A stretch of 64,000 nt of DNA from Leptolyngbyaceae cyanobacterium JSC-12. Lineage in GTDB: Bacteria; Cyanobacteriota; Cyanobacteriia; Leptolyngbyales; Leptolyngbyaceae. The stretch's first letter is position 1; each line of letters starts with the position of its first letter. The position numbers were made by a program, and so were the translations under genes. Location of the stretch: the NCBI GenBank assembly GCA_000309945.1, contig CM001633.1, positions 5,321,174 through 5,385,173 on the forward strand. Reading direction: 5' to 3'. Positions 1-64,000 of this stretch are shown in pieces. Under the pieces are notes generated by a model that saw nothing but the letters and a program-made list of their open reading frames with translations, did no database searches and was not told the origin of the DNA.

Positions 1-1
1 C

Positions 2-691
2 TTTTGCCAGGTTGACAAGGGACATTCTCCGATGCCTTTGGATGCGGAGGAACCAGCTAAAGTAGCAGAAGCAGTAAGTCTGCTGGGTTTGAAATACGTG
101 GTGCTAACCTCTGTTGCCCGGGATGATCTACCCGATCAGGGGGCGGGTTGGTTTGTGCAAACCATGACCCTGATTCGAGAGTGTAACCCTGCAACTCAAA
201 TTGAAGTTCTAACTCCCGATTTTTGGGGCGGACGGGATGCCAAACTGCCAGTACTTACGCCAGACGACTTGCAACAGCAACGAATTGCCACCGTCGTTGC
301 TGCTAAACCTGCCTGCTATAACCATAATATTGAAACTGTAAAACGGCTTCAGGGGGCGGTACGGCGTGGGGCTAAGTATGAGCGATCGCTGAAAGTGTTG
401 GAGCTAGTTAAACAATTGGATGCCACAATTCCCACCAAATCTGGCTTAATGTTAGGGCATGGTGAAACAGTCGATGAAGTTGTGGAAACACTGCACGATT
501 TGCGGTCTGTGGGCTGCGATCGCCTTACATTGGGGCAATACATGCGCCCCTCTCTAGACCATCTCCCAGTGCAGAAATACTGGACTCCAGAGGAATTTGA
601 CAAGCTGGGCGCGATCGCTTGTGACATGGGCTTCTCCCATGTGCGTTCTGGTCCTCTCGTGCGTAGCTCGTATCATGCGGCAGAACATTAA
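2..691 (+). CDS. lipA: Lipoyl synthase, 5' end cut by window edge
   Basis: Radical-SAM enzyme that inserts two sulfurs into octanoyl groups on lipoyl domains (pyruvate dehydrogenase, glycine cleavage system). The frame is open from base 2 and begins [10 protein letters not shown], where the Cys is the last of the CxxxCxxC cluster ligands; the rest of the N-terminus lies outside the window. Downstream are the family features [20 protein letters not shown], the motif around [16 protein letters not shown] and the C-terminal PLVRSSYHA, whose RSSY serine is the conserved ligand of the auxiliary [4Fe-4S] cluster. The ATG at 32 is internal and should not be used as the start. Family assignment is secure. 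Confidence 0.95.
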
Positions 692-765
692 GTTTCGTCC
701 TAGAATGTCATAAAACTGTACGTTCTTTGGTACTTGTTAAGAAGTCATTCACAAGGAGTAAACGC

Positions 766-879
766 ATGACTACACAAGCAGACAAGAAGCCTAATTACAC
801 GTTCCGCGCCTCTTGGGCACTTCTGTTGTTAGCAATTAATTTTCTTGTCGCAGGCTATTACCACGGATTCATTAAATAA
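766..879 (+). CDS. psaX: Photosystem I subunit PsaX
   Basis: A 37-residue gene, MTTQADKKPNYTFRASWALL then one membrane helix (LLAINFLVAGYYHGF) and a short tail. The pattern of a polar N-terminus, a Y-T/A-F-R motif and a single helix with NFLVA matches PsaX, the peripheral low-mass thylakoid subunit of photosystem I that helps hold an antenna chlorophyll. An AAGGAG ribosome site at 753-758 sits 7 bases before the ATG. It stands alone between lipA and a convergent permease gene. PsaX occurs in only part of the cyanobacteria, so its presence is a useful lineage marker. Identification rests on remembered family sequences. Confidence 0.85.
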   Translation: MTTQADKKPNYTFRASWALLLLAINFLVAGYYHGFIK

Positions 880-884
880 TTCTT

Positions 885-1010
885 AACAATTTTCATGCCC
901 TCATCTTCTACGCCTTTTTCCCACAGCAAAGAGAGGAACAAATTGCCAGTTACCTCCCTTGCAGGAAACAACCGGGGTGAGGGCAGTCTAGAGGTAAAGT
1001 CCACCTCTTT
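885..1010. repeat. Intergenic GGTGAGGGC-type repeat, degenerate copy
   Basis: The gap between psaX and the permease gene holds a pyrimidine-rich then purine-rich stretch ending CCGGGGTGAGGGCAG. The same GGGTGAGGGC core ends repeats at about 35147-35260 and 58130-58185. No gene is visible here. Confidence 0.4.
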
Positions 1011-1067
1011 TAGGCGAGTTCTGAGGTTTACGATGTTGAAACATATTGAAACATGATGTTGAAACAT

Positions 1068-1934
1068 TTAGAGCGTCCCTTTGAATAATCCTTGAGGGCG
1101 AAATAGCAGCACCATCATCATGATCACCAAAGCAACAGCCAGTTTGTATTCGGTACGCAAAAAATAAGTGCTGACTTCCTGAGCAATACCAATCACAAAG
1201 GCTCCCGCGATCGCTCCATAAGGATTGCCAATACCACCCAAAATCACGGCTGCAAACATCGGTAAAATTAGGAACCATCCCATGTTTGGGCGCACCGCTT
1301 CAACTAAGCCCAACATACCACCGCTCAGAGCTGTTAAGCCTCCGGCAATAATCCACGTCCATAAAATTACCTGATCAACTCGGATGCCTGCAACTCGGGC
1401 TAGATCAAGATCATCGGCAACTGCACGCATAGCTTTTCCGATCTTGGTATTTTGCAACAGGTTATGGAGTGCTGCAATCGCCACTAATGCCAGCACAAAT
1501 ACAAGTAAGTCATATTTAGGAATTCGCAAGGCTCCAACTTGGAAGGCACCCTCAACAGGCAAGTCGTAGCTTTGATTACTCCCTCCCCAGAACAAAATAA
1601 TGCCATTACGAATAAACAATGCCAGCCCAATCGAAATGATAATTAGCGTGGCAGAGGTAGCGCGACGCGATCGCATCGGTGCCCAAATCAGCTTTTCGCT
1701 CAGGAGAAAGGCTGCAACTGTAATCATGGTGCCAACGCCCATCGAGATCCAAATATTCAAGCCGAGACTGTTGGCGAGCAACGTCATATACGCGCCCAGG
1801 GTCATAAAGTCACCATGTGCGAAATTTGACAGCCGCAAAATTCCATACGTCAGGGTCAAACCTACCGATGCCAGCGCAATAATACTGCCAACTGCAATGC
1901 CATTTAGAAAAAGTTGGACAAGTTGAGAATCCAT
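1068..1934 (-). CDS. livH: Branched-chain/neutral amino-acid ABC transporter permease, LivH/NatD type
   Basis: Inner-membrane permease of the hydrophobic amino-acid uptake family (LivH; NatD of the cyanobacterial N-I transporter). The 288 residues start MDSQLVQLFLNGIAVGS and contain about eight hydrophobic segments, the family stretch YGILRLSNFAHGDFMTLGAY near the N-terminus, and GKAMRAVADDLDLARVAGI, the cytoplasmic coupling loop that contacts the ATPase. GGIGNPYGAIAGAFVIGI and the C-terminal LLFRPQGLF are also typical. Length is normal. No partner permease (LivM), binding protein or ATPase lies next to it, so it must work with subunits encoded elsewhere. The substrate is not shown by the sequence. 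Confidence 0.9.
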   Translation of the reverse strand: MDSQLVQLFLNGIAVGSIIALASVGLTLTYGILRLSNFAHGDFMTLGAYMTLLANSLGLNIWISMGVGTMITVAAFLLSEKLIWAPMRSRRATSATLIIISIGLALFIRNGIILFWGGSNQSYDLPVEGAFQVGALRIPKYDLLVFVLALVAIAALHNLLQNTKIGKAMRAVADDLDLARVAGIRVDQVILWTWIIAGGLTALSGGMLGLVEAVRPNMGWFLILPMFAAVILGGIGNPYGAIAGAFVIGIAQEVSTYFLRTEYKLAVALVIMMMVLLFRPQGLFKGTL

Positions 1935-2027
1935 CTGCTAAAAGCCAGACACTATCGCTATGATTGTGCAGGAATTCGCGCTCGTTTGGAAGATCATTGT
2001 TTGTTTAGATCCAGCAGCCTCCAATGC

Positions 2028-3119
2028 TTACACATTGAAGCGGAATAACATCACATCCCCTTCCTGCACCACGTAATCCTTGCCTTCGCTGCGAACCAAA
2101 CCTTTTTCTTTTGCCGCATTCATCGAGCCAGCAGCGACTAAATCGTTGTAGGCAACCGTTTCTGCCCGAATGAAGCCCCGTTCAAAATCGGTATGAATCA
2201 CGCCTGCCGCTTGTGGCGCAACCATTCCAGCGTGAATCGTCCAAGCCCGGGTTTCCTTGGGTCCCGTCGTGAAATAAGTCCGTAAGCCCAGCAGTTCATA
2301 AGTAGCGCGGATCAGGGATTGCAACCCACCTTCAGAAACTCCCAGCGATTCCAAAAAATCCGCCCGTTCTTCTGCTGGTAGCTCGATTAACTCCGATTCC
2401 ACTTGAGCCGAAACTACCACGACCTGGGCATTTTCTTGGGCAGCCAGTTCACGCACCTGCTCTACCCAATGATTGCCCGTTGCCAGGTCATCTTCCGAAA
2501 CATTTGCCGCATAAATGATGGGTTTGCGCGTCAGCATACCCAAGGCTTTCACCGCCATTTCTTCTTCCTCAGTGAGGTTTACCTGGCGAGCGGGCTTCCC
2601 TTCATTCAAGACTGCTAACAGCTTTTCCAGGGCATCTACTTCAAGCTGAAGTTCTTTATTACCGCGAGCTTGCTTTTTGGCGCGATCAAGCCGTTTTTCC
2701 ACCTGCCCCAGATCTGCCAGTGCCAGTTCCAAATTGATCACTTCAATATCACGGATAGGCTCAACTGAGCCAGCCACATGAATAATGTCATCATTCTCAA
2801 AGCAACGCACCACATGCACGATCGCATCAACTTCCCGAATATTTGCCAAAAACTGGTTGCCCAACCCTTCACCCTGGCTTGCACCTTTTACCAACCCAGC
2901 AATATCCACAAACTCCACACGGGCAGGGATAATTTCGGCAGAATTGGAAATTTTAGCCAGAACACTCAACCGTTCATCGGGCACTGCCACCACACCCACA
3001 TTCGGTTCAATGGTACAAAAGGGAAAGTTGGCAGCAGTCGCTTTGGCATTGGCAACCAGCGCATTAAATAGAGTTGATTTTCCTACGTTGGGCAATCCAA
3101 CGATCCCAGCTCTTAGCAT
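2028..3119 (-). CDS. ychF: Ribosome-associated ATPase YchF (OLA1 family)
   Basis: Obg-like P-loop NTPase that prefers ATP to GTP, binds ribosomes and affects oxidative-stress responses. The 363-residue protein has the G1 loop [10 protein letters not shown] at residues 8-17, [14 protein letters not shown] in switch [21 protein letters not shown] (G3), a coiled-coil insert around residues 130-170, and the C-terminal TGS-like domain beginning at about residue 280 ([15 protein letters not shown]). A degenerate NxxE motif in place of NKxD, seen here as YAANVSEDD, agrees with ATP preference. Full length; ATG at the complement of 3117-3119. A housekeeping gene with no operon partner. Confidence 0.97.
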
Positions 3120-3191
3120 TACAGATTTTCGATTAGTGATTTGGAAATTGGCTGGCTTCTAAGAAACGAAACCAAGACCGAACTTTATTCT

Positions 3192-3375
3192 AAATGGGGA
3201 ATGAAGAATCAGGGATAGGGAGGTTGCAGAGGTGGAGCAGTGGGTGGGTGAAGGGGTAGAGGAGTGAACAGGTGAAGGGTAGAAAACTGGAGATTGGGAA
3301 TTGAGGAGTTAAGGCATTGAGGAGTTAAAGCATTTTGTATTTTGAAGGATCGGGTGAGGGGGTTGGAATGGGTGG
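3192..3375. repeat. Interspersed purine/pyrimidine repeat in the ychF-decarboxylase gap
   Basis: The 460-bp gap between divergent genes holds a G/A-rich tract (AGGGATAGGGAGGTTGCAGA, then GTGGGTGGGTGAAGGGGTAG) that is the reverse complement in style and in many words of the pyrimidine tract inside the decarboxylase gene at 4860-4978. Around 3295-3345 there are near-tandem GAGGAGTTAAGGCATT units and a TTTTGTATTTTGAAG core. No protein-coding character. The remaining bases to 3595 presumably hold the decarboxylase promoter; no clear boxes were seen. Confidence 0.6.
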
Positions 3376-3595
3376 TGCGGGTTATTCTGGCGTGCAAATC
3401 ATAATTTCTCTCAGGTATTCAACCCTTTCACAGTAAATAACCTGCTAACGGATTGCGTCCGCCTGAGTAGGCGATTTACTAGGGAAATTGCCAAGCCAGA
3501 AAGGAAGCTAGAGTACAGTGTTAGGACCTTTCCTCAGAACCTTACCCTGAAGGGATGGCAAGTGCCATTGACTAATACATTTGAAGATTTATCCG

Positions 3596-5203
3596 ATGAG
3601 TAAATGGAATGCGATCGCGCAGCAAGCAACGCCTCTGTTAACAGCACTTCAACACTATGTAACTCGGTCAACGGCAGCGTTTCACACACCGGGACATCAG
3701 CGAGGACGAGGAGTTGATCCGGCATTGCGAGTGTTGTTGGGCGATCGCGTATTTTTGGCAGATTTGCCAGAATTGCCGGAACTGGATAATTTGTTTGCAC
3801 CGAGTGGCGTGATTCAGCAGGCACAGGATTTAGCAGCTCAGGTGTTTGGTGGGGAGAAAACCTGGTTTCTCACCAATGGTTCCACCAGCGGCGTAGTAGC
3901 AGCAATCCTGGCAACCTGCAATCCGGGTGAAAAAATTATCCTGCCGCGCAATGTTCATCAGTCTGCGATTTCGGGACTGATTCTCTCTGGAGCGATCCCT
4001 GTTTTCGTCAATCCAGAGTACGATGCTGATCTGGATATTCCTCATAGTGTGCCACCAGCCGAGATCGCTCAGGCATTGGCGCACCATCCCGATACCAAAG
4101 CAGTGTTGATTGTGTCACCTACCTACTATGGTGTATGCGGGGACATTGCCGCGATCGCCCAAATTGCCCACCAACATGGCATTCCCCTACTCGTCGATGA
4201 AGCTCACGGTGCCCACTTTGGCTTCCATCCTGAGTTGCCCATTTCTGCCCTACAAGCGGGAGCCGATCTGGCGGTGCAATCTACCCACAAAACCCTCTCT
4301 GCCCTAACTCAGGCAGCCATGCTCCATGTACAGGGACAACGCATTGAGCGAGATCGCCTGACCAAAGCCCTGGCTCTGGTTCAATCGACTAGTCCCAACT
4401 ATTTACTGCTAGCCTCCCTGGATGCAGCGCGTCACCAATTGGCAACCCAGGGCAAAGAGTTGATGGCAAAAACCTTAAAGCTAGCAAACGAGGCGCGATC
4501 GCGAATTGCTCAAATTCCTGGGTTAACGGTTCTTAGCCCACACAAAGCAGGCACACCTGGATTTTTCAACCTGGATCTGACTCGCCTGACCGTGACTGTA
4601 TCAAGCTTGGGCATCACAGGTTTCACCGCCGACGAACTTTTGAATCAACACCTTGGAGTTGTTGCTGAACTACCCACTCTGCAACATTTAACCTTCATCA
4701 TCAGCTTAGGCAACGCAGAAGCAGATATTGAGCAACTAGTGCGAGGACTGGAATGGTTAGCAGGGGGAAGTTGGGAGGTAAGAGGTGAGGAAAGTAAGAG
4801 AGACGAGGAGGATGGAAACGATAGGGAAAATCTCCAAACTTCAAACTTCAAACTTCAAAATGCTCCGACGCCTCAATTCCCATTCTCCAGTCTTCTCCCC
4901 CTTCACCCGCCCACTCCTCCACCTCTCCACCCTCCCCATCTTCCCTATCCACCATCCCCTATCCCTTTGTCTTCTCCCCGAGAGGCTTTTTTTGCTCAAA
5001 CAGAAGTCATTACCGCTGAACAGGCTATTGGCTGCGTGAGTGCAGAACTAATCTGCCCCTATCCACCGGGTGTTCCAGTGCTGATTCCAGGAGAGGTGAT
5101 TACAGCAGAGGCGATCGCATATTTGCGACGAGTGCTGATAGCAGGCAGTATTATCAGTGGATGCGCAGATCCAACTCTGGAGACCCTTAGTGTGGTGAAA
5201 TAG
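3596..5203 (+). CDS. Orn/Lys/Arg decarboxylase family, PLP-dependent
   Basis: Fold-type I PLP enzyme of the ornithine/lysine/arginine decarboxylase family (cytosolic polyamine or amino-acid catabolism); the substrate cannot be told from sequence. Seen: FHTPGHQRGRG near the N-terminus, LTNGSTSGV (phosphate binding), DEAHGAHF with the cofactor Asp, and STHKTLSALTQ with the Schiff-base lysine at about residue 232. The C-terminal part, EAIGC/ELICPYPPGVPVLIPGE, is the usual Orn/Lys/Arg C-terminal domain. The ATG at 3596 is preferred over an upstream TTG at 3581, which lacks a ribosome site. An in-frame repeat of about 70 codons (4763-4978) separates the two domains. The 3' end overlaps the convergent FHA gene by 17 bases. 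Confidence 0.92.
   Translation: MSKWNAIAQQATPLLTALQHYVTRSTAAFHTPGHQRGRGVDPALRVLLGDRVFLADLPELPELDNLFAPSGVIQQAQDLAAQVFGGEKTWFLTNGSTSGVVAAILATCNPGEKIILPRNVHQSAISGLILSGAIPVFVNPEYDADLDIPHSVPPAEIAQALAHHPDTKAVLIVSPTYYGVCGDIAAIAQIAHQHGIPLLVDEAHGAHFGFHPELPISALQAGADLAVQSTHKTLSALTQAAMLHVQGQRIERDRLTKALALVQSTSPNYLLLASLDAARHQLATQGKELMAKTLKLANEARSRIAQIPGLTVLSPHKAGTPGFFNLDLTRLTVTVSSLGITGFTADELLNQHLGVVAELPTLQHLTFIISLGNAEADIEQLVRGLEWLAGGSWEVRGEESKRDEEDGNDRENLQTSNFKLQNAPTPQFPFSSLLPLHPPTPPPLHPPHLPYPPSPIPLSSPREAFFAQTEVITAEQAIGCVSAELICPYPPGVPVLIPGEVITAEAIAYLRRVLIAGSIISGCADPTLETLSVVK
4763..4978. repeat. In-frame palindromic repeat inside the decarboxylase gene
   Basis: A purine tract (about 4763-4830), a core with three heptamer units of CTTCAAA (about 4836-4860) and a pyrimidine tract (about 4861-4978) interrupt the gene without breaking frame. 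The encoded stretch goes from Arg/Glu/Asp-rich to Pro/Leu/Ser/His-rich low complexity, unlike the flanking enzyme. It lies between the large domain (ending GLEWLAGG) and SPREAFFAQTEV of the C-terminal domain, a surface linker. Related copies are at 3192-3375, 32270-32419 and 37028-37140. Confidence 0.8.
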
Positions 5204-5600
5204 TCTCTACCCAATGTTCACCAGAGGGAATCAGAGTGTCATCAAACACGTTACTGTCAACATACTTACCCATCCGATAAGTAACCCGAACCTGAGGACC
5301 GAACATAATTTCGTCCTGATCGTGCAAATCACAGGCAAGCATTTTGCGTCCGTTCACAAGCATACCGTTTGAGCTAGTTCTCCCCTTGGGAACCCCATCA
5401 ACAATTCGGTAATGATAGGTACCGTCATCATTAGTAATTTGAACAAGCGTTGCTTGACGACGGGAGACAAATCGCGAGGATAATCGGATATCGCACTTGG
5501 GATCTCGACCAATTGAATGGAGAGGAGCACCAAGAACATACTCTTGAAGACAACCCTGGTCATCTTCGATGATTAGCAAATGTTTGAGATCTGAGGACAT
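5187..5600 (-). CDS. Small FHA-domain protein
   Basis: Phosphothreonine-binding forkhead-associated protein of 137 residues, with almost no other sequence. FHA signature positions are visible: the Gly-Arg pair in SIGRDPKCDIRL (residues 29-40), the SRFVSRRQA block, and the Asn in TSSNGMLVNGRKM. These residues form the phosphopeptide pocket. It probably reads Ser/Thr-kinase signalling, but no kinase lies nearby. Its 3' end overlaps the convergent decarboxylase gene by 17 bases. A second, unrelated FHA protein is at 55037. Confidence 0.9.
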   Translation of the reverse strand: MSSDLKHLLIIEDDQGCLQEYVLGAPLHSIGRDPKCDIRLSSRFVSRRQATLVQITNDDGTYHYRIVDGVPKGRTSSNGMLVNGRKMLACDLHDQDEIMFGPQVRVTYRMGKYVDSNVFDDTLIPSGEHWVETISPH

Positions 5601-5896
5601 TCAGGTAAAGACGATGGTGATGAGGGCAAGTGTAACCGTCCAGTCGTGACTCGTTCATCTATCCCCTGATTAACAACCCCACCTGGCTAATATCTGCCAA
5701 AGATAGGAATTGTGGAAATAAACAGTTTATAGAATCAATCAAAAAGGATCTCTATCTGAGGCAAATATAGGTTTATTATCAACTTTTATTCAAGATTGCC
5801 AGCTACGACTTTATTCCTTTAAGAAGGCTTTAAACTTCTCCCTGTTCCAGTGCCACTCCACTCGATATTTTCACCTGATCAGCCATCACGATTAGG

Positions 5897-6532
5897 ATGA
5901 CCTTATACCAGAATTTTAAGTTGCATCGAATGGCTTCTTTTCAATGGCGTTATGTTACTCCTGGCATTCCGGATGAATTATTTGAGCGACTGCCAGGTAT
6001 CCCTATGAGTCAGCGAGAAATTCGCTTGCTGCTGTTGTCTTACTTACGATTGGAGCCAAGTTGCACAGTCTGGGATATTGGCGCTGGCACTGGCACAATC
6101 TCAGTGGAAGCTGGGTTACTGTGTCCGCAGGGGCAGATCGTAGCGATTGAACGAGATGAAGAGGTTGCCAGTTTGATTCGACGTAATTGCGATCGCTTTG
6201 GGGTAACCAATGTGCAAGTAATTGAAGGCAGTGCACCTGAGTGTCTGCAACAACTTTCCAGCCGCCCACAACGAGTTTGCATTGAAGGGGGACGTTTGAT
6301 CAAAGCTATCTTGATCGAGGTGTGGAAGCACTTACCGTTGCAAGGGCGGGTCGTGGCAACTGCTGCCAACTTAGAAAACCTCTATCAACTATCGGAAGGG
6401 TTTGCTGAATTACAAGTGCGGAACGTAGAAATCGTACAGTTAGCAGTCAACCGATTAGAGAAACGCGGCATTAGCCAGGTTTTTGCTGCAAGTGATCCTA
6501 TTTTTGTGCTTGGAGGGGAGAAGTTAGAGTAG
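5897..6532 (+). CDS. cbiT: Cobalt-precorrin C15-methyltransferase (decarboxylating)
   Basis: Corrin-ring enzyme of cobalamin (or pseudocobalamin) synthesis that methylates C15 and decarboxylates the acetate side chain. It uses a class I SAM fold: ATG at 5897, the family lead-in PGIPMSQREIRLLLLSYLRL, then WDIGAGTGTISVEAG (SAM motif I), VAIERDEEV (motif II acidic residue), and GSAPECL. The 211-residue length fits a stand-alone CbiT rather than a CbiE-CbiT fusion. It has no cobalamin neighbours here; scattered cob genes are common in cyanobacteria. An internal ATG at 5930 is an alternative start. Confidence 0.9.
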   Translation: MTLYQNFKLHRMASFQWRYVTPGIPDELFERLPGIPMSQREIRLLLLSYLRLEPSCTVWDIGAGTGTISVEAGLLCPQGQIVAIERDEEVASLIRRNCDRFGVTNVQVIEGSAPECLQQLSSRPQRVCIEGGRLIKAILIEVWKHLPLQGRVVATAANLENLYQLSEGFAELQVRNVEIVQLAVNRLEKRGISQVFAASDPIFVLGGEKLE

Positions 6533-6656
6533 GAATTTCGTTAAGGTAATAGTGTTATGTAGTTTCTGGTCAGGTTTATTCCAGCCAGGTCTGAATCGGG
6601 TACAGTGTTTCAAAGGTTTCTTAACCTTCCTCTAACCTTATAGTTTCTTCTACACT

Positions 6657-7559
6657 GTGACTGGGTCATTCTCTTCCGTATCCTTTTCTATGCCCTGGAC
6701 TCGTATCTTAAGCGGGGTTGTGGCGATTGCAGTGGCTCTTGGTATGACGCTACTAGGAGGGTGGTACTTTACTGTTGGTTTTGGGGTGATTGTTTGTTTA
6801 GGACAGTTGGAGTATTTTCAACTGGCTCGTGCTAAGGGAATTGCACCTGCAGCCAAAACAACACTCGTCGTCAGCCAGGCGCTCTTGATCATTTCCAACG
6901 TATCTCCCACCCTGGCAGATGCTGTATTTCCGGTAGCAGGCACATTCATCTGTTTCTACCTGCTGTTCCAGCCCAAATTTGCCACAATCGCAGATATTTC
7001 AGCCTCGATTATGGGGTTGTTCTATGGAGGCTATTTGCCCAGCTATTGGGTGAGGTTGCGATCGCTAGGTCAAATCGAAGCCAGTAATTTGCCGTTGGAC
7101 GGTTTTTGGACGCAAAACTGGACTAACTTGAATGCTCTACCCCAAGGATTAACCTGCACGCTTTTAGCCTTTTTTTGCATCTGGGCAGCCGATATTGGTG
7201 CTTATACATTTGGCAAGCTTTTTGGTCGTACTCGACTGTCAGACATTAGCCCCAAGAAAACTGTTGAAGGAGCCGTATTTGGGGTAACTGCCAGTGTCGC
7301 AGTTGCTGTAACGGGTTCATGGTATTTATCCTGGTCAGGTTGGCCACTCACAGGGGTTGCCCTTGGCTTATTGATTGGGATCGCCAGTTTGTTAGGTGAC
7401 TTGACTGAATCGATGATGAAACGTGATGCAGGCGTTAAAGATTCTGGACAATTGATCCCCGGTCATGGTGGAATTCTTGATCGCGCTGATAGCTATGTAT
7501 TTACGGCTCCTCTGGTCTACTATTTCGTCACCTTGCTGTTGCCCTTGCTACCCCGATAA
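6657..7559 (+). CDS. cdsA: Phosphatidate cytidylyltransferase
   Basis: Integral membrane enzyme that makes CDP-diacylglycerol from phosphatidate and CTP, the precursor of phosphatidylglycerol in thylakoids. About eight membrane segments are visible, with the conserved block AADIGAYTFGKLFGRTRLSD, SPKKTVEGAVFG, and the C-terminal signature SLLGDLTESMMKRDAGVKDS followed by PGHGGILDRADS, which carries the catalytic acidic residues. The start is given as GTG at 6657; the ATG at 6690 (MPWTRILSG) is an equally good choice that would remove 11 residues. It converges on the DUF2993 gene 15 bases downstream. Confidence 0.93.
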   Translation: MTGSFSSVSFSMPWTRILSGVVAIAVALGMTLLGGWYFTVGFGVIVCLGQLEYFQLARAKGIAPAAKTTLVVSQALLIISNVSPTLADAVFPVAGTFICFYLLFQPKFATIADISASIMGLFYGGYLPSYWVRLRSLGQIEASNLPLDGFWTQNWTNLNALPQGLTCTLLAFFCIWAADIGAYTFGKLFGRTRLSDISPKKTVEGAVFGVTASVAVAVTGSWYLSWSGWPLTGVALGLLIGIASLLGDLTESMMKRDAGVKDSGQLIPGHGGILDRADSYVFTAPLVYYFVTLLLPLLPR

Positions 7560-7574
7560 ATTTTTTCTAGAACA

Positions 7575-8387
7575 TTAGGGGATCACGGTAATCCGTCCTT
7601 TACAGTAGAGAAAGCCATCCAGGATGGTTAGGGTTTCTAAGTGTACATCCGAGCCAAGCGGAATGATAATGCTTGTCTTACTAGTCGCTGCTAAATCTGC
7701 GATCGCATGTTGATGTTGGAAGCCTTCTAGCTTTAGCAAGTTGCCATTTTTAATCGCAATCCCTGTACGGATGGCGATCGGACTTTCACCATTCTGCGTA
7801 CTTAGAATTGCTGTAAACATTAAATCTCCTGCCCCTAAGCTGACACGAACATCTTGTAGTGTAGGTTGCAATCGCTCTGAGCAGGCTTCGTCCCTTGCTT
7901 CTTGTGGCAGCAGAGTCAGCAGAAATTCTGTTACTGCCTTTGCCAGTAGAGGAGCCTTTAAGGAAGCGTTGAGGTCTGCTTCAGACAGGGCAACTTCCCC
8001 AGAAAGCGGAAATGCCGTCAATAACCGAAAGGCTTTACCTCGCAGCATTTGCGGTAGGTTTGTTTGAATTTGCTCTGCAGTCACCTTGATCTGACTGAAA
8101 TGCAAATCTTGATACACTGCTTTGCTGGCTGCTGCTGAGACGCGATGAATCGATCCTGAAAGCAGTTGGCGATCGCCTGCTTCAATTTCAAGGTGCAAAT
8201 CTTCAACCTGCTCAAGCTGCGATCGCACCCATAGCTGCACGGCTGGAGACAATACTCGACTGATTAAGCGGCTCTGCCTGGTATTGCGAGCTTGATCAGA
8301 GGATTCTTCAACCACCTCACCTCGTTCATCCAACTCATCTAACCAAGGATCAGAACTGGCAGACTCATCACTCAAACGCATAAGCAA
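7575..8387 (-). CDS. DUF2993 (LmeA-like) phospholipid-binding protein
   Basis: A 270-residue protein with the cyanobacterial DUF2993 pattern: QLWVRSQLEQVEDLHLEIEA, then LLSGSIHRVSAAASKAVYQD, LSEADLNASL and a beta-rich C-terminus. DUF2993 resembles the mycobacterial lipoprotein LmeA, which binds phospholipid. There is no signal peptide or membrane segment; the first 50 residues are acidic and polar (SDESASSDPWLDELDERGEV), so it is probably cytoplasmic or membrane-peripheral. It sits tail to tail with cdsA, a phospholipid gene; a functional link is only suggestive. The biological role is unknown. Confidence 0.75.
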   Translation of the reverse strand: MLMRLSDESASSDPWLDELDERGEVVEESSDQARNTRQSRLISRVLSPAVQLWVRSQLEQVEDLHLEIEAGDRQLLSGSIHRVSAAASKAVYQDLHFSQIKVTAEQIQTNLPQMLRGKAFRLLTAFPLSGEVALSEADLNASLKAPLLAKAVTEFLLTLLPQEARDEACSERLQPTLQDVRVSLGAGDLMFTAILSTQNGESPIAIRTGIAIKNGNLLKLEGFQHQHAIADLAATSKTSIIIPLGSDVHLETLTILDGFLYCKGRITVIP

Positions 8388-8761
8388 CTCATTTCACCTC
8401 TAAAGGCAGACACTTCTCCCAACTATATCGAGAACCGTCCCGTGTAAAACCATCGTCCAAATCAGAGCTGTCAGCAGCAGTACCAAACGGCAGAGAAAAC
8501 GATCCCCGACATCAAAGAAGTGTCATGATATTCTGACATAACGATCCCTATCAGCCTGGAAAATCGTTGTATCCCAGATAAATTCTTGAATTCAGCCCTT
8601 GACCAAACGAGATCTTTCTTGCAACATATCTGTAACAAATTGATCCCCAATTGAGTGTTCGTTGAACAGTTGATTGAGTTTCAACGTCCATAGATGTCCA
8701 TATAGAAGAAGTTTTGAGACATTTTTCTATTGTTTTGCTACCCCCTGAGAGGATTCAAATC
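8388..8761. other. Divergent intergenic region
   Basis: About 370 bases between the DUF2993 and DUF4912 genes. It probably holds both promoters. A short inverted repeat, TGTCA-N8-TGACA, lies around 8521-8540. No gene or recognised regulatory motif was seen. Confidence 0.4.
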
Positions 8762-10180
8762 ATGTCTAAGGAACTTCCCCCCCTTGAAGAAATGACCCTG
8801 CGGCAGTTACGCCGCGTTGCAAGTGATTGCGGGGTTTCTCGCTACAGCCGAATGCGAAAAGATCAATTGTTAGCGGCAATTCAAGAAATCCAAAGCCGCC
8901 AACAAGGCGTCACATCACCACAACGAGAGCTGGCTGCTCAGGAGATAGTAGAAGCGGCAAAATTTGATGTGGGTCAGGATGATAGAACTGGTGGTTCGCT
9001 GGCGGCGGTTGATGAAGGCTTACCAGACCTGCCCGATGGTTATGGTGAATGTCGCATTGTGCTAATGCCTCGCGATCCCCAATGGGCATATGCTTATTGG
9101 GATGTTTCTAACGAGGCGAAAGAGAACTTACGGCGACAAGGCGGACAGCAACTTGCTCTGCGGATTTACGATGTGACTGATGTAAATCTGGCGTTTCAGG
9201 CACCGCACAGCATTCAGGAGTATCCCTGTGATGAAATGGCGCGAGAATGGTATTTACCAATTCCAGTGAGCGATCGCGATTATGTCATTGACATTGGTTA
9301 TCGCTGTGTGGATGGACGCTGGCTGATGTTGGCTCGATCTACTCCTGTGCGCATTCCACCAATTTATCCCTCCGACTGGATTGAAGACTACTTTCTCACT
9401 GTTGGCTGGGATGAAGAACTGTACGGCAAAACCCTGGCTACACTCACCCCGCCAGGCAGACGTACATCTGTTGCTTCAACAGTTTATGACCAGATGTATA
9501 GTCTTGCAGACGACATCGAATCGCAACGTGTCGCTGGTTCTCTGTTTGGCTCCATGCAGCAAGTTCCAGGTTCGGTTGCAGGTTCTTTACAACATATTGC
9601 AGGCTCAGTGCAACACGTCGCTGGCTCTGTACAGCATGTTCCAGGTTCAATTCAGCAGGTGGCAGGTTCAATTCAGCATGTTCCAGGTTCAGCCCAGCAA
9701 GCAGTTAGTTCCTACGTGTTTGCTTCTGGAATGGGAATGTGGGCTGTTCCGGGCGCACAAACAATGTCCGGTGTGGGCATGTCCGGCGTTGGGATGACGA
9801 TGTCGGGTGTGGGCATGTCAGGTGTGGGCATGTCGGGGATGACGATGTCGGGTGTGGGCATGTCGGGGGTTGGGTTTTCTGCCTCGTTACCACTTATCCG
9901 TCCCCGTAAGTTTTGGCTAATTGCTGATGCTGAATTGATTGTTTACGGTGCAACCGAACCTGATGCAACTGTCACAATTGGTGGTCGCCCCATTAAGCTT
10001 AATCCAGATGGCACTTTCCGCTTTCAAATGTCTTTCCAAGATGGGTTGATTGATTATCCCATCATGGCGGTTGCAGCCGACGGTGAGCAGATGCGATCGA
10101 TTCACATGAAGTTTACTCGTGAGACACCTGAACGCTACACCAATACGAAGGAAGAAGCAGTGGAAGAGTGGATAGCTTAG
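8762..10180 (+). CDS. DUF4912 protein with Rho-N-like N-terminus and internal repeats
   Basis: A 472-residue cyanobacterial protein of unknown role. Order of parts: residues 1-45 form a Rho-N/SAP-like helix pair (MTLRQLRRVASDCGVSRYSR, then MRKDQLLAAIQ); residues about 90-205 are the DUF4912 domain (GECRIVLMPRDPQWAYAYWD through SDRDYVIDIGYR); residues about 255-320 carry seven-residue repeats of type AGSxQHV; residues about 330-375 carry Met/Gly repeats of type SGVGM; residues about 380-460 are a beta-rich C-terminal domain (YGATEPDATVTIGGRPIKL). The ATG at 8762 follows GAGAGG at 8746-8751; an upstream in-frame TTG at 8714 is rejected. A strong terminator follows at 10235. Rho-N suggests nucleic-acid contact, but this is inference. 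Confidence 0.85.
   Translation: MSKELPPLEEMTLRQLRRVASDCGVSRYSRMRKDQLLAAIQEIQSRQQGVTSPQRELAAQEIVEAAKFDVGQDDRTGGSLAAVDEGLPDLPDGYGECRIVLMPRDPQWAYAYWDVSNEAKENLRRQGGQQLALRIYDVTDVNLAFQAPHSIQEYPCDEMAREWYLPIPVSDRDYVIDIGYRCVDGRWLMLARSTPVRIPPIYPSDWIEDYFLTVGWDEELYGKTLATLTPPGRRTSVASTVYDQMYSLADDIESQRVAGSLFGSMQQVPGSVAGSLQHIAGSVQHVAGSVQHVPGSIQQVAGSIQHVPGSAQQAVSSYVFASGMGMWAVPGAQTMSGVGMSGVGMTMSGVGMSGVGMSGMTMSGVGMSGVGFSASLPLIRPRKFWLIADAELIVYGATEPDATVTIGGRPIKLNPDGTFRFQMSFQDGLIDYPIMAVAADGEQMRSIHMKFTRETPERYTNTKEEAVEEWIA
9530..9890 (+). repeat. Two in-frame tandem repeat arrays in the DUF4912 gene
   Basis: The first array (about 9530-9705) consists of roughly 21-bp units encoding [AP]GS[LVI]Q[HQ][VI]. The second (about 9760-9885) consists of 15-bp units encoding MSGVG with MTMSG interruptions. 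Unit lengths are multiples of three, so slippage would change copy number without breaking frame. Confidence 0.9.
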
Positions 10181-10234
10181 CTTTGCTGGAACGAGGCTTT
10201 GCTGGAGCAAAGTTGTGTCTCCCTTTTGGTATGT

Positions 10235-10264
10235 CTCCCCTGACCCCCTCAGGGGAGTTTTTTT
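10235..10264 (+). terminator. Intrinsic terminator after the DUF4912 gene
   Basis: A 9-bp perfect stem CTCCCCTGA (10235-10243) / TCAGGGGAG (10249-10257) with a five-C loop is followed by seven T (10258-10264). Confidence 0.9.
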
Positions 10265-10345
10265 GTGCTCAAGGTGTGAGAGGATACAGTCAAAAATCAA
10301 TTGACGTCTAAATCAACTGAGTTCTGTAAATCAATTGACCCTTAA

Positions 10346-10906
10346 ATGACTCCTAGTGAACTGTCAACTGAATTGAAGAATCTGTTTGGCGAGGCGACGG
10401 CTCAACTGGCTCCTGGCTCCTGGCAAGTCGAAACCTCTGATTTCCGGTTGCTGGTGTTATTATCGGATGACCAAAGTTGGCTTCGCATTTTGATTCCGAT
10501 CGCACCCGCCCAAGATGCCCAGCCGTTTTTTGAGCAGTTGTTAGAAGCGAACTTTGACCAAACTCAGGAAGTCCGCTACGCTCTGCAACAAGGTGTTTTG
10601 TGGGCAGTGTTTCAACATAGCCGGGAAGGGTTAGCGATCGCAGACTTTACCGCCGTTGTGCAGCGATTAGTAGATCTCCGTCAAAAAGGATTAGACGAAT
10701 GTTTTAACCGCCTGATTGAGAACCGGGTCCGGCAGATTATTCGAGTTGCCAAACAACAAGGGCAAACAATGGAAGCAACTTTGCAAACACTGGAACGGTT
10801 TTATCAGGAAGGATTAATGGGTGATATGACCGCAGGCGCGCAAGCCCGTGAAGACACGTTGGCAGCCTGGCGATATCAGCTAGAGCGTTTGTGGAATGAA
10901 GGGTAA
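10346..10906 (+). CDS. Conserved-looking hypothetical protein, 186 aa
   Basis: I do not recognise this family with certainty. The protein has no membrane segment or signal. An N-terminal alpha/beta part (MTPSELSTELKNLFGE; FRLLVLLSDDQSWLRILIPI; PFFEQLLEANFDQTQEVRYA; GVLWAVFQHSREGLAIADF) has the helix-strand-strand layout of CesT/YbjN-like chaperones that bind client proteins; the second half is helical and charged. ATG at 10346 with no strong ribosome site. Two copies of AAATCAATTGAC lie just upstream (about 10295 and 10329). It precedes the IS200 element. The chaperone idea is a fold-level guess. Confidence 0.6.
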   Translation: MTPSELSTELKNLFGEATAQLAPGSWQVETSDFRLLVLLSDDQSWLRILIPIAPAQDAQPFFEQLLEANFDQTQEVRYALQQGVLWAVFQHSREGLAIADFTAVVQRLVDLRQKGLDECFNRLIENRVRQIIRVAKQQGQTMEATLQTLERFYQEGLMGDMTAGAQAREDTLAAWRYQLERLWNEG

Positions 10907-10929
10907 TCAAGAAGCAGGCATCAAACCAA

Positions 10930-11447
10930 ATGAACTACCCCGCTGCAAGCAGACGGGGTATCAGAATCAAAAAAGAGTAAGCTGCTCATCTCGGTGTAGC
11001 TTGAGATATTCGTTACCCTGATTTTTGACGTAGTTCGCAATCATCCCTTCATCCCCGTGTTTCCCAACTGTACTTGCAAAATAGCCATCACTCCAAAACT
11101 CTCCACCCCATAGCTTTTGCTTCACCTGAGGACAACGCCGAAACACTTCCCTTGCGGTCAAACTCTTGATCATTTTGACCAATTTGGTCACGCTGTATGT
11201 CGGCACCGATTGGACTAAAAAGTGCACATGGTCTTTGTCTACACCGATTTCTATAAATTTAATCTCGTAGCGTTTCTCAATCTCCAGGCAAACTTCTCGC
11301 AAAACTTCATCGACCTGTTCATCAAACACAGCCCGCCGATACTTTGCTGGAAACACAAGGTGGTATAGCAAAACCGTAACGTTATGACTTTTGTGGATGT
11401 ACTCGCTCATCCCTGCATTTTACGCTGCAGAGCAGCGGGGAATTGAC
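10930..11447 (-). mobile_element. IS200-type single-gene insertion sequence
   Basis: A tnpA gene is bracketed by hairpins instead of terminal inverted repeats, as in IS200/IS605 elements. The hairpin beyond the stop codon pairs TACCCCG (10936-10942) with CGGGGTA (10954-10960), extended by CTGC/GCAG with a bulged A. Beyond the start codon CGCTGC (11423-11428) pairs with GCAGCG (11432-11437). No tnpB is present. The exact ends are approximate because these elements make no target duplication. Confidence 0.75.
10967..11410 (-). CDS. tnpA: IS200/IS605-family Y1 transposase TnpA
   Basis: HUH single-strand DNA transposase of 147 residues. Visible are the HUH motif in KDHVHFLVQ (about residues 59-67), the fold segments NVTVLLYHLVFPAKYRR and LVKMIKSLTAREVFRR, LWGGEFWSDGYFAST, and the C-terminal helix IANYVKNQG with the Tyr that attacks DNA. 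The gene is intact, so the element may still be active. It acts by excising and inserting single-stranded DNA at hairpin ends. Confidence 0.95.
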   Translation of the reverse strand: MSEYIHKSHNVTVLLYHLVFPAKYRRAVFDEQVDEVLREVCLEIEKRYEIKFIEIGVDKDHVHFLVQSVPTYSVTKLVKMIKSLTAREVFRRCPQVKQKLWGGEFWSDGYFASTVGKHGDEGMIANYVKNQGNEYLKLHRDEQLTLF

Positions 11448-11505
11448 CCATAGAGATTAAACTGTAGGGGCAGTACCTAGTATCTGCCTGGTGGGAATAG
11501 CAACA

Positions 11506-11892
11506 ATGGATATTCTGGAAGTTTTGCAGGCTGATTATGCTCGGTTTCCGCAAGATCAAACCTACGAGATTTACGCCGAGGACGTGTACTTCAAAGATCC
11601 CATGACTGAGTTTCGTGGGCTTGATCGCTACCGTAGCATGGTTAAATTCATTCAAACCTGGTTTATCAATTGCCACATGGATGTTCACGCGCTCCAGCAA
11701 ACTGGCAACCAGATTCGTAGCGACTGGACTCTAACCTGGAATACACCGCTTCCCTGGAAGCCCAAAATCACAATTTCGGGTTGGAGCGAATTAACGCTGA
11801 ATGATAAGGGATTTATTACATCTCATATTGATTATTGGCACTGTTCTCGCCTAGATGTGCTGAAGCAGCATTTTTCATCTAGCCAATCATGA
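11506..11892 (+). CDS. DUF2358 protein (NTF2-like)
   Basis: A 128-residue soluble protein of the cyanobacterial and plant DUF2358 family, which has an NTF2-like cone fold. Typical stretches: LQADYARFPQDQTYEIYAED, VYFKDPMTEFRGLDRYR, and ISGWSELTLNDKGFITSHID followed by YWHCSRLDVL. The ATG at 11506 is preferred to the in-frame GTG at 11491. The role is unknown; NTF2-like pockets often bind small hydrophobic ligands. It is a single gene next to the IS200 element. Confidence 0.82.
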   Translation: MDILEVLQADYARFPQDQTYEIYAEDVYFKDPMTEFRGLDRYRSMVKFIQTWFINCHMDVHALQQTGNQIRSDWTLTWNTPLPWKPKITISGWSELTLNDKGFITSHIDYWHCSRLDVLKQHFSSSQS

Positions 11893-12010
11893 GCGATCGC
11901 CAGGATTTCTCAATATTTTTTTCATCCACCTTGTCAAATCCTCCGTCAGCAGAGGCTCGATGTTAAAGTAAAAAAATGTAAACACTTACTCAGGAAAGGC
12001 TTCGATCTTC

Positions 12011-13186
12011 ATGCGTGTGATTTTGATGACGGGCAAAGGCGGCGTTGGCAAAACCTCTGTTGCCGCCGCGACAGGGCTACGCTGCGCTGAATTAGGCTAT
12101 CGCACCCTTGTCCTGAGTACCGATCCAGCTCACTCTCTGGCAGATAGCTTTGATATGGAACTGGGGCATGAACCCAAACCCGTTCGTCCGAATCTATGGG
12201 GCGCAGAACTTGATGCTCTGATGGAACTGGAGGGTAACTGGGGAGCCGTAAAGCGCTACATCACCCAAGTTTTGCAAGCTCGCGGCTTAGAAGGGGTTCA
12301 GGCAGAAGAATTGGCGATTCTGCCAGGCATGGATGAGATTTTTGGATTAGTACGGATGAAGCGCCATTATGACGAAGGCACATTCGATGTCTTAATTATT
12401 GACTCAGCCCCAACCGGTACAGCCCTACGGCTCTTGAGCTTACCAGAAGTAGGGGGTTGGTATATGCGTCGTTTCTACAAGCCATTTCAAGGCATTTCAG
12501 TAGCGTTGCGTCCGTTGGTGGAACCTATCTTTCGCCCAATTGCTGGTTTTTCCTTGCCAGATAAAGAAGTGATGGATGCCCCCTATGAGTTCTATGAACA
12601 GATTGAGTCTTTAGAAAAAGTCTTGACTGATCCAACCCAAACCTCCGTGCGACTGGTAATGAATCCTGAGAAAATGGTCATCAAAGAATCACTACGCGCC
12701 CATGCCTACCTCAGCTTGTATAATGTCGCAACGGATCTCGTCATTGCTAATCGCATCATTCCTGAAACGGTGAACGATTCGTTCTTCCAACGCTGGAAAG
12801 AGCTACAGCAGCAACACCGTCAGGAAATTCATGAAAATTTTTTACCGCTGCCAATTAAAGAAGTGCCTCTCTTTGCTGAGGAAATGTGTGGGTTAGCGGC
12901 GCTTGATCGCTTGAAGGAAACACTTTTTCCAGATGGAGAAGATCCAGCTCAGGTATATTACAAAGAGACGACTCTGCGAGTTGTGCAAGAGCAGCAGCAT
13001 TACACTTTGGAATTGTATTTGCCTGGTATTGACAAGCACCAGATTGAGTTGAGCAAAACGGGGGACGAACTAAACATCCGTATCGGCAACCATCGCCGCA
13101 ATTTAGTCTTACCACAAGCTCTAGCAGCCCTACAACCTGCTGGAGCCAAAATGGAAGAGGATTATCTTAAAATCCGTTTTGCCTAG
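12011..13186 (+). CDS. ArsA/Get3-family ATPase with C-terminal HSP20-like domain
   Basis: A 391-residue SIMIBI-class ATPase. The deviant P-loop GKGGVGKTS spans residues 8-16, followed by [16 protein letters not shown] (switch I/A-loop) and [19 protein letters not shown] (switch II). The last ~70 residues ([20 protein letters not shown] onward) form an HSP20/alpha-crystallin-like beta domain (ArsA_HSP20). The cysteine ligands of arsenite-pump ArsA are not evident, so an arsenic role is unlikely. Get3-like membrane-protein targeting or chaperone activity is plausible but unproven for the cyanobacterial proteins. It converges on ycf34, ending 2 bases from it. Confidence 0.88.
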
Positions 13187-13188
13187 AA

Positions 13189-13437
13189 CTAGGTTGGCAC
13201 CAGTTCACCAGGGCGTAAACGCGACCATCGACCCATATCGGCCGTGAAGCTTTCGCAGCCAACTACATCCCATTCCATTTCAATGAAGTCGCCCTGGTTG
13301 CGAATATTTACATTAATGGTGGGTTCAGTTGCCTCAAAATCGGGAACTTCCGTCAAATGAGGTTGTTGATGTTGAGCTTCAACCGCGTGATAGGTGGTGC
13401 AACGGTCTACATACTTGCAGTTCACACAGATACACAT
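13189..13437 (-). CDS. ycf34: Ycf34 family Fe-S protein
   Basis: An 82-residue protein starting MCICVNCKYVDRC, the invariant Ycf34 opening. Its three cysteines, with another in VVGCESF, fit the [4Fe-4S] binding reported for Ycf34 of Synechocystis, where the protein is linked to photosynthetic electron transport. The mid-part TINVNIRNQGDFIEMEWDVV is also conserved. Full length. Confidence 0.92.
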   Translation of the reverse strand: MCICVNCKYVDRCTTYHAVEAQHQQPHLTEVPDFEATEPTINVNIRNQGDFIEMEWDVVGCESFTADMGRWSRLRPGELVPT

Positions 13438-13683
13438 ATGCCAGTCTCTTTCTGCGTGTTGAACTTTAAAACTCTACGTGAGTGAGTCGGGAAATAGGGT
13501 GATTTTCTGTTAGTTTAGTCTAGCTTAGGCATTGCGATTATTTCACTGGCTCTCAGGTTGAGTTTCGTGACAACTGGCAAAATCTTTTTGAAATATCGAC
13601 GCGATCGCCTTGCTGCTCCATTCAGGATAAATTTCCACTGAATGAGGTTTACTTAATCAGTTGCATCGTTAGGATCAGAAGCA

Positions 13684-15105
13684 TTGCTGGAATTAACAGA
13701 ACTACTTCACGGGTTGGATCTTCAAAAAACGGTTTCCACAGAACTTTCTGCACTTTCACCCCAGAGTTGGCCCTTCAGTCTGGATTGGTTGCCCCATTCT
13801 GCTTTTCTAGTGGGCGGCAGTGTTCGTGATGCGCTTTTAGGCAGACCCAGTGAGTATTTAGATTTAGATTTTGTTTTACCGGATGGGGTGGTTGAAACAG
13901 CACGCAGCATTGCTCGCCATTACAAAGCCGGATTTGTATTGTTGGATGCAGAACGTCAGATTGCGCGGGTTGTGTTCGCTCAAGGAACAGTTGATTTTGC
14001 CCAGCAGGTTGGTCCGACTCTGGAAGATGACCTGCGGCGACGAGACTTTACGGTGAACGCGATCGCCTACAATCCCCGACTGGATCGGTTTGTAGATCCC
14101 CTCCAGGGCTGCACCGATTTAGAAAATCGCGTGCTACGCATGGTGTCTCCTGCAAATTTGGAAGAAGACCCCTTGCGATTGTTACGAGCCTATCGACAGG
14201 CGGCGCAACTAGGGTTTAGTTTGGAGGCAGAAACCCAGGCAGTAATTCGTACCCTGGCTCCTTCCCTGCTACGCATTGCTGCCGAGCGCATTCAATCTGA
14301 GTTGAATTATTTATTGAGCACAGAGAAAGGGACTCCCTGGCTGGCTCAGGCATGGCAAGATGGGTTATTACATCACTGGTTGCCGGATGCTACGGCACAA
14401 AGTCTAGAGTTGGTCGCTGCGATTGATCGCACAATGATTTTGTTACAAGAAACTCAACCCGTATTTGCCCAGTGGTTGCTGAGCCAGAACCGTACCACTG
14501 CTACTGAACAGTTAGACACAGCAAGTTGCCAGCGATCCCAGAATCGTGAACAAAAGGGGTCTGGTTCTGCCCGTAATTGGCTAATTACCGCCAAATTGGC
14601 ATGTTTAATGGCGAATGATGCTGCTACCGCTGAAAGCCAATTGAGACAGTTGAAATATAGTCGCACTGAGATTCAATCAGTCAGCACTGTCTTGCGCTTC
14701 TGTCCTCAGCTTTGTGCGGCAATAACTGAGGCATGTCTGACTGAATCTGAAGCGACTTCTCAAGCGGGAACTCTTAATTGGGCGTTGCGGGATCAATATT
14801 TCTTTTTTCAGGGAGTGGGAGCTATTTTTCCAGCCGTTGCTGTGTTGGCGCTGGCGTCTGGGGTACCGTTGAGCGCGATCGCACCATTAATTGAGCGCTT
14901 TCTGAATCCCACCGATCCCGTTGCCCATCCCACTCCGTTGGTTACAGGGCAGGATTTAATGGTAAATCTTCAACTTCCTGCTGGTCCATTGATTGGTCGC
15001 TTGCTTGCTGCCATTCAGCTAGCGCGAGCGGAGGGCAACATTTGCACCCCAGAGGAAGCAATTCAACTGGCCGCAACGCTGGTCAACGAATGGAAACTGG
15101 AATGA
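13684..15105 (+). CDS. cca: CCA tRNA nucleotidyltransferase / poly(A) polymerase family
   Basis: Class II nucleotidyltransferase that builds or repairs the 3' CCA of tRNA; in cyanobacteria CC- and A-adding activities can be split between two such proteins, so the exact product is open. Visible: FLVGGSVRDALLGRP with the GGxVRD motif, LDLDFVLP with the two catalytic Asp, RRRDFTVNAIAYNP, DPLQGCTDLENRVLR, and EDPLRLLRAYRQAAQLGF. The rest is a helical tRNA-binding part of about 470 residues total. The frame opens after a TAG at 13669, so the only available early start is TTG at 13684, with AGGA at 13670-13673. Confidence 0.92.
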   Translation: MLELTELLHGLDLQKTVSTELSALSPQSWPFSLDWLPHSAFLVGGSVRDALLGRPSEYLDLDFVLPDGVVETARSIARHYKAGFVLLDAERQIARVVFAQGTVDFAQQVGPTLEDDLRRRDFTVNAIAYNPRLDRFVDPLQGCTDLENRVLRMVSPANLEEDPLRLLRAYRQAAQLGFSLEAETQAVIRTLAPSLLRIAAERIQSELNYLLSTEKGTPWLAQAWQDGLLHHWLPDATAQSLELVAAIDRTMILLQETQPVFAQWLLSQNRTTATEQLDTASCQRSQNREQKGSGSARNWLITAKLACLMANDAATAESQLRQLKYSRTEIQSVSTVLRFCPQLCAAITEACLTESEATSQAGTLNWALRDQYFFFQGVGAIFPAVAVLALASGVPLSAIAPLIERFLNPTDPVAHPTPLVTGQDLMVNLQLPAGPLIGRLLAAIQLARAEGNICTPEEAIQLAATLVNEWKLE

Positions 15106-15223
15106 GTAGAGTGTGTTAAAGTAATCTTCTGACTATTTTTTGCACGTAACCTGAATCACTCGGACAGAGATCCGACGACTGGGTTTAATCTGGTCGAATT
15201 TGGCTGTTTCACAAGGGGTAAAC

Positions 15224-15412
15224 ATGGCTAAACGCCGAAACCAAAAGAAAGAAAAAGCTTTGCGTAATCAGGCCTATGCTCGCAAGTTCCGCAAGAGAAC
15301 AAGCGGTGGTCGCATGGGAAGGCGACGGACCTTTGGCGGTAACCGTGCTGAAGATGATCAAGATCAAGGCGCGGTTGAGCAAGGTGATACTGGAGCAGTT
15401 GATCTTTCCTAA
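15224..15412 (+). CDS. Small basic conserved hypothetical protein, 62 aa
   Basis: Starts MAKRRNQKKEKALRNQAYAR; the first 40 residues are strongly basic (RKFRKRTSGGRMGRRRTFGG) and the tail is acidic (AEDDQDQGAVEQGDTGAVDL). AAGGGG at 15213-15218 supports the ATG at 15224 over an upstream one. Similar MAKRR..KKEKA small proteins are common in cyanobacteria. The charge pattern suggests RNA or ribosome contact, but the function is unknown. A terminator follows at 15456. Confidence 0.75.
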   Translation: MAKRRNQKKEKALRNQAYARKFRKRTSGGRMGRRRTFGGNRAEDDQDQGAVEQGDTGAVDLS

Positions 15413-15455
15413 ACTTCTTCTATCACATTGTCGTTATTCCGCTTTAACCGAATTA

Positions 15456-15492
15456 AACTCCCTCAGATAAGTTTTCTTTGAGGGAGTTTTAA
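15456..15492. terminator. Bidirectional terminator between convergent genes
   Basis: Stem AACTCCCTCA (15456-15465) / TGAGGGAGTT (15479-15488), followed by TT on the plus side and preceded by A-rich sequence (complementary T-run) on the minus side. It serves the small basic protein gene and the renalase-like gene. Confidence 0.85.
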
Positions 15493-15494
15493 CT

Positions 15495-16607
15495 TTATTC
15501 AAGCGGAGCGATCGCTTGCCAAAAGCAAGAAGGTGTAATTCCCTGATTCCTTAGTCTCTGGCTTAATTGACTAGCGGCTTCCAGTCCAGACAAAAATGCA
15601 CTTTCAACCCGCATCCCACCACACCAATCTCCAGTACACACTAGAGGCAACTCTGAGTCAGCCGTGAGATGTTGATTAGGCAAAGGGTGGCTGGGAAATG
15701 CATATCGCCAACGATGTACCTGCATCCAATCGGGCGTTGCCAGCCAAGGAGCTAAGGCATCCGCAGCAGTTTGCAACAGCGATCGCCCTACAGGCATCAG
15801 ATCTCCCATATCTAGAACAGTTTGGGCAAACTCCGCAGTGCTTTGAACCACCAACACAGGCTGACTAGGAGCACGGCGCTTGCTGCTATCTACCCCGATC
15901 CAGGCGAGCGGAGCATATTGGGAAGCAATTGCTTTCACATCTCCATATTTCTCCTGCCAGTCCTGCAAACATTCCAGCGGATATCCTGCCATTACTGCAA
16001 TGCATGGGATAAAGTCTACGCTCCGCAATTGGCGAATAAATTGGTCGTCCAGGGCAGAATCTGCTAACGGTGCCAACAAATCCAGAGCTTGTGGAGCGGG
16101 CACTGTAATCACGAGCGCTTTAGCCTCTAACTTCGTTGAAGGGGAATTCGCTGGATCTGACTGTGGATTTTCTAAAGTCAATTGCCAGGTTTGCTGTGCA
16201 GAAGTTGTGATGTGGGTGACGCGCTGGTTCAAACGGATATCCAAACCAGGGGTCAGGGTTTTGGCGATCGCACTCATGCCTGCGGCTGCAACATAGCGGG
16301 GAAAGCGTTCTAGAGACATTCGTAAACTGCCATCTGGAAGCAACTCATACACAGAGTCTGTCCAGACATGCACGATCCCTGCCTCAACTAGATGAGAAAT
16401 AAACTTCTGAAACAAATCATTCCTGGGTGATAAATAGCAAGTGCCATGATCGATGCTGGTATCATGCGATCGCCGCGTTGCCAGTCGTCCACCAACTCCC
16501 CGTGATTTCTCCACCACGACGACTTGGTAGCCTGCCTGCTGCAACACCTGAGCACAGCTTAATCCTGCCATTCCGGCTCCAATAATTACTATCTCTATCT
16601 GCTCCAA
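15495..16607 (-). CDS. Renalase-like FAD-dependent amine oxidoreductase
   Basis: A 370-residue flavoprotein. The N-terminal Rossmann motif VIIGAGMAGLSCAQVLQQAG (residues 7-26) binds FAD; VVEKSRGVGGRLATRR follows, with the GG-R-A-TRR stretch typical of the renalase/NAD(P)-binding Rossmann-like group. The C-terminal LVCTGDWCGGMRVESAFLSG is the second FAD contact. Bacterial renalases oxidise wrongly reduced dihydropyridine forms of NAD(P)H; whether this copy does so is inference. The 3' end abuts the shared terminator. Confidence 0.85.
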   Translation of the reverse strand: MEQIEIVIIGAGMAGLSCAQVLQQAGYQVVVVEKSRGVGGRLATRRSHDTSIDHGTCYLSPRNDLFQKFISHLVEAGIVHVWTDSVYELLPDGSLRMSLERFPRYVAAAGMSAIAKTLTPGLDIRLNQRVTHITTSAQQTWQLTLENPQSDPANSPSTKLEAKALVITVPAPQALDLLAPLADSALDDQFIRQLRSVDFIPCIAVMAGYPLECLQDWQEKYGDVKAIASQYAPLAWIGVDSSKRRAPSQPVLVVQSTAEFAQTVLDMGDLMPVGRSLLQTAADALAPWLATPDWMQVHRWRYAFPSHPLPNQHLTADSELPLVCTGDWCGGMRVESAFLSGLEAASQLSQRLRNQGITPSCFWQAIAPLE

Positions 16608-17168
16608 CGCAAAGGCTCCTGTGTGATGTGCATCGATGGAGTGAGTATACAGTTCCTGGATCTAATCTGAACTTTTATGAGATTTTATGGGTTGGGTAAT
16701 CGTTTGCCAAACTCAATTTTTCAGAAAACTGAAAAAAATTCTAGATTTTTCGGTATCACTGATTTTCCTAAAGACAAGCCAAAATAACAGTATGAGCTAC
16801 AGCCTGACATTTGAATGCCCCCAATTCATCCAAATCAGGTAAGAGCAACTGTCTACAAACTGTCTGATTGAGCGACCCGATCGCCCCCTCGGGTTTTACC
16901 TGATCCATTCATTGCCCGAATGGTGAATTACACTCTTAAACTAAACTGTTAAACGCTTGCTATTAGTTCAGAGGTGTGTCCAATTTCATAGATGAGAAAG
17001 ACCAGGTTTTTGAATTGCTTGTTTTTGAAAAGGCATCGTCAATTTCTAGTCTGTCATCAGTTGGATTTCCCGGAAAATCGTTGCTCAACTTGAATCTAAG
17101 GTTGGATGTTCTGAATAATCGTCACTTGCTCGAAATTAGCCCCCAATTACGAACAGGAAAGTCTACCA
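16608..17168. other. Divergent intergenic region, 560 bp
   Basis: AT-rich DNA between the renalase-like gene and the small membrane-protein gene. A terminator-like hairpin CCCGA (16876-16880) / TCGGG (16889-16893) followed by TTTT lies in it, possibly a leader attenuator or the end of a small RNA. A 69-codon GTG frame from 16976 overlaps the next gene and has no protein character. Confidence 0.4.
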
Positions 17169-17498
17169 ATGGTTGCACACACTAACACATTCAAACCTGA
17201 TTGCTCTGATTCAAGCCAGTTAGAGCAAAATTTTATCACAACACCCAATCATTCATTATCCACTGATTCCCAGCCTGTTAATGTTTGTATCGAAAACAGA
17301 TTTCACTGGCAAAATATCGATTCCCTACGGTTGCTTGTCCAAATTGGATTGACATTTATTATTGTAGGTCTTTGTATTGGCAAATTAACAGTTGATAAGC
17401 AAGACAAAGCACTTTACTGGGGCGGTATTATGAGCATTGTTGCATGGTGGATGCCTAGTCCCGGTGTTTCCAAATCGTTGTCTGGGGGAGGCAAATAA
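17169..17498 (+). CDS. Small membrane protein, 109 aa, unknown
   Basis: Polar first 60 residues (MVAHTNTFKPDCSDSSQLEQ...), then two hydrophobic stretches, LLVQIGLTFIIVGLCIGKL and ALYWGGIMSIVAWWMPSPG, separated by a charged turn DKQDK. No signal peptide, so it is probably an inner-membrane hairpin with both ends on the same side. No family recognised. It is followed by a long perfect hairpin and then by a C39-like peptidase gene on the same strand. Small size and two helices resemble holin-like or export-helper proteins, but no motif supports that. Confidence 0.65.
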   Translation: MVAHTNTFKPDCSDSSQLEQNFITTPNHSLSTDSQPVNVCIENRFHWQNIDSLRLLVQIGLTFIIVGLCIGKLTVDKQDKALYWGGIMSIVAWWMPSPGVSKSLSGGGK

Positions 17499-17506
17499 GC
17501 CTTGTT

Positions 17507-17556
17507 CATGTCCAAATCCGTGATTTCTCCTTAGAGAAATCACGGATTTGGACATG
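17507..17556. repeat. Perfect 23-bp-stem hairpin, GTCCAAATCC repeat family copy 1
   Basis: Bases 17507-17529 are the exact reverse complement of 17534-17556, with a 4-base CTTA loop. It begins 8 bases after the stop codon of the small membrane-protein gene. There is no T-run, so it is more like a mobile palindrome than a classical terminator. Related copies: 21798-21866, 35057-35118, 55605-55648. Confidence 0.95.
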
Positions 17557-17904
17557 GTTTAACTCAAGATTGACCTAAATAAATTGTGAATGTCTGAGGA
17601 AATTCGGCTCAGGAATGTCAGATTGTTCTATTAACCATTTACGAAATTTGACCTTACCTATCGTAGCTACTTAATATTTACTCTCGTTACAAGAGGGGAA
17701 AGATATAACGGGAAATCACAGTTAGTTTTTTCCCGGTTGTGTCAATCATGAACTAGTTACTCTCAGTTTTCCATGTGATCGCTCTAATGTAACGCAAAAG
17801 TTAACAAATTTACTGCTAACATCACCCGCGATCGTCAGCATTGGAAATTCCCAGCAACCTTAAGGTCGCCTTGTCAAAACCAACACATTCAGGGACTACC
17901 AACT
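17557..17904. other. Intergenic region before the peptidase gene
   Basis: About 350 AT-rich bases. A short hairpin CGGGAAA / TTTCCCG lies around 17711-17738. It presumably carries the peptidase promoter. No gene seen. Confidence 0.35.
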
Positions 17905-18678
17905 ATGCAAGCCAAAGTTCTTAGATCCACAATCCTAAAGCAATCGACGGCACCCGCAAAAACCCTTCTCCCTCAATTTAAGGCAGAATTAAAGCCAGGA
18001 ACCTATGACATTATTCGCTGGGAGTTTGCAACAAACGGTCACCAAAAGGTCACTTTTGCTGACAAGATTGCAGGGTATCAAACCTGGATGGTATGGGGAG
18101 ACGATATTGACTGCGAGGGAGAATCAAAGCAAATTAATTTGAAAGTTCCTTACTATTCCCAACGCGATAATCAAGAGCAATGGTGGCGGACCTGTTCTAC
18201 CAGTAGCCATGCGATGATTCTCAACTTTTTGAAACCCGGAAGTGTTACCTCTGATGATGAGTACTTCCAAAAACATGTCAAACCCTATGGAGATTCCACT
18301 GATTGGGGAGTTCATACAGCTGCATTCAAACGCTTTGGCATCGATTCGGTTTATCGCCAAAACTTGGACTTTAATGATTTAGAGAAGTCGTTAGAGTTAG
18401 GTTATCCAATTGTGATCGGTGTATTGCACCATGGACCTGTTTCCGCTCCGTCGGGAGGTGGGCACATTATTGTGATTGTGGGAATGGACAAAGCCAAAGG
18501 TGTGTTTTACTCCAATGATCCCTGGGGAGCAGGGTTCACTTACATCAATACGAATGGGCGGAATGTGGAATACCCAATTAACCCCACACTGGATCGGCGC
18601 TGGTTAGTAGATGGACCTAAAACCGGATGGGGACGACTGATTACAGCGATCGATGGAAAGCCTACAGGATTGGGTTAG
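17905..18678 (+). CDS. C39-like cysteine peptidase
   Basis: A 257-residue papain-fold protein of the Peptidase_C39_2 type. The catalytic triad can be placed: Cys97 in WWRTCSTSSHAM, His187 in SGGGHIIVIVGMD, and Asn204/Asp205 in YSNDPWG. The N-terminal ~75 residues (ELKPGTYDIIRWEFATNGHQ; GYQTWMVWGDDI) look like a small beta domain, possibly substrate binding, joined by a KVPYYSQRDN lead-in typical of this group. No classical signal peptide. Stand-alone C39_2 proteins are of uncertain substrate; some are fused to phage lysins. ATG at 17905. Confidence 0.82.
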   Translation: MQAKVLRSTILKQSTAPAKTLLPQFKAELKPGTYDIIRWEFATNGHQKVTFADKIAGYQTWMVWGDDIDCEGESKQINLKVPYYSQRDNQEQWWRTCSTSSHAMILNFLKPGSVTSDDEYFQKHVKPYGDSTDWGVHTAAFKRFGIDSVYRQNLDFNDLEKSLELGYPIVIGVLHHGPVSAPSGGGHIIVIVGMDKAKGVFYSNDPWGAGFTYINTNGRNVEYPINPTLDRRWLVDGPKTGWGRLITAIDGKPTGLG

Positions 18679-18698
18679 TTGCCTCCACCGTATTAAAG

Positions 18699-18727
18699 CC
18701 TCCGATTTTTTTAGAAAAGGTCGGAGG
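18699..18727. terminator. Weak convergent terminator hairpin
   Basis: Stem CCTCCGA (18699-18705) / TCGGAGG (18721-18727) with a T-rich loop, between the C39-like gene and the convergent binding-protein gene. There is only a short T-rich tail on the minus side. Confidence 0.5.
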
Positions 18728-18771
18728 TAAGTAAAACTCCAGGTTTCTAGCTGGACACAGATTAAGACAGT

Positions 18772-20073
18772 TTAAGACAAGCTATTCCACTCGTTTGCGG
18801 CGTCATTGATTGCTTGATCTATGCTCTTTTGCCCTAACATAGCAGCCTGCAAATTGCTATAGATGGTTTTTTGCAGTTTTTTCACGTTTTTCATAGCAGG
18901 GACGAGGACTTCTGCATCTTGCATCTGGTTTGCACTAATGACTCTAGCTTGATCAACTGGAGTTGCATTGGCAGGTGTGGTGCTGAAATAAGGATCTTTC
19001 AATGCCTTGACTGTAGAAGGCAAAACGTTTGCTGCTTTAGCAAATTGCAGTTGATTTGCATCGTTAGTAACGTACAAAGCAAATTTCAAGGCACCTTCAG
19101 GTACATCGGTATCTCTGGGAATCACTAGATTCATCACGGCAACATTCTTTTTGCCTGTCTCTCCAGTAATTTGAGTCGTAGATGAGGAAGCTTTGGCAAT
19201 GGTTGGGGCGTTGGTGGCAATATTGTTAAGGAATTCTGCTCCTGAGGACAGAATTGCTGTCTCACCTCGCTGATAGAGATCGATCGCGTGGCGATGTCCT
19301 TCAGTTAGCACTTCCTTAGGGAGTAGTCCATTTTTGTACATATCCACCCAGTACTGAAATGCTGCTTTACCTTGAGGAGTATTAAACGCTGCTTTGCCGT
19401 TAGCATCTACCAGTTGCACCCCCATTTGCACAAATGACTCCAGCACTTCTCCTGAATCTTCAGGAACCACCGTGACAAAGAATGCATATTTCCCGGTTTT
19501 ATCTTTAATCTGCTTGGCAGCCGTTGCCAGTTCTGCATAGGTGGTGGGTGGTTTGCTAATACCAGCTTGTTTCAGAATATTGGTGTTGTAGATGGCGACG
19601 CGAGTTGTGAGGTACCAGGGTAGCCCAAAGGTTTTGTCGTTTAGGGTACTGGCTTTCCAGATGTTGGGCAAATAAAGCTGGCGATCGCTAGCTGAGACTT
19701 TTGAGTCCAACTCCATCCAGGCATTGCGTTCTGCCAATTGAGATGCAAATCCTGGGTTCAAATTCACTACATCCGGAGCAGTTTTGGCCGACACTGCTGT
19801 TAAGATCTTGCGCTCCATATCTGCCCAGGGCACATCCACCCAGCGTACCTTCAAGGTAGGATTCTCTTGTTCAAACTGAGCGATTAACTTGTTGAAATAA
19901 TCTGTAAATTCTGGCTGAAGTTGCATTGTCCAAAATTCAATTTCCTGCTTACCGCCGCCAGTTTGCTGTCCACCGTTGGAACTGGGAGCACCTCCACAAC
20001 TTACTAACCAACTCAGCACAAACCCTAATAGAGCGAAGAGAACAATCTTTTTGCAGCTTCGGATCAGACTCAT
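18772..20073 (-). CDS. Sugar ABC transporter substrate-binding lipoprotein
   Basis: A 433-residue extracytoplasmic binding protein of the family 1 (maltose/UgpB-like) type. The chosen start, MSLIRSCKKIVLFALLGFVL, gives a proper lipoprotein signal ending in the lipobox LVSC; a longer frame from 20166 would bury it. Then a Gly/Gln linker, EIEFWTMQLQPEFTDYFNKL, and family segments such as DVVNLNPGFASQLAERNAWM, LPWYLTTRVAIYNTNILKQA and GETAILSSGAEFLNN. The ligand is probably an oligosaccharide or sugar phosphate. No permease or ATPase genes lie beside it. Confidence 0.9.
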   Translation of the reverse strand: MSLIRSCKKIVLFALLGFVLSWLVSCGGAPSSNGGQQTGGGKQEIEFWTMQLQPEFTDYFNKLIAQFEQENPTLKVRWVDVPWADMERKILTAVSAKTAPDVVNLNPGFASQLAERNAWMELDSKVSASDRQLYLPNIWKASTLNDKTFGLPWYLTTRVAIYNTNILKQAGISKPPTTYAELATAAKQIKDKTGKYAFFVTVVPEDSGEVLESFVQMGVQLVDANGKAAFNTPQGKAAFQYWVDMYKNGLLPKEVLTEGHRHAIDLYQRGETAILSSGAEFLNNIATNAPTIAKASSSTTQITGETGKKNVAVMNLVIPRDTDVPEGALKFALYVTNDANQLQFAKAANVLPSTVKALKDPYFSTTPANATPVDQARVISANQMQDAEVLVPAMKNVKKLQKTIYSNLQAAMLGQKSIDQAINDAANEWNSLS

Positions 20074-21748
<1,675 letters not shown>

Positions 21749-21797
21749 AGGATAGGGGTAAGGGGATAAGGAAGGTGGAGAGGATAGAGAAATAAAC

Positions 21798-21866
21798 CTT
21801 GTCTACGTCCAAATCCCTGGTTTTTCCTCAGAGAACTCTCTAGTTTCCAAGCTGGACGTGGTTTAG
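21798..21866. repeat. GTCCAAATCC hairpin repeat copy 2, behind eno
   Basis: Imperfect palindrome: TTGTCTACGTCCAAATCC, a centre of TTTTTCCTCAGAGAA, then GCTGGACGTGGTTTAG. It resembles copy 1 at 17507. A short purine-rich tract (21746-21790) of the other repeat type precedes it. Confidence 0.7.
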
Positions 21867-21972
21867 AATCTTCTGGCTGCCGTCTAATATCTCCTTCTGG
21901 ACTTCCTTACCGCTTCTATGCTCTGCGCTCTTCCTTTTTGTCACAATAAAGCTGAAGCGTTTGGATGAATTA

Positions 21973-22407
21973 ATGCGACTACTTCATACGATGCTACGGG
22001 TGGGTAACCTGGAGCGATCGCTAGATTTCTATTGCAACGTGCTGGGAATGAAGCTGTTGCGGCGGAAAGATTATCCCGGTGGAGAGTTTACGCTTGCATT
22101 TGTGGGATATGGTGATGAAGCAGACCACACCGTTTTGGAGTTGACCTACAATTGGGGCACTGATCGGTACGATTTGGGCAATGCTTACGGGCATATTGCG
22201 ATCGGGGTAGATGATATTTACGGCACCTGTGAGCAAATTCGCAAGCAAGGTGGCAAAGTAACTCGTGAACCCGGACCGATGAAACATGGAACAACCGTGA
22301 TTGCCTTTGTGGAAGATCCAGACGGGTATAAGGTGGAACTGATTCAACTTGGAACTCAAGGTTCAGCAAAAACAGAGCAACCTGAGGCAGTTGTCTCTAA
22401 GGCTTAA
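21973..22407 (+). CDS. gloA: Lactoylglutathione lyase (glyoxalase I)
   Basis: Detoxifies methylglyoxal by converting its glutathione hemithioacetal to S-lactoylglutathione. The 144 residues start [20 protein letters not shown], giving metal ligand His5; the other ligands are Glu in [10 protein letters not shown], His in [10 protein letters not shown] and Glu in YKVELIQ. The ATG at 21973 is preferred to an in-frame TTG at 21961. A 13-residue Ala/Glu-rich tail follows the core. It sits behind enolase, close in pathway to the triose phosphates that generate methylglyoxal, but it is probably transcribed separately. Confidence 0.95.
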
Positions 22408-22503
22408 ATCCCCCTAGCCGCTCTTGCCCTGAATAGGCTTTAATTTGATTTGGGCAGTCTCTATTTCAGTTGAAGGGGCTGTTGTTGGGTGAGGAGCGAT
22501 CGC

Positions 22504-24093
22504 GTGAAATTAGTGTTCTGGTTTGTTGGAGGAGTGGGATTCCTCCAGCTTTGTTTGCCAAATCCTGCTTGGGCTAATGCACCTTTAGCAAAGGGTAATC
22601 CAGTCACTCCACTGGTTGCCTCATCAGACTGTCTGTCTGACCCATTGCTACCTCCAGCCACCGTTGATCCATTGGAGTGCTTATCCTCTCTTGAGCAGGA
22701 AGAGCCGTTGGGTCAAGTTCGCTCAATTGACGAATTGAGTGACATACAGCCGACGGATTGGGCATACCAGGCATTGAAATCGCTGGTTGAAAAATATGGA
22801 GTTATTTCTGGCTACAGCGATCGCACCTTCCGCGGCAATCGGGCATTGACTCGTTATGAGTTTGCTGCCACGCTAGCTAAAGTAATGTCCAAAATGGAGC
22901 AACTGCTGCTAACTGGCAAGATTGCTGAAATCCGCGAAGAGTTTGCTACCCTGAGACGGTTACAAAACTCCTACGATGCAATCTTGGCAAACGTGCGCGA
23001 TCGCATCAGCAAACTCGATGCCCTCATCGCTCGTCAAGAACAACAACAATTTTCCACCACTACCAAACTGAGAGGACAAACTGTTTTCGGCTTCACTGAC
23101 GGTTCAAATGCCATTACCACCATTCTCACCCGTGTTCGCCTCGACTTTAACACCAGTTTTACTGGCACCGATTTGCTCAGAACTCAACTAGAAGCTGGGA
23201 ATAGGGGTGGAGATGCCATCAGCAATCGCCAAAATCAGCGAGGTCGTAACTTACTGGGCGCCAACGGCATCCTGGCAGATGGCGGCGGCATTGACTATGT
23301 GGAAGTGCCAAACACTGTGCAAATCAGCAAGCTGTATTACACCTTTCAACCTGTTCAAAACGTCAATCTCACAGTGGGAGCACGGCTCAACCCCAGAGAT
23401 TTCATCGACTACAATCGCTTTGCCAACGATTCCCTCACCAACTTCAACTCTAGCTTCTTCATGAATAATCCTCTGATTGTGCAAAATCAGGTCGATCGCC
23501 CTGGTGGAGCCGGAGCTGTTCTAAGTTGGAAGCCTGCAGAAAACTCCCCTTTCACTCTGCGGGCACTCTATGTTGCGGCTGATGCCAACACTCCAGGCGA
23601 AGATGCAGGGCTATTCGGTGGTCGTAATCAGGGCAGCATTGAACTGGAATATGCCTTCAACCGCAACCTGATTGCCCGGCTGCAATACACTGCCGCCACC
23701 GTGAATAGCACGGCAATCAATGCGGGGGGGATTAATTTTGAGTGGCGCTTTAATCGGCAATTTGCCGCGTTTGGGCGATTTGGCATTGGCTCATACAACG
23801 GCTTCAACTCTGTGCTGCGGCAAGACCTGGATTTGACCCCAAAAACCTGGGCACTGGGTAGCACCCTTCGCGATATTGTGATTCCTGGTTCGGTTGCAGG
23901 ACTCGCGATCGGTCAACCGTTTATTGAAAGTAAGGTCGGTGATGCCACTCAACTGAATGTGGAGGGCTACTACAGCTTCGACCTCAATGACAGTATCAGC
24001 TTCAGCCCTGCCTTTCTCATCGTTGCCAACCCCAATAATCGCTCCACCGGAACCATCTTCGAATGGCTCATGCGTTTGGTCTATACGTTTTAG
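22504..24093 (+). CDS. SLH-domain outer-membrane porin (cyanobacterial OprB/iron-uptake porin type)
   Basis: Major outer-membrane channel type of cyanobacteria. The start is GTG at 22504, with GAGGAG at 22491-22496, giving the signal peptide KLVFWFVGGVGFLQLCLPNP ending AWA; an upstream GTG at 22489 is rejected. Order: signal; an SLH domain at about residues 85-135 (DWAYQALKSLVEKYGVISGY, TRYEFAATLAKVM) that anchors to peptidoglycan-linked polymer; a coiled coil at about 140-185 (LRRLQNSYDAILANVRDRIS); and a beta-barrel ending in MRLVYTF with a terminal Phe. Related proteins have been implicated in inorganic ion or iron uptake. Confidence 0.92.
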   Translation: MKLVFWFVGGVGFLQLCLPNPAWANAPLAKGNPVTPLVASSDCLSDPLLPPATVDPLECLSSLEQEEPLGQVRSIDELSDIQPTDWAYQALKSLVEKYGVISGYSDRTFRGNRALTRYEFAATLAKVMSKMEQLLLTGKIAEIREEFATLRRLQNSYDAILANVRDRISKLDALIARQEQQQFSTTTKLRGQTVFGFTDGSNAITTILTRVRLDFNTSFTGTDLLRTQLEAGNRGGDAISNRQNQRGRNLLGANGILADGGGIDYVEVPNTVQISKLYYTFQPVQNVNLTVGARLNPRDFIDYNRFANDSLTNFNSSFFMNNPLIVQNQVDRPGGAGAVLSWKPAENSPFTLRALYVAADANTPGEDAGLFGGRNQGSIELEYAFNRNLIARLQYTAATVNSTAINAGGINFEWRFNRQFAAFGRFGIGSYNGFNSVLRQDLDLTPKTWALGSTLRDIVIPGSVAGLAIGQPFIESKVGDATQLNVEGYYSFDLNDSISFSPAFLIVANPNNRSTGTIFEWLMRLVYTF

Positions 24094-24434
24094 CGGAATA
24101 AGATTCTAGTACCACCAGCGTCATGACTCTACGAAAAAGTGAGGCGATCACAGTTCAGTTAGTCGAGAAACCTTGATAACAGATACGATTGGTCTGTTGT
24201 TCGCGAATGATGGTGATGTACCGTAAACCGCCGCCACCCCGATAGAAGACTAGATGAGGTGACTTGGATCTGTCATCCATGTTGCCTCAAGCGATTTGAG
24301 TTCGTTGTACTCTATCATCTACACAATCATCAGACTTGAGGCAGACCTTCCTATCTCATCCATGTCGTAGCGCTTGCTCGGCTATACTGAAAGTCCAGCC
24401 TATCTGTATTTCTACTCAAACGTCTATTTGAAAC
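24094..24434. other. Intergenic region between porin and clpB
   Basis: About 340 bases. It holds a possible 41-codon minus-strand gene (24155-24280) and an inverted repeat, GCCTCAAG (24284-24291) / CTTGAGGC (24335-24342), over the presumed leader of that small gene. The clpB promoter should lie in the last 100 bases. No CIRCE element was seen. Confidence 0.45.
24155..24280 (-). CDS. Possible small protein, 41 aa
   Basis: An open frame on the minus strand, MDDRSKSPHLVFYRGGGGLR, then YITIIREQQTNRICYQGFST and N before the stop. A GAGG (complement of 24285-24288) lies a few bases before the ATG. The composition is protein-like: a glycine loop, aromatic residues, amphipathic strand. No known family. 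It runs divergently from clpB. The case rests on ribosome site and composition only. Confidence 0.4.
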   Translation of the reverse strand: MDDRSKSPHLVFYRGGGGLRYITIIREQQTNRICYQGFSTN

Positions 24435-27095
24435 ATGCAGCCAACCGATCCGAATAAGTTTACCGACAAAGCATGGGAAGCGATTGTGCAGGCGCAAGAT
24501 GTAGTACGTCGCTACAAACATCAGCAATTAGAAGTTGAACACTTGATGATTTCCCTGCTAGAACAGCAAGATGGGTTGGCAACCAAAGTATTGACAAAAG
24601 CTGGAATTGAAAGCCAACGATTATTTCAGCAAATTGAGGATTTCACTCGCCGCCAGCCCAAAGTTGCCAATACTGAACAGCTTTATTTAGGTCGCAATCT
24701 GGACGTAATGCTGGATCGCGCTGAGGAAGCCCGAATCCGGTTTCAAGATGATTTTATTTCGGTGGAGCATCTACTCCTAGGTTTTGCTGTCGATCCCCGT
24801 TTGGGAGTGCGAATTCTGCGGACCTACGAGATCGATCCCCGCAAGCTAGAAGCAATTATTAAAGATGTTCGTGGCAGTCAAAAGGTGAGTGATCAAAATC
24901 CAGAATCCCGCTATGGGGCGCTGGAGAGGTATGGACGTGATTTAACAGAGCAGGCAAAAGCAGGCAAGATTGACCCAGTGATTGGGCGGGATGAAGAAAT
25001 TCGGCGGGTAATTCAGGTGCTTTCCCGTCGGACCAAAAATAATCCCGTGCTGATTGGGGAACCAGGTGTGGGCAAAACGGCGATCGCTGAAGGATTAGCG
25101 CAACGCATTGTCAACGGAGATGTGCCGGAATCGTTGAAAAACCGCAAGCTGATCACGCTGGACATGGGGTCATTGATTGCGGGAGCCAAGTACCGGGGTG
25201 ACTTTGAAGATCGGTTGCGATCAGTGCTGAAAGAGGTAATTCATTCCGATGGGCAAATTGTCCTATTCATCGACGAGTTGCATACCGTGATTGGCACCGG
25301 ATCGACCCAGGGCGCAATGGATGCCGGAAACCTACTGAAGCCGATGCTAGCACGAGGCGAACTGCGCTGCATTGGCGCAACTACGCTAGATGAATACCGC
25401 AAATATATTGAGAAGGATGCGGCATTAGAACGCCGCTTTCAACAGGTATTTGTGGATGAGCCGAGCGTTGAAGACACAATCTCGATTTTGCGGGGTTTGA
25501 AAGAGCGCTACGAAGTCCATCATGGGGTTAAGATTACTGACTCTGCCCTGGTTGCCGCTGCTACCTTGTCATCTCGCTACATTTCTGATCGCTTCTTGCC
25601 AGATAAAGCCATTGATCTGGTGGATGAAGCTGCCGCCAAACTAAAGATGGAAATCACCTCCAAGCCTACCGAGCTAGAGGTAATTGAGCGTCGCTTGATG
25701 CAACTTGAGATGGAAAAACTCTCACTCAAGAGTGAAGACCAGATTGGTACCTTAGCTTCTGCCCGTGCTTCTAAAGAACGACTGGAGCGGATTGAACAGG
25801 AAATTGCTGATTTGGCAGCCAAACAAGCTAAATTTGACACGCAATGGCGGGGAGAAAAGCAACTTCTGGACAAAATCAAAACGCTGAAAGAGGAAGAAGA
25901 AAAGTTGCGAGTCCAGATTGACCAGGCAGAACGCGCTTATGATCTGAATACAGCAGCACAGTTGAAGTATGGCAAATTGGAAGCGGTGCAGCGCGATCGC
26001 GAAGCTCAGGAAGCCAAATTATTGGAAATTCAAGCACACGGCTCTAACTTGTTGCGAGAAGAAGTCACTGAATCTGACATTGCCGAAATTGTGGCACGGT
26101 GGACAGGTATTCCCGTCAATCGCCTGTTGGAATCAGAACGGCAAAAGCTGTTGAATCTGGAAAAGCACTTGCATGAGCGGGTGATAGGACAACATGAAGC
26201 TGTGGAAGCCGTTTCAGCTGCCATCCGACGGGCACGGGCAGGGATGAAAGATCTGGCACGACCGATTGGCTCATTTCTGTTCTTAGGTCCCACTGGAGTC
26301 GGCAAAACAGAACTAGCACGCGCGCTAGCACAGTTTTTGTTTGACTCCGACGACGCGATCGTCCGAATTGACATGTCTGAATATATGGAGAAACACTCTG
26401 TTGCGCGATTAGTTGGTGCACCTCCAGGCTATGTGGGCTACGAAGAAGGCGGACAGCTATCCGAATCGGTACGTCGGCATCCGTACTCGGTAGTGCTGTT
26501 TGACGAAGTGGAAAAAGCCCATTCAGACGTATTCAATATCCTGCTGCAAGTGCTGGATGATGGGCGGATTACAGATTCGCAAGGACGGGTGATTGATTTC
26601 CGCAACACTGTGATTGTGATGACCAGTAACATTGGCAGCGACCATATTCTTGATATTTCCGGCGATGATGCCCGCTACGACGAAATGCAAAAACGAGTCA
26701 CCAATGCCCTTCGCAAGCATTTTCGGCCAGAGTTTCTTAACCGGATTGATGATATCATCATCTTCCACGCGCTGGGACGCAGTGAACTCAGCCAGATTGT
26801 TGGTCTACAAATCCAGAAAATTCAGGCGATGCTGTCTGATCAAAAAATTCGCTTTGAGATTACATCTGCTGCGCAAGACTATATTGCTGAGGTGGGGTAT
26901 GACCCAACTTATGGTGCTCGTCCCTTGAAGCGGGCAATCCAGCGTGAACTACAAAATCCGATCGCCACCAAAATTCTGGAAAATACCTTCACTGAGGGTG
27001 ACACGATTGTGATTGATCTAGGAGATGATGGTCTTCAGTTTTCCAAAAAAGCCCCAGCAAGCAATACCCAGCCCGCTCTGGCAGTTCGCGAGTGA
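24435..27095 (+). CDS. clpB: ATP-dependent disaggregase ClpB
   Basis: Hsp100 chaperone that pulls proteins out of aggregates with DnaK. The 886 residues contain the N-domain repeats ([20 protein letters not shown]), AAA-1 with Walker A GEPGVGKT and [13 protein letters not shown], the long M-domain coiled coil (about residues 400-540) that is the ClpB hallmark, AAA-2 with GPTGVGKTE and [11 protein letters not shown], and the C-terminal domain ending [13 protein letters not shown]. Length is normal. No heat-shock operator could be identified upstream. Many cyanobacteria have two clpB genes; which copy this is cannot be settled here. Confidence 0.97.
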
Positions 27096-27288
27096 TTGAT
27101 GGCCTTGGTCAGAACACTTGGGCCAAGTCGAATTCCCAAAAACCTAATTTTGGGTAGGTGTTCTGAATTGCCTTCGTCATGTTGCACATGGCTACGACTG
27201 CAGCAATTCTCAAACTGTCTCTGCATAATTTCTTTCTCTCCTGCCGACAGGTTCATTAGTAAACTAATTCCTCGCCGGAGTGAACACT

Positions 27289-27555
27289 ATGAACCTGCAA
27301 GTTAGATTGCTCAGCACAACTTTGATGGTTGTTACAGGACTTGGATTAAGCTACACCACCTGGCAACCCACCGCCCGCGCCGAAGCCATGAAAACTACCC
27401 AAGCCTCTAAAGTAACCCAAGCTGCTCAACGTGTAGATGTGTGTCGTCAAATTGGACGTGATTATCAAGAAATTTACACGATTGAAGAAGAAAATCGCTC
27501 AATTACGATTTGTCAGAAAGGCAAGAAATATTACTACGTTCAATCAGCCAGATAG
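27289..27555 (+). CDS. Small exported protein, 88 aa, unknown
   Basis: The signal peptide MNLQVRLLSTTLMVVTGLGL ends in a likely ARA cleavage site (TWQPTARAEA). The mature part has two cysteines (VDVCRQIGRDY; ITICQKGKKYY) that may form a disulfide, and ends YYYVQSAR. GGAG at 27277-27280 places the start at ATG 27289 rather than the in-frame GTG at 27280. Probably periplasmic. No family recognised; the two-Cys, strand-rich pattern resembles small SH3-like exported proteins, but that is a guess. Confidence 0.7.
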   Translation: MNLQVRLLSTTLMVVTGLGLSYTTWQPTARAEAMKTTQASKVTQAAQRVDVCRQIGRDYQEIYTIEEENRSITICQKGKKYYYVQSAR

Positions 27556-27740
27556 CGATCGCTAGAAAAAACAAGAGCGCACATCAAGACACAGAAAGCA
27601 AACAGAGGATATCGCAGTTTAGCAACCTAATAGCCACTTAAAGTGATAAATAGCCACCAAAATCCTAATTAACTTGTTTAAGAATTTGCGATCGCGTATG
27701 CTCAAGAGAGCGATTATCAACAGCGGAGAACTGGCAACCA

Positions 27741-28082
27741 ATGCCCGAACCAAGTGAGAGAAAACGGATCTATATCAATGCTCTACCAGAATATGAAATG
27801 AAACTCCTGACCGCCTTAAGTTTCTTTTTGGGGCGCAAAGTTTCAACTCAGGCAGCCGCCGCCCTGGCAATGTATATACGGCAGTCCCATGATCGCATTT
27901 TGTCGCAAACAGAGTATTATGCTCATCGGGCAGGGATGAACAAATGGGATTTTCTCGATTTAATATTTGAGAATCCCCAAAAAGCAGAGGAGTTGATGAA
28001 AGGTACGGGTGCAAAAATTCATACTGGAGAACCGGACATTTTTACTGAAACCGAACTCACTGAAATCGACAAGGATGAGTAG
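27741..28082 (+). CDS. Hypothetical protein, 113 aa, possible DNA-binding first gene of a pair
   Basis: Soluble protein with a strand-helix-helix opening (RKRIYINALPEYEMKLLTAL; SFFLGRKVSTQAAAALAMYI) reminiscent of ribbon-helix-helix regulators, then a charged helical part and an acidic tail (FTETELTEIDKDE). The ATG at 27741 is close to a HIP1-rich leader. It is followed after 2 bases by another small gene, so the two are probably co-transcribed. The layout resembles a toxin-antitoxin pair, but no toxin motif is visible. Function unknown. Confidence 0.55.
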   Translation: MPEPSERKRIYINALPEYEMKLLTALSFFLGRKVSTQAAAALAMYIRQSHDRILSQTEYYAHRAGMNKWDFLDLIFENPQKAEELMKGTGAKIHTGEPDIFTETELTEIDKDE

Positions 28083-28084
28083 CA

Positions 28085-28291
28085 ATGCTCTCAGTTACCA
28101 CAATGGGCACAACAGACGGCGATGCGGTGCTATTTATTCAAGCCCACGATCGCCCGGTATCTGTTGCATTGAAGGAGTTACCCGCGTGGATTTGGAGTTG
28201 TGAAGATGCTCGTGTAGAAGTGTTTGTGCAATGGAATGATCGGGTACTGCAATGCCCCATCACTCAACTGTTGAAATTGGTGAATGATTAA
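28085..28291 (+). CDS. Hypothetical protein, 68 aa, second gene of a pair
   Basis: Starts 2 bases after the preceding gene. Sequence MLSVTTMGTTDGDAVLFIQA then DRPVSVALKELPAWIWSC and VEVFVQWNDRVLQCPITQLL: short beta strands with aromatic residues, no membrane segment or signal. No known family. The tight spacing suggests translational coupling with the 113-residue protein. A heptamer repeat follows at once. Confidence 0.5.
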   Translation: MLSVTTMGTTDGDAVLFIQAHDRPVSVALKELPAWIWSCEDARVEVFVQWNDRVLQCPITQLLKLVND

Positions 28292-28295
28292 TCAT

Positions 28296-28329
28296 GGGTC
28301 ATAGGTCACATGGGTCATAGGTCATAGGT
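28296..28329. repeat. Heptamer tandem repeat (GGTCATA) at the 3' end of the NDH-2 gene
   Basis: Four imperfect copies of a 7-base unit GGTCATA, with one CACATG interruption. The repeats run into the NDH-2 gene and supply its last two codons and stop (TATGACCTATGA on the minus strand). Similar to the short tandem heptamer repeats (STRR) known from cyanobacterial genomes. Confidence 0.8.
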
Positions 28330-29616
28330 ATTAAACACCGACCGTTCGGCAAACTGCGCTGCCTTACCCAATGCCTGAGAACTAGTAGGGAGAAGGGTGC
28401 GGGCAGCGCGATCGCCTAATACAAATGCCTGTATCCAGCTTAGAAATACCAATAGCCGATTGCGGAAGCCTGGCAAGTAAACCAGATGCACCGCCAACCA
28501 CATAAACCAGGGCAGAAAGCCTGTCAGCGTAACTCCAGCAATTTGTCCCACACCTGAATAGCAACCAATGATAGCTAATCGACCTTTGTTGAAATAACTA
28601 AATGGTTTAGGCGATCGCCCTTTCATCTGAAGATGAATATTCCGGGCAACTGCAACACCTGCCTGCAAGGCTTCTGGTGCGACTCCTGTGAGATCTGCAT
28701 CCGCCACCTGTGCCACATCCCCAATGGCATAGACTTCTGGGAAATTTGGCAGTTGCAATGTGGGTAGAGTGGTCAACTTTCCTCTTGGAGTCGCTTCTAC
28801 GGTATCCGCAACTTCTGGCACAGCCGCTTCCAACCCTGCTGTCCAAATTACCGTTTCAGTCGAAATTGATTGTCCATTTTGCAGATACACTGCCTGGGGC
28901 GCTACCTGGCTCACCTTCACTCCTAAACGTACATCTACCCCAATCTGGCGCAGCTTTTTAGCGGTGTAACCGCCTAGCGATGGGGGTAAATCTGGTAACA
29001 GGCGATCACTCGCTTGCAACATCACAACGTGTGCTTTTTCTCGTCGCAACATTGGGTAATCTCGTCGCTGCAAACTCCGCAACAATTCAATCAGCGCACC
29101 TGCAACTTCCACCCCCGTTGCACCCCCTCCTACAATCACAAAAGTGAGCAACTGTTGTCGCCTGTCTGGATCAGGTTCGTGAGACGCCATTTCCAGACGC
29201 AACACGACATGATTACGTAGGGCGATCGCATCCTCTAGGGTACGAAGTGGCAAGGCAACCTCAGATGCACCCGGAACTCCAGAAATACGAGACTGACTAC
29301 CAGTTGCCAGCACTAAATAGTCATATGGAATGCGATCGCGTTCTGTTTCGAGATATTTTTGCCTCAAATCAATATACTGAACATCTGCCATCAAGAACCG
29401 AACATTCGAAACCCGCCGAAATAAGGTTCGCACCGGGTAAGCAATTAATCCTGGTTCCAGTTGAGCAAACGCCACTTGATACAACAACGGAATAAAACTG
29501 TTGTAGTTATTACGATCAATTAGCAACACATCTGCACCAGAGCCTGCCAATGATTGAGCAGCTTGCATACCACCAAACCCAGCACCAATCACCAGCACTT
29601 GAGGGCACTTTTTCAT
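28315..29616 (-). CDS. ndh: Type II NADH dehydrogenase
   Basis: Membrane-peripheral, non-proton-pumping FAD enzyme that passes electrons from NADH to quinone. The 433 residues contain FAD Rossmann VLVIGAGFGGMQAAQSLAGS (residues 7-26), the second Rossmann TFVIVGGGATGVEVAGALIE for NADH, YLVLATGSQSR, and VYAIGDVAQV. The hydrophobic C-terminal region (VTLTGFLPWFMWLAVHLVYL) is the usual membrane anchor. It is the last gene of an operon with two DoxX genes; DoxX proteins are also quinone-linked, so the trio probably serves one respiratory or redox function. Confidence 0.93.
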   Translation of the reverse strand: MKKCPQVLVIGAGFGGMQAAQSLAGSGADVLLIDRNNYNSFIPLLYQVAFAQLEPGLIAYPVRTLFRRVSNVRFLMADVQYIDLRQKYLETERDRIPYDYLVLATGSQSRISGVPGASEVALPLRTLEDAIALRNHVVLRLEMASHEPDPDRRQQLLTFVIVGGGATGVEVAGALIELLRSLQRRDYPMLRREKAHVVMLQASDRLLPDLPPSLGGYTAKKLRQIGVDVRLGVKVSQVAPQAVYLQNGQSISTETVIWTAGLEAAVPEVADTVEATPRGKLTTLPTLQLPNFPEVYAIGDVAQVADADLTGVAPEALQAGVAVARNIHLQMKGRSPKPFSYFNKGRLAIIGCYSGVGQIAGVTLTGFLPWFMWLAVHLVYLPGFRNRLLVFLSWIQAFVLGDRAARTLLPTSSQALGKAAQFAERSVFNTYDL

Positions 29617-29629
29617 AAGCCGAGATTAA

Positions 29630-30076
29630 TTAGGAAAAAGAACGTTTACGAACCCAATCCAGCGAAAATCTGTTAAAACCTAAAGTTGCTAACAGCAAAA
29701 AGAAGATAATGCAGTAAATCAGTTGGCTGGCAACGGTGTCCCAGTTTTGCAAAATGACCACTCCTGCCTGCAAAATCATCATCAGCACAAATCCCGCAAC
29801 TAGCGCTCCACGAGTGAATAATCCCAACAGCAGCAAGATGCCAATAACTAACTCAACGGGTGAAACAACCAACCCCGTCAGGCGAACTAATTCTGTTGGC
29901 AGCCAGGAATCTTTGAACAGATCGACCATTGAGTTAGCAAAGCCACCAATATTCCCGATGCGAGTAAAACCGTGATTGAAGAAGTTAATGCCAAAGATAA
30001 GCCGCAGAAAAAGAGACGCGATCGCAACATCTTGACTCCGCCATCCGGCTGTGGGAGTTGAACTTAGCAAAACCAC
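29630..30076 (-). CDS. DoxX family membrane protein, second copy
   Basis: A 148-residue protein with four membrane helices: ASLFLRLIFGINFFNHGFTR, RLTGLVVSPVELVIGILLLL, GALVAGFVLMMILQAGVVIL and QLIYCIIFFLLLATLGFNRF. It is about as similar to its upstream neighbour as a duplicated gene would be: both share RLxFGI-FF, LLGLFTRGAL and NWDTxAxQLIYC. DoxX relatives act with thiol or quinone redox partners. It lies 13 bases upstream of the NDH-2 gene. Confidence 0.88.
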   Translation of the reverse strand: MVLLSSTPTAGWRSQDVAIASLFLRLIFGINFFNHGFTRIGNIGGFANSMVDLFKDSWLPTELVRLTGLVVSPVELVIGILLLLGLFTRGALVAGFVLMMILQAGVVILQNWDTVASQLIYCIIFFLLLATLGFNRFSLDWVRKRSFS

Positions 30077-30079
30077 CTC

Positions 30080-30634
30080 CTAGCTACGACGAAGATTCAT
30101 AGAAGGTGCCAGGCGTCTGCGAGTCCGTTTTCTGCTCCACAGCTTTTGGACAAAGCCAAGAATACCAGGAGTCGAGTCTTTTTCAAGATCTGTACTACTA
30201 CGCTTACGAGCAATGAACTGATCCAATGAAAACGTGTTGAAGCCCACACCTGCCAATAGCAAGAAAAAGATAAGACAGTAAATCAGTTGGTTTGCTGCCG
30301 TGTCCCAGTTTTTCAAAAGAGTAACCCCTGTGTGCAAAATCATCATCACTACAAAGCCACCAATTAATGCACCACGCGTAAAAAGACCGAGCAGCATGAG
30401 GAGACCGATAATTACTTCGGCAGGTGGAATAATGGCAGCCGTAATCCGTACAAGCTCAGGAGGCAAAAAGGTGTCTTTGAACATATCCACCATTGCATTG
30501 GCAAAGCCACCAATACCGCCAATTTTGCCAAACCCAGTCATAAAAAAGCTAATACCAAAAAGAATCCGTAGCAAAACATATGCCAGGGAAACATCTTTAC
30601 GTCGCAGACCGATAAAAGGTTCAGGAGTTGCCAT
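30080..30634 (-). CDS. DoxX family membrane protein, first copy
   Basis: A 184-residue four-helix membrane protein, first gene of the DoxX-DoxX-NDH-2 operon. Helices include YVLLRILFGISFFMTGFGKI, IIPPAEVIIGLLMLLGLFTR and QLIYCLIFFLLLAGVGFNTF. Unlike the downstream copy it has a basic C-terminal tail of about 40 residues (LWSRKRTRRRLAPSMNLRRS), probably cytoplasmic and able to touch membrane lipid or nucleic acid. The two copies are 3 bases apart. Confidence 0.88.
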   Translation of the reverse strand: MATPEPFIGLRRKDVSLAYVLLRILFGISFFMTGFGKIGGIGGFANAMVDMFKDTFLPPELVRITAAIIPPAEVIIGLLMLLGLFTRGALIGGFVVMMILHTGVTLLKNWDTAANQLIYCLIFFLLLAGVGFNTFSLDQFIARKRSSTDLEKDSTPGILGFVQKLWSRKRTRRRLAPSMNLRRS

Positions 30635-30801
30635 AATTGACCTCTAAATTACTAAGACTCGTTCTACGGTTGATTTTCTGATTCTAATAAACAATACTAA
30701 CTTGATAGTACCGCATCAGACAATCAATATCAAAATAGTTTGATTTCAAATCATTTATCACTTCACCCTCTGATAGGTCACAGAAAGTCGCAGATTCGGC
30801 G

Positions 30802-31182
30802 TTAGTGAATTTTCTCCTCAAGTGGTTTGCAAAAGCTTTCTACCCCTGTCTTGATCACAAAAATAGCAACAAGTATTGCCAAACGCATCGGCAGATCTGT
30901 ACTGGAAGTCAAAGCGGTTAACAGGTCGCCTGACATGCCATCTTCCAGACTCTCTTTCAATTCTGCCTGGCAAACAATGTGTCGCCAGCGTTTTGCCAGT
31001 CCATCAATCCATCGTTCGGACGTGTCTGGTTCCAGTCCCGACTGAAGCGCCAGCGTGATCGAAGCATCTTCTAGATCGCCTTCACAGTCTTCTAAAACGT
31101 CCAGAGCATTGAGGGCTTCTGGATAATTTGCCAGTTCTGCCCGATAGTGTTCAATTTCCTCTGGTGTAATAGTAAAAGACAT
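30802..31182 (-). CDS. Conserved-looking hypothetical protein, 126 aa
   Basis: Starts MSFTITPEEIEHYRAELANY (an alternative ATG two codons upstream is less likely). The N-terminal two thirds are helical and acidic (VLEDCEGDLEDASITLALQS; KRWRHIVCQAELKESLEDGM). The last third has one hydrophobic stretch, LPMRLAILVAIFVIKTGVES, that may be a membrane helix. No family recognised beyond similarity to small cyanobacterial hypotheticals. Single gene upstream of the DoxX operon, same strand, 167-base gap. Confidence 0.6.
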   Translation of the reverse strand: MSFTITPEEIEHYRAELANYPEALNALDVLEDCEGDLEDASITLALQSGLEPDTSERWIDGLAKRWRHIVCQAELKESLEDGMSGDLLTALTSSTDLPMRLAILVAIFVIKTGVESFCKPLEEKIH

Positions 31183-31188
31183 GGGCAC

Positions 31189-31794
31189 GCTCCAATCACA
31201 TCATCCCTGGCTTTCCCTATTTAACCGCAAACCCATGCTTCAGCAGCAGAAATCAATATGGTGGACAAGGTGAAAGACAAAAGCCGTACGCTGAAGGACG
31301 GGTCAATCAAGGTGGAAATGTTGCTTGTGATCGAGATCAATCAGAATCCGTGATGTGTGAGTTGAATCCATTCGATTTGCCTCACTCCTAAACACGTCGA
31401 AATTCACAGAACAGCAAGCTTTTCATCACCTCGTCCTGTTCTTATTCCTGAGATGCTGACACATGTAAGGAACAAAAAGACCCATCTAGGTCGCTGGTTC
31501 GCCCCTTGCCTTTCTCGAGCGGTTCATTCATCTGGAGGAAAAATCTCACAATACTGTTGTTAGTCCCTAAGTTTGCTCTATTTGTCTGAAGATGGAACGG
31601 AATTCCCCCAAGGGGGTAATAGAGAAGTGTCCAGTTTCTCTTATGGTGGGAATGGTAGTTCCGAGTGAGCTACCAACTACCAAAACGAGGTCAGCAACGA
31701 TAAAGACCTTGAATATCAAACGGGGTCAGCTAAATAAAGACCCCGCTTATACAGCATGGTGCGATCGCAAGAATAATCGAATTTAGCCTTAAAT
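31189..31794. other. Long intergenic region
   Basis: About 600 bases with no convincing gene. A hairpin, CGGGGTC (31721-31727) / GACCCCG (31739-31745), lies 50 bases beyond the end of the glycosyltransferase gene and could end its transcripts. A 64-codon plus frame at 31592 and a 31-codon frame at 31258 have no support beyond being open. Confidence 0.45.
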
Positions 31795-33417
31795 TTAGCC
31801 TTGAAAATTATAAGCCTTGACCACGTAGTAATGTTTGATCTGGAAACCGAACCTGTTAACTGCATACGTTTGTGGCTTAGAGACTCGCTCAAATTGAGCA
31901 ATTAGTTTAGGGGTTAATGGGTACCAATCATCTGCCAAAATTATGGCATTATGCCCAGTCAACTTGTTTGCGTTATACCAAAAATCAAACTGATCAATCC
32001 GGTCAGAAATTGCTAACACATCTGGCTTGTTCAACTGATACGCTAATGCAGATGCCATACGATAGTCGGTTGTAACTAGAAACGAATGCTCACCCAATTC
32101 TGTCGCTTGTTTCTGCATGATGGCTCCAACTTGTTCCCATCCAAACAACAGCCGCGAATCCGGGTCGCTGTCTGCACTACCAAACACCGAGAGCGGCAAC
32201 ACGCTGTAGTGAAACACCAGTAGCGCAGCAAACAAAAGCCCATAAAACTGTCCAGCGTAAAAAAGTCGGAGAGAGGAAGTAATCGAGGATTGGGGATTGG
32301 GGATTGAAGATTGAGGATTATTAGATTGCTCTGATTGAGAATCTAGAATCGGCAATCGGCTATTCTCTTGGCTCCTGCCTCCTAACTTTTGACTCCAGCC
32401 TCCAACTTCCTGCCCCCTGAAGAAAGCCTGCGGCAATACGGGAAATAGCAGCAAATAGGCAAGAATATTCCAGTAATAGAGGGCAGTGGAGACAAGCGAG
32501 ACAATGATGAGGGTGAGGGTAGATGTAGTGAAAATCCAGAAAGTGACCGCATGATATGCCAGGGTGTTCTCGTTTGTAAAAGGTTTTGTAGATGTCCTCA
32601 AGCTTTGCACAATAGCCCAAACGTTAATAGGCGAGAGCATCAGAATTGAAAAAGCAATGAATCCTAGCATTTCGCCAATCTTTAAACGAAAGCCAGTGTT
32701 ATCAATGCTGCGATCGCTGTAATAACGAAAGGATTGAAAGTCATTGGTGATATTCCAGATTAAAATTGGCAGTAAAAAGCACACTGTAATCAACACTGCA
32801 AGGTAGAGACGACGATCGCGAAGCAATTTGTGCCATTGTTTGTTCGCTACCATCGTAGCCAAACAACCAATTCCAACAAATATTGCATTGTATTTGCAAA
32901 GCAACGCTAATCCTAAGGCGATCGCGGCGGCATACAGGCGCTTGCTATTACCTTTGCCATCACTTGTATAGCTATCTAAAAATTGAATAAACTGAAAGGC
33001 AGCAATCAATGAAAAGGTAATTAGCCAATGGTCGTGCCATGCTAACGACAAAAATAAGAAATAGAGCGGAGAAGCAATTAAGAGTGCGATCGCTACCCCA
33101 AAATAATACATTCTGTTTTTGCCATAAAGATACTGAGTAATCTGATAATAGGTGTAAAAAAATATGCCATTACTCATCAGGTTTGGCAGCCGTAACGTAA
33201 AAAAAGACTGACCCAATAACTTAGTAAAGAGTCCTTGAATCCACGCCTGAAACGGAGGATGGTCATAGTAGGAAAAATCTGGATGCTGCCCCCACAGCCA
33301 GTAATACGCCTCATCAGGGTTGGGGAAAGTATTCAACCAAAATACTAACCGCAGCAGCAGAAATAGCATCAATGTTGGCAAAATTGCTTTAACAATAGGA
33401 GATTTGAATAGATGCAT
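31795..33417 (-). CDS. GT-C glycosyltransferase (ArnT/PMT family 39 type)
   Basis: Integral membrane transferase using polyprenyl-phosphate sugars. The 540 residues hold about ten to twelve hydrophobic segments. The signature NPDEAYYWLWGQ (Asp35-Glu36) in the first external loop and YYDHPPFQAWIQGLF are typical of family 39 enzymes that glycosylate lipids or proteins at the outer face. The C-terminal soluble part (LLFGWEQVGAIMQKQATELG ... RFGFQIKHYYVV) is the usual periplasmic domain. An in-frame low-complexity insert of about 45 residues at 32270-32419, rich in Gln, Ser and Asn, lies between two membrane segments. Acceptor unknown. Confidence 0.88.
   Translation of the reverse strand: MHLFKSPIVKAILPTLMLFLLLRLVFWLNTFPNPDEAYYWLWGQHPDFSYYDHPPFQAWIQGLFTKLLGQSFFTLRLPNLMSNGIFFYTYYQITQYLYGKNRMYYFGVAIALLIASPLYFLFLSLAWHDHWLITFSLIAAFQFIQFLDSYTSDGKGNSKRLYAAAIALGLALLCKYNAIFVGIGCLATMVANKQWHKLLRDRRLYLAVLITVCFLLPILIWNITNDFQSFRYYSDRSIDNTGFRLKIGEMLGFIAFSILMLSPINVWAIVQSLRTSTKPFTNENTLAYHAVTFWIFTTSTLTLIIVSLVSTALYYWNILAYLLLFPVLPQAFFRGQEVGGWSQKLGGRSQENSRLPILDSQSEQSNNPQSSIPNPQSSITSSLRLFYAGQFYGLLFAALLVFHYSVLPLSVFGSADSDPDSRLLFGWEQVGAIMQKQATELGEHSFLVTTDYRMASALAYQLNKPDVLAISDRIDQFDFWYNANKLTGHNAIILADDWYPLTPKLIAQFERVSKPQTYAVNRFGFQIKHYYVVKAYNFQG
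32270..32419. repeat. In-frame repeat inside the glycosyltransferase gene
   Basis: On the plus strand: a purine tract with GATTGGGGATTGGGGATTGA-type heptamers (about 32285-32320), an irregular centre, then a pyrimidine tract (CTCTTGGCTCCTGCCTCC and on to TTCCTGCCCCC, about 32364-32418). The layout matches the repeats in the decarboxylase and sigma-like genes. It encodes SQKLGGRSQENSRLP and SEQSNNPQSSIPNPQSS in a loop between membrane helices. Confidence 0.75.
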
Positions 33418-33725
33418 AAAGGTTAGAAGGTAAGTAATTGGTAATCGGTAGTGGGTTATTGGGTGATAGATAGTCCCCAGTAGAGAATAAACGAATTCAC
33501 CTCAGTTTTGTCCCACCAGTGTGGGCATCATACTCACGAGCAAGACGCTCGCGCTGATGCATTCAAGCAAATTAATCCTACCCCTTAACCCTTCATTCCC
33601 TAATCTCCAATCCTAATTCTCTATTCTGTTACTGGAACTGAAACCACCCTACTACGTCATCCTGACCATGCCATGCTGAATGTGTAAAGCATTGATGTTG
33701 AAAGTTTGGTGAGGGTGAAAGCGCC
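33418..33725. other. Divergent intergenic region with repeat fragments
   Basis: Purine-rich bases 33418-33475 and pyrimidine-rich bases 33575-33630 look like repeat arms. Between them lies CCCACCAGTGTGGG, a short palindrome, and GAGCAAGACGCTCGCGC. Promoters of the glycosyltransferase and serpin genes must be here; none was recognised. Confidence 0.4.
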
Positions 33726-35051
33726 ATGATGGGACGGCAGAAAATAAGAATGGGTGCAGTGGCAGCAGGTGGCTTGTTACTTCTGGGGTTAGCAAGTTGG
33801 TTGCGGCTTGCACAAGTAGAGCCAAGTTGGGCAAAGCCATCAGAAAATGCACGTCCTAAACTGGTAAATAATCAATCTCTGAATGTTTCTCCTCGTCAAC
33901 AGGTTCCCAAAGTGATGGCTCAACGTTCTACCACAATCAATCCGCAACTGGTGAGTGCGAATACTCGCTTTGGGTTCAAGCTATTTTCAGCGATCGCAAA
34001 CCAGGATGCCAACAAGAATGTGTTTGTATCGCCGTCAAGTGTGGCGATCGCGCTGGCAATGGTCTACAACGGGGCGGCTGGCGAAACCCAGCAAGCGATC
34101 GCGCAAACCCTAGAGGTACAAGGCATGAGCCTGCAAGCGCTGAACCAAGCCAATGCCGAATTGAAAAAATTGCTGGAAAATCCTGATCCGCAAGTGCAAC
34201 TCGCGATCGCCAACTCGCTTTGGGCACAGCGAGGTGTTCCCTTCAAACCAGAATTTCTCCAGAACAATCGCCAATTTTATGAGGCAAAGGTGACTGAACT
34301 CAACTTTGCTGATCCTCAGTCAGTTCCAACAATTAACGGTTGGGTTAGCCAAAATACACGCGGCAAAATCAACAAAATTGTAGACCAACTCAGCCAGGAT
34401 GATGTGATGGTGCTGATCAATGCCATCTATTTCAAAGGCAACTGGTCGCGACCGTTTGATCAGCAGAAAACGACTCAAAAGCCGTTCTATTTAGTCAATG
34501 GTGGCTCTAAGCAACATCCCATGATGGCACAGCAAGGCGAATATCGCTATGCCGATACAAATCTGTTTCAGGGGGTGATGCTACCCTATGGCGAAGGGCG
34601 ACGTATGAGCATGGTGATTTTGCTGCCTAAGAAAACATCCAGTCTAGCTGAACTTCAGCGTAACCTGACGGCTGAAAATTGGGAACAGTGGATGACTCAG
34701 TTCCGCAATCGTCCAGGTTCAGTGCAAGTTCCTCGGTTTAAGTTAGAGTATGATGTTGAACTCCGCCGCATTTTGTCGCAAATGGGTATGGCAAAAGTAT
34801 TTACGGATGGCGCGAATTTTGCAAACTTGAGCCAGGTGCCAACCAAAATTAATCGGGTGAAACACAAGACATTTGTGGAAGTAAATGAAGAAGGCACTGA
34901 AGCCGCTGCTGTTACTTCGCTTGAGATTCGTGCAACTGCTGCAATTCCAACCGAGCCGTTCCAGATGACGGTCGATCGCCCATTCTTCTGCGCTATTCGC
35001 GATAATCAAACTGGATCCATTCTATTCATGGGATCAATTGTGAACCCCTAG
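33726..35051 (+). CDS. Secreted serpin (protease inhibitor)
   Basis: A 441-residue serpin with an N-terminal signal or anchor (IRMGAVAAGGLLLLGLASWL, then WAKPS) and a ~50-residue linker. The serpin body starts near residue 78 (ANTRFGFKLFSAIANQDANK) with NVFVSPSSVAIALAMVYNGA, VLINAIYFKGNWSRPFD and FVEVNEEGTEAAAVTS. The hinge Glu388-Glu-Gly-Thr-Glu-Ala-Ala-Ala fits inhibitory serpins, which trap the protease covalently. Counting 17 residues from the hinge puts Thr404 at P1; the nearby Arg402 is another candidate. The strand after the loop, PFQMTVDRPFFCAI, is typical. The next gene downstream encodes a secreted caspase-like CHAT protein. Confidence 0.95.
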   Translation: MMGRQKIRMGAVAAGGLLLLGLASWLRLAQVEPSWAKPSENARPKLVNNQSLNVSPRQQVPKVMAQRSTTINPQLVSANTRFGFKLFSAIANQDANKNVFVSPSSVAIALAMVYNGAAGETQQAIAQTLEVQGMSLQALNQANAELKKLLENPDPQVQLAIANSLWAQRGVPFKPEFLQNNRQFYEAKVTELNFADPQSVPTINGWVSQNTRGKINKIVDQLSQDDVMVLINAIYFKGNWSRPFDQQKTTQKPFYLVNGGSKQHPMMAQQGEYRYADTNLFQGVMLPYGEGRRMSMVILLPKKTSSLAELQRNLTAENWEQWMTQFRNRPGSVQVPRFKLEYDVELRRILSQMGMAKVFTDGANFANLSQVPTKINRVKHKTFVEVNEEGTEAAAVTSLEIRATAAIPTEPFQMTVDRPFFCAIRDNQTGSILFMGSIVNP

Positions 35052-35056
35052 AATGA

Positions 35057-35118
35057 CCATGTTCAACCCATAATCTGAGAGTTTCTTTAGAAACACTATG
35101 GATTTGGACAGGGAGCAT
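35057..35118. repeat. GTCCAAATCC hairpin repeat copy 3, behind the serpin gene
   Basis: A degenerate palindrome: GAGAGTTTCTTTAGAAACACTA at its centre (given here as positions 35077-35098), then GGATTTGGACAGGGAGCATG. It matches one arm of copy 1 at 17507-17556. Confidence 0.6.
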
Positions 35119-35146
35119 GTCAGTTTTGCAAGTCTCTGCATTTGCC

Positions 35147-35260
35147 CCCATCCCCCAACCCCTTGTATCTTAAAACTAGAGAGAAGGGGAGTCGAAGCTT
35201 CAAGTCCCTCTCCCAAGCTTGGGAGAGGGATTTAGGGTGAGGGCGCAAAGGTGACATGCT
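35147..35260. repeat. Intergenic CCCTCTCCC/GGGAGAGGG palindromic repeat
   Basis: Contains a perfect 24-base palindrome at 35206-35229 (CCCTCTCCC-AAGCTT-GGGAGAGGG), followed by ATTTAGGGTGAGGGCG. This is a common cyanobacterial intergenic repeat; relatives are at 885-1010 and 58130-58185. Confidence 0.85.
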
Positions 35261-35391
35261 CCCTTTGGACACAGATATGTTTATTCACAAAACTCTCACC
35301 CTAACGGAGCTTTTTCTTTTGAAGGAAATTCTTGTAAGGTGATGAGGTAATGGCGAATTTTGTCATTACTCACTGAGTTCAATGAACACCC

Positions 35392-36810
35392 ATGCAACCG
35401 ATTCAATTGCCCCGTGGATTGGTACTTGCTGCGTTATTTGCAGCCATCTCTGGTTCAATTGTGATTTCTACCAAGGGTGTATCTGCCAAAGTTGCGATCG
35501 CCCAACCTGTTCAACAAACTGCCTCCATTCAAGAAAAGCTAAAGCAGCCTGCTTCTAAACGGTTAAATATCGAGCACTTAGTGAAAGCACTCGATCAATC
35601 TGATGTGGAAGATGCCATTCGACAGGTAGAACTGGGTTGGAAGAAACAATTTGAAGATTATTACCAGGGGCAGCTCACGAGCCAGTATTTGAGCCTGGAG
35701 CAGATGATGCGATCGCTAGAACGGTTGCATCGGTTAACAGGTAAGAAAACGGCTCTCGTCTATGCGATTCCAACGCCCACCCACCTGGAACTGATTCTGG
35801 TTTCACCCACAGGCAAACCTATTCATCGCCGCATTACCCAGGCAAAACGAACTGCCCTATTAGAGACTGCACAAATCTTCCGCATGGGAGTTGTAGATTC
35901 ATTGTCTCGGTCGCAAGACTATTTGCCTGCCGCCAAACAATTGCATCAGTGGCTTATTTCTCCCCTGGAGCCAACCTTGAAAGCGGAGGGGATCGATTCC
36001 TTAATTTTCTGTTTGGGCACTGGTTTGCGCAGTTTGCCAATGGCAGCCTTGCATGATGGCGATCGCTTCTTAGTCGAGAAGTATAGCCTCGGAATCATCC
36101 CCGCGTTCAACTTACTTGATCAACATCCTGCAGTGTTGCAAGGGGTACAAGTTTTGGCAATGGGAGCTTCTGAGTTTCAAAATCAGCCGCCACTGCCTGC
36201 CGTTCCTACTGAACTGATCGCCGTCTCTGATGCCTTGTGGCAGGGTGATTCATTGCTCAATCAAGATTTTACGGTTGCCAATTTAAGAGCTAAACGCGCT
36301 AAAACACCGTATGGCATCGTACATTTAGCAACCCATGCGGAGTTTCAGCCAGAATCAGTAAATGAGTCGTTTATTCAGTTTTGGGATCGCAAAGTGCGCA
36401 TCAATCAACTGCGGGAATTGGGATTGCGAGTTCCAGTTGTGCAGTTATTGGTGTTAAGTGCTTGCCGAACAGCATTGGGAGATCCCCAGGCAGAATTGGG
36501 TTTTGCAGGATTGGCGGTGCAATCGGGCAGTAAGGCAGCATTAGCTAGTTTGTGGTCAGTAAGTGATGCGGGAACTCTGGTGCTAATGACGGAGTTTTAC
36601 CGTCAATTAAAAACTGCTCCCATCAAAGCAGAGGCTTTGCGGCAGGCGCAACTGGCAATGCTAAAACAGCAGGTGAACTTAAGCGCCAACTTGGCGAGGC
36701 GTTCTGGTAATCGGGTACCGTTGTCACCGGAAATTGCTGCTTATGTGCAAAACAATTTGTCACATCCCTACTATTGGGCAGCCTTTACGATGATTGGAAA
36801 TCCCTGGTAG
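35392..36810 (+). CDS. Secreted CHAT-domain (caspase-like) protein
   Basis: A 472-residue clan CD protease-like protein. The signal peptide (LVLAALFAAISGSIVISTKG) is followed by a helical region at about 50-110 and the CHAT domain at about 190-470. The catalytic dyad can be placed: His315 in VHLATHAEF and Cys358 in LVLSACRTALGD, with FAGLAVQSGSKAALASLWSV after it, all standard for CHAT. The C-terminus HPYYWAAFTMIGNPW is the usual CHAT ending. CHAT proteins cleave partners in signalling or death pathways. It lies 340 bases behind a serpin gene and 36 bases before a sigma-like gene. Confidence 0.93.
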   Translation: MQPIQLPRGLVLAALFAAISGSIVISTKGVSAKVAIAQPVQQTASIQEKLKQPASKRLNIEHLVKALDQSDVEDAIRQVELGWKKQFEDYYQGQLTSQYLSLEQMMRSLERLHRLTGKKTALVYAIPTPTHLELILVSPTGKPIHRRITQAKRTALLETAQIFRMGVVDSLSRSQDYLPAAKQLHQWLISPLEPTLKAEGIDSLIFCLGTGLRSLPMAALHDGDRFLVEKYSLGIIPAFNLLDQHPAVLQGVQVLAMGASEFQNQPPLPAVPTELIAVSDALWQGDSLLNQDFTVANLRAKRAKTPYGIVHLATHAEFQPESVNESFIQFWDRKVRINQLRELGLRVPVVQLLVLSACRTALGDPQAELGFAGLAVQSGSKAALASLWSVSDAGTLVLMTEFYRQLKTAPIKAEALRQAQLAMLKQQVNLSANLARRSGNRVPLSPEIAAYVQNNLSHPYYWAAFTMIGNPW

Positions 36811-36846
36811 TCAATAACCGGGATGGGATGTAGAAATAGGGGAATT

Positions 36847-38124
36847 ATGCGATCGCGCCAAACCTTGATCGAACTCTTTTCGACCTTCCTGCGATTGGAA
36901 GACGATCGCGCTACTGGTTGGGCAACCGACGCTCGCCTCCGCCGCAGCATGGAGCACTGCCTAGAAAGCATTCCAGAATCCACAACATCAGAAAACTTTT
37001 GGGCAACATACTGGCACAAGCGATGGCACGAGGAGGCAGGAGGCAGAAAAAGAGATGGGGAAGATAGGGAAGAAATTCAAAATTCAAATCCTCTACCCTC
37101 CCGACCCTCTCCTCCTCTGCCCCTTTCCCACCTCTCCGCCTATCTTCAGGAAACCTGCTACTGGTGTGCCCACAAAATAGTTTCTCGCCTGGAAGAAGGA
37201 CAATATCAGCTATCAGATTGTTTTCAGGTGGCGATCGCAGCGGTACCGAAGATTCTTAAGGCATTTGATTCTGACCAGTTACCCAGCCTCAAAACTTACG
37301 CCAATACAGCTTTTGGCAATATTATTCGGGATGAGCTACGGCAACGGCGGGAAGTGGATCGCTGTAATGACTGGGGTTTGTTGCTGAAGTTAAGTCGCAA
37401 ACAATTGACTGAAGCGTTGCAGGCGGCTGGATTATTGCCAACCGAAGTGGACACACATCTGCTGGCATGGCATTGCTTTACCGATACCTACATTCCCAAA
37501 AAATCACCCGGATTACGACAGCTTATGGCTCCTGATGCAGCAACCTGGAACGCGATCGCCCAGCGTTTTAAGCAGGATCGCTCAACGTTGAATACGCCTA
37601 ATTCAGAAGCCAGCCCGCAGCAGATAGAACGATGGGTTATTGCCTGCGCCAGTCGAGCACGGTCCTATCTATATCCAGCTATTACTTCACTAAATGCCCC
37701 TCGATTGGGACAGGAATCAGGCGAAATCCAGGATGACTTACCCCATTCAACCAATCATTCTCTGCTAACTGAACTGATTGCAGCAGAAGAAAGTCAGGCG
37801 CGCCAAATGCAACAAACCCAGGTTGAAACAGTGCTCAAAGATGCTCTTGCCAACCTGGAACCAACTCTGCAAGAATTGCTGCAACTTTATTACCAGCAAG
37901 GACTGACCCAGCAGCAAATTGCTCAGCATCTCAACCTTCAGCAATACACCGTTTCTCGCAAACTGGCAAAAGCTCGCGAAAAATTGTTGTTAGGATTAAC
38001 CCGTTGGAGCCAGGCAACCTTGCATATTGCGCCCACCTCAACCGTGGTTAAGTACATCAGCATTGCACTAGAAGAATGGCTGCAAGCCCATTACCAGGCT
38101 GATAGTAATAGCCATGCTGGTTAA
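36847..38124 (+). CDS. Sigma-70-like factor of the CHAT/DUF1822 cluster
   Basis: A 425-residue protein. Region 2-like part: LPSLKTYANTAFGNIIRDEL and RQRREVDRC at about residues 150-180. Region 4-like helix-turn-helix at the C-terminal third: LEPTLQELLQLYYQQGLTQQ, QIAQHLNLQQYTVSRKLAKA, REKLL. The ATG at 36847 with AGGGGAA before it is preferred to one at 36823. An in-frame repeat (37028-37140) adds about 37 low-complexity residues between the N-terminal helix and region 2. It probably directs polymerase to its own cluster, but this is inference; the promoter is not known. Confidence 0.82.
   Translation: MRSRQTLIELFSTFLRLEDDRATGWATDARLRRSMEHCLESIPESTTSENFWATYWHKRWHEEAGGRKRDGEDREEIQNSNPLPSRPSPPLPLSHLSAYLQETCYWCAHKIVSRLEEGQYQLSDCFQVAIAAVPKILKAFDSDQLPSLKTYANTAFGNIIRDELRQRREVDRCNDWGLLLKLSRKQLTEALQAAGLLPTEVDTHLLAWHCFTDTYIPKKSPGLRQLMAPDAATWNAIAQRFKQDRSTLNTPNSEASPQQIERWVIACASRARSYLYPAITSLNAPRLGQESGEIQDDLPHSTNHSLLTELIAAEESQARQMQQTQVETVLKDALANLEPTLQELLQLYYQQGLTQQQIAQHLNLQQYTVSRKLAKAREKLLLGLTRWSQATLHIAPTSTVVKYISIALEEWLQAHYQADSNSHAG
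37028..37140. repeat. In-frame repeat inside the sigma-like gene
   Basis: Purine tract AGGAGGCAGGAGGCAGAAAA and on to about 37070, core AAATTCAAAATTCAAATCC (37072-37090), pyrimidine tract to 37140 (CTACCCTCCCGACCCTCTCC). Encodes EEAGGRKRDGEDREEIQNSN then PLPSRPSPPLPLSHLS. The layout and sequence style match the decarboxylase insert. Confidence 0.8.
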
Positions 38125-38133
38125 GGAGTACCT

Positions 38134-39312
38134 ATGAGCTTCATGTTCGAGACCATCACCAACTTCAAATTGGACATCCCACCCGATGTTCATCAAGCAT
38201 CCTGGGAGGATGTTCAATCTGTTTCTTATCCTGTTGCCAGGTGGAATCGTTATTTGAACGATGTCTGCTCAAAAACTGTTTTGCCCTGGCTACAGGAAGA
38301 ACAATCACCAAATGCCATGCTCTGGTCGCATACCGCTTCCGGACTATGGGAACTGGTACCCGGAACAGTGATTGATTTTGGCAACAAACGTCTGGTTTGG
38401 CTCCCCGAAAAGACATTGGATGTCAGCGAATTGCGAGTTCCGCAGGAGTGGGTAGATACCCCCGACTGGGCAGGTGATTATTTTTTAGCAGTTCAGATTG
38501 AACCTGATGATTTATGGCTGCGTGTTTGGGGCTACACAACCCACCAGCAACTCAAACAATTCGGCAGCTATGACGATCGCGATCGCACGTATTGTATTGC
38601 CGCCGAGCATCTGATACAGGATTTGAGCGTCCTCTGGGTAGTACAACAGCTTTATCCCAACGAACCGACTCAAGCAGAAGTCGCAGCCTTGCCATCCTTA
38701 TCTGCCACCCAAGCCGAAGAGTTGCTCGTACACCTGAGCCAGCCAGCAGTTTTGCAACCTCGTTTAGCTGTCCCGTTTGAGCAATGGGCGGCTTTGTTAC
38801 ACAACGACAACTTGCGACAACGACTATTGGAATTGCGCCAGAATATATCGACGGTTCAAACTTGCCCAGTGCCACTTATTACCTATTTGGGGCAATGGTT
38901 ACACAATCAATTTGATGCGGGTTGGCAAACTCTGGAAAGTTTGCTGGAAGACGAACCTACTCTTGCATTTAACGTGCGCCAAACAACCGACCTCAACGAA
39001 GTAGCCGTGCGACGTGCTAAACTCCTCCGCTTCCCAAACCATTCCGTGTTACTGCTGGTTGCGATCGCACCCGAAGTTGATGGACGATTCAGTGTGCGTG
39101 TCCAGGTTCGCCCCGCGGAGCGATCGCAATATTTGCCCCAAGATCTTCGTCTGACGCTACTCCTGCCGAGTGGCGAACGGGTGCAAACTGTCCAAGCTCG
39201 TGAACAAGATAATCTAATCCAGCTCAAACGGTTCAAATGTCCATCTGGTGCTCAGTTCAGCCTAGAGGTCTTGTTCACTGAAACCCTGTATATGGAAGAG
39301 TTTGTGGTTTAA
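38134..39312 (+). CDS. DUF1822 family protein
   Basis: A 392-residue cytosolic cyanobacterial protein, 9 bases behind the sigma-like gene and so co-transcribed. DUF1822 features: the polar N-terminus FKLDIPPDVHQASWEDVQSV, GTVIDFGNKRLVWLPEKTLD, WAGDYFLAVQIEPDDLWLRV and a C-terminal beta-rich part (VRRAKLLRFPNHSVLLLVAI; SGERVQTVQAREQDNLIQLK). No catalytic motif. DUF1822 genes recur beside sigma-like, CHASE2 and DUF928 genes in cyanobacteria (from general knowledge), so it is likely a regulator or adaptor of that module. Confidence 0.88.
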   Translation: MSFMFETITNFKLDIPPDVHQASWEDVQSVSYPVARWNRYLNDVCSKTVLPWLQEEQSPNAMLWSHTASGLWELVPGTVIDFGNKRLVWLPEKTLDVSELRVPQEWVDTPDWAGDYFLAVQIEPDDLWLRVWGYTTHQQLKQFGSYDDRDRTYCIAAEHLIQDLSVLWVVQQLYPNEPTQAEVAALPSLSATQAEELLVHLSQPAVLQPRLAVPFEQWAALLHNDNLRQRLLELRQNISTVQTCPVPLITYLGQWLHNQFDAGWQTLESLLEDEPTLAFNVRQTTDLNEVAVRRAKLLRFPNHSVLLLVAIAPEVDGRFSVRVQVRPAERSQYLPQDLRLTLLLPSGERVQTVQAREQDNLIQLKRFKCPSGAQFSLEVLFTETLYMEEFVV

Positions 39313-39375
39313 ATTTTTCTTCGGTTTTCTCTGTCCTGGCAGGTATAAACCTGCGCCTACCTGTTTCCCTTCACG

Positions 39376-40822
39376 ACTTGGCAAGTTACCCAGAAAGGAA
39401 AAAGATAAGCAGAAAATGTAGGAGACGTTAGCCGTAGCCGTATCATGCTGCCCTTTGTCGCTGTGCCATCGACGATTGCTCAAGAGTTTGGGAAATATCG
39501 AGACCTGTTCTGCCGAGGCGCAGGCTTTGAGCAGGTGAGTCGCTATGTGACCGGATTGCTGTTGAGTGAGAACAAAACCTTGCAAGGGATTGCCGGACAA
39601 TGGGTAGCAGGTGGGGAGGTCGGCGGACGAAGAGCGATGCACGCAGCGGTGTTTGAGGCGGGCTGGAGGAGTTCAGAGTTAATGTCCCATCATCGTGCTG
39701 TGATAGCCAAAGAGCATCAGGGGCGAGGGCGAGAAGTCATCAGTCTGGATTGGACGCTCAGCCATCACGATTGGGGCAAGCAGATCTTTGGGGTGAAGCG
39801 ATCCTATGATTATGTGGAACATCGGATGAGTTGCTTTCAAACGGTGGTGACGGCGACGATTGCGAACCGCCACCTAATTGATGGGATTGACGTGGTGGTG
39901 CAGTTTCCAGATTTTTCAGTGGCAGAACGGGAGTATCTGAAGGTGACGGCAAAATCCCACTATGACGATTTAGACCAAGTGCGAGAACGACTGATTGAGA
40001 TGTTGCATTATCACAAGAATCGATTGGAGTATCGCAAACGCACCGAGATTGCCGTCGAGATTGTGCGCCAAGTGGAAGCGGAAGGACAATTTCCCACCGC
40101 CGATTATGCGTTTGACAATGGGGTGTTGACTGTTGAGTTAACCACCATGATTGAGTCCGCAGGAAAACACTGGGTGAGTGAAGTTGAAAGTTCTCGCAAC
40201 ATCTTGTGGAATGACCAATGGCAACGGGTAGATGCGATTGGTTAGAACTCAGAATCCATCACCCAGAGAGCTTTCGCCCGATTCAAGTCACTTGCCGCAA
40301 CGGCGAAACGAAACCGATTTGGGCATTTACCAAAGTCGTGCGCCTCAAGAAGTTTGGACGCAAGCGATTGGTCATCGTCCACGAGCAAGCAGATTTACAA
40401 GACCCACCTCGCTTCCTGCTCACCGATGCGTTGCATTGGGAAAGTGGGCGAGTCATGCAGACTTGGAGTTATCGATGGTCCTGCGAGGTCTTTCATGAGG
40501 TGAGCAAACAGCACACCGGGCTAGAGTCGGCTCAGGTGCGGAACGAGGAAGCGGTCAACCGTCACTTCCGTCTTAGTTGCGTGGCGCAGTCGATTCTGCA
40601 ACGGACTGCCTGTTCTGGCGCACAATCTGAACGATTTGAGTTTGCTCAAGGCAAGCAAACGGTGGGACAGAAGCTCTATACCCTCACTCGTCAAGCCTTT
40701 GATGATTTGCTGCAATTCATTGTGACGCGATGTTCTCACGGACATACAAATGAACAGATTTTACAAGCTCTCCTCCCCAGTTGATTGGCGATCGTTTTTT
40801 CTACTTCGGTAACTTGCCAAGT
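39376..40822 (+). mobile_element. Insertion sequence with DDE transposase, 15-bp inverted ends
   Basis: Perfect terminal inverted repeats ACTTGGCAAGTTACC (39376-39390) and its complement (40808-40822) bound a 1447-bp element. The flanks (CACG / TGTG) are not an obvious target duplication. It is inserted between the DUF1822 and CHAT-CHASE2 genes, in the same orientation. The transposase is of the IS4/IS701 type and is broken. Confidence 0.88.
39445..40784 (+). pseudogene. IS4/IS701-type transposase, frameshifted
   Basis: Two overlapping frames make one protein: 39445-40245 (265 residues) and 40218-40784. The first has REVISLDWTLSHHDWGKQIF (first catalytic Asp) and DYAFDNGVL (second Asp); the second has YRWSCEVFHEVSKQHTGLES with the catalytic Glu. 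The switch needed lies at about 40230-40247, where the first frame stops after RVDAIG. There is no A-run or other clear slip site, so a disabling frameshift is more likely than a programmed one. The element may still be mobilised by a helper enzyme. Confidence 0.85.
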
Positions 40823-40889
40823 TGTGTCCCTTCCCTATTTCCCTGATTGTCCCCAACCCCCTAACTTCTAACTCCTCTACCCCTTCCCC

Positions 40890-43232
40890 ATGAGCTACCT
40901 AGTTGTGCTAAATCTAGGCAAAGGCGATTGGCAGTCTGGTTTACCCACCGTAATTGCCCAATTGTGGGATGAGCATAACCCAACGCCCATGCAATTTACG
41001 GGCAGTTTGCCGCCCATGCTAGCACTGAAAGAACTCTACCAGCAGTGGCAGGCAGTGTACGAAGCAGTGTATGCCAACTTGGGATGGCGGCGATCGCGCT
41101 CTGCATTTGAGATTGAAGTAGACGACCTCACTCACGTTTCCGATGCGGAATTTCGCGAGTTGTGCCAGCAGTTACAGCAAGCAATGAACCATTGGCTCAA
41201 TGCAGAAGCATTTCGTAATATCGATCGCCAATTGAGAACTCGTCTTAGTCCTGATCAGGAATTACGGCTGATTGTGGTGGCAGAAGATCTCGCCCTATTG
41301 CGTTTGCCCTGGTGCCTCTGGTCATTGCTGGAAGACTATCCCCAGGCAGAGATTGCGCTGAGTTTACCAGAATATATTCGTCCCGTGAAAATCACCCACT
41401 CAAAGCCCAAAGGCAAAGTGCGCATTCTGGCGATATTAGGCAATAGCGAAGGAATTGACATTGCCAAAGATCAGGAACTATTGAAACGGTTGCCAAACGC
41501 TGACTTGACCTTCTTGGTGGAACCACACCCCAAAGATCTGCATCAGCAGTTGTGGGAACCAGGTTGGGATGTGTTGTTCTTTGCCGGACACAGTTCCAGT
41601 CAGGGTACGGGACGTATTCAAATTAATCATCACGATCGCCTGACGATTGAAGAACTCAAGTATGGACTCCGAACCGCGATCGCCCACGGCTTAAAGCTGG
41701 CAATTTTCAACTCCTGCGATGGGCTAGAACTGGCGCGAGCCTTAGCCGATCTCAGCCTGCCCCAGGTGATTGTGATGCGTGACCCCGTTCCCGATCGCGT
41801 TGCTCAAGAATTTTTGAAAGGGTTTTTGACCGCGTTTGCCAGTGGCACATCTCTTTACGGCTCTGTGCGCCAAGCCCGCGAGAAGTTGCAAACATTGGAA
41901 ACTGATTTTCCCTGTGCCACCTGGCTGCCAGTGATTTGTCAGAATCCAGCAGAAACGCCCCCCACTTGGCAAGAATGGAACAACAAAACCTATGTATCCT
42001 GGCGATTTCCCACCTGGCGAGAGTGGCAAACTATTTTCCTGAGTGGATTCGTAGCTACGGGATGCGTCATGGGTGGGCGCTGGTTGGGCTGGCTACAACC
42101 GCTGGAATTATGGGCGTTCGATCACCTGATGCAAATGCGTCCTGCCGAACCCCCAGACAATCGCCTGCTTGTAGTGACTGTTACTGATCACGACATTCAG
42201 GCGGAAGGAACAAAAATGCGGCAAGGTTCCCTCTCAGACAACACATTGAATCAACTTATTCGCACCATCGAAGATCAGCAGCCCGCCGTAATAGGGTTGG
42301 ACATATACCGCGACACACCTGCCACCGAGCCACAACTGGCAACCCGCCTGCGGCAGAGCGATCGCCTGATTGCCATCTGCAAGCGTCCTGAAGCAGAAGC
42401 TGACCCGATTGGGATTTTGCCACCGCCGGAAGTTTCCCCTGAACGAGTCGGCTTTAGCGACTTTGTAGTAGATGAGGATGGCGTGATTCGTCGCCATTTA
42501 ATGTACCTGCCCTCCAATCCCACTTCTCGTTGCACTGCCACCCTTGCCCTCAGCCTGCAACTGGCGCAACGCTATCTGCAAGCTAAAGGAGTAGCGATTG
42601 GCTTCACGCCTGAGCACAATTTGCAAATTGGCGACACGTTGTTTCAACGCCTGCAACCCCGCACCAGTGGCTACCAACCCGTGGATGCAGGCGGTGGACA
42701 GGTTTTGTTGAACTATCGAGCAACGCTTACACCAGGAGCGATCGCCCAACAAGTCACTGTGGGGCAAATTCTGGCAGGGCAGGTGAATCCCCAGGTGTTC
42801 AAAGAGCGGATTGTGCTGATTGGGGTAGCGGCTCCCTTTAGCGGTGGTGACTACTGGCAAACCCCCTACGGCAAAGCTCGTACTGAGCAAGTACCAGGAA
42901 TCATCCTTCACGCTCAGATGGTGAGTCAGATTTTAAGCGCAGTGCTGGATAAACGCCCTTTGCTCTGGGTCTGGCCATTTTGGGTGGAAGTACTATGGGT
43001 GGCAAGTTGGGCGATCGCGGGGGGACTGCTCACTTGGACATTTCAGCGGCAAATTTTGTGGCTCTGTGTTGCTGGAATTGTTGTCATGATCATCGTGGTG
43101 GGGATTTGCTGGATTGTTTTGCTTCAAGGTGGATGGGTTCCTCTGTTACCACCGCTATTTAGTCTGTGGTTGACAGGTGGCAGCGTGCTACTGATAATGT
43201 CTTCTGATAAAAAGCGGCATATTTATGATTAA
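40890..43232 (+). CDS. CHAT-CHASE2 membrane protein
   Basis: A 780-residue fusion. Residues about 1-360 carry a caspase-like CHAT domain with His234 in LFFAGHSSSQG and Cys276 in LAIFNSCDGLEL. A membrane helix at about 380-400 (WQTIFLSGFVATGCVMGGRW) leads to an extracytoplasmic CHASE2 sensor domain at about 405-690 (DHLMQMRPAEPPDNRLLVVT; IRTIEDQQPAVIGLDIYRD; VPGIILHAQMVSQILSAVLD). Two or three C-terminal helices follow (WVASWAIAGGLLTWTFQRQI; IVVMIIVVGICWIVLLQGGW). No kinase or cyclase domain, so output must go through the CHAT domain. It overlaps DUF928 by 8 bases. Ligand unknown. Confidence 0.92.
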   Translation: MSYLVVLNLGKGDWQSGLPTVIAQLWDEHNPTPMQFTGSLPPMLALKELYQQWQAVYEAVYANLGWRRSRSAFEIEVDDLTHVSDAEFRELCQQLQQAMNHWLNAEAFRNIDRQLRTRLSPDQELRLIVVAEDLALLRLPWCLWSLLEDYPQAEIALSLPEYIRPVKITHSKPKGKVRILAILGNSEGIDIAKDQELLKRLPNADLTFLVEPHPKDLHQQLWEPGWDVLFFAGHSSSQGTGRIQINHHDRLTIEELKYGLRTAIAHGLKLAIFNSCDGLELARALADLSLPQVIVMRDPVPDRVAQEFLKGFLTAFASGTSLYGSVRQAREKLQTLETDFPCATWLPVICQNPAETPPTWQEWNNKTYVSWRFPTWREWQTIFLSGFVATGCVMGGRWLGWLQPLELWAFDHLMQMRPAEPPDNRLLVVTVTDHDIQAEGTKMRQGSLSDNTLNQLIRTIEDQQPAVIGLDIYRDTPATEPQLATRLRQSDRLIAICKRPEAEADPIGILPPPEVSPERVGFSDFVVDEDGVIRRHLMYLPSNPTSRCTATLALSLQLAQRYLQAKGVAIGFTPEHNLQIGDTLFQRLQPRTSGYQPVDAGGGQVLLNYRATLTPGAIAQQVTVGQILAGQVNPQVFKERIVLIGVAAPFSGGDYWQTPYGKARTEQVPGIILHAQMVSQILSAVLDKRPLLWVWPFWVEVLWVASWAIAGGLLTWTFQRQILWLCVAGIVVMIIVVGICWIVLLQGGWVPLLPPLFSLWLTGGSVLLIMSSDKKRHIYD

Positions 43233-44055
43233 AAACTTTTATTTATCCTCGTGGTTGCTCACTGGCTTTCTGACCATTTGCAGCGGGAGTAGCACCGTAT
43301 TCGTCATGCAATCTTCTCAGATGGCTTATGCTAACGAATCTGCGCCTATTCACTTTAACTCAGGAAACTTACAAGTTCCAGCTAGCATTGGCGAACCGAA
43401 AGGACGCGGGGCAGGTGGGCGACGGGGATGCAATGCCGATGATGCTGAAGACCAACTTATTCCACTGGTGCCAACGCTAGAGACAAGCGATCGCACCATC
43501 CGTTGGGGGTTGACCACAAGTGCCTATCCAACCCTCTGGCTTCATAGCCCGAAAGGGTTCCAAAATGGTGCACTTGTTTGGCTGAGCGTGTCTGATTCAA
43601 CGAGCAATGTACTGTATCGAATTCCGTTTCAAGTTCCCAAAACCACCAGTGGAGTGCTACAGTTTGTTGTGCCATCTACAGTGACTCCTCTACAGCTCAA
43701 TACCCCCTACCGCTGGCAGCTTACCGTCTATTGCAACTCTGGTAACGACAACTTAACTAACCTGACATTTGATACCCCTTTTACTATCATGGGGGGGATT
43801 CAGCGAGTAATTCCATCAACTGAGTTAAAACAACAATTAGCGATCGCAAAAACTCCATTAGAACAAGCAATTTCCTATGCTAAAAACAGCATCTGGTATG
43901 ACTCGCTAACTTTATTGGGGAACTCAATTCAGAATAAATCCGCACCAAACAACGACACTTCTCGTGCCTGGATAGAATTGCTGCAACAAGTTGATTTAGG
44001 GAAATCTGCCTCTGCCACATTTATCAAATGTTGTACACCTCAAAAGAGTCAGTAG
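43225..44055 (+). CDS. Secreted DUF928 protein
   Basis: A 276-residue exported protein. The signal-like start is MIKNFYLSSWLLTGFLTICS with a later AYA cleavage candidate. The mature part has GRGAGGRRGC, the Arg/Gly-rich DUF928 hallmark, then TLWLHSPKGFQNGALVWLSV, TPLQLNTPYRWQLTVYCNSG and a C-terminal helical half (KTPLEQAISYAKNSIWYDSL). It overlaps the CHAT-CHASE2 gene by 8 bases and is surely co-translated. Being outside the membrane like the CHASE2 domain, it could be its ligand or partner; that is inference. Confidence 0.9.
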   Translation: MIKNFYLSSWLLTGFLTICSGSSTVFVMQSSQMAYANESAPIHFNSGNLQVPASIGEPKGRGAGGRRGCNADDAEDQLIPLVPTLETSDRTIRWGLTTSAYPTLWLHSPKGFQNGALVWLSVSDSTSNVLYRIPFQVPKTTSGVLQFVVPSTVTPLQLNTPYRWQLTVYCNSGNDNLTNLTFDTPFTIMGGIQRVIPSTELKQQLAIAKTPLEQAISYAKNSIWYDSLTLLGNSIQNKSAPNNDTSRAWIELLQQVDLGKSASATFIKCCTPQKSQ

Positions 44056-44260
44056 AAGAGTAAAGAAATGTATCAATTTGTCATCCTTCTATCTCAGCAT
44101 AGAGACTCATCCAAGAGTGTCTATTTGAAGATAAAGAAATGCCAAGCTTGCTCATAATTGTTACAAAAATCACGATACTCTTTTCATCAGTCGCCGTTCA
44201 CTGAAATCAGTCGACCAACTGGTTGCTCCTGAGTTTTGGAAGGAGAAAGAGGAGATACGA

Positions 44261-46816
44261 ATGACATCTACAGCGGTCAAAAGCCATTCGGCGGTTTCAT
44301 TGAAAGCTCCCCTCTCTGGCTATTTGGTGCCCTTAGAAACCGTACCAGATCCGGTTTTTGCCCAAAAAATGGTTGGAGACGGAGTTTCGATTGATCCAAC
44401 TGATTGTGTCTTGTGTGCTCCTTGCGATGGTGAAGTGATTCAACTTCATCCAGCAAATCATGCAGTCACAATTAAAACGGGTAATGGGTTGGAAGTTTTG
44501 ATGCACATTGGGCTGGATACAGTTGCCCTAAAAGGACAGGGATTCACGCCTAAAGTGAAAGTGGGCAATCCCGTTAAGATGGGTGACCCACTGATTGAGT
44601 TTGATGCAGATTATGTTGCTCTCCATGCTAAAAGTTTGCTGACGCAGATTGTGATTACAAATAGCGATCGCGTCTCCCAATTCCTGCCTTACTCCGGTTC
44701 TGTGATAGCAGGAGAAAGCGTGATTTTAGAAATGGCGTTAGATGGCAGTAAACTTCCTACTGAAATCCAAACTGGAGACAGCCGAACCTCGGAGCCAATT
44801 GTAGTCCCCAATCCCACAGGTCTCCATGCCCGTCCTGCGGCTGTGTTGGCAAATCTAGCCAAAAAATATAAGTCAGAGATTCGGCTGAAATACAACGATA
44901 AACAGGCAAATGTCCGTAGTGTGGTTGGACTGATGGGGCTAGAAATTAGCAAAAATGCTCGAGTGCAACTGGTTGCAACTGGAGAGGATGCCAAAGCCGC
45001 CATTGCTGAACTCTCCAATGCCATCCGAATGGGATTGGGAGAAGAAGGGGCAACTCCCATCTCCGCACCCGCCAGTGTTGCCCATCTTACTGTTACCGCC
45101 GAGCCTGCTCCTCGTCCCCGTTCTGCCGATCCCAATGTGATTTTGGGCGTGGCTGCTTCGCCAGGGGTAGCAGTTGGCAAAACCTTTCGCCTGAGTCGTC
45201 AAGAGATTACCGTTGCCGAGACGGGGGGGGCGCCCAGAGAAGAACAACGCAAGCTCGACCAGGCAGTGGCTCAAGCAAAGCTAGAAATTGAAGCACTACG
45301 GGCAAAAGTGCATGGACAAAAAGATGCAGATAAGGCGGCAATCTTTGCTGCTCACCTAGAACTTCTGGAAGACCCGGAGCTAATTGATACAGCAGATAGC
45401 GCGATCGCCAAAGGAAAAAGTGCCGCCTTTGCCTGGAAACAAACATACGCTCATCAGGCTGATCAGCTTGCCCAACTCAAAAATGAACTGCTGGCTGCCC
45501 GTGCGAATGACCTGCGCGATGTGGGTGGGCGAGTGTTGCGAATTTTGACTGGGATTTCTGTACAACAAACCACCTATCCTGAGCAATGCATCTTGCTGGC
45601 GGAAGATCTCACTCCCTCTGATACTGCCACGATGGATCAGGGCAGAGTTCTGGGCTTCTGCACCATTGGCGGTGGCGCAACCTCCCACGTGTCGATCCTG
45701 GCACGGTCAATGGATATTCCTGCGATCGCAGGAGCCGAACCTCGAATTTTGGATTTGCCGGATGGCACCCCTGTTATTCTGGATGGCAGCAAAGGTACTC
45801 TGCGCCTGAATCCCACCCAGCCGGAAATAGATGCCATCCAACAGCAACAAATTCGTTTGCAAGAGCAGCGTCAACGAGAACTTGCCTCTGCTCATGAACC
45901 TGCTATTACTCAAGACGGGCTGAGAATTGAAGTCGTCGCTAATATTGGCAGCAAAGCCGATGTTGAAAAAGCAATTCCGCTGGGCACTGAAGGCGTTGGG
46001 CTACTGCGATCTGAAATTGTGTTCATGGATCGCCCAGTTGCCCCCACAGAAGATGAACAGGCAGATTTGTACGGCACGATCGCTCAACGTTTAGGCGATC
46101 GCCCCTTGATCATCCGCACTCTAGATGTAGGCGGGGACAAACCCCTTGCTTACCTACCTATTCCCCACGAAGAAAATCCCTTCCTGGGTGAACGGGGAAT
46201 ACGCCTCGGTTTCGATCGCCCTGATATTCTTCGTACCCAACTCCGGGCAATCTTGCGAGCTTCCAAGCAAGGCAACGTCAAAGTCATGTTCCCCATGATC
46301 GCCCGCATCGAAGATTGGCGCATGGCAAAAGGACTACTGGATGAAGAAACTCAAAGGCTTGGAGTTCCCCCAATCCAGACTGGAATTATGGTGGAAGTTC
46401 CTTCTACTGCAGCAATTGCCGATCAATTTGCCAGGTATGTAGACTTTTTCTCCGTCGGCACCAATGATCTAACCCAGTATGCCCTGGCAATTGATCGCGG
46501 ACATCCCAAACTTGCCGCCTTTGCTGATGCACTCAACCCCAGTGTTCTCAAACTCATTGGCATGGCTGCCCAGGCTGCCAATCGGCATGGTAAATGGTGT
46601 GGCGTCTGTGGCGGTATTGCCAGCGATCCTCAAGCAGTTCCTATCTTGATTGGGCTAGGCGTGAGAGAACTCAGCGTCAGTATTCCCACCATTCCCAGCA
46701 TTAAAGCCCAAGTACGGCGGCTATCCCTGGCAGAGTGTAGACGTCTCGCAGAAAAAGCGATCGCTCTAGACACTGCTGCAGAAGTGAGAGATCTGTGTCC
46801 GATCTCAGAAGGATAG
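44261..46816 (+). CDS. PTS EIIA(Glc)-HPr-enzyme I fusion
   Basis: A three-domain, 851-residue phosphotransferase carrying phosphate from PEP to a sugar permease. Residues about 10-155 are EIIA of the glucose type with His67 (ANHAVTI) and the phospho-His82 ([11 protein letters not shown]). Residues about 170-255 are HPr with His189 in [19 protein letters not shown] and a Ser-46-like site in VRSVVGLM. Residues about 283-851 are enzyme I with His476 in [29 protein letters not shown] and [14 protein letters not shown]. The order equals that of NagF-type proteins of proteobacteria. The EIICB gene follows 47 bases later. All needed His residues are present. Confidence 0.95.
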
Positions 46817-46863
46817 AAGTCACTTCTATTGCTCCCATTCACCATCGAGGTCTATCTTTACTT

Positions 46864-48795
46864 ATGTGGAAAAAAGCCTTTGCCTTATTGCAGCAGATGG
46901 GCAAAGCCCTGATGTTGCCTGTATCGGTGCTTCCAGTAGCAGGTTTATTGCTAGGACTGGGTAATGCTCGCTTGATTGAATTGCAAAATCTAGCGAACGG
47001 CAAGATTGCCAATGCCACGTTTTGGTGGTTACCAGAATGGTTAGCTACCATCATGAAAGCGTCTGGAGATGCAATTTTTGCGGCACTGCCTCTGATTTTT
47101 GCGATCGCGGTTGCCATTGCCTATACCGGAAACGACGGGGCATCTGCCCTGGCAGCCACAGTGGGCTTTGTGGTGTTCATTGCGGCTCTGGGCGCAGTAG
47201 GCTTATCACGGGGATTTGTAACAGAAGACCAGGTCAAAACCTTAATCGAGCAGGGAAAAGAAACTCCAAACATCTGGATGAAACCAGTGTTAGGCATTAT
47301 GACACTGGATACAGGCGTATTTGGTGGATTAATCATTGGCTGTATTGCGGCTTACTTGTTCAATAAATTCTTTCGCATCAAACTTCCGCAATATCTGGGA
47401 TTTTTTGCCGGAAAGCGATCCGTTCCTATTATTACTGGGGTAGTAGCGATCGCAGTAGGGATGGGGATGAGTGTTGTTTGGCCACCGCTTGGTGGCGGGA
47501 TTAACCAATTTGCCAACACAGCGGCAAGTGGGGACAATATTCCCCTGGCGGCTGGAATCTATGCTGTGATTGAGCGATCGCTGATTCCCTTCGGGCTGCA
47601 CCACGTCTGGAATGTGCCTTTCTTCTTCCAGATCGGCTCCTTCACAGATCCCGTCACTGGACAACTGGTGCGAGGCGATATCAATCGTTTCTTTGCTGGC
47701 GACCCCGCGGCTGGGATCTTGGGCGGTAGCTATTGGTTCAAAATGTTTGGGCTTCCGGCTGGGGCAATGGCAATCTGGCATAGCGCGAAACCAAAGAACC
47801 GAGCTGCCACTGGCAGTTTAATGGTGTCCGCCGCCCTCACCTCTTTCCTCACGGGTATTACTGAACCTTTAGAATTTTCCTTCTTGTTTGTAGCACCGTT
47901 GCTTTATGCCATTCATGCCTTGATGGCTGGGGTCTGCGGGTTTCTGTTTACCTTCCTGGGTGGCAGAATGGGCTTCACGTTTTCACAAGGATTCATTGAT
48001 TTTATTTTGTTTAATCAACTCGGCAACTGGAACAGTCAACCCGGAGTATGGAAGCTGATTGTTGGCGGTGGAATTGTTGCTGCAGCAGTTTACTACTTTG
48101 TATTTCGCTTGGCAATCCGCACACTTGATCTCAAAACTCCAGGACGAGAAGCTGACGAAGCAGAAGCAGGTATTACGCCCACAACAGTCAGCACTGGGAC
48201 AGAACTTGCACGAGAACTAGTTCGTGCCTTTGGTGGTCGCCATAATATCGCTGTGCTGGATGCCTGCATTACTCGATTGCGAATTACCGTAAACGACAAA
48301 AGCAAAGTCAGCAAAGCTCGTCTCAAAGCATTGGGTGCTTCCGGGGTATTAGAAGTGGGAGACAGCGTGCAGGCAATTTTTGGTCCCCGTTCTGAAAACC
48401 TTAAAACAGATATGGCTGAATACTTACAAGTAGCTGGCTCCGAAGCTGATGAACCCTATCGAGCAGATCCAGCGGTTGCCGCTGCGGAGACAGAAGCGGC
48501 TGCAATATCAACGATACAACGCGATCTAAATGCGGCTAAAAAAATGCAAGCTGCGATCGCGGCGTTGGGCGGTTCAGCTAATATTTGGGAAGTCAATGAG
48601 ATTGCCCTGACCCGCTTACGACTCCAATTAGGGAATGGAAATATGGTGGATGAAGACGCTCTACGCGAGGCAGGAATTGAAGCAGTCATGCATCTTCCTG
48701 GTAATATTCTACATCTAATCGTCGGACTCAATGCTGACCAATATGCAGATGAAATAAAGAAGCAAATACTAAAAGCCGGAGTAGCAAGTCGATAA
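46864..48795 (+). CDS. ptsG: PTS glucose-type permease EIICB with extra EIIB-like domain
   Basis: A 643-residue membrane permease that takes up and phosphorylates a hexose. The start is ATG at 46864 ([20 protein letters not shown]); a GTG frame at 46795 would overlap the upstream gene. The EIIC domain closely resembles enterobacterial PtsG, with [56 protein letters not shown] and [20 protein letters not shown]; the LDLKTPGRE linker follows. EIIB-1 carries phospho-Cys468 in [13 protein letters not shown] second EIIB-like domain at about 548-643 has Ala581 in place of the Cys ([11 protein letters not shown]). Glucose is likely; N-acetylglucosamine cannot be excluded. Confidence 0.94.
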
Positions 48796-49091
48796 ATTTT
48801 CCAAAATCAGTCCTTTCTCCATACAATTCCCTATCTCCTCCAACCTAATTTAGAGCACAGTCTACTAAAAGGCTCTACCTCAAGGAGGAGTTTTGTTTTT
48901 TCTGAAACAGGATTAATTTCAATCCAGAGAGTGATCAAGCATTCACAACATTTTAGGTAAAACAGTTACATGAGCTTGAAAGAGATTTTAGGAAAGAAAG
49001 AGTCTGTTTGCTAAACAACACTTGAAGTGAACTGTCTTATTACTAAAGTCTAACCTTGTTCCGCATTTACACCCAACATTGGAGAATTAAG

Positions 49092-49442
49092 ATGGTAATC
49101 ACTCATTTGCTACGACCCGTTCGTTTTCTAGTCATCGCCTTTGCCTGCGCCTTGCTATTTTTCTCCAGTGCATTCCCCGCAACGGCAGCCAATACAACCT
49201 CTCCAAGTAAACCTTCGGAAGGTGAAACTCAACTCAAGAAAATTTATGACGAGTCAGAGAAGGTTCTTGACTCTGGCTTGGATTCTATTGAAGAAATTTC
49301 AAAGCGTGCCCAGCGCGGCATTAACGAAGTTCAGGGTAGTGCTGATATGGGTAAGATGAGCACCCCTGAAAACTCACAAGATGCAACCACGTTTAAAGAT
49401 CAGGTGAAAAGAGTTTTAGACAAAGTGACCCCCAATAGCTAG
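49092..49442 (+). CDS. Small exported protein, resembles low-temperature-induced protein
   Basis: A 116-residue protein. The signal peptide VRFLVIAFACALLFFSSAFP ends ATAA. The mature part is polar and helical (SEGETQLKKIYDESEKVLDS; IEEISKRAQRGINEVQGSAD; MSTPENSQDATTFKDQVKRV). The blocks NEVQGSADMGKMSTPENS recall cyanobacterial proteins annotated as low-temperature-induced; I am not certain of that name. ATG at 49092 with GGAG at 49081; an in-frame TTG at 49056 is rejected. A 51-bp tandem repeat starts 14 bases after its stop. Confidence 0.7.
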   Translation: MVITHLLRPVRFLVIAFACALLFFSSAFPATAANTTSPSKPSEGETQLKKIYDESEKVLDSGLDSIEEISKRAQRGINEVQGSADMGKMSTPENSQDATTFKDQVKRVLDKVTPNS

Positions 49443-49455
49443 TCACAGCAACGCT

Positions 49456-49557
49456 TCAAAATAGATCTGTCTGTATTTGCAAGGGAATTTTACGAAGTGC
49501 ATTACCTCAAAATAGATTTGTCTGTATTTGCAAGGGAATTTTACGAAGTGCATTACC
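49456..49557. repeat. Tandem duplication of a 51-bp unit
   Basis: Units 49456-49506 and 49507-49557 differ at one base (C or T at unit position 12). The unit begins TCAAAATAGAT and ends GAAGTGCATTACC. Only two copies; no coding frame. Confidence 0.97.
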
Positions 49558-49642
49558 ACGTATAAGCTGCTGCGAGTCTAGACTCTTATCAAATAAAGTC
49601 GGATTAACAGTACTCCCTTGGATGTAAAAAGTTGCATATGGC

Positions 49643-49677
49643 AGAGCGACAGATTGTACAAATCTGTCGCTCTTTTA
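49643..49677. terminator. Strong intrinsic terminator
   Basis: A 13-bp perfect stem AGAGCGACAGATT (49643-49655) / AATCTGTCGCTCT (49661-49673), loop of five, then TTTT. It serves the small exported-protein gene and may also stop minus-strand transcripts from pgk. Confidence 0.88.
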
Positions 49678-49799
49678 GTAAAGGAGTAAACCTGTGGATA
49701 AGGTTAATCATCTAAGCCAAACTCGTAACCGTTTTGGGAGAGAGATTTAGGCTGAGAACCTATGTGTCACAACAGGTGCCAGATTAATAATTGATGACT

Positions 49800-51032
49800 T
49801 TAAGCATCGTTCAACGCAGCAATTCCGGGCAGAACTTTTCCTTCCAATAATTCCAGGCTGGCACCGCCACCCGTAGAAATGTGGCTCATCTGGTCAGCCA
49901 GCCCTGCTTTTTCTACGGCGGCTACAGAATCTCCCCCCCCGATGATGGTTGTGGTTCCGGTCTTCGTAAGTCCTGCTAGGGTTTGAGCAATTCCTAGCGT
50001 ACCTGCAGCAAATTTGTCAAACTCAAACACGCCCATTGGACCATTCCAAATTACAGTTTTGCAATCTGCCAGGGCTGCCTGGAAGACTTTGACAGAGTCT
50101 GGACCAATATCCAACCCCATCCAGCCATCGGGAATCGCTTCAACACTCACCGTTTGAGCATTAGCATCAGCTGCAAAATTATCAGCTACTACTACATCTG
50201 TGGGTAACAGTAGTTCTACGCCCTTCTCCTTTGCCTTTGCTTCTAGAGTCTTCGCGAGTTCCAGAAATTCATCTTCCACCAGTGATTTGCCAACGCTGAG
50301 TCCCCGTGCTTTGTAGAAGGTGAAAATCATGCCACCACCAATAAATAGCTTGTTCACCTTTTCCAAGAGGGTTTCGATCACAGTAATTTTACTGGACACT
50401 TTAGAGCCACCAATAATTGCTGCCAGAGGGCGCTGTGGCTCTTCGATCGCGCTTTGCAGATACTTGAGTTCCTTTTCAATCAAAAACCCAGCCACCGCTG
50501 GACTGAGAAACTTAGTGACCCCTTCTGTTGAGGCGTGAGCACGGTGAGCCGTTCCAAATGCATCATTGACATATAGATCTGCATTAGCAGCCAGTTTTTG
50601 TGCAAATTCTGGGTTGTTTTTCTCCTCTTCTGGATAAAAGCGCACATTTTCCAACAGTAAGACATCACCGTTGTTCAAACTGCTGACTTTGGCAGCTACT
50701 GTATCTCCAATACAATCTTCTACAAAGCCAACAGGCTTACCCAAAACCTCTTCCAACCGCTTAGCCACAGGCAGCAAGCTGTTTCCTTGCCGCACAATAG
50801 TGATTTCTCCAGTTTCCTTATTCTTTTTAATCGGACGACCCAAGTGGCTCGCTAAAATTACCTTGGCACCTTTGGAGGTCAGGTCTTGAATCGTGGGAAG
50901 GGCTGCCCGAATTCGAGTGTCGTCTGTAATGTTGCCTTGTTCATCAAACGGGACATTAAAATCTACCCGGACAAACACTCGCTTGCCAGTTAAATCAGCA
51001 GCCGATAAGTTTGCTACAGTCTTTTTGGACAC
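49800..51032 (-). CDS. pgk: Phosphoglycerate kinase
   Basis: Cytosolic enzyme of glycolysis and the Calvin cycle. GTG start at 51032, with AGGAGG at 51041-51046 (minus strand) 8 bases before it. Seen: [74 protein letters not shown], and [17 protein letters not shown] with [13 protein letters not shown] (nucleotide site). At 410 residues it is about 10 longer than usual; the extra residues fall in the loop after LGRP ([17 protein letters not shown]). A universal stress gene starts divergently. Confidence 0.98.
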
Positions 51033-51181
51033 CGAACCAACCTCCTAATAAGTCTTTTTACCTATTCTCCTATTCTTCCATGATTTGGGCATCTAGAAGA
51101 ATTAATGATTTGTGAATCCTGGATGGGGGATAGTGAATGGTAGATAGTTTGAGGGTTGAGAGTTAAGTGGAGATAACACGA

Positions 51182-51583
51182 ATGTTTCAAACAGTCCTGT
51201 TTCCCATTGATCAAAGCCGCGAGTCTCGTCAAGCTGTTGAGACAGTGGCAAAACTGGTGAAAGTTCATTCCAGCCGACTGGTGATCCTATCGGTAGTAGA
51301 AACACCGGAAAAAGGAGTTCCAGACGTTATGACTTCGCCAGAAGCGATCGCGGAGTTGCTGCAAACCGCAAAAACGCTGTTTTCTGAACAAGGGATTGAA
51401 GCAGAAGCAATTGAACGGGAGGGGAAACCCGCTTTTACCATCTGTGATGTGGCAGATGAGATTGCTGCTGACCTGATTGTGATGGGCTGTCGCGGCATTG
51501 GGCTTACTGAGGAGGGTGCCGCGGATAGCGTCACAAATCGCGTGATTAATCTTTCTCCCTGTCCAGTGCTGATTGTGCCTTAA
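51182..51583 (+). CDS. Universal stress protein, UspA family
   Basis: A 133-residue single-domain stress protein starting MFQTVLFPIDQSRESRQAVE, where Asp10 is the conserved UspA aspartate. The late nucleotide motif, MGCRGIGLTEEGAADSVTNR, keeps G-x2-G and a following S/N pair, so ATP binding is possible. The chain ends NLSPCPVLIVP. GGAG at 51168-51171 supports the ATG at 51182 over an in-frame GTG at 51167. Cytosolic; exact role unknown. It ends 11 bases before the convergent WD40 gene. Confidence 0.92.
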   Translation: MFQTVLFPIDQSRESRQAVETVAKLVKVHSSRLVILSVVETPEKGVPDVMTSPEAIAELLQTAKTLFSEQGIEAEAIEREGKPAFTICDVADEIAADLIVMGCRGIGLTEEGAADSVTNRVINLSPCPVLIVP

Positions 51584-51594
51584 TCCAGAATGCC

Positions 51595-52665
51595 CTAACG
51601 TCTGCTAAACCCCTTGCCGGAGGATGGTTGTGCCCAGATGAGCAGTTCACCGTTTTGACCACCTGCGGCAAGCAGATGTCCCTGGGGATGCCAGGAGAGG
51701 CACGAGAAGCCGTTGGGGGCACCATCTAATACCTGGATTAGTTGTTCGGCATTGCGCCACAAACAAACCCATCCATCTTCAGCAGCCGAAGCTAAAAGCA
51801 GCGTACTTGGCTGGAATGCGATCGCCTGGATGGTTCCTTCATGGGCTTCTAGAACCTGGTTTGCCCACCCAACCAATTCATCAGCGTCTCGTTCCCACAC
51901 CACAATTGCAGCAGCACTACAGGAGGCTAACCGTGATGAGCCAATCTGGGTAACAGGCTGCGACCAAGCAAGCTGGCGCACTTTCCCAGGAAAACCTCGC
52001 ATTATCCAGGGATTGTCAGACAGTTTCCATTCCACCACTGCTAACGTGCCATCCAGATTGCCATTGGCGAGGTATTGCCCATCGCATGACCAGGCGATCG
52101 CTACAGTGGCAGTCGGAAATTCTAGCATTTTGGGGTCATTATTCCAGGCGTTGGCATTCCAGACTCGTGCCCCTTGATAACCACACACAGCCAACCATTT
52201 GCCCTGGGGATGCCAATCTAACCCCAACACTGAGGAAGCTTCAAAGTTAACAGTCGTTTCAACACTGTTGGATTTCGCTTCCCACACCTGCCCATAACGA
52301 CCCAGACTAAACGCCAGATGCTCGGTCACCGGACTCCATGCCATCCGATCCACCCATGCAGGCTTATTTTCCAGAGTCGCAATGACTTCTAGAGTGGTAG
52401 ACGTAATTTGCCAGATCTTGACTGAGCCATCCTGCCCACCTGCTGCCACAAACCGCCCATTGTGGGACACGGCAAGACAGTCGATTGACTGCCCAGTTGC
52501 CGCTTGGAGCAAGATTGTCTCTGCTGTGCCAGTTGGCAACACCATCACTTCTCCTGCCGCAGATGAGGCAGCCAGAAACTTCCCGTTGGGTAACCAGGCG
52601 ATCGCAGTGACGTAATCTGACAACTCCCCACGCCAGATGGGCTGAAATTCTTGCCAATTTGCCAT
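51595..52665 (-). CDS. WD40-repeat protein coupled to the COG0523 GTPase
   Basis: A 356-residue beta-propeller of about seven repeats. Repeat hallmarks: VTAIAWLPNGKFLAASSAAG, IDCLAVSHNGRFVAAGGQDG followed by SVKIWQI, LGLDWHPQGKWLAVCGYQGA, AIAWSCDGQYLANGNLDGTL, IQAIAFQPSTLLLASAAEDG and CLSWHPQGHLLAAGGQNGEL. No other domain or membrane segment. The start ATG shares its A with the TGA of the upstream GTPase gene (TGATG), so translation is coupled and the two proteins are probably made in a fixed ratio. It is likely a scaffold for the metallochaperone; no direct evidence. Confidence 0.9.
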   Translation of the reverse strand: MANWQEFQPIWRGELSDYVTAIAWLPNGKFLAASSAAGEVMVLPTGTAETILLQAATGQSIDCLAVSHNGRFVAAGGQDGSVKIWQITSTTLEVIATLENKPAWVDRMAWSPVTEHLAFSLGRYGQVWEAKSNSVETTVNFEASSVLGLDWHPQGKWLAVCGYQGARVWNANAWNNDPKMLEFPTATVAIAWSCDGQYLANGNLDGTLAVVEWKLSDNPWIMRGFPGKVRQLAWSQPVTQIGSSRLASCSAAAIVVWERDADELVGWANQVLEAHEGTIQAIAFQPSTLLLASAAEDGWVCLWRNAEQLIQVLDGAPNGFSCLSWHPQGHLLAAGGQNGELLIWAQPSSGKGFSRR

Positions 52666-53636
52666 CACACCAAACACGCCCGAAAATCTGCTCTCAACTT
52701 GGCTTCATCCAGATTGCGCCCAATGAAGACCAGTTCATTCTTGCGCTCCGCATCCGACTTCCAGGGGCGATCACGCCTCCCATCAAACAACATATGCACC
52801 CCCTGGAACACAAAGCGGCAGTCTTCTCCAGCAATATTAAGAATACCTTTCATTCGGAAAATGTCAGGTCCCCGCGTTTGCAAAAGCTCTCCTAGCCAGG
52901 TATTTAGCTTGTTGCCATCTAACGCCCCCTGCTCAACCAATGCAATCGAAAAGACACTCTCATCATGCTCATGCGCTGATTCATTCAAGAACTCAGGGTC
53001 GATTTCCAGTGCTCGATTTAAATCAAACGCCTGCACCCCCAAAATCGCCTCCATTGCAACCTGAGCATTACGAGTGCGATAGATTTTCGTCATCACATTC
53101 ATGTTGCGGATGCGTTGTTCCAGTTCATCCAGTTCCTGCGGCGTAACCAGATCAATTTTGTTTAACAAAATCACATCTGCAAAGGCTATCTGCTCCTGTA
53201 CCTCATCTGCTTCCCAGTGTTGCCAGATGTGTTTCGCATCTACAACCGTTACCACTGCATCCAGACTGGTTTGCGTCTGCACATCTTCATCCATGAAAAA
53301 GGTCTGAATTACAGGAGCCGGATCTGCTAACCCAGTTGTTTCAATCACTAAATGATCAAACTTATCGCGCCGTTTCATCAAATTGCTAATAATGCGGATC
53401 AAGTCACCCCGCACGGTACAACAGATACAACCATTATTCATTTCAAAGATTTCTTCATCCACATCAATCACCAGTTGGTTATCAATGCCTACTTCCCCAA
53501 ACTCGTTTACGATTACGGCAACCTTCTTTCCATGTTCATAAGTCAGGATGCGGTTCAAGAGCGTTGTTTTTCCTGCTCCCAGATATCCGGTTAACACAGT
53601 GACTGGAATAGAATTACTGACTTCGGCTGTGACCAT
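52665..53636 (-). CDS. COG0523 (CobW/ZNG1-like) metal-chaperone GTPase
   Basis: A G3E-family GTPase of 323 residues that hands metal ions, usually zinc, to client enzymes. Walker [10 protein letters not shown] is at residues 17-25, the metal motif Cys70-Ile-Cys72-Cys73 in [21 protein letters not shown] (G3) and LLNKIDLV (NKxD). The C-terminal CobW_C domain has [17 protein letters not shown]. The hallmark CxCC motif is intact. A Zur-like operator overlaps the promoter at 53655-53676, which favours zinc over cobalt. First gene of an operon with the WD40 gene. Confidence 0.93.
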
Positions 53637-53654
53637 ACCAATGCCTGCCTGGAG

Positions 53655-53676
53655 TGATAATGGTTCTCACATTATA
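53655..53676 (-). promoter_or_regulatory. Promoter with Zur-like operator for the COG0523-WD40 operon
   Basis: On the minus strand a TATAAT -10 box (complement of 53671-53676) is followed at once by a 15-base imperfect palindrome whose plus-strand sequence is TGATAATGGTTCTCA (53655-53669). The outer TGA/TCA and inner AA/TT match the TGATAATnATTATCA style of cyanobacterial zinc-repressor boxes. The site covers the expected transcription start, so binding would block initiation. Zur itself is not in the window. Confidence 0.6.
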
Positions 53677-54005
53677 CTGAGGCACTTCTAAAAACCAGTC
53701 GATGAAAGTTCTTTGCTCAGATAGTTTTGACCAACGTGTCTACATTGGTCATCTTTACAAACAATTCAAATTTTTATGACAAGAAAAGCCAGAAACAGGG
53801 AAAACTGTTCTGTAAGATATATTAAGTCTTGTGACAGTTTTACAGTCTCAAGCGCTTCAGCAGCAGCATTATTGTCCATCCTGGATTATCCCAGTTTTAC
53901 TTGAAGAAGTGGAGGGGAGTCATACGATTGGTTTTTGAAATCCTGTTTACCATTCCTCAAATCACACAAACTTTTGTAACCTTACATCCCAGCAAAGGCG
54001 AGTCT

Positions 54006-54206
54006 ATGGATCTCAGAACTGCTCAATTAACTCAATTTCTCAAAGAAGAGTTAGCTGTTCCAGCAGACTCAATTCCACAAGTTCTGGAACAATGCAAAAA
54101 CCTTAATCGGTTGCCAGTTGTATTATGGCAAAAGAAATTAGTAACCCTGGCTCAATTGGATCGTTTATTTATTTGGTTAGAACGGTTTTCCACGCAGGTT
54201 GCTTAA
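54006..54206 (+). CDS. DUF2949 protein, 66 aa
   Basis: A small cyanobacterial protein starting MDLRTAQLTQFLKEELAVPA; further blocks LPVVLWQKKLVTLAQLDRLF and IWLERF are the DUF2949 pattern, three amphipathic helices ending in a conserved LDxLFxWLE. The ATG at 54006 is chosen; the frame is open to 53901 but that part is not conserved-looking. No signal or membrane segment. Function unknown. The 360-bp gap before it holds the divergent promoter of the COG0523 gene. Confidence 0.8.
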   Translation: MDLRTAQLTQFLKEELAVPADSIPQVLEQCKNLNRLPVVLWQKKLVTLAQLDRLFIWLERFSTQVA

Positions 54207-54441
54207 AATCAATTCTGGAACCTGACTTTAATTGATTTCACATCCGCTTCACATCGATTCCAGTTGTGGTTCAAAAGTTTTTGCCAACTCTGCAAAGAAT
54301 CTAGTGGGCGATCGCAGTAATCGCCCATTAAATCTGCCTTGCTGACTGACGATCGCGATATTTCCTGTAGCAGCAGTTATGATAATGATCTTCGAAAGCA
54401 TGTCCTCAAGCCCGCTGTGATTTCCATGAGGAAAGCAAGCC

Positions 54442-54726
54442 ATGAGCAAGGAAAGTAAACGCAAGAAAACTGGGTGGTGGCTACCTGCCATCATCCTTTT
54501 AATTTTGACGGCGGCGGGTATTCGGTATGTCATCCCTTCAGAATGGTGGTTTAGTCTGTTTAACCGCCAACGTAATTCCTTCCAGCCAATCAATACAGGT
54601 GTCAGTATCCAGGTTTCTGCCACGAACGCAGAAAGCGTCCCAGTTGACAAAGCCTCACCCAGCCCAGGAGGGGGAGATCGGGAAACAGAAACAAGCAACC
54701 CAAGTCGACCACGGCGAATGTGGTGA
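54442..54726 (+). CDS. Single-pass membrane protein, 94 aa, unknown
   Basis: Basic N-terminus MSKESKRKKTG, one membrane helix WWLPAIILLILTAAGIRYVI, then a polar, Ser/Pro-rich tail (VPVDKASPSPGGGDRETETS). GAGGAA at 54428-54433 gives a good ribosome site for the ATG. N-in topology is expected from the charges. No family known. A 166-codon antisense frame (54249-54749) covers it but lacks protein character. Confidence 0.6.
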   Translation: MSKESKRKKTGWWLPAIILLILTAAGIRYVIPSEWWFSLFNRQRNSFQPINTGVSIQVSATNAESVPVDKASPSPGGGDRETETSNPSRPRRMW

Positions 54727-55036
54727 AAAACCAATTCATCGAACCTCATGATTGTGAACTAAATGTAAAGTGGAACTGCGCAAAAACTTAAACAAATCCA
54801 CGCGAATTCCTGAAGCGATGTAAAGGTTACGCGAAGTTGCTTCCCAGGCAGTTGCCATCCTCTGCCAGCCTGTTGTTTATTCTACGTAGTCATACTGATT
54901 CACCCTTTAGAGGGATGAAGCTTTTGCTAGATAGCCCCCTTGAATCCAATGTATTAAAGCTGCATCAGGGTTTAAGTGTTGATAACGTTGGAGATTTTTG
55001 GTCGTTGCGCAGTTGTAGAGTTCTATTTAGGTATTC
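54727..55036. other. Intergenic region
   Basis: About 310 bases before the FHA gene. A 68-codon frame at 54837 has no ribosome site. Nothing else recognised; it presumably holds the FHA gene promoter. Confidence 0.35.
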
Positions 55037-55579
55037 ATGTTGAATTTGAAGCCTTCTGGTTTAATTGACCAGCGAACTATCACCTTCTTAAAAGAAAACC
55101 CAGCCCTTTCCGAAACGTTGATTGCTGAACTTGGTGACAACATCAGTCAGGTTTCAACCATCATCGAACCAATCCTGGAAGCTCCCAAGCGCTGTGAAGC
55201 AAGTCTGTATTACATTCAGGCGGTTGCTACTGGGCGATCTGCATTTTTGACAACCAATTTGCCAGATTTTCACGAAACGCATGTTTCGGAAGTTGCCGCA
55301 AACTGGCTGGTTGGACGAAGTAATAATTGCGCGATCGCTGTTTTAGATCGCTCTGTGTCCCGTTGTCACGCTTTGATTGGACATAATCCTGGCAAAGGCT
55401 TCTACATCAAAGACCTGGGAAGCAGCAATGGTACATTCGTTAATCGTTCAAGGTTAAAGCCTTTGGATCAACACTTCTTGAGCGATGGAGATTTATTAGA
55501 GTTCAGCAAATTCCGTGTTGAGTTTTTTATATCAGGCTGGAATGTGAAAACGATTTCATTACAAGATACCCAAGGCTAA
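55037..55579 (+). CDS. FHA-domain protein, 180 aa
   Basis: Residues 1-75 are helical with no known domain (FLKENPALSETLIAELGDNI; EAPKRCEASLYYIQAVATGR). Residues about 85-170 form a phosphothreonine-binding FHA domain: WLVGRSNNCAIAVLDRSVSR with the Gly-Arg and Ser-Arg pocket residues, CHALIGHNPGKGFYIKDLGS, and SNGTFVNRSRL with the Asn that reads the peptide backbone. All key residues are present. A probable adaptor of Ser/Thr-kinase signalling. A degenerate hairpin repeat follows the gene. Confidence 0.92.
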   Translation: MLNLKPSGLIDQRTITFLKENPALSETLIAELGDNISQVSTIIEPILEAPKRCEASLYYIQAVATGRSAFLTTNLPDFHETHVSEVAANWLVGRSNNCAIAVLDRSVSRCHALIGHNPGKGFYIKDLGSSNGTFVNRSRLKPLDQHFLSDGDLLEFSKFRVEFFISGWNVKTISLQDTQG

Positions 55580-55604
55580 ATCACATCCAACCTGAAAACT
55601 GCAG

Positions 55605-55648
55605 GCTTCTCTAGGAAAAACTACGGACATGAACGTAGACAAAGTCTA
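55605..55648. repeat. Hairpin repeat family, copy 4, behind the FHA gene
   Basis: TCTCTAGGAAAAACTACGGA followed by CATGAACGTAGACAAAG aligns with the complement of copy 2 at 21798-21866. Degenerate, so its membership is less sure than the others. Confidence 0.45.
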
Positions 55649-55720
55649 ATTGCGATCGCTGAAGGCTGTTTGACAAGAACCACTCTCTTAACCTTGTTCA
55701 ACGAATATTCAGATCTTTTC

Positions 55721-55809
55721 AACATCCGTTTCAAGCATCTTTCAACCCAGTTTGCTTTAGATTTGCATGGGTTTCATGGAGCATATAAGGTTCACGCATT
55801 TCCAAAGTT
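55721..55809 (+). repeat. 89-bp direct repeat, left of the IS1 element
   Basis: Bases 55721-55809 are repeated at 56662-56750 with one change (C at 55795, T at 56736). It ends flush with the first base of the IS1-family element. Confidence 0.97.
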
Positions 55810-56661
55810 GGTAGTGTGCTAGACATGGGGATCGATAAGGTCAAACTACCCGTCCAAATTCATAGCGATTGATGAACAACCCAATCACAATGTCATGTAG
55901 CCGTTCGGACTTGGAGAAGCAGATCGTCTTGCGAGCTAATCGCTTAATTCGGGTTCGTAACGTCAAATGCTTGCGCTCAATTTTCTGTGTATTCTGTTTA
56001 CCAACCACATGCTGGTCTTCATCGAACAAGCGAGCATAGGCTCCCCATCCATCGGTATAAAAGGTTTGAACCCCAAACGGTGCTAACAATGCTTTTAACT
56101 CGACCAACGCTTGGTCTTGATGGTCTGCCAGCACATACGCCAATACCTGCCCCGTCTGATGGTCAATGGCATGCCACAGCCAACGTTCCTGTTTTTTACA
56201 CCGGACAAAGCTCCACATCTCGTCTGCTTCGGCTTCTTCGATGTGTTTGGCAATAGTCACAGCTGTTGGCTCCAGTTGTTCCAACAATGATCGATTGATC
56301 TGTTCAAGATGACGATCTTTTTTTTAATTCTTCAATGACAGTAGTCGGACTAATTCTGAGTACTCGTGCAGTATCGCGAATTCCGCTGCCATTGAGTGCC
56401 ATCTCACAAATCTGTTGTTTCACATCAGGTAAGTAACCTCGGTAGGAATACTCCAGAACAAAGCTATGGCGAGTGCATTCGGAATTCCGACATTTATATC
56501 GTTGTTTGCCTTCAGCCGTCTTGCCATGTTTGACGATGTTAGTGCTGTTGCAAGTGGGACAGTGTACAGGTTCGAGTACCATCGTAGTCGTTTTGAACTA
56601 CCCTAACTGATTTGGTAATTCTATTTACCCTGATCCTTAGCCCCATGTCTAGAACATTACC
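55810..56661 (-). mobile_element. IS1-family insertion sequence, 852 bp
   Basis: The ends are imperfect inverted repeats: the left begins GGTAGTGTGCTAGACATGGG and the complement of the right begins GGTAATGTTCTAGACATGGG (19 of 21 positions match over 21 bases). It encodes InsA and InsB in two frames joined by a run of eight A (56318-56325 complement). Flanked by an 89-bp direct duplication instead of the usual 8-10 bp. Confidence 0.95.
55841..56582 (-). CDS. IS1-family transposase InsA-InsB'
   Basis: InsA frame (56304-56582): zinc-finger part HCPTCNSTNIVKHGKTAEGK, CRNSECTRHSFV and a helix-turn-helix (GSGIRDTARVLRISPTTVIE). InsB frame (55841 to about 56330): DEMWSFVRCKKQERWLWHAI, FYTDGWGAYARLF (catalytic Asp) and KQNTQKIERKHLTLRTRIKR (catalytic Glu region), then FSKSERLHDIVIGLFINRYE. 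The frames join by -1 slippage on the A8 run (56318-56325), as in other IS1 elements. Both frames look intact, so the element is probably active. Confidence 0.92.
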
Positions 56662-56750
56662 AACATCCGTTTCAAGCATCTTTCAACCCAGTTTGCTTTA
56701 GATTTGCATGGGTTTCATGGAGCATATAAGGTTCATGCATTTCCAAAGTT
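56662..56750 (+). repeat. 89-bp direct repeat, right of the IS1 element
   Basis: Second copy of 55721-55809, starting directly after the last base of the IS1 element. One mismatch in 89. Confidence 0.97.
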
Positions 56751-56884
56751 TAACCCTCGAATTGAGTGCAGTTACTTTGTCTCCGTACAATTTGATACCA
56801 GGAAGGTATCGTAGTTACTATGTGTTAGCTTGACTGTTGCTTTATAATCCCATCTGATAATTTATTTTGCCAGGAACTTAAAGA

Positions 56885-57652
56885 ATGGAACTACACGCTC
56901 AGACTAGTGATTACCCTAGCCAGGTTGCTCAACAAGTGCTTTCAGACTATGACATTTTGGAACCTGGTGAAGCAGATACCTGGAATCCAGTAAAGAGTGA
57001 ATATGAGATTTCGTATCGCCTCAGTTTGCTTTACTGCACAGCAAAAGCTCTATCACTAAGCGGAATTTCATTAGAATCAGTAAAGTTATTAGATTTAGGT
57101 TGTGGGAATGGGCGAAGCACGCGGATGTACCTGGATTTAGGTCTTCGTCCAGAGCAATTAACAGGGCTAGATCTAAGACCTGGAACAATCAACCTAGCCC
57201 AAAAATTGAATCCTGCTATTACCTTCTTAAGGTACAACGGTGAGAGCTTGCCATTTGAGAATCAACAGTTTAGCTGGATCTCAATGGCAGGCGTTATTTC
57301 TCAAATTCAAGCTATTGATAGTCGGAAAGCACTTGTAGCAGAAATTTATCGAAAGTTACAGCCTGGCGGTTTTGTTTACAACTTTGATAAATTCCGTGCA
57401 AGCGGATTAGTGGGGGGAGGTCGAGTTAACCCACTACAATATTTTCCTGCAACCCAGTTCAAAAAAATTTGGTATGCTCCGATCAAGAGCTATGAGTTTA
57501 TGCCATTCGGCGAAAAACTTGTCAATTTGTTTGGACAGGAATTTTCACCAGAAAATAGAGAATTCAAGAAGAAACTCTTCACTCGTATCAGTCAAATTTT
57601 CCGCCCCTCTCATTCAGTCATGCTACTTCAGAAAAAGCAGAATATTGATTAA
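56885..57652 (+). CDS. Class I SAM-dependent methyltransferase
   Basis: A 255-residue soluble enzyme. SAM motif I is KLLDLGCGNGRSTRMYLDLG (about residues 67-86), motif II TGLDLRPGTINLAQKLNP, and motif IV-V ISMAGVISQIQAIDSRKALV with KLQPGGFVYNFDKFRASGLV. The C-terminal half (NPLQYFPATQFKKIWYAPIK; SQIFRPSHSVMLLQKK) is not a known cap. ATG at 56885. The substrate is unknown; position ahead of polysaccharide-export genes suggests a sugar or lipid-carrier acceptor. GC and codon use look like the neighbours. Confidence 0.85.
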   Translation: MELHAQTSDYPSQVAQQVLSDYDILEPGEADTWNPVKSEYEISYRLSLLYCTAKALSLSGISLESVKLLDLGCGNGRSTRMYLDLGLRPEQLTGLDLRPGTINLAQKLNPAITFLRYNGESLPFENQQFSWISMAGVISQIQAIDSRKALVAEIYRKLQPGGFVYNFDKFRASGLVGGGRVNPLQYFPATQFKKIWYAPIKSYEFMPFGEKLVNLFGQEFSPENREFKKKLFTRISQIFRPSHSVMLLQKKQNID

Positions 57653-57730
57653 TCACACAACCTTATCTTGGAACTTACGCAGAAGAGAGGAGGAAATAAG
57701 CGCCTCAAACCGAGCTATGATTCACTAGCG

Positions 57731-57961
57731 TCAAGGTATGCAAGACTCAATAAGCCGCCAGCAATACCACGCAATCCCTTGCAGCGCTTGTTCAAGACGG
57801 GTGAGCCGATGCGTGGTGAGTAATCGCCAGGGAATTGGCTCCTGTCCGGCAGGCGGATTGACTTCCTGAGCTTCCACCGCATACACCTGTACTTGGTCGG
57901 GATCGTCCTTACTGACTTTTTTCGATGGGTGAATCTGCACAGGTGTCATTGACCCGGCCAA
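57731..57961 (-). pseudogene. IS4-type transposase remnant
   Basis: A 76-codon frame containing EVNPPAGQEPIPWRLLTTHR then LTRLEQALQGIAWYCWRLIE. The Pro-Pro-x-Gly-x-x-P-I-x-W-x-LLTT pattern and a degraded YREK region are those of IS4-family transposases; the chain stops at the YREK Glu and lacks the rest. An upstream segment in another frame (IGRVEREAWP, around 57956-57985) looks like more of the same gene. Confidence 0.7.
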
Positions 57962-58275
57962 GCCTCACGCTCGACTCGCCCGATGCGGGGGGGGCTGCTC
58001 ACACCTAACGCTCACGTTATGGGACTGTCCACGTTGGTGTCCTTGCTTGGATGCCCGATCCTACCCCAAGGTCAACTTGTGTGGATACAGTAGCCCAAGC
58101 AGGGAGAAGGGACTGCAAACCCCACCTTGGATCAAAAGCCCCTAGCCCGCTCTGAGAGAGAGGTTGGGGTGAGGGCGGTTTGAGTTGTGTCAGTCAATCA
58201 GATCCGCTGGTTAGCCAGATCAACAATCCCTTACTGCGTAACACCCAAAAATCTTTATGATTTTGGCACTACCCT
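57962..58275. other. Degenerate mobile DNA and GGTGAGGGC repeat
   Basis: Bases 57962-58120 may be further transposase remnant. Bases 58130-58185 (AAAAGCCCCTAGCCCGCTCT, then GAGAGAGAGGTTGGGGTGAG and GGCGG) are a copy of the palindromic repeat seen at 35147-35260. No gene. Confidence 0.5.
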
Positions 58276-59790
58276 TTACGAACTGGGAACTGTCAACCGT
58301 TGAGATTGCATGGGAGCATCTTGAGATTTCTCTTGCAGTACAACGATGAGTTGACGTTGATAATCGATGAACCCATAGGCAGGATAGGCCAAGGCGATCG
58401 CTGGATCTTCAACGGTTTTATTGCTGGCGACCCACTCTTTTTGGTAGTCCTGAGGACTGACTTGGCGCACTGTGAAACGACCAATTTGTTCTTCGTTCGC
58501 AGCTTCTGTGGCAGCTTGTTGGCTCAGCGGCATAATGCTTACAGCCCTAGAGGAACCTGTTTGTGGCAAAGCTAAATAGTCTTTCAGTGCCTCCAGTTGC
58601 TGGGCTGGCTGGCTGGCTCGTGTGTTTGAGAATGGTGATGTTGCGATCGCAGGTCCAGATGTTAAATTCTTCACCTCTCCAGTACTGGCTTGAGGATTGC
58701 TGACTTGAGGGTTCCTGATTTGAGAAAGAGGCGGACTCACTGGAGCCATCTCATCTGCAGGAGCAATTGGAGCAGGATTGCCCTGATCGGTAACAGTCTG
58801 GTCAGACGATGGAGCGAACGGAGGTAGCCCTATCGTGTTAGGAGTTCCATTTGTGGAGGATGGAGTCACCGAGGCAGGTTGTTGAGGAGCGGGCTGATTA
58901 CTCGTTGGAAAGGTTTCGGGCTGAGCTACAGGAGACAATGCTGCTTGCCGAGATGCCGCTTCTTGCACACTCAAGCGAGGAATGTTGACATTTTGTGAGA
59001 TAGCTTGATTGCGAACAGGAACTTGGGGGCGCTGTATATTAGATTGCGGGGAGGAGGTTGGCTGACTCAACGCTAGTGTTTCTGGCATCGCAATAGGAGG
59101 GGATGCAGGGAGATTTTGCAACTGTTGCAACTGCTGTAATGATGTTGTTTTTCGAGGTGCAAGTTTAGTGCGAGCATTAGTAGGAGTTTGAGGAGCGATT
59201 GGATTCAGGAATCGATCTGTATTGAGTTTCTCTGGCGATGCTGAAGCTAGACGGGGTAAATTCTTAGCTGAATCTTGCTGGTTGGATGGCTTCGTTGGTT
59301 CGTTACTTTTGGGTGCATCAGTTGGCTTGAGTACGTCTCCAATTACCAAGCCGGAAACAACTGTTGCTGCTACTGCACCTGCACCAATAAACCCAAGTGG
59401 CAATTTAGACCGAGATTTTTGACTATCATTGAACTCAGGGACGGTATTTCCCATTTCTTCAAAGTAATAGTTGAAGTAAGTGATTGGTCCCTCGGTGTAG
59501 ACATCGTAGGGAGCGGGAATGTCTGCACGGGTTGATGCAGCTCCGGATATCTCTTGGGCTTGCATATCCAGTTCCTGTGCTAAAGCAGGTTGCTGATATT
59601 TGGGGTTGGGTGGAGGTGGCAGGGGTGGCTGAGCCATCGTCTTGCGATCGCCTGGTTTTGCAGGAGTAGGGTGCGATCGCTGAGGCATGGTGGGTAACCT
59701 GTAAACGACTTTTCCTGAATTGCGCTCTGGCACGAATCTAGATGATTCACCAGAGTAAGACCATTTTTCAAATCTGATGTTATTGGTCAT
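58276..59790 (-). CDS. Large Pro/Ser/Gln-rich single-pass membrane protein
   Basis: A 504-residue protein starting MTNNIRFEKWSYSGESSRFV, with AGGAG (complement of 59801-59805) before it; a longer frame starts at 59820. Residues about 1-120 are cytoplasmic and Pro-rich (AQPPLPPPPNPKYQQPALAQ; YDVYTEGPITYFNYYFEEMG). One membrane helix, LPLGFIGAGAVAATVVSGLV, lies at about 133-152. The exported ~350 residues are low-complexity Pro/Ser/Gln/Asn/Thr linker, ending in a folded-looking tail (RFTVRQVSPQDYQKEWVASN; AYPAYGFIDYQRQLIVVLQE). Possibly spans the periplasm like a TonB-type or envelope linker; no known family. Divergent from the polysaccharide exporter. Confidence 0.7.
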   Translation of the reverse strand: MTNNIRFEKWSYSGESSRFVPERNSGKVVYRLPTMPQRSHPTPAKPGDRKTMAQPPLPPPPNPKYQQPALAQELDMQAQEISGAASTRADIPAPYDVYTEGPITYFNYYFEEMGNTVPEFNDSQKSRSKLPLGFIGAGAVAATVVSGLVIGDVLKPTDAPKSNEPTKPSNQQDSAKNLPRLASASPEKLNTDRFLNPIAPQTPTNARTKLAPRKTTSLQQLQQLQNLPASPPIAMPETLALSQPTSSPQSNIQRPQVPVRNQAISQNVNIPRLSVQEAASRQAALSPVAQPETFPTSNQPAPQQPASVTPSSTNGTPNTIGLPPFAPSSDQTVTDQGNPAPIAPADEMAPVSPPLSQIRNPQVSNPQASTGEVKNLTSGPAIATSPFSNTRASQPAQQLEALKDYLALPQTGSSRAVSIMPLSQQAATEAANEEQIGRFTVRQVSPQDYQKEWVASNKTVEDPAIALAYPAYGFIDYQRQLIVVLQEKSQDAPMQSQRLTVPSS

Positions 59791-60067
59791 ACCATTAAAG
59801 CTCCTGGAGGCTTGGCGCAATTAAACTTGGGCTTTTTCACTCCGACTTAGATATCCAGCTTGGGCGAATAAGGGAACAGTCATTGTATAAGTTCTTCATC
59901 ACTTTCTTCGACTATCAGGATCATTGTCCTAAAAGTTTGGATACGTTGCCTCAAGACAAAGATTTTGTAGAGTTACTGGCTAAGAATCGAGAATGTCCGG
60001 AAAAACCGCAATAACCTCGTAACAATTAGTCAAATTGCCTTTAGATTCCGACGACAGGAGCCTACCC

Positions 60068-61528
60068 GTGAGCCTGGATAAAAAGCCCCTCTGCCAATTG
60101 CCCAATCCTCACTTTTACAATCAATTGATTTTCCCAATTGTCATTTGGATGGCGATTATTACACCTGTTACAGCCCAAACAACCAGACGCTCTACTCCTC
60201 CGCCACAACCTATTGTGCAAGCCTCTGAAGGAGACGGCTACATTTTGGGAGCGGGCGATCGCTTAAAAATTGACATCTTTAATGTGCAAGAATTTAGCGG
60301 AGAATACCAGGTGCTTCCCAACGGAACGGTTAATCTGCCATTAGTCGGAGCTGTAGGAGTTCAGGGACGCACGTTAGGACAAGCTGAACGAGCCATTTCG
60401 GCACGGTACAATCCAGTTTTGCAACAGCCAGTCATTACGGTTAGCTTGCTCGTACCCCGTCCAATTCGGGTGGCAGTTTCCGGCGAAGTGAATCGTCCTG
60501 GAACTTACACCGTACCCGCTGCTACCGGAGCGACGGAAGTGAATGTTCCCAGCCTGACACGCACGATTCAACTGGCGGAAGGCGTTACCCAAGCTGCCGA
60601 TTTACGTAATGTGCAAATTCGTCGTAAGCGACCTGTTGGTAATACCGCAGATGAAGTGATTCAGGTTAATTTGTGGGAGTTGCTGCGAACGGGGAATTTA
60701 CAACAGGATGTGCGTTTACAAGATGGGGATAGCATCCTGATTCCTGCCACAACAGCCGTTAACCTCGAAGAAGCGCAACAACTGGCAGCCGCTAATTTTG
60801 CAGCCCGCAATAATCGTCCCCTCAAAATTACTGTTGTTGGGCAGGTGAATCGTCCTGGACCTTACACCCTAATTGAAGGTGCTGTAGGACAACGAGACCA
60901 ATTGATCAATCCGAACTTGCTGCAAGTTCCCAGCGTCACGCGAGCAATTCAAGTTGCTGGTGGTATTACACAACAGGCTGATATTCGTAATATTCAGGTA
61001 CGTAGACTAACCCGATTAGGTGCGCCTCAAGTTATTAAGCTTGATTTTTGGAAGTTATTAAAAGGGGGAGATGTATTACAAGATTTACCACTGCAAGATG
61101 GTGACACTATTGAAATTCCAGTTGCAACGCTAGTGAATGATAGTGAAATTACAGAATTAGCAACTGCTAGTTTTTCACCTGATAGAATCACGGTCAATAT
61201 TTCAGGTGAAGTTGAAAGACCTGGTGCTGTTTCGCTGCAGCCAAATACTCCCTTAAATCAGGCTATTTTAACAGCAGGAGGATTTACTCGAAAGGCAGTT
61301 AAACGAGAAGTTACACTGATTCGTTTAAATCCGAATGGAACTGTTACTAAACGTGATGTCGCGATTAATCTGGAGCAGGGTGTTAATGATCAAAATAATC
61401 CGGCTCTCCGTAATAACGATATTATTATTGTCAGGAAAACAGGATTTTCCACATTTATTGATCGGGCAAATGATGTGTTAGGACCAATTACTGGATTGAC
61501 CAATTTCTTTAGAATATTTGGATTTTAA
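60068..61528 (+). CDS. Polysaccharide export protein, Wza/SLBB type
   Basis: A 486-residue exported protein. GTG start at 60068 with AGGAG at 60056-60060; an in-frame TTG at 60035 is rejected. The signal peptide LIFPIVIWMAIITPVTA is followed by a Poly_export domain (GDGYILGAGDRLKIDIFNVQ; GTVNLPLVGAVGVQGRTLGQ) and three SLBB-type repeats (RVAVSGEVNRPGTYTV; KITVVGQVNRPGPYTL; TVNISGEVERPGAVSL). No lipobox was seen, unlike E. coli Wza. Outer-membrane conduit or periplasmic part of an exopolysaccharide secretion system with the Wzz/BY-kinase at 63424. A terminator lies at 61725. Confidence 0.93.
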   Translation: MSLDKKPLCQLPNPHFYNQLIFPIVIWMAIITPVTAQTTRRSTPPPQPIVQASEGDGYILGAGDRLKIDIFNVQEFSGEYQVLPNGTVNLPLVGAVGVQGRTLGQAERAISARYNPVLQQPVITVSLLVPRPIRVAVSGEVNRPGTYTVPAATGATEVNVPSLTRTIQLAEGVTQAADLRNVQIRRKRPVGNTADEVIQVNLWELLRTGNLQQDVRLQDGDSILIPATTAVNLEEAQQLAAANFAARNNRPLKITVVGQVNRPGPYTLIEGAVGQRDQLINPNLLQVPSVTRAIQVAGGITQQADIRNIQVRRLTRLGAPQVIKLDFWKLLKGGDVLQDLPLQDGDTIEIPVATLVNDSEITELATASFSPDRITVNISGEVERPGAVSLQPNTPLNQAILTAGGFTRKAVKREVTLIRLNPNGTVTKRDVAINLEQGVNDQNNPALRNNDIIIVRKTGFSTFIDRANDVLGPITGLTNFFRIFGF

Positions 61529-62298
61529 GATTTTCGTTTTAATGGCTTGATATGCTTTCCTAAACCAAGTATGGCAGGATGCTTTAAATATGTCAGTTCT
61601 TTGCACTGGCAAAAACCCATACTTTACTCAAACCGTGAGTGTAAAGGATTCTATTTAGGCATTTGAGACTGCGATCGCTTTCATAGCTAGGGCAAAATTA
61701 TTCAAATTTGCAAATTTTCACAACGGTGGCTTGAGATATTTTCAAGCCACCTTTTTCACTGACACACATGTTATGAAAAACTTAAAAATGATGAGTTACA
61801 CTTTCACTTGCTAAGTTCAGTATTCGATATTTCAGGGAACTTTCTTGATAGCAGGATGTCTACTAGTGTGTTCAGTGCAGTTACGTAACTACAGTGAAGT
61901 TTTGAAAAAAATCCTTCTGTAGTTAGATTATTATTTTGTAGAATTTGATATAGTTTTGATGATTGGAATCATTGTAAAAACTAAAGTTTTTACCATCTAA
62001 TCTTCAGCATTTCCAGATATTTCTTGACTGTAAGAACGCAGAAATTGCTCATCTGCTTAGAGGGTGTAATTGAGCAACTACCAATAAATTGCTTCACCGT
62101 AAAGAATTCATGAAGCATCTATAGATCCATGCATCTACTCAATGAAGTAACTCATAATATTTCAATAATCGGGTCACCTACCAGCCATCTTGCCGTTGCC
62201 AAATCTTAAAAGATCGCAACGTTTATTTGCACTAACGGACTGCAAGTTACGCCTTTGATAACCCGTTGAGTACTACCTGAAAAAGCTGGTTTTTGGTG
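61529..62298. other. Long AT-rich intergenic region
   Basis: About 770 bases with no gene visible. Early part holds a terminator (61725-61756); the rest is AT-rich and presumably carries the glycosyltransferase promoter. No repeats of the families named above were seen. Confidence 0.4.
61725..61756 (+). terminator. Intrinsic terminator after the polysaccharide exporter
   Basis: Stem GGTGGCTTGA (61725-61734) / TCAAGCCACC (61742-61751), seven-base loop, then TTTTT (61752-61756 approximately). It lies 200 bases behind the stop codon. Confidence 0.85.
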
Positions 62299-63378
62299 AT
62301 GAAAATAGCTCTTGTTCACGATTATCTAACCCAACGTGGGGGCGCGGAGCGTGTTTTTGAATTGCTCTGTAAGCGGTTTCCTGATGCGGATGTATTTACA
62401 TCATTGTATGACCCAAAACACACGATTGATTTAGGCGATCGCCTGGTTCGCACCACAATATTGCAAAGTGTTCCCGGTGCAACCAAGTATTTCAGGTTAA
62501 TGGCACCATTTTATTATCCTGCTTTTCGCGCTCTCGATTTGCAGGACTATGACCTAATTATCAGCAGCAGCACAAGTTTTGCAAAGGCGGTAAGAAAACG
62601 TCCTGATGCCACCCATATCTGCTTCTGTCACAACGTCACTCGTTTTTTGTGGGATACCCAAACCTATCTGCGGGAATACAGTGATTATCAGAACTTTTAC
62701 CCCTTCATTGAGAAGATCTTCCAGGCAATGCGACGGATGGATCTGAAGTACGCGCAGGAACCTGATCTCTATATCGCCAACTCCAGCATCGTCGCTGAGC
62801 GCATTCGTAAGATTTATGGCAAGCAGGCGATCGTCATTAATTATCCAATTGATGTGAACCGTTTCACCTTCTCGGATAAAAAGGAAAACTTCTATCTGGC
62901 ATCAGCACGCATGATCAGTTACAAACGGTTAGACGTGATTGTTGAAGCGTTTAACTGGCTAGGCTGGACGTTGTTGATTACGGGAGATGGTCCGGAACGG
63001 GAACGGTTGCAGGCGCAAGCGTTAGGGAACGTGAAATTTTTAGGGCATGTGAGTGATGCGGAACGGACTGAACTCATGTCCAAAGCGCAATCAGTGGTTG
63101 TGGCAGCACTTGAAGACTATGGATTAGTTCCGGTAGAGGCCAATGCCAGCGGAACACCTGTCATTTCCTATGGAGCTGGCGGTGTACTGGATACTCAAAT
63201 TCCAGGAGAAACAGGAATGTTCTTCAAGCGGCAAACACCAGAATCGCTGCAAGCGGCATTATTAGAAGCAACTAACGTTTCATGGAACTACAAACAAATT
63301 CGAGAACATGCCATCAATCATTTTTCGGAGAATGTCTTCTTCAGCAAAGTAGAACAGGTATTAAAACAAGTTTGCTAA
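62299..63378 (+). CDS. GT4 glycosyltransferase
   Basis: A 359-residue GT-B fold enzyme, start ATG at 62299 (MKIALVHDYLTQRGGAERVF); a TTG frame six bases upstream is not needed. N-terminal domain: THICFCHNVTRFLWDTQTYL. C-terminal donor site: FYLASARMISYKRLDVIVEA, LLITGDGPERERLQ, VKFLGHVSDAERTELMSKAQ, and the E-x7-E motif region ALEDYGLVPVEANASGTPVI with GAGGVLDT. Such enzymes add mannose, glucose or similar from a nucleotide sugar during exopolysaccharide assembly. Cytosolic or membrane-peripheral. Followed 45 bases later by the Wzz gene. Confidence 0.93.
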   Translation: MKIALVHDYLTQRGGAERVFELLCKRFPDADVFTSLYDPKHTIDLGDRLVRTTILQSVPGATKYFRLMAPFYYPAFRALDLQDYDLIISSSTSFAKAVRKRPDATHICFCHNVTRFLWDTQTYLREYSDYQNFYPFIEKIFQAMRRMDLKYAQEPDLYIANSSIVAERIRKIYGKQAIVINYPIDVNRFTFSDKKENFYLASARMISYKRLDVIVEAFNWLGWTLLITGDGPERERLQAQALGNVKFLGHVSDAERTELMSKAQSVVVAALEDYGLVPVEANASGTPVISYGAGGVLDTQIPGETGMFFKRQTPESLQAALLEATNVSWNYKQIREHAINHFSENVFFSKVEQVLKQVC

Positions 63379-63423
63379 CAAATTTGACAATAAACACTAA
63401 CGCGATTTGATTGGGTGAATTTC

Positions 63424-64000
63424 ATGCAGGCAACTCAAAGCATCATCAATCCGACAGTTGAAACCGAAGCAGGCTATGGACAGATTCTCACTGTTCTGTT
63501 GCGGCGGAAGTTTTGGGTGTTGGGAATGTTTACTGCCGCGATCGCAGTAGCAGCGTTGCAATCGATGCGACAGGAGCCGACTTACATTAGTAATATGCAA
63601 TTGCTGATTGAACCCAACTATCAGGGTAAACCCAACAAAAGTGCTGGATTGGAGAATGAATTTGCAGATGCCAACGTAGAAGTGGATACCGCAACCCAAA
63701 TTAACTTACTGCAAAGCTCAGCCTTGCTGCGTCAGGCAATGGTTTTGCTACAACCGAAGTATCCAGAAATCGATCCAAATAATCCTGCTAGTGTAGCAGC
63801 ATTTAAGAGTTCGATTAATGTGAGTCAGGTCGTGCAAAAAACCGGAAGAGATAATATTGCTACAAAGATATTCCAAATTGTTTATACATCAAATAGCCCA
63901 GAAAAGACTCAGGAAGTCTTAAAAGCTTTGCAAAAAGTTTATTTAGACTACAACCGTGAACAACAGAGACTAAGACTTGCGAAAGGATTGGCTTTTGTCA
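63424..64000 (+). CDS. Wzz / tyrosine autokinase of polysaccharide assembly, 3' end outside window
   Basis: Open from ATG 63424 to the last base (192 codons seen). Starts MQATQSIINPTVETEAGYGQ, then the Wzz membrane helix KFWVLGMFTAAIAVAALQSM and the periplasmic part with the Wzz stretch PTYISNMQLLIEP, EVDTATQINLLQSSALLRQA and QIVYTSNSPEKTQEVLKALQ. In cyanobacteria such proteins usually continue into a cytoplasmic BY-kinase (Walker A and Tyr cluster), but that half is not in the window. It controls chain length and export with the Wza-type protein at 60068. Confidence 0.9.
   Translation, partial: MQATQSIINPTVETEAGYGQILTVLLRRKFWVLGMFTAAIAVAALQSMRQEPTYISNMQLLIEPNYQGKPNKSAGLENEFADANVEVDTATQINLLQSSALLRQAMVLLQPKYPEIDPNNPASVAAFKSSINVSQVVQKTGRDNIATKIFQIVYTSNSPEKTQEVLKALQKVYLDYNREQQRLRLAKGLAFV

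Follow-up and report, generated by a model that had tools for sequence, protein, structure and literature searches.

The phosphotransferase operon of JSC-12

Within a window of 64,000 nucleotides from the genome of Leptolyngbyaceae cyanobacterium JSC-12 ("the window" being the whole stretch of DNA analysed), we found two adjacent plus-strand genes, separated by 47 bases (46817-46863), that encode a full PTS phosphoryl chain: EI, HPr, EIIA, EIIB and EIIC, each with its active residues (Table 1). The open reading frame of 851 residues matches, in order, the Pfam profiles PTS_EIIA_1, PTS-HPr, PEP-utilisers_N, PEP-utilizers and PEP-utilizers_C (E 3e-21 to 1e-104), and that of 643 residues matches PTS_EIIC (E 4e-72) and, in two stretches, PTS_EIIB. 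The earlier note on this DNA had described a complete glucose-type PTS made up of an EIIA(Glc)-HPr-EI fusion with all phospho-histidines and a PtsG-like EIICB with the phospho-cysteine, 47 bases away; the Pfam and NCBIfam domains and every catalytic residue bear this out, with His67/His82, His189 and His476 in the fusion, Cys468 in the permease, and coordinates that match to the base.

Table 1. Features of the operon and two glycolytic genes in the window
Feature	Position	Strand	Basis
Enolase	20381-21748		confirmed
pgk	49800-51032		recognised from translation only
Gene 1: EIIA(Glc)-HPr-EI fusion, 851 aa	44261..46816	+	five Pfam domains in order; TIGR01417 above cut-off
EIIA(Glc) domain, phospho-His82, partner His67	44297..44671	+	PF00358 E 2e-45; both His in 37/37 fusions
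HPr domain, phospho-His189; Ser220 at the regulatory serine position	44792..45025	+	PF00381 E 1e-24
EI domains, phospho-His476, Cys783	45140..46795	+	TIGR01417 556 bits, residues 294-845
Gene 2: EIIC-EIIB-EIIB' permease, 643 aa	46864..48795	+	TIGR02002 644 bits vs cut-off 591.8
EIIC membrane domain; predicted glucose contacts E237, R238, H246, H247, N250, K293, T333, E334, F373	46864..48123	+	aligned to E. coli PtsG and NagE; contacts per PMC11393339
EIIB1 domain, phospho-Cys468 (codon 48265-48267)	48184..48438	+	PF00367 and alignment to PtsG Cys421
EIIB' domain, Ala581 (codon 48604-48606) replacing cysteine	48529..48792	+	EIIB homology by profile and structure-sequence search; Ala in 45/46 relatives

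The arrangement is of the NagF/NagE type, an EIIA-HPr-EI fusion beside an EIICB gene, a likeness in layout and not in substrate. The earlier note had called it NagF/PtsG-like; the same layout is found in Paraburkholderia, Caballeronia and Azospirillum replicons. The gene pair stays adjacent in nearly all relatives, and the phospho-residues are kept across 37 fusions, save for one unreadable residue at the EI cysteine. In the nearest relative (G002), extra sequence (L005:7486-8000) places EI and EIIC about 500 bases apart, compared with 47 in the window; the fusion of Paraburkholderia PGU19 (L078:2844-5954) carries two tandem EIIA domains ahead of HPr-EI. No common upstream motif was found in G000, G002 and G001, whose upstream regions align poorly.

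A chance match or a broken gene is ruled out by the domain scores and by dN/dS ratios of 0.02-0.07 for EIIA, HPr, EI, EIIC and EIIB1 (G000 vs G002; rough values, with dS near saturation). EIIC is the most constrained part, and judged from these ratios the operon is under strong purifying selection. Contamination is also ruled out: the genome is a single contig, its HIP1 pattern is native, and the operon occurs in other complete or near-complete genomes. The HIP1 sites (GCGATCGC) that the earlier note had seen in the operon number nine in 4.5 kb, and the whole window holds 87 where shuffles predict 0.64; the composition of the operon is thus native.

Enolase and pgk do lie in the window, as that note had remarked, but their supposed relevance falls away, since they stand about 22 kb and 1 kb off, outside the operon. 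Directly upstream of the operon (35392-44055) is a cluster of CHAT, sigma-70 region 4, DUF1822, CHASE2-CHAT and DUF928 genes, broken by a DDE transposase split across two overlapping frames (39445-40784). A full-length serpin (serine protease inhibitor) gene is present at 33726-35051 (Pfam E 9e-124).

Elsewhere in the genome we found neither a second EI (other matches are partial and 27-31% identical) nor a further HPr or EIIC, and a fructose-type PTS is absent. No protein of the genome exceeds the sugar-porter cut-off, and no clear GlcP was found; an MFS glucose permease was considered and rejected, the sole strong Sugar_tr match (149.9 vs cut-off 237.8) being nearest to phosphate transporters.

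Substrate of the permease

The best reading of the operon is a glucose PTS with a transport function, to which we give a probability of roughly three in four. Phosphate from PEP would pass to His476 of EI, His189 of HPr and His82 of EIIA, all within one polypeptide, then to Cys468 of EIIB and to glucose bound in EIIC, yielding glucose 6-phosphate inside the cell. We infer both glucose as the main substrate and the transport activity from sequence comparison, and the substrate is the weak point of the reading.

Cryo-EM of E. coli PtsG places glucose in contact with E202, R203, H211, H212, N215, K257, T297, E298 and F337 (PMC11393339). In our alignment the window permease is identical to PtsG at all nine positions, as is each of the 41 Glc-type EIICs from cyanobacteria. 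In place of E202 and K257, the pair that contacts O2, Asn and Met are found in E. coli NagE and in three NagE-like proteins of cyanobacteria; the window permease has Glu237 and Lys293 here, as in PtsG. O2 is the position of the acetamido group of GlcNAc. The PtsG-like Glu/Lys pair therefore favours glucose, and the profile scores point the same way: the permease passes the glucose-specific IIBC model TIGR02002 (644.4 bits, cut-off 591.8) and fails the N-acetylglucosamine model TIGR01998 (461.5 bits, cut-off 553.2).

An amino sugar, GlcNAc or glucosamine, could instead be the main substrate, as in the Burkholderiales NagFE-type systems that share this layout, with a glucose-like pocket wide enough for both kinds of sugar. 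Gene neighbourhoods lend this some weight. The gene order in G201 is EI, nagB, nagA, EIICBB', and nagB and nagA lie downstream of the permease gene in G018, G135 and G150, which suggests amino-sugar uptake in those four cyanobacteria; the EIICB of Azospirillum B510 is flanked by nagA, a SIS-domain protein, a GntR regulator and murQ. NagB scores above its cut-off in 19 of the 48 genomes with a Glc-PTS and in 9 of the remaining 342 (Fisher p 4e-13; hand counts, uncorrected for kinship). A single substitution, combined with the loss of its regulator, let Cupriavidus NagE support glucose use (PMC10778655). In most other genomes having both nagB and nagA the two stand alone, and in G144, G168 and G214 nagB and nagA, or nagB, adjoin a NagE-like permease instead. 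JSC-12 itself has nagA and a glucokinase, and NagB was not found in its genome, so glucose is the better guess here; together with the O2-contact pair and the score below the GlcNAc cut-off, this leaves an amino sugar as an improbable main substrate. Given the glucokinase, glucose could also enter unphosphorylated.

The NagE-like EIICB genes of G214, G144 and G168 (L083:4003-5778, L085:5703-7223 and L097:3380-5194), each with nagB close by, likely represent a GlcNAc PTS alongside the glucose-type one.

A second EIIB domain that lacks the active cysteine

The permease ends in a second EIIB domain, EIIB' (about residues 556-643), which lacks the active cysteine and was overlooked in the earlier note. 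The window copy alone scores 24.1 bits, just under the Pfam cut-off of 27; the profile of residues 556-643 matches solved EIIB chains (E 2e-11), and EIIB' matches EIIB1 in profile-profile comparison. In a structure model of EIIB1 and EIIB' the order of helices and strands repeats (pLDDT 78), and a Foldseek search with this model returns E. coli EIIB as top match, mainly via EIIB1. At the cysteine position 45 of 46 relatives, drawn from cyanobacteria, Burkholderiales and Azospirillum, have alanine; the exception is a glycine, in Novosphingobium. Constraint on the domain is weaker but real (dN/dS 0.13, G000 vs G002, dS near saturation).

Since EIIB' cannot carry phosphate on cysteine, its role is probably structural or that of a docking module. 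More tentatively, it might stay unphosphorylated at all times and act as a docking or decoy domain, either reporting the state of the transporter to a regulator or competing with EIIB for EIIA; it would then define a distinct EIICBB' permease subfamily common to cyanobacteria, Burkholderiales and Azospirillum. Alternatively, the system as a whole might serve chiefly to sense the supply of PEP and sugar, EIIB' being an always-unphosphorylated docking domain and transport coming second. The retention of a cysteine-less EIIB' across phyla and the solved complex of E. coli EIIB with the Mlc regulator (entry 3bp8) are in keeping with such a role. The transport residues are complete, however, and EIIC is under the strongest constraint; no regulator conserved next to the operon was seen in the neighbourhoods of relatives, and HPr kinase was not found in the genome. 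We consider a predominantly sensory function unlikely, and prefer the glucose transporter.

Distribution and origin

According to a survey of 2008, cyanobacteria lack the PTS. In our sample of the class, PTS_EIIC was found in 78 of 390 genomes and EI in 87 of 390, so that the earlier note's statement that most cyanobacteria have no sugar PTS is true of most sampled members. By hand count, 48 genomes have a strong Glc/NagE-type EIIC score, and most of the others score more weakly and fructose-like. The frequency depends strongly on sampling, a differently drawn sample of the phylum giving 5/386, and all hits listed fall in the window's class. In this survey the PTS, once reported absent, is an old feature that a minority of cyanobacterial lineages share. 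A literature search returned no published cyanobacterial glucose PTS, though an earlier report may exist; a fructose-type IIC is mentioned in an Azolla symbiont (PMC10095879). A separate clade of cyanobacterial EI fusions (L048-L058, L065) belongs mostly to family f32, and PTS_EIIC was not found in those genomes in the same sample.

The earlier note had held that JSC-12 acquired the operon from a heterotroph. Burkholderiales operons do have the same domain order and short spacing, as a recent gain from a proteobacterial heterotroph would predict, but the best matches on plasmids reach only 49-54% identity, while those in cyanobacteria reach 62-88%, and composition and HIP1 content are native. 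In trees built by quick searches (SH-aLRT support only; few outgroups, mostly plasmid records and E. coli), the 41 EIICs of cyanobacteria group as a single clade (support 100) and 35 Glc-type cyanobacterial EIs as another (support 99), spanning at least four families. These trees, limited outgroup notwithstanding, reject a recent import into JSC-12, which we regard as very improbable, and the claim of acquisition by this strain is not supported. For a nesting of the cyanobacterial clade inside proteobacterial sequences, which the earlier note had thought would support transfer, the branch support is 64 and two alternatives have AU p values of 0.23 and 0.33, with a thin outgroup; the deep cyanobacterial clade that it had set against its own view is largely what the trees contain.

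An older entry from proteobacteria is plausible because some of them have the same layout; its direction and sister group are not fixed by the trees, which do not separate Paraburkholderia/Caballeronia/Azospirillum from gamma-proteobacterial PtsG as closest outgroup. The operon genes have long belonged to cyanobacteria and are retained in a minority of lineages, and the transporter gene appears also to have moved between cyanobacteria.

Separate histories of transporter and EI

This last step is proposed from a comparison of EIIC, EI and RpoB trees in 30 genomes. The RpoB and EI trees place the window's genus beside G013, a member of its own family, whereas in the EIIC tree its partners are G018 and four family f24 genomes (support 100). 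In AU tests the RpoB-like grouping is rejected for EIIC (p 5e-5), and the grouping of the EIIC tree is rejected both for EI (p 5e-5) and for RpoB (p 1e-9); the groupings were chosen after viewing the trees, which makes these p-values optimistic, and the log-likelihood gaps are large (132-150). On this evidence the transporter and EI genes have different histories, which is new here, and replacement of the transporter gene between cyanobacteria, in either direction, would fit best. EI also departs from RpoB in places, since a clade made up of the window's family is likewise rejected for it; elsewhere among cyanobacteria some EI genes have likely been exchanged or lost. The histories of EIIC and EI offer a clean case for an idea raised in a 2008 study, namely that PTS transporters are more mobile than the phosphoryl chain.

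Comparison with known systems

The operon is ordinary in kind, unusual in its host, and older and more widespread than the earlier note held. With a conserved glucose PTS, some oxygenic phototrophs would take up sugar at the expense of PEP, a central carbon metabolite, and its distribution names strains in which mixotrophy is testable. Mixotrophy and sugar sensing, which the earlier note had suggested, may be among its uses. The conserved cysteine-less EIIB' and the mismatch between transporter and EI trees are of specialist interest.

Relative to E. coli PtsG (EIICB-Glc), the JSC-12 permease keeps the order EIIC-EIIB, the nine contacts and the phospho-cysteine, and is about 50% identical across its first 522 residues. 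It differs in its extra cysteine-less EIIB' and in neighbouring a fused EIIA-HPr-EI, whereas ptsH, ptsI and crr are separate genes in E. coli. The NagF/NagE-like operons of Paraburkholderia, Caballeronia and Azospirillum encode this pair of proteins with their domains in the same order, cysteine-less EIIB' included, but these are about 50% identical and fall outside the cyanobacterial clade; in Azospirillum the genes are divergent and, in B510, lie beside nagA. The fructose-type PTS of other cyanobacteria of the same class likewise has a fused EI, although that EI belongs to a separate clade and its EIIC is distantly related. Cyanobacterial GlcP/Gtr has the same presumed job, the entry of glucose (PMC10515406), and performs it as a permease without phosphorylation.
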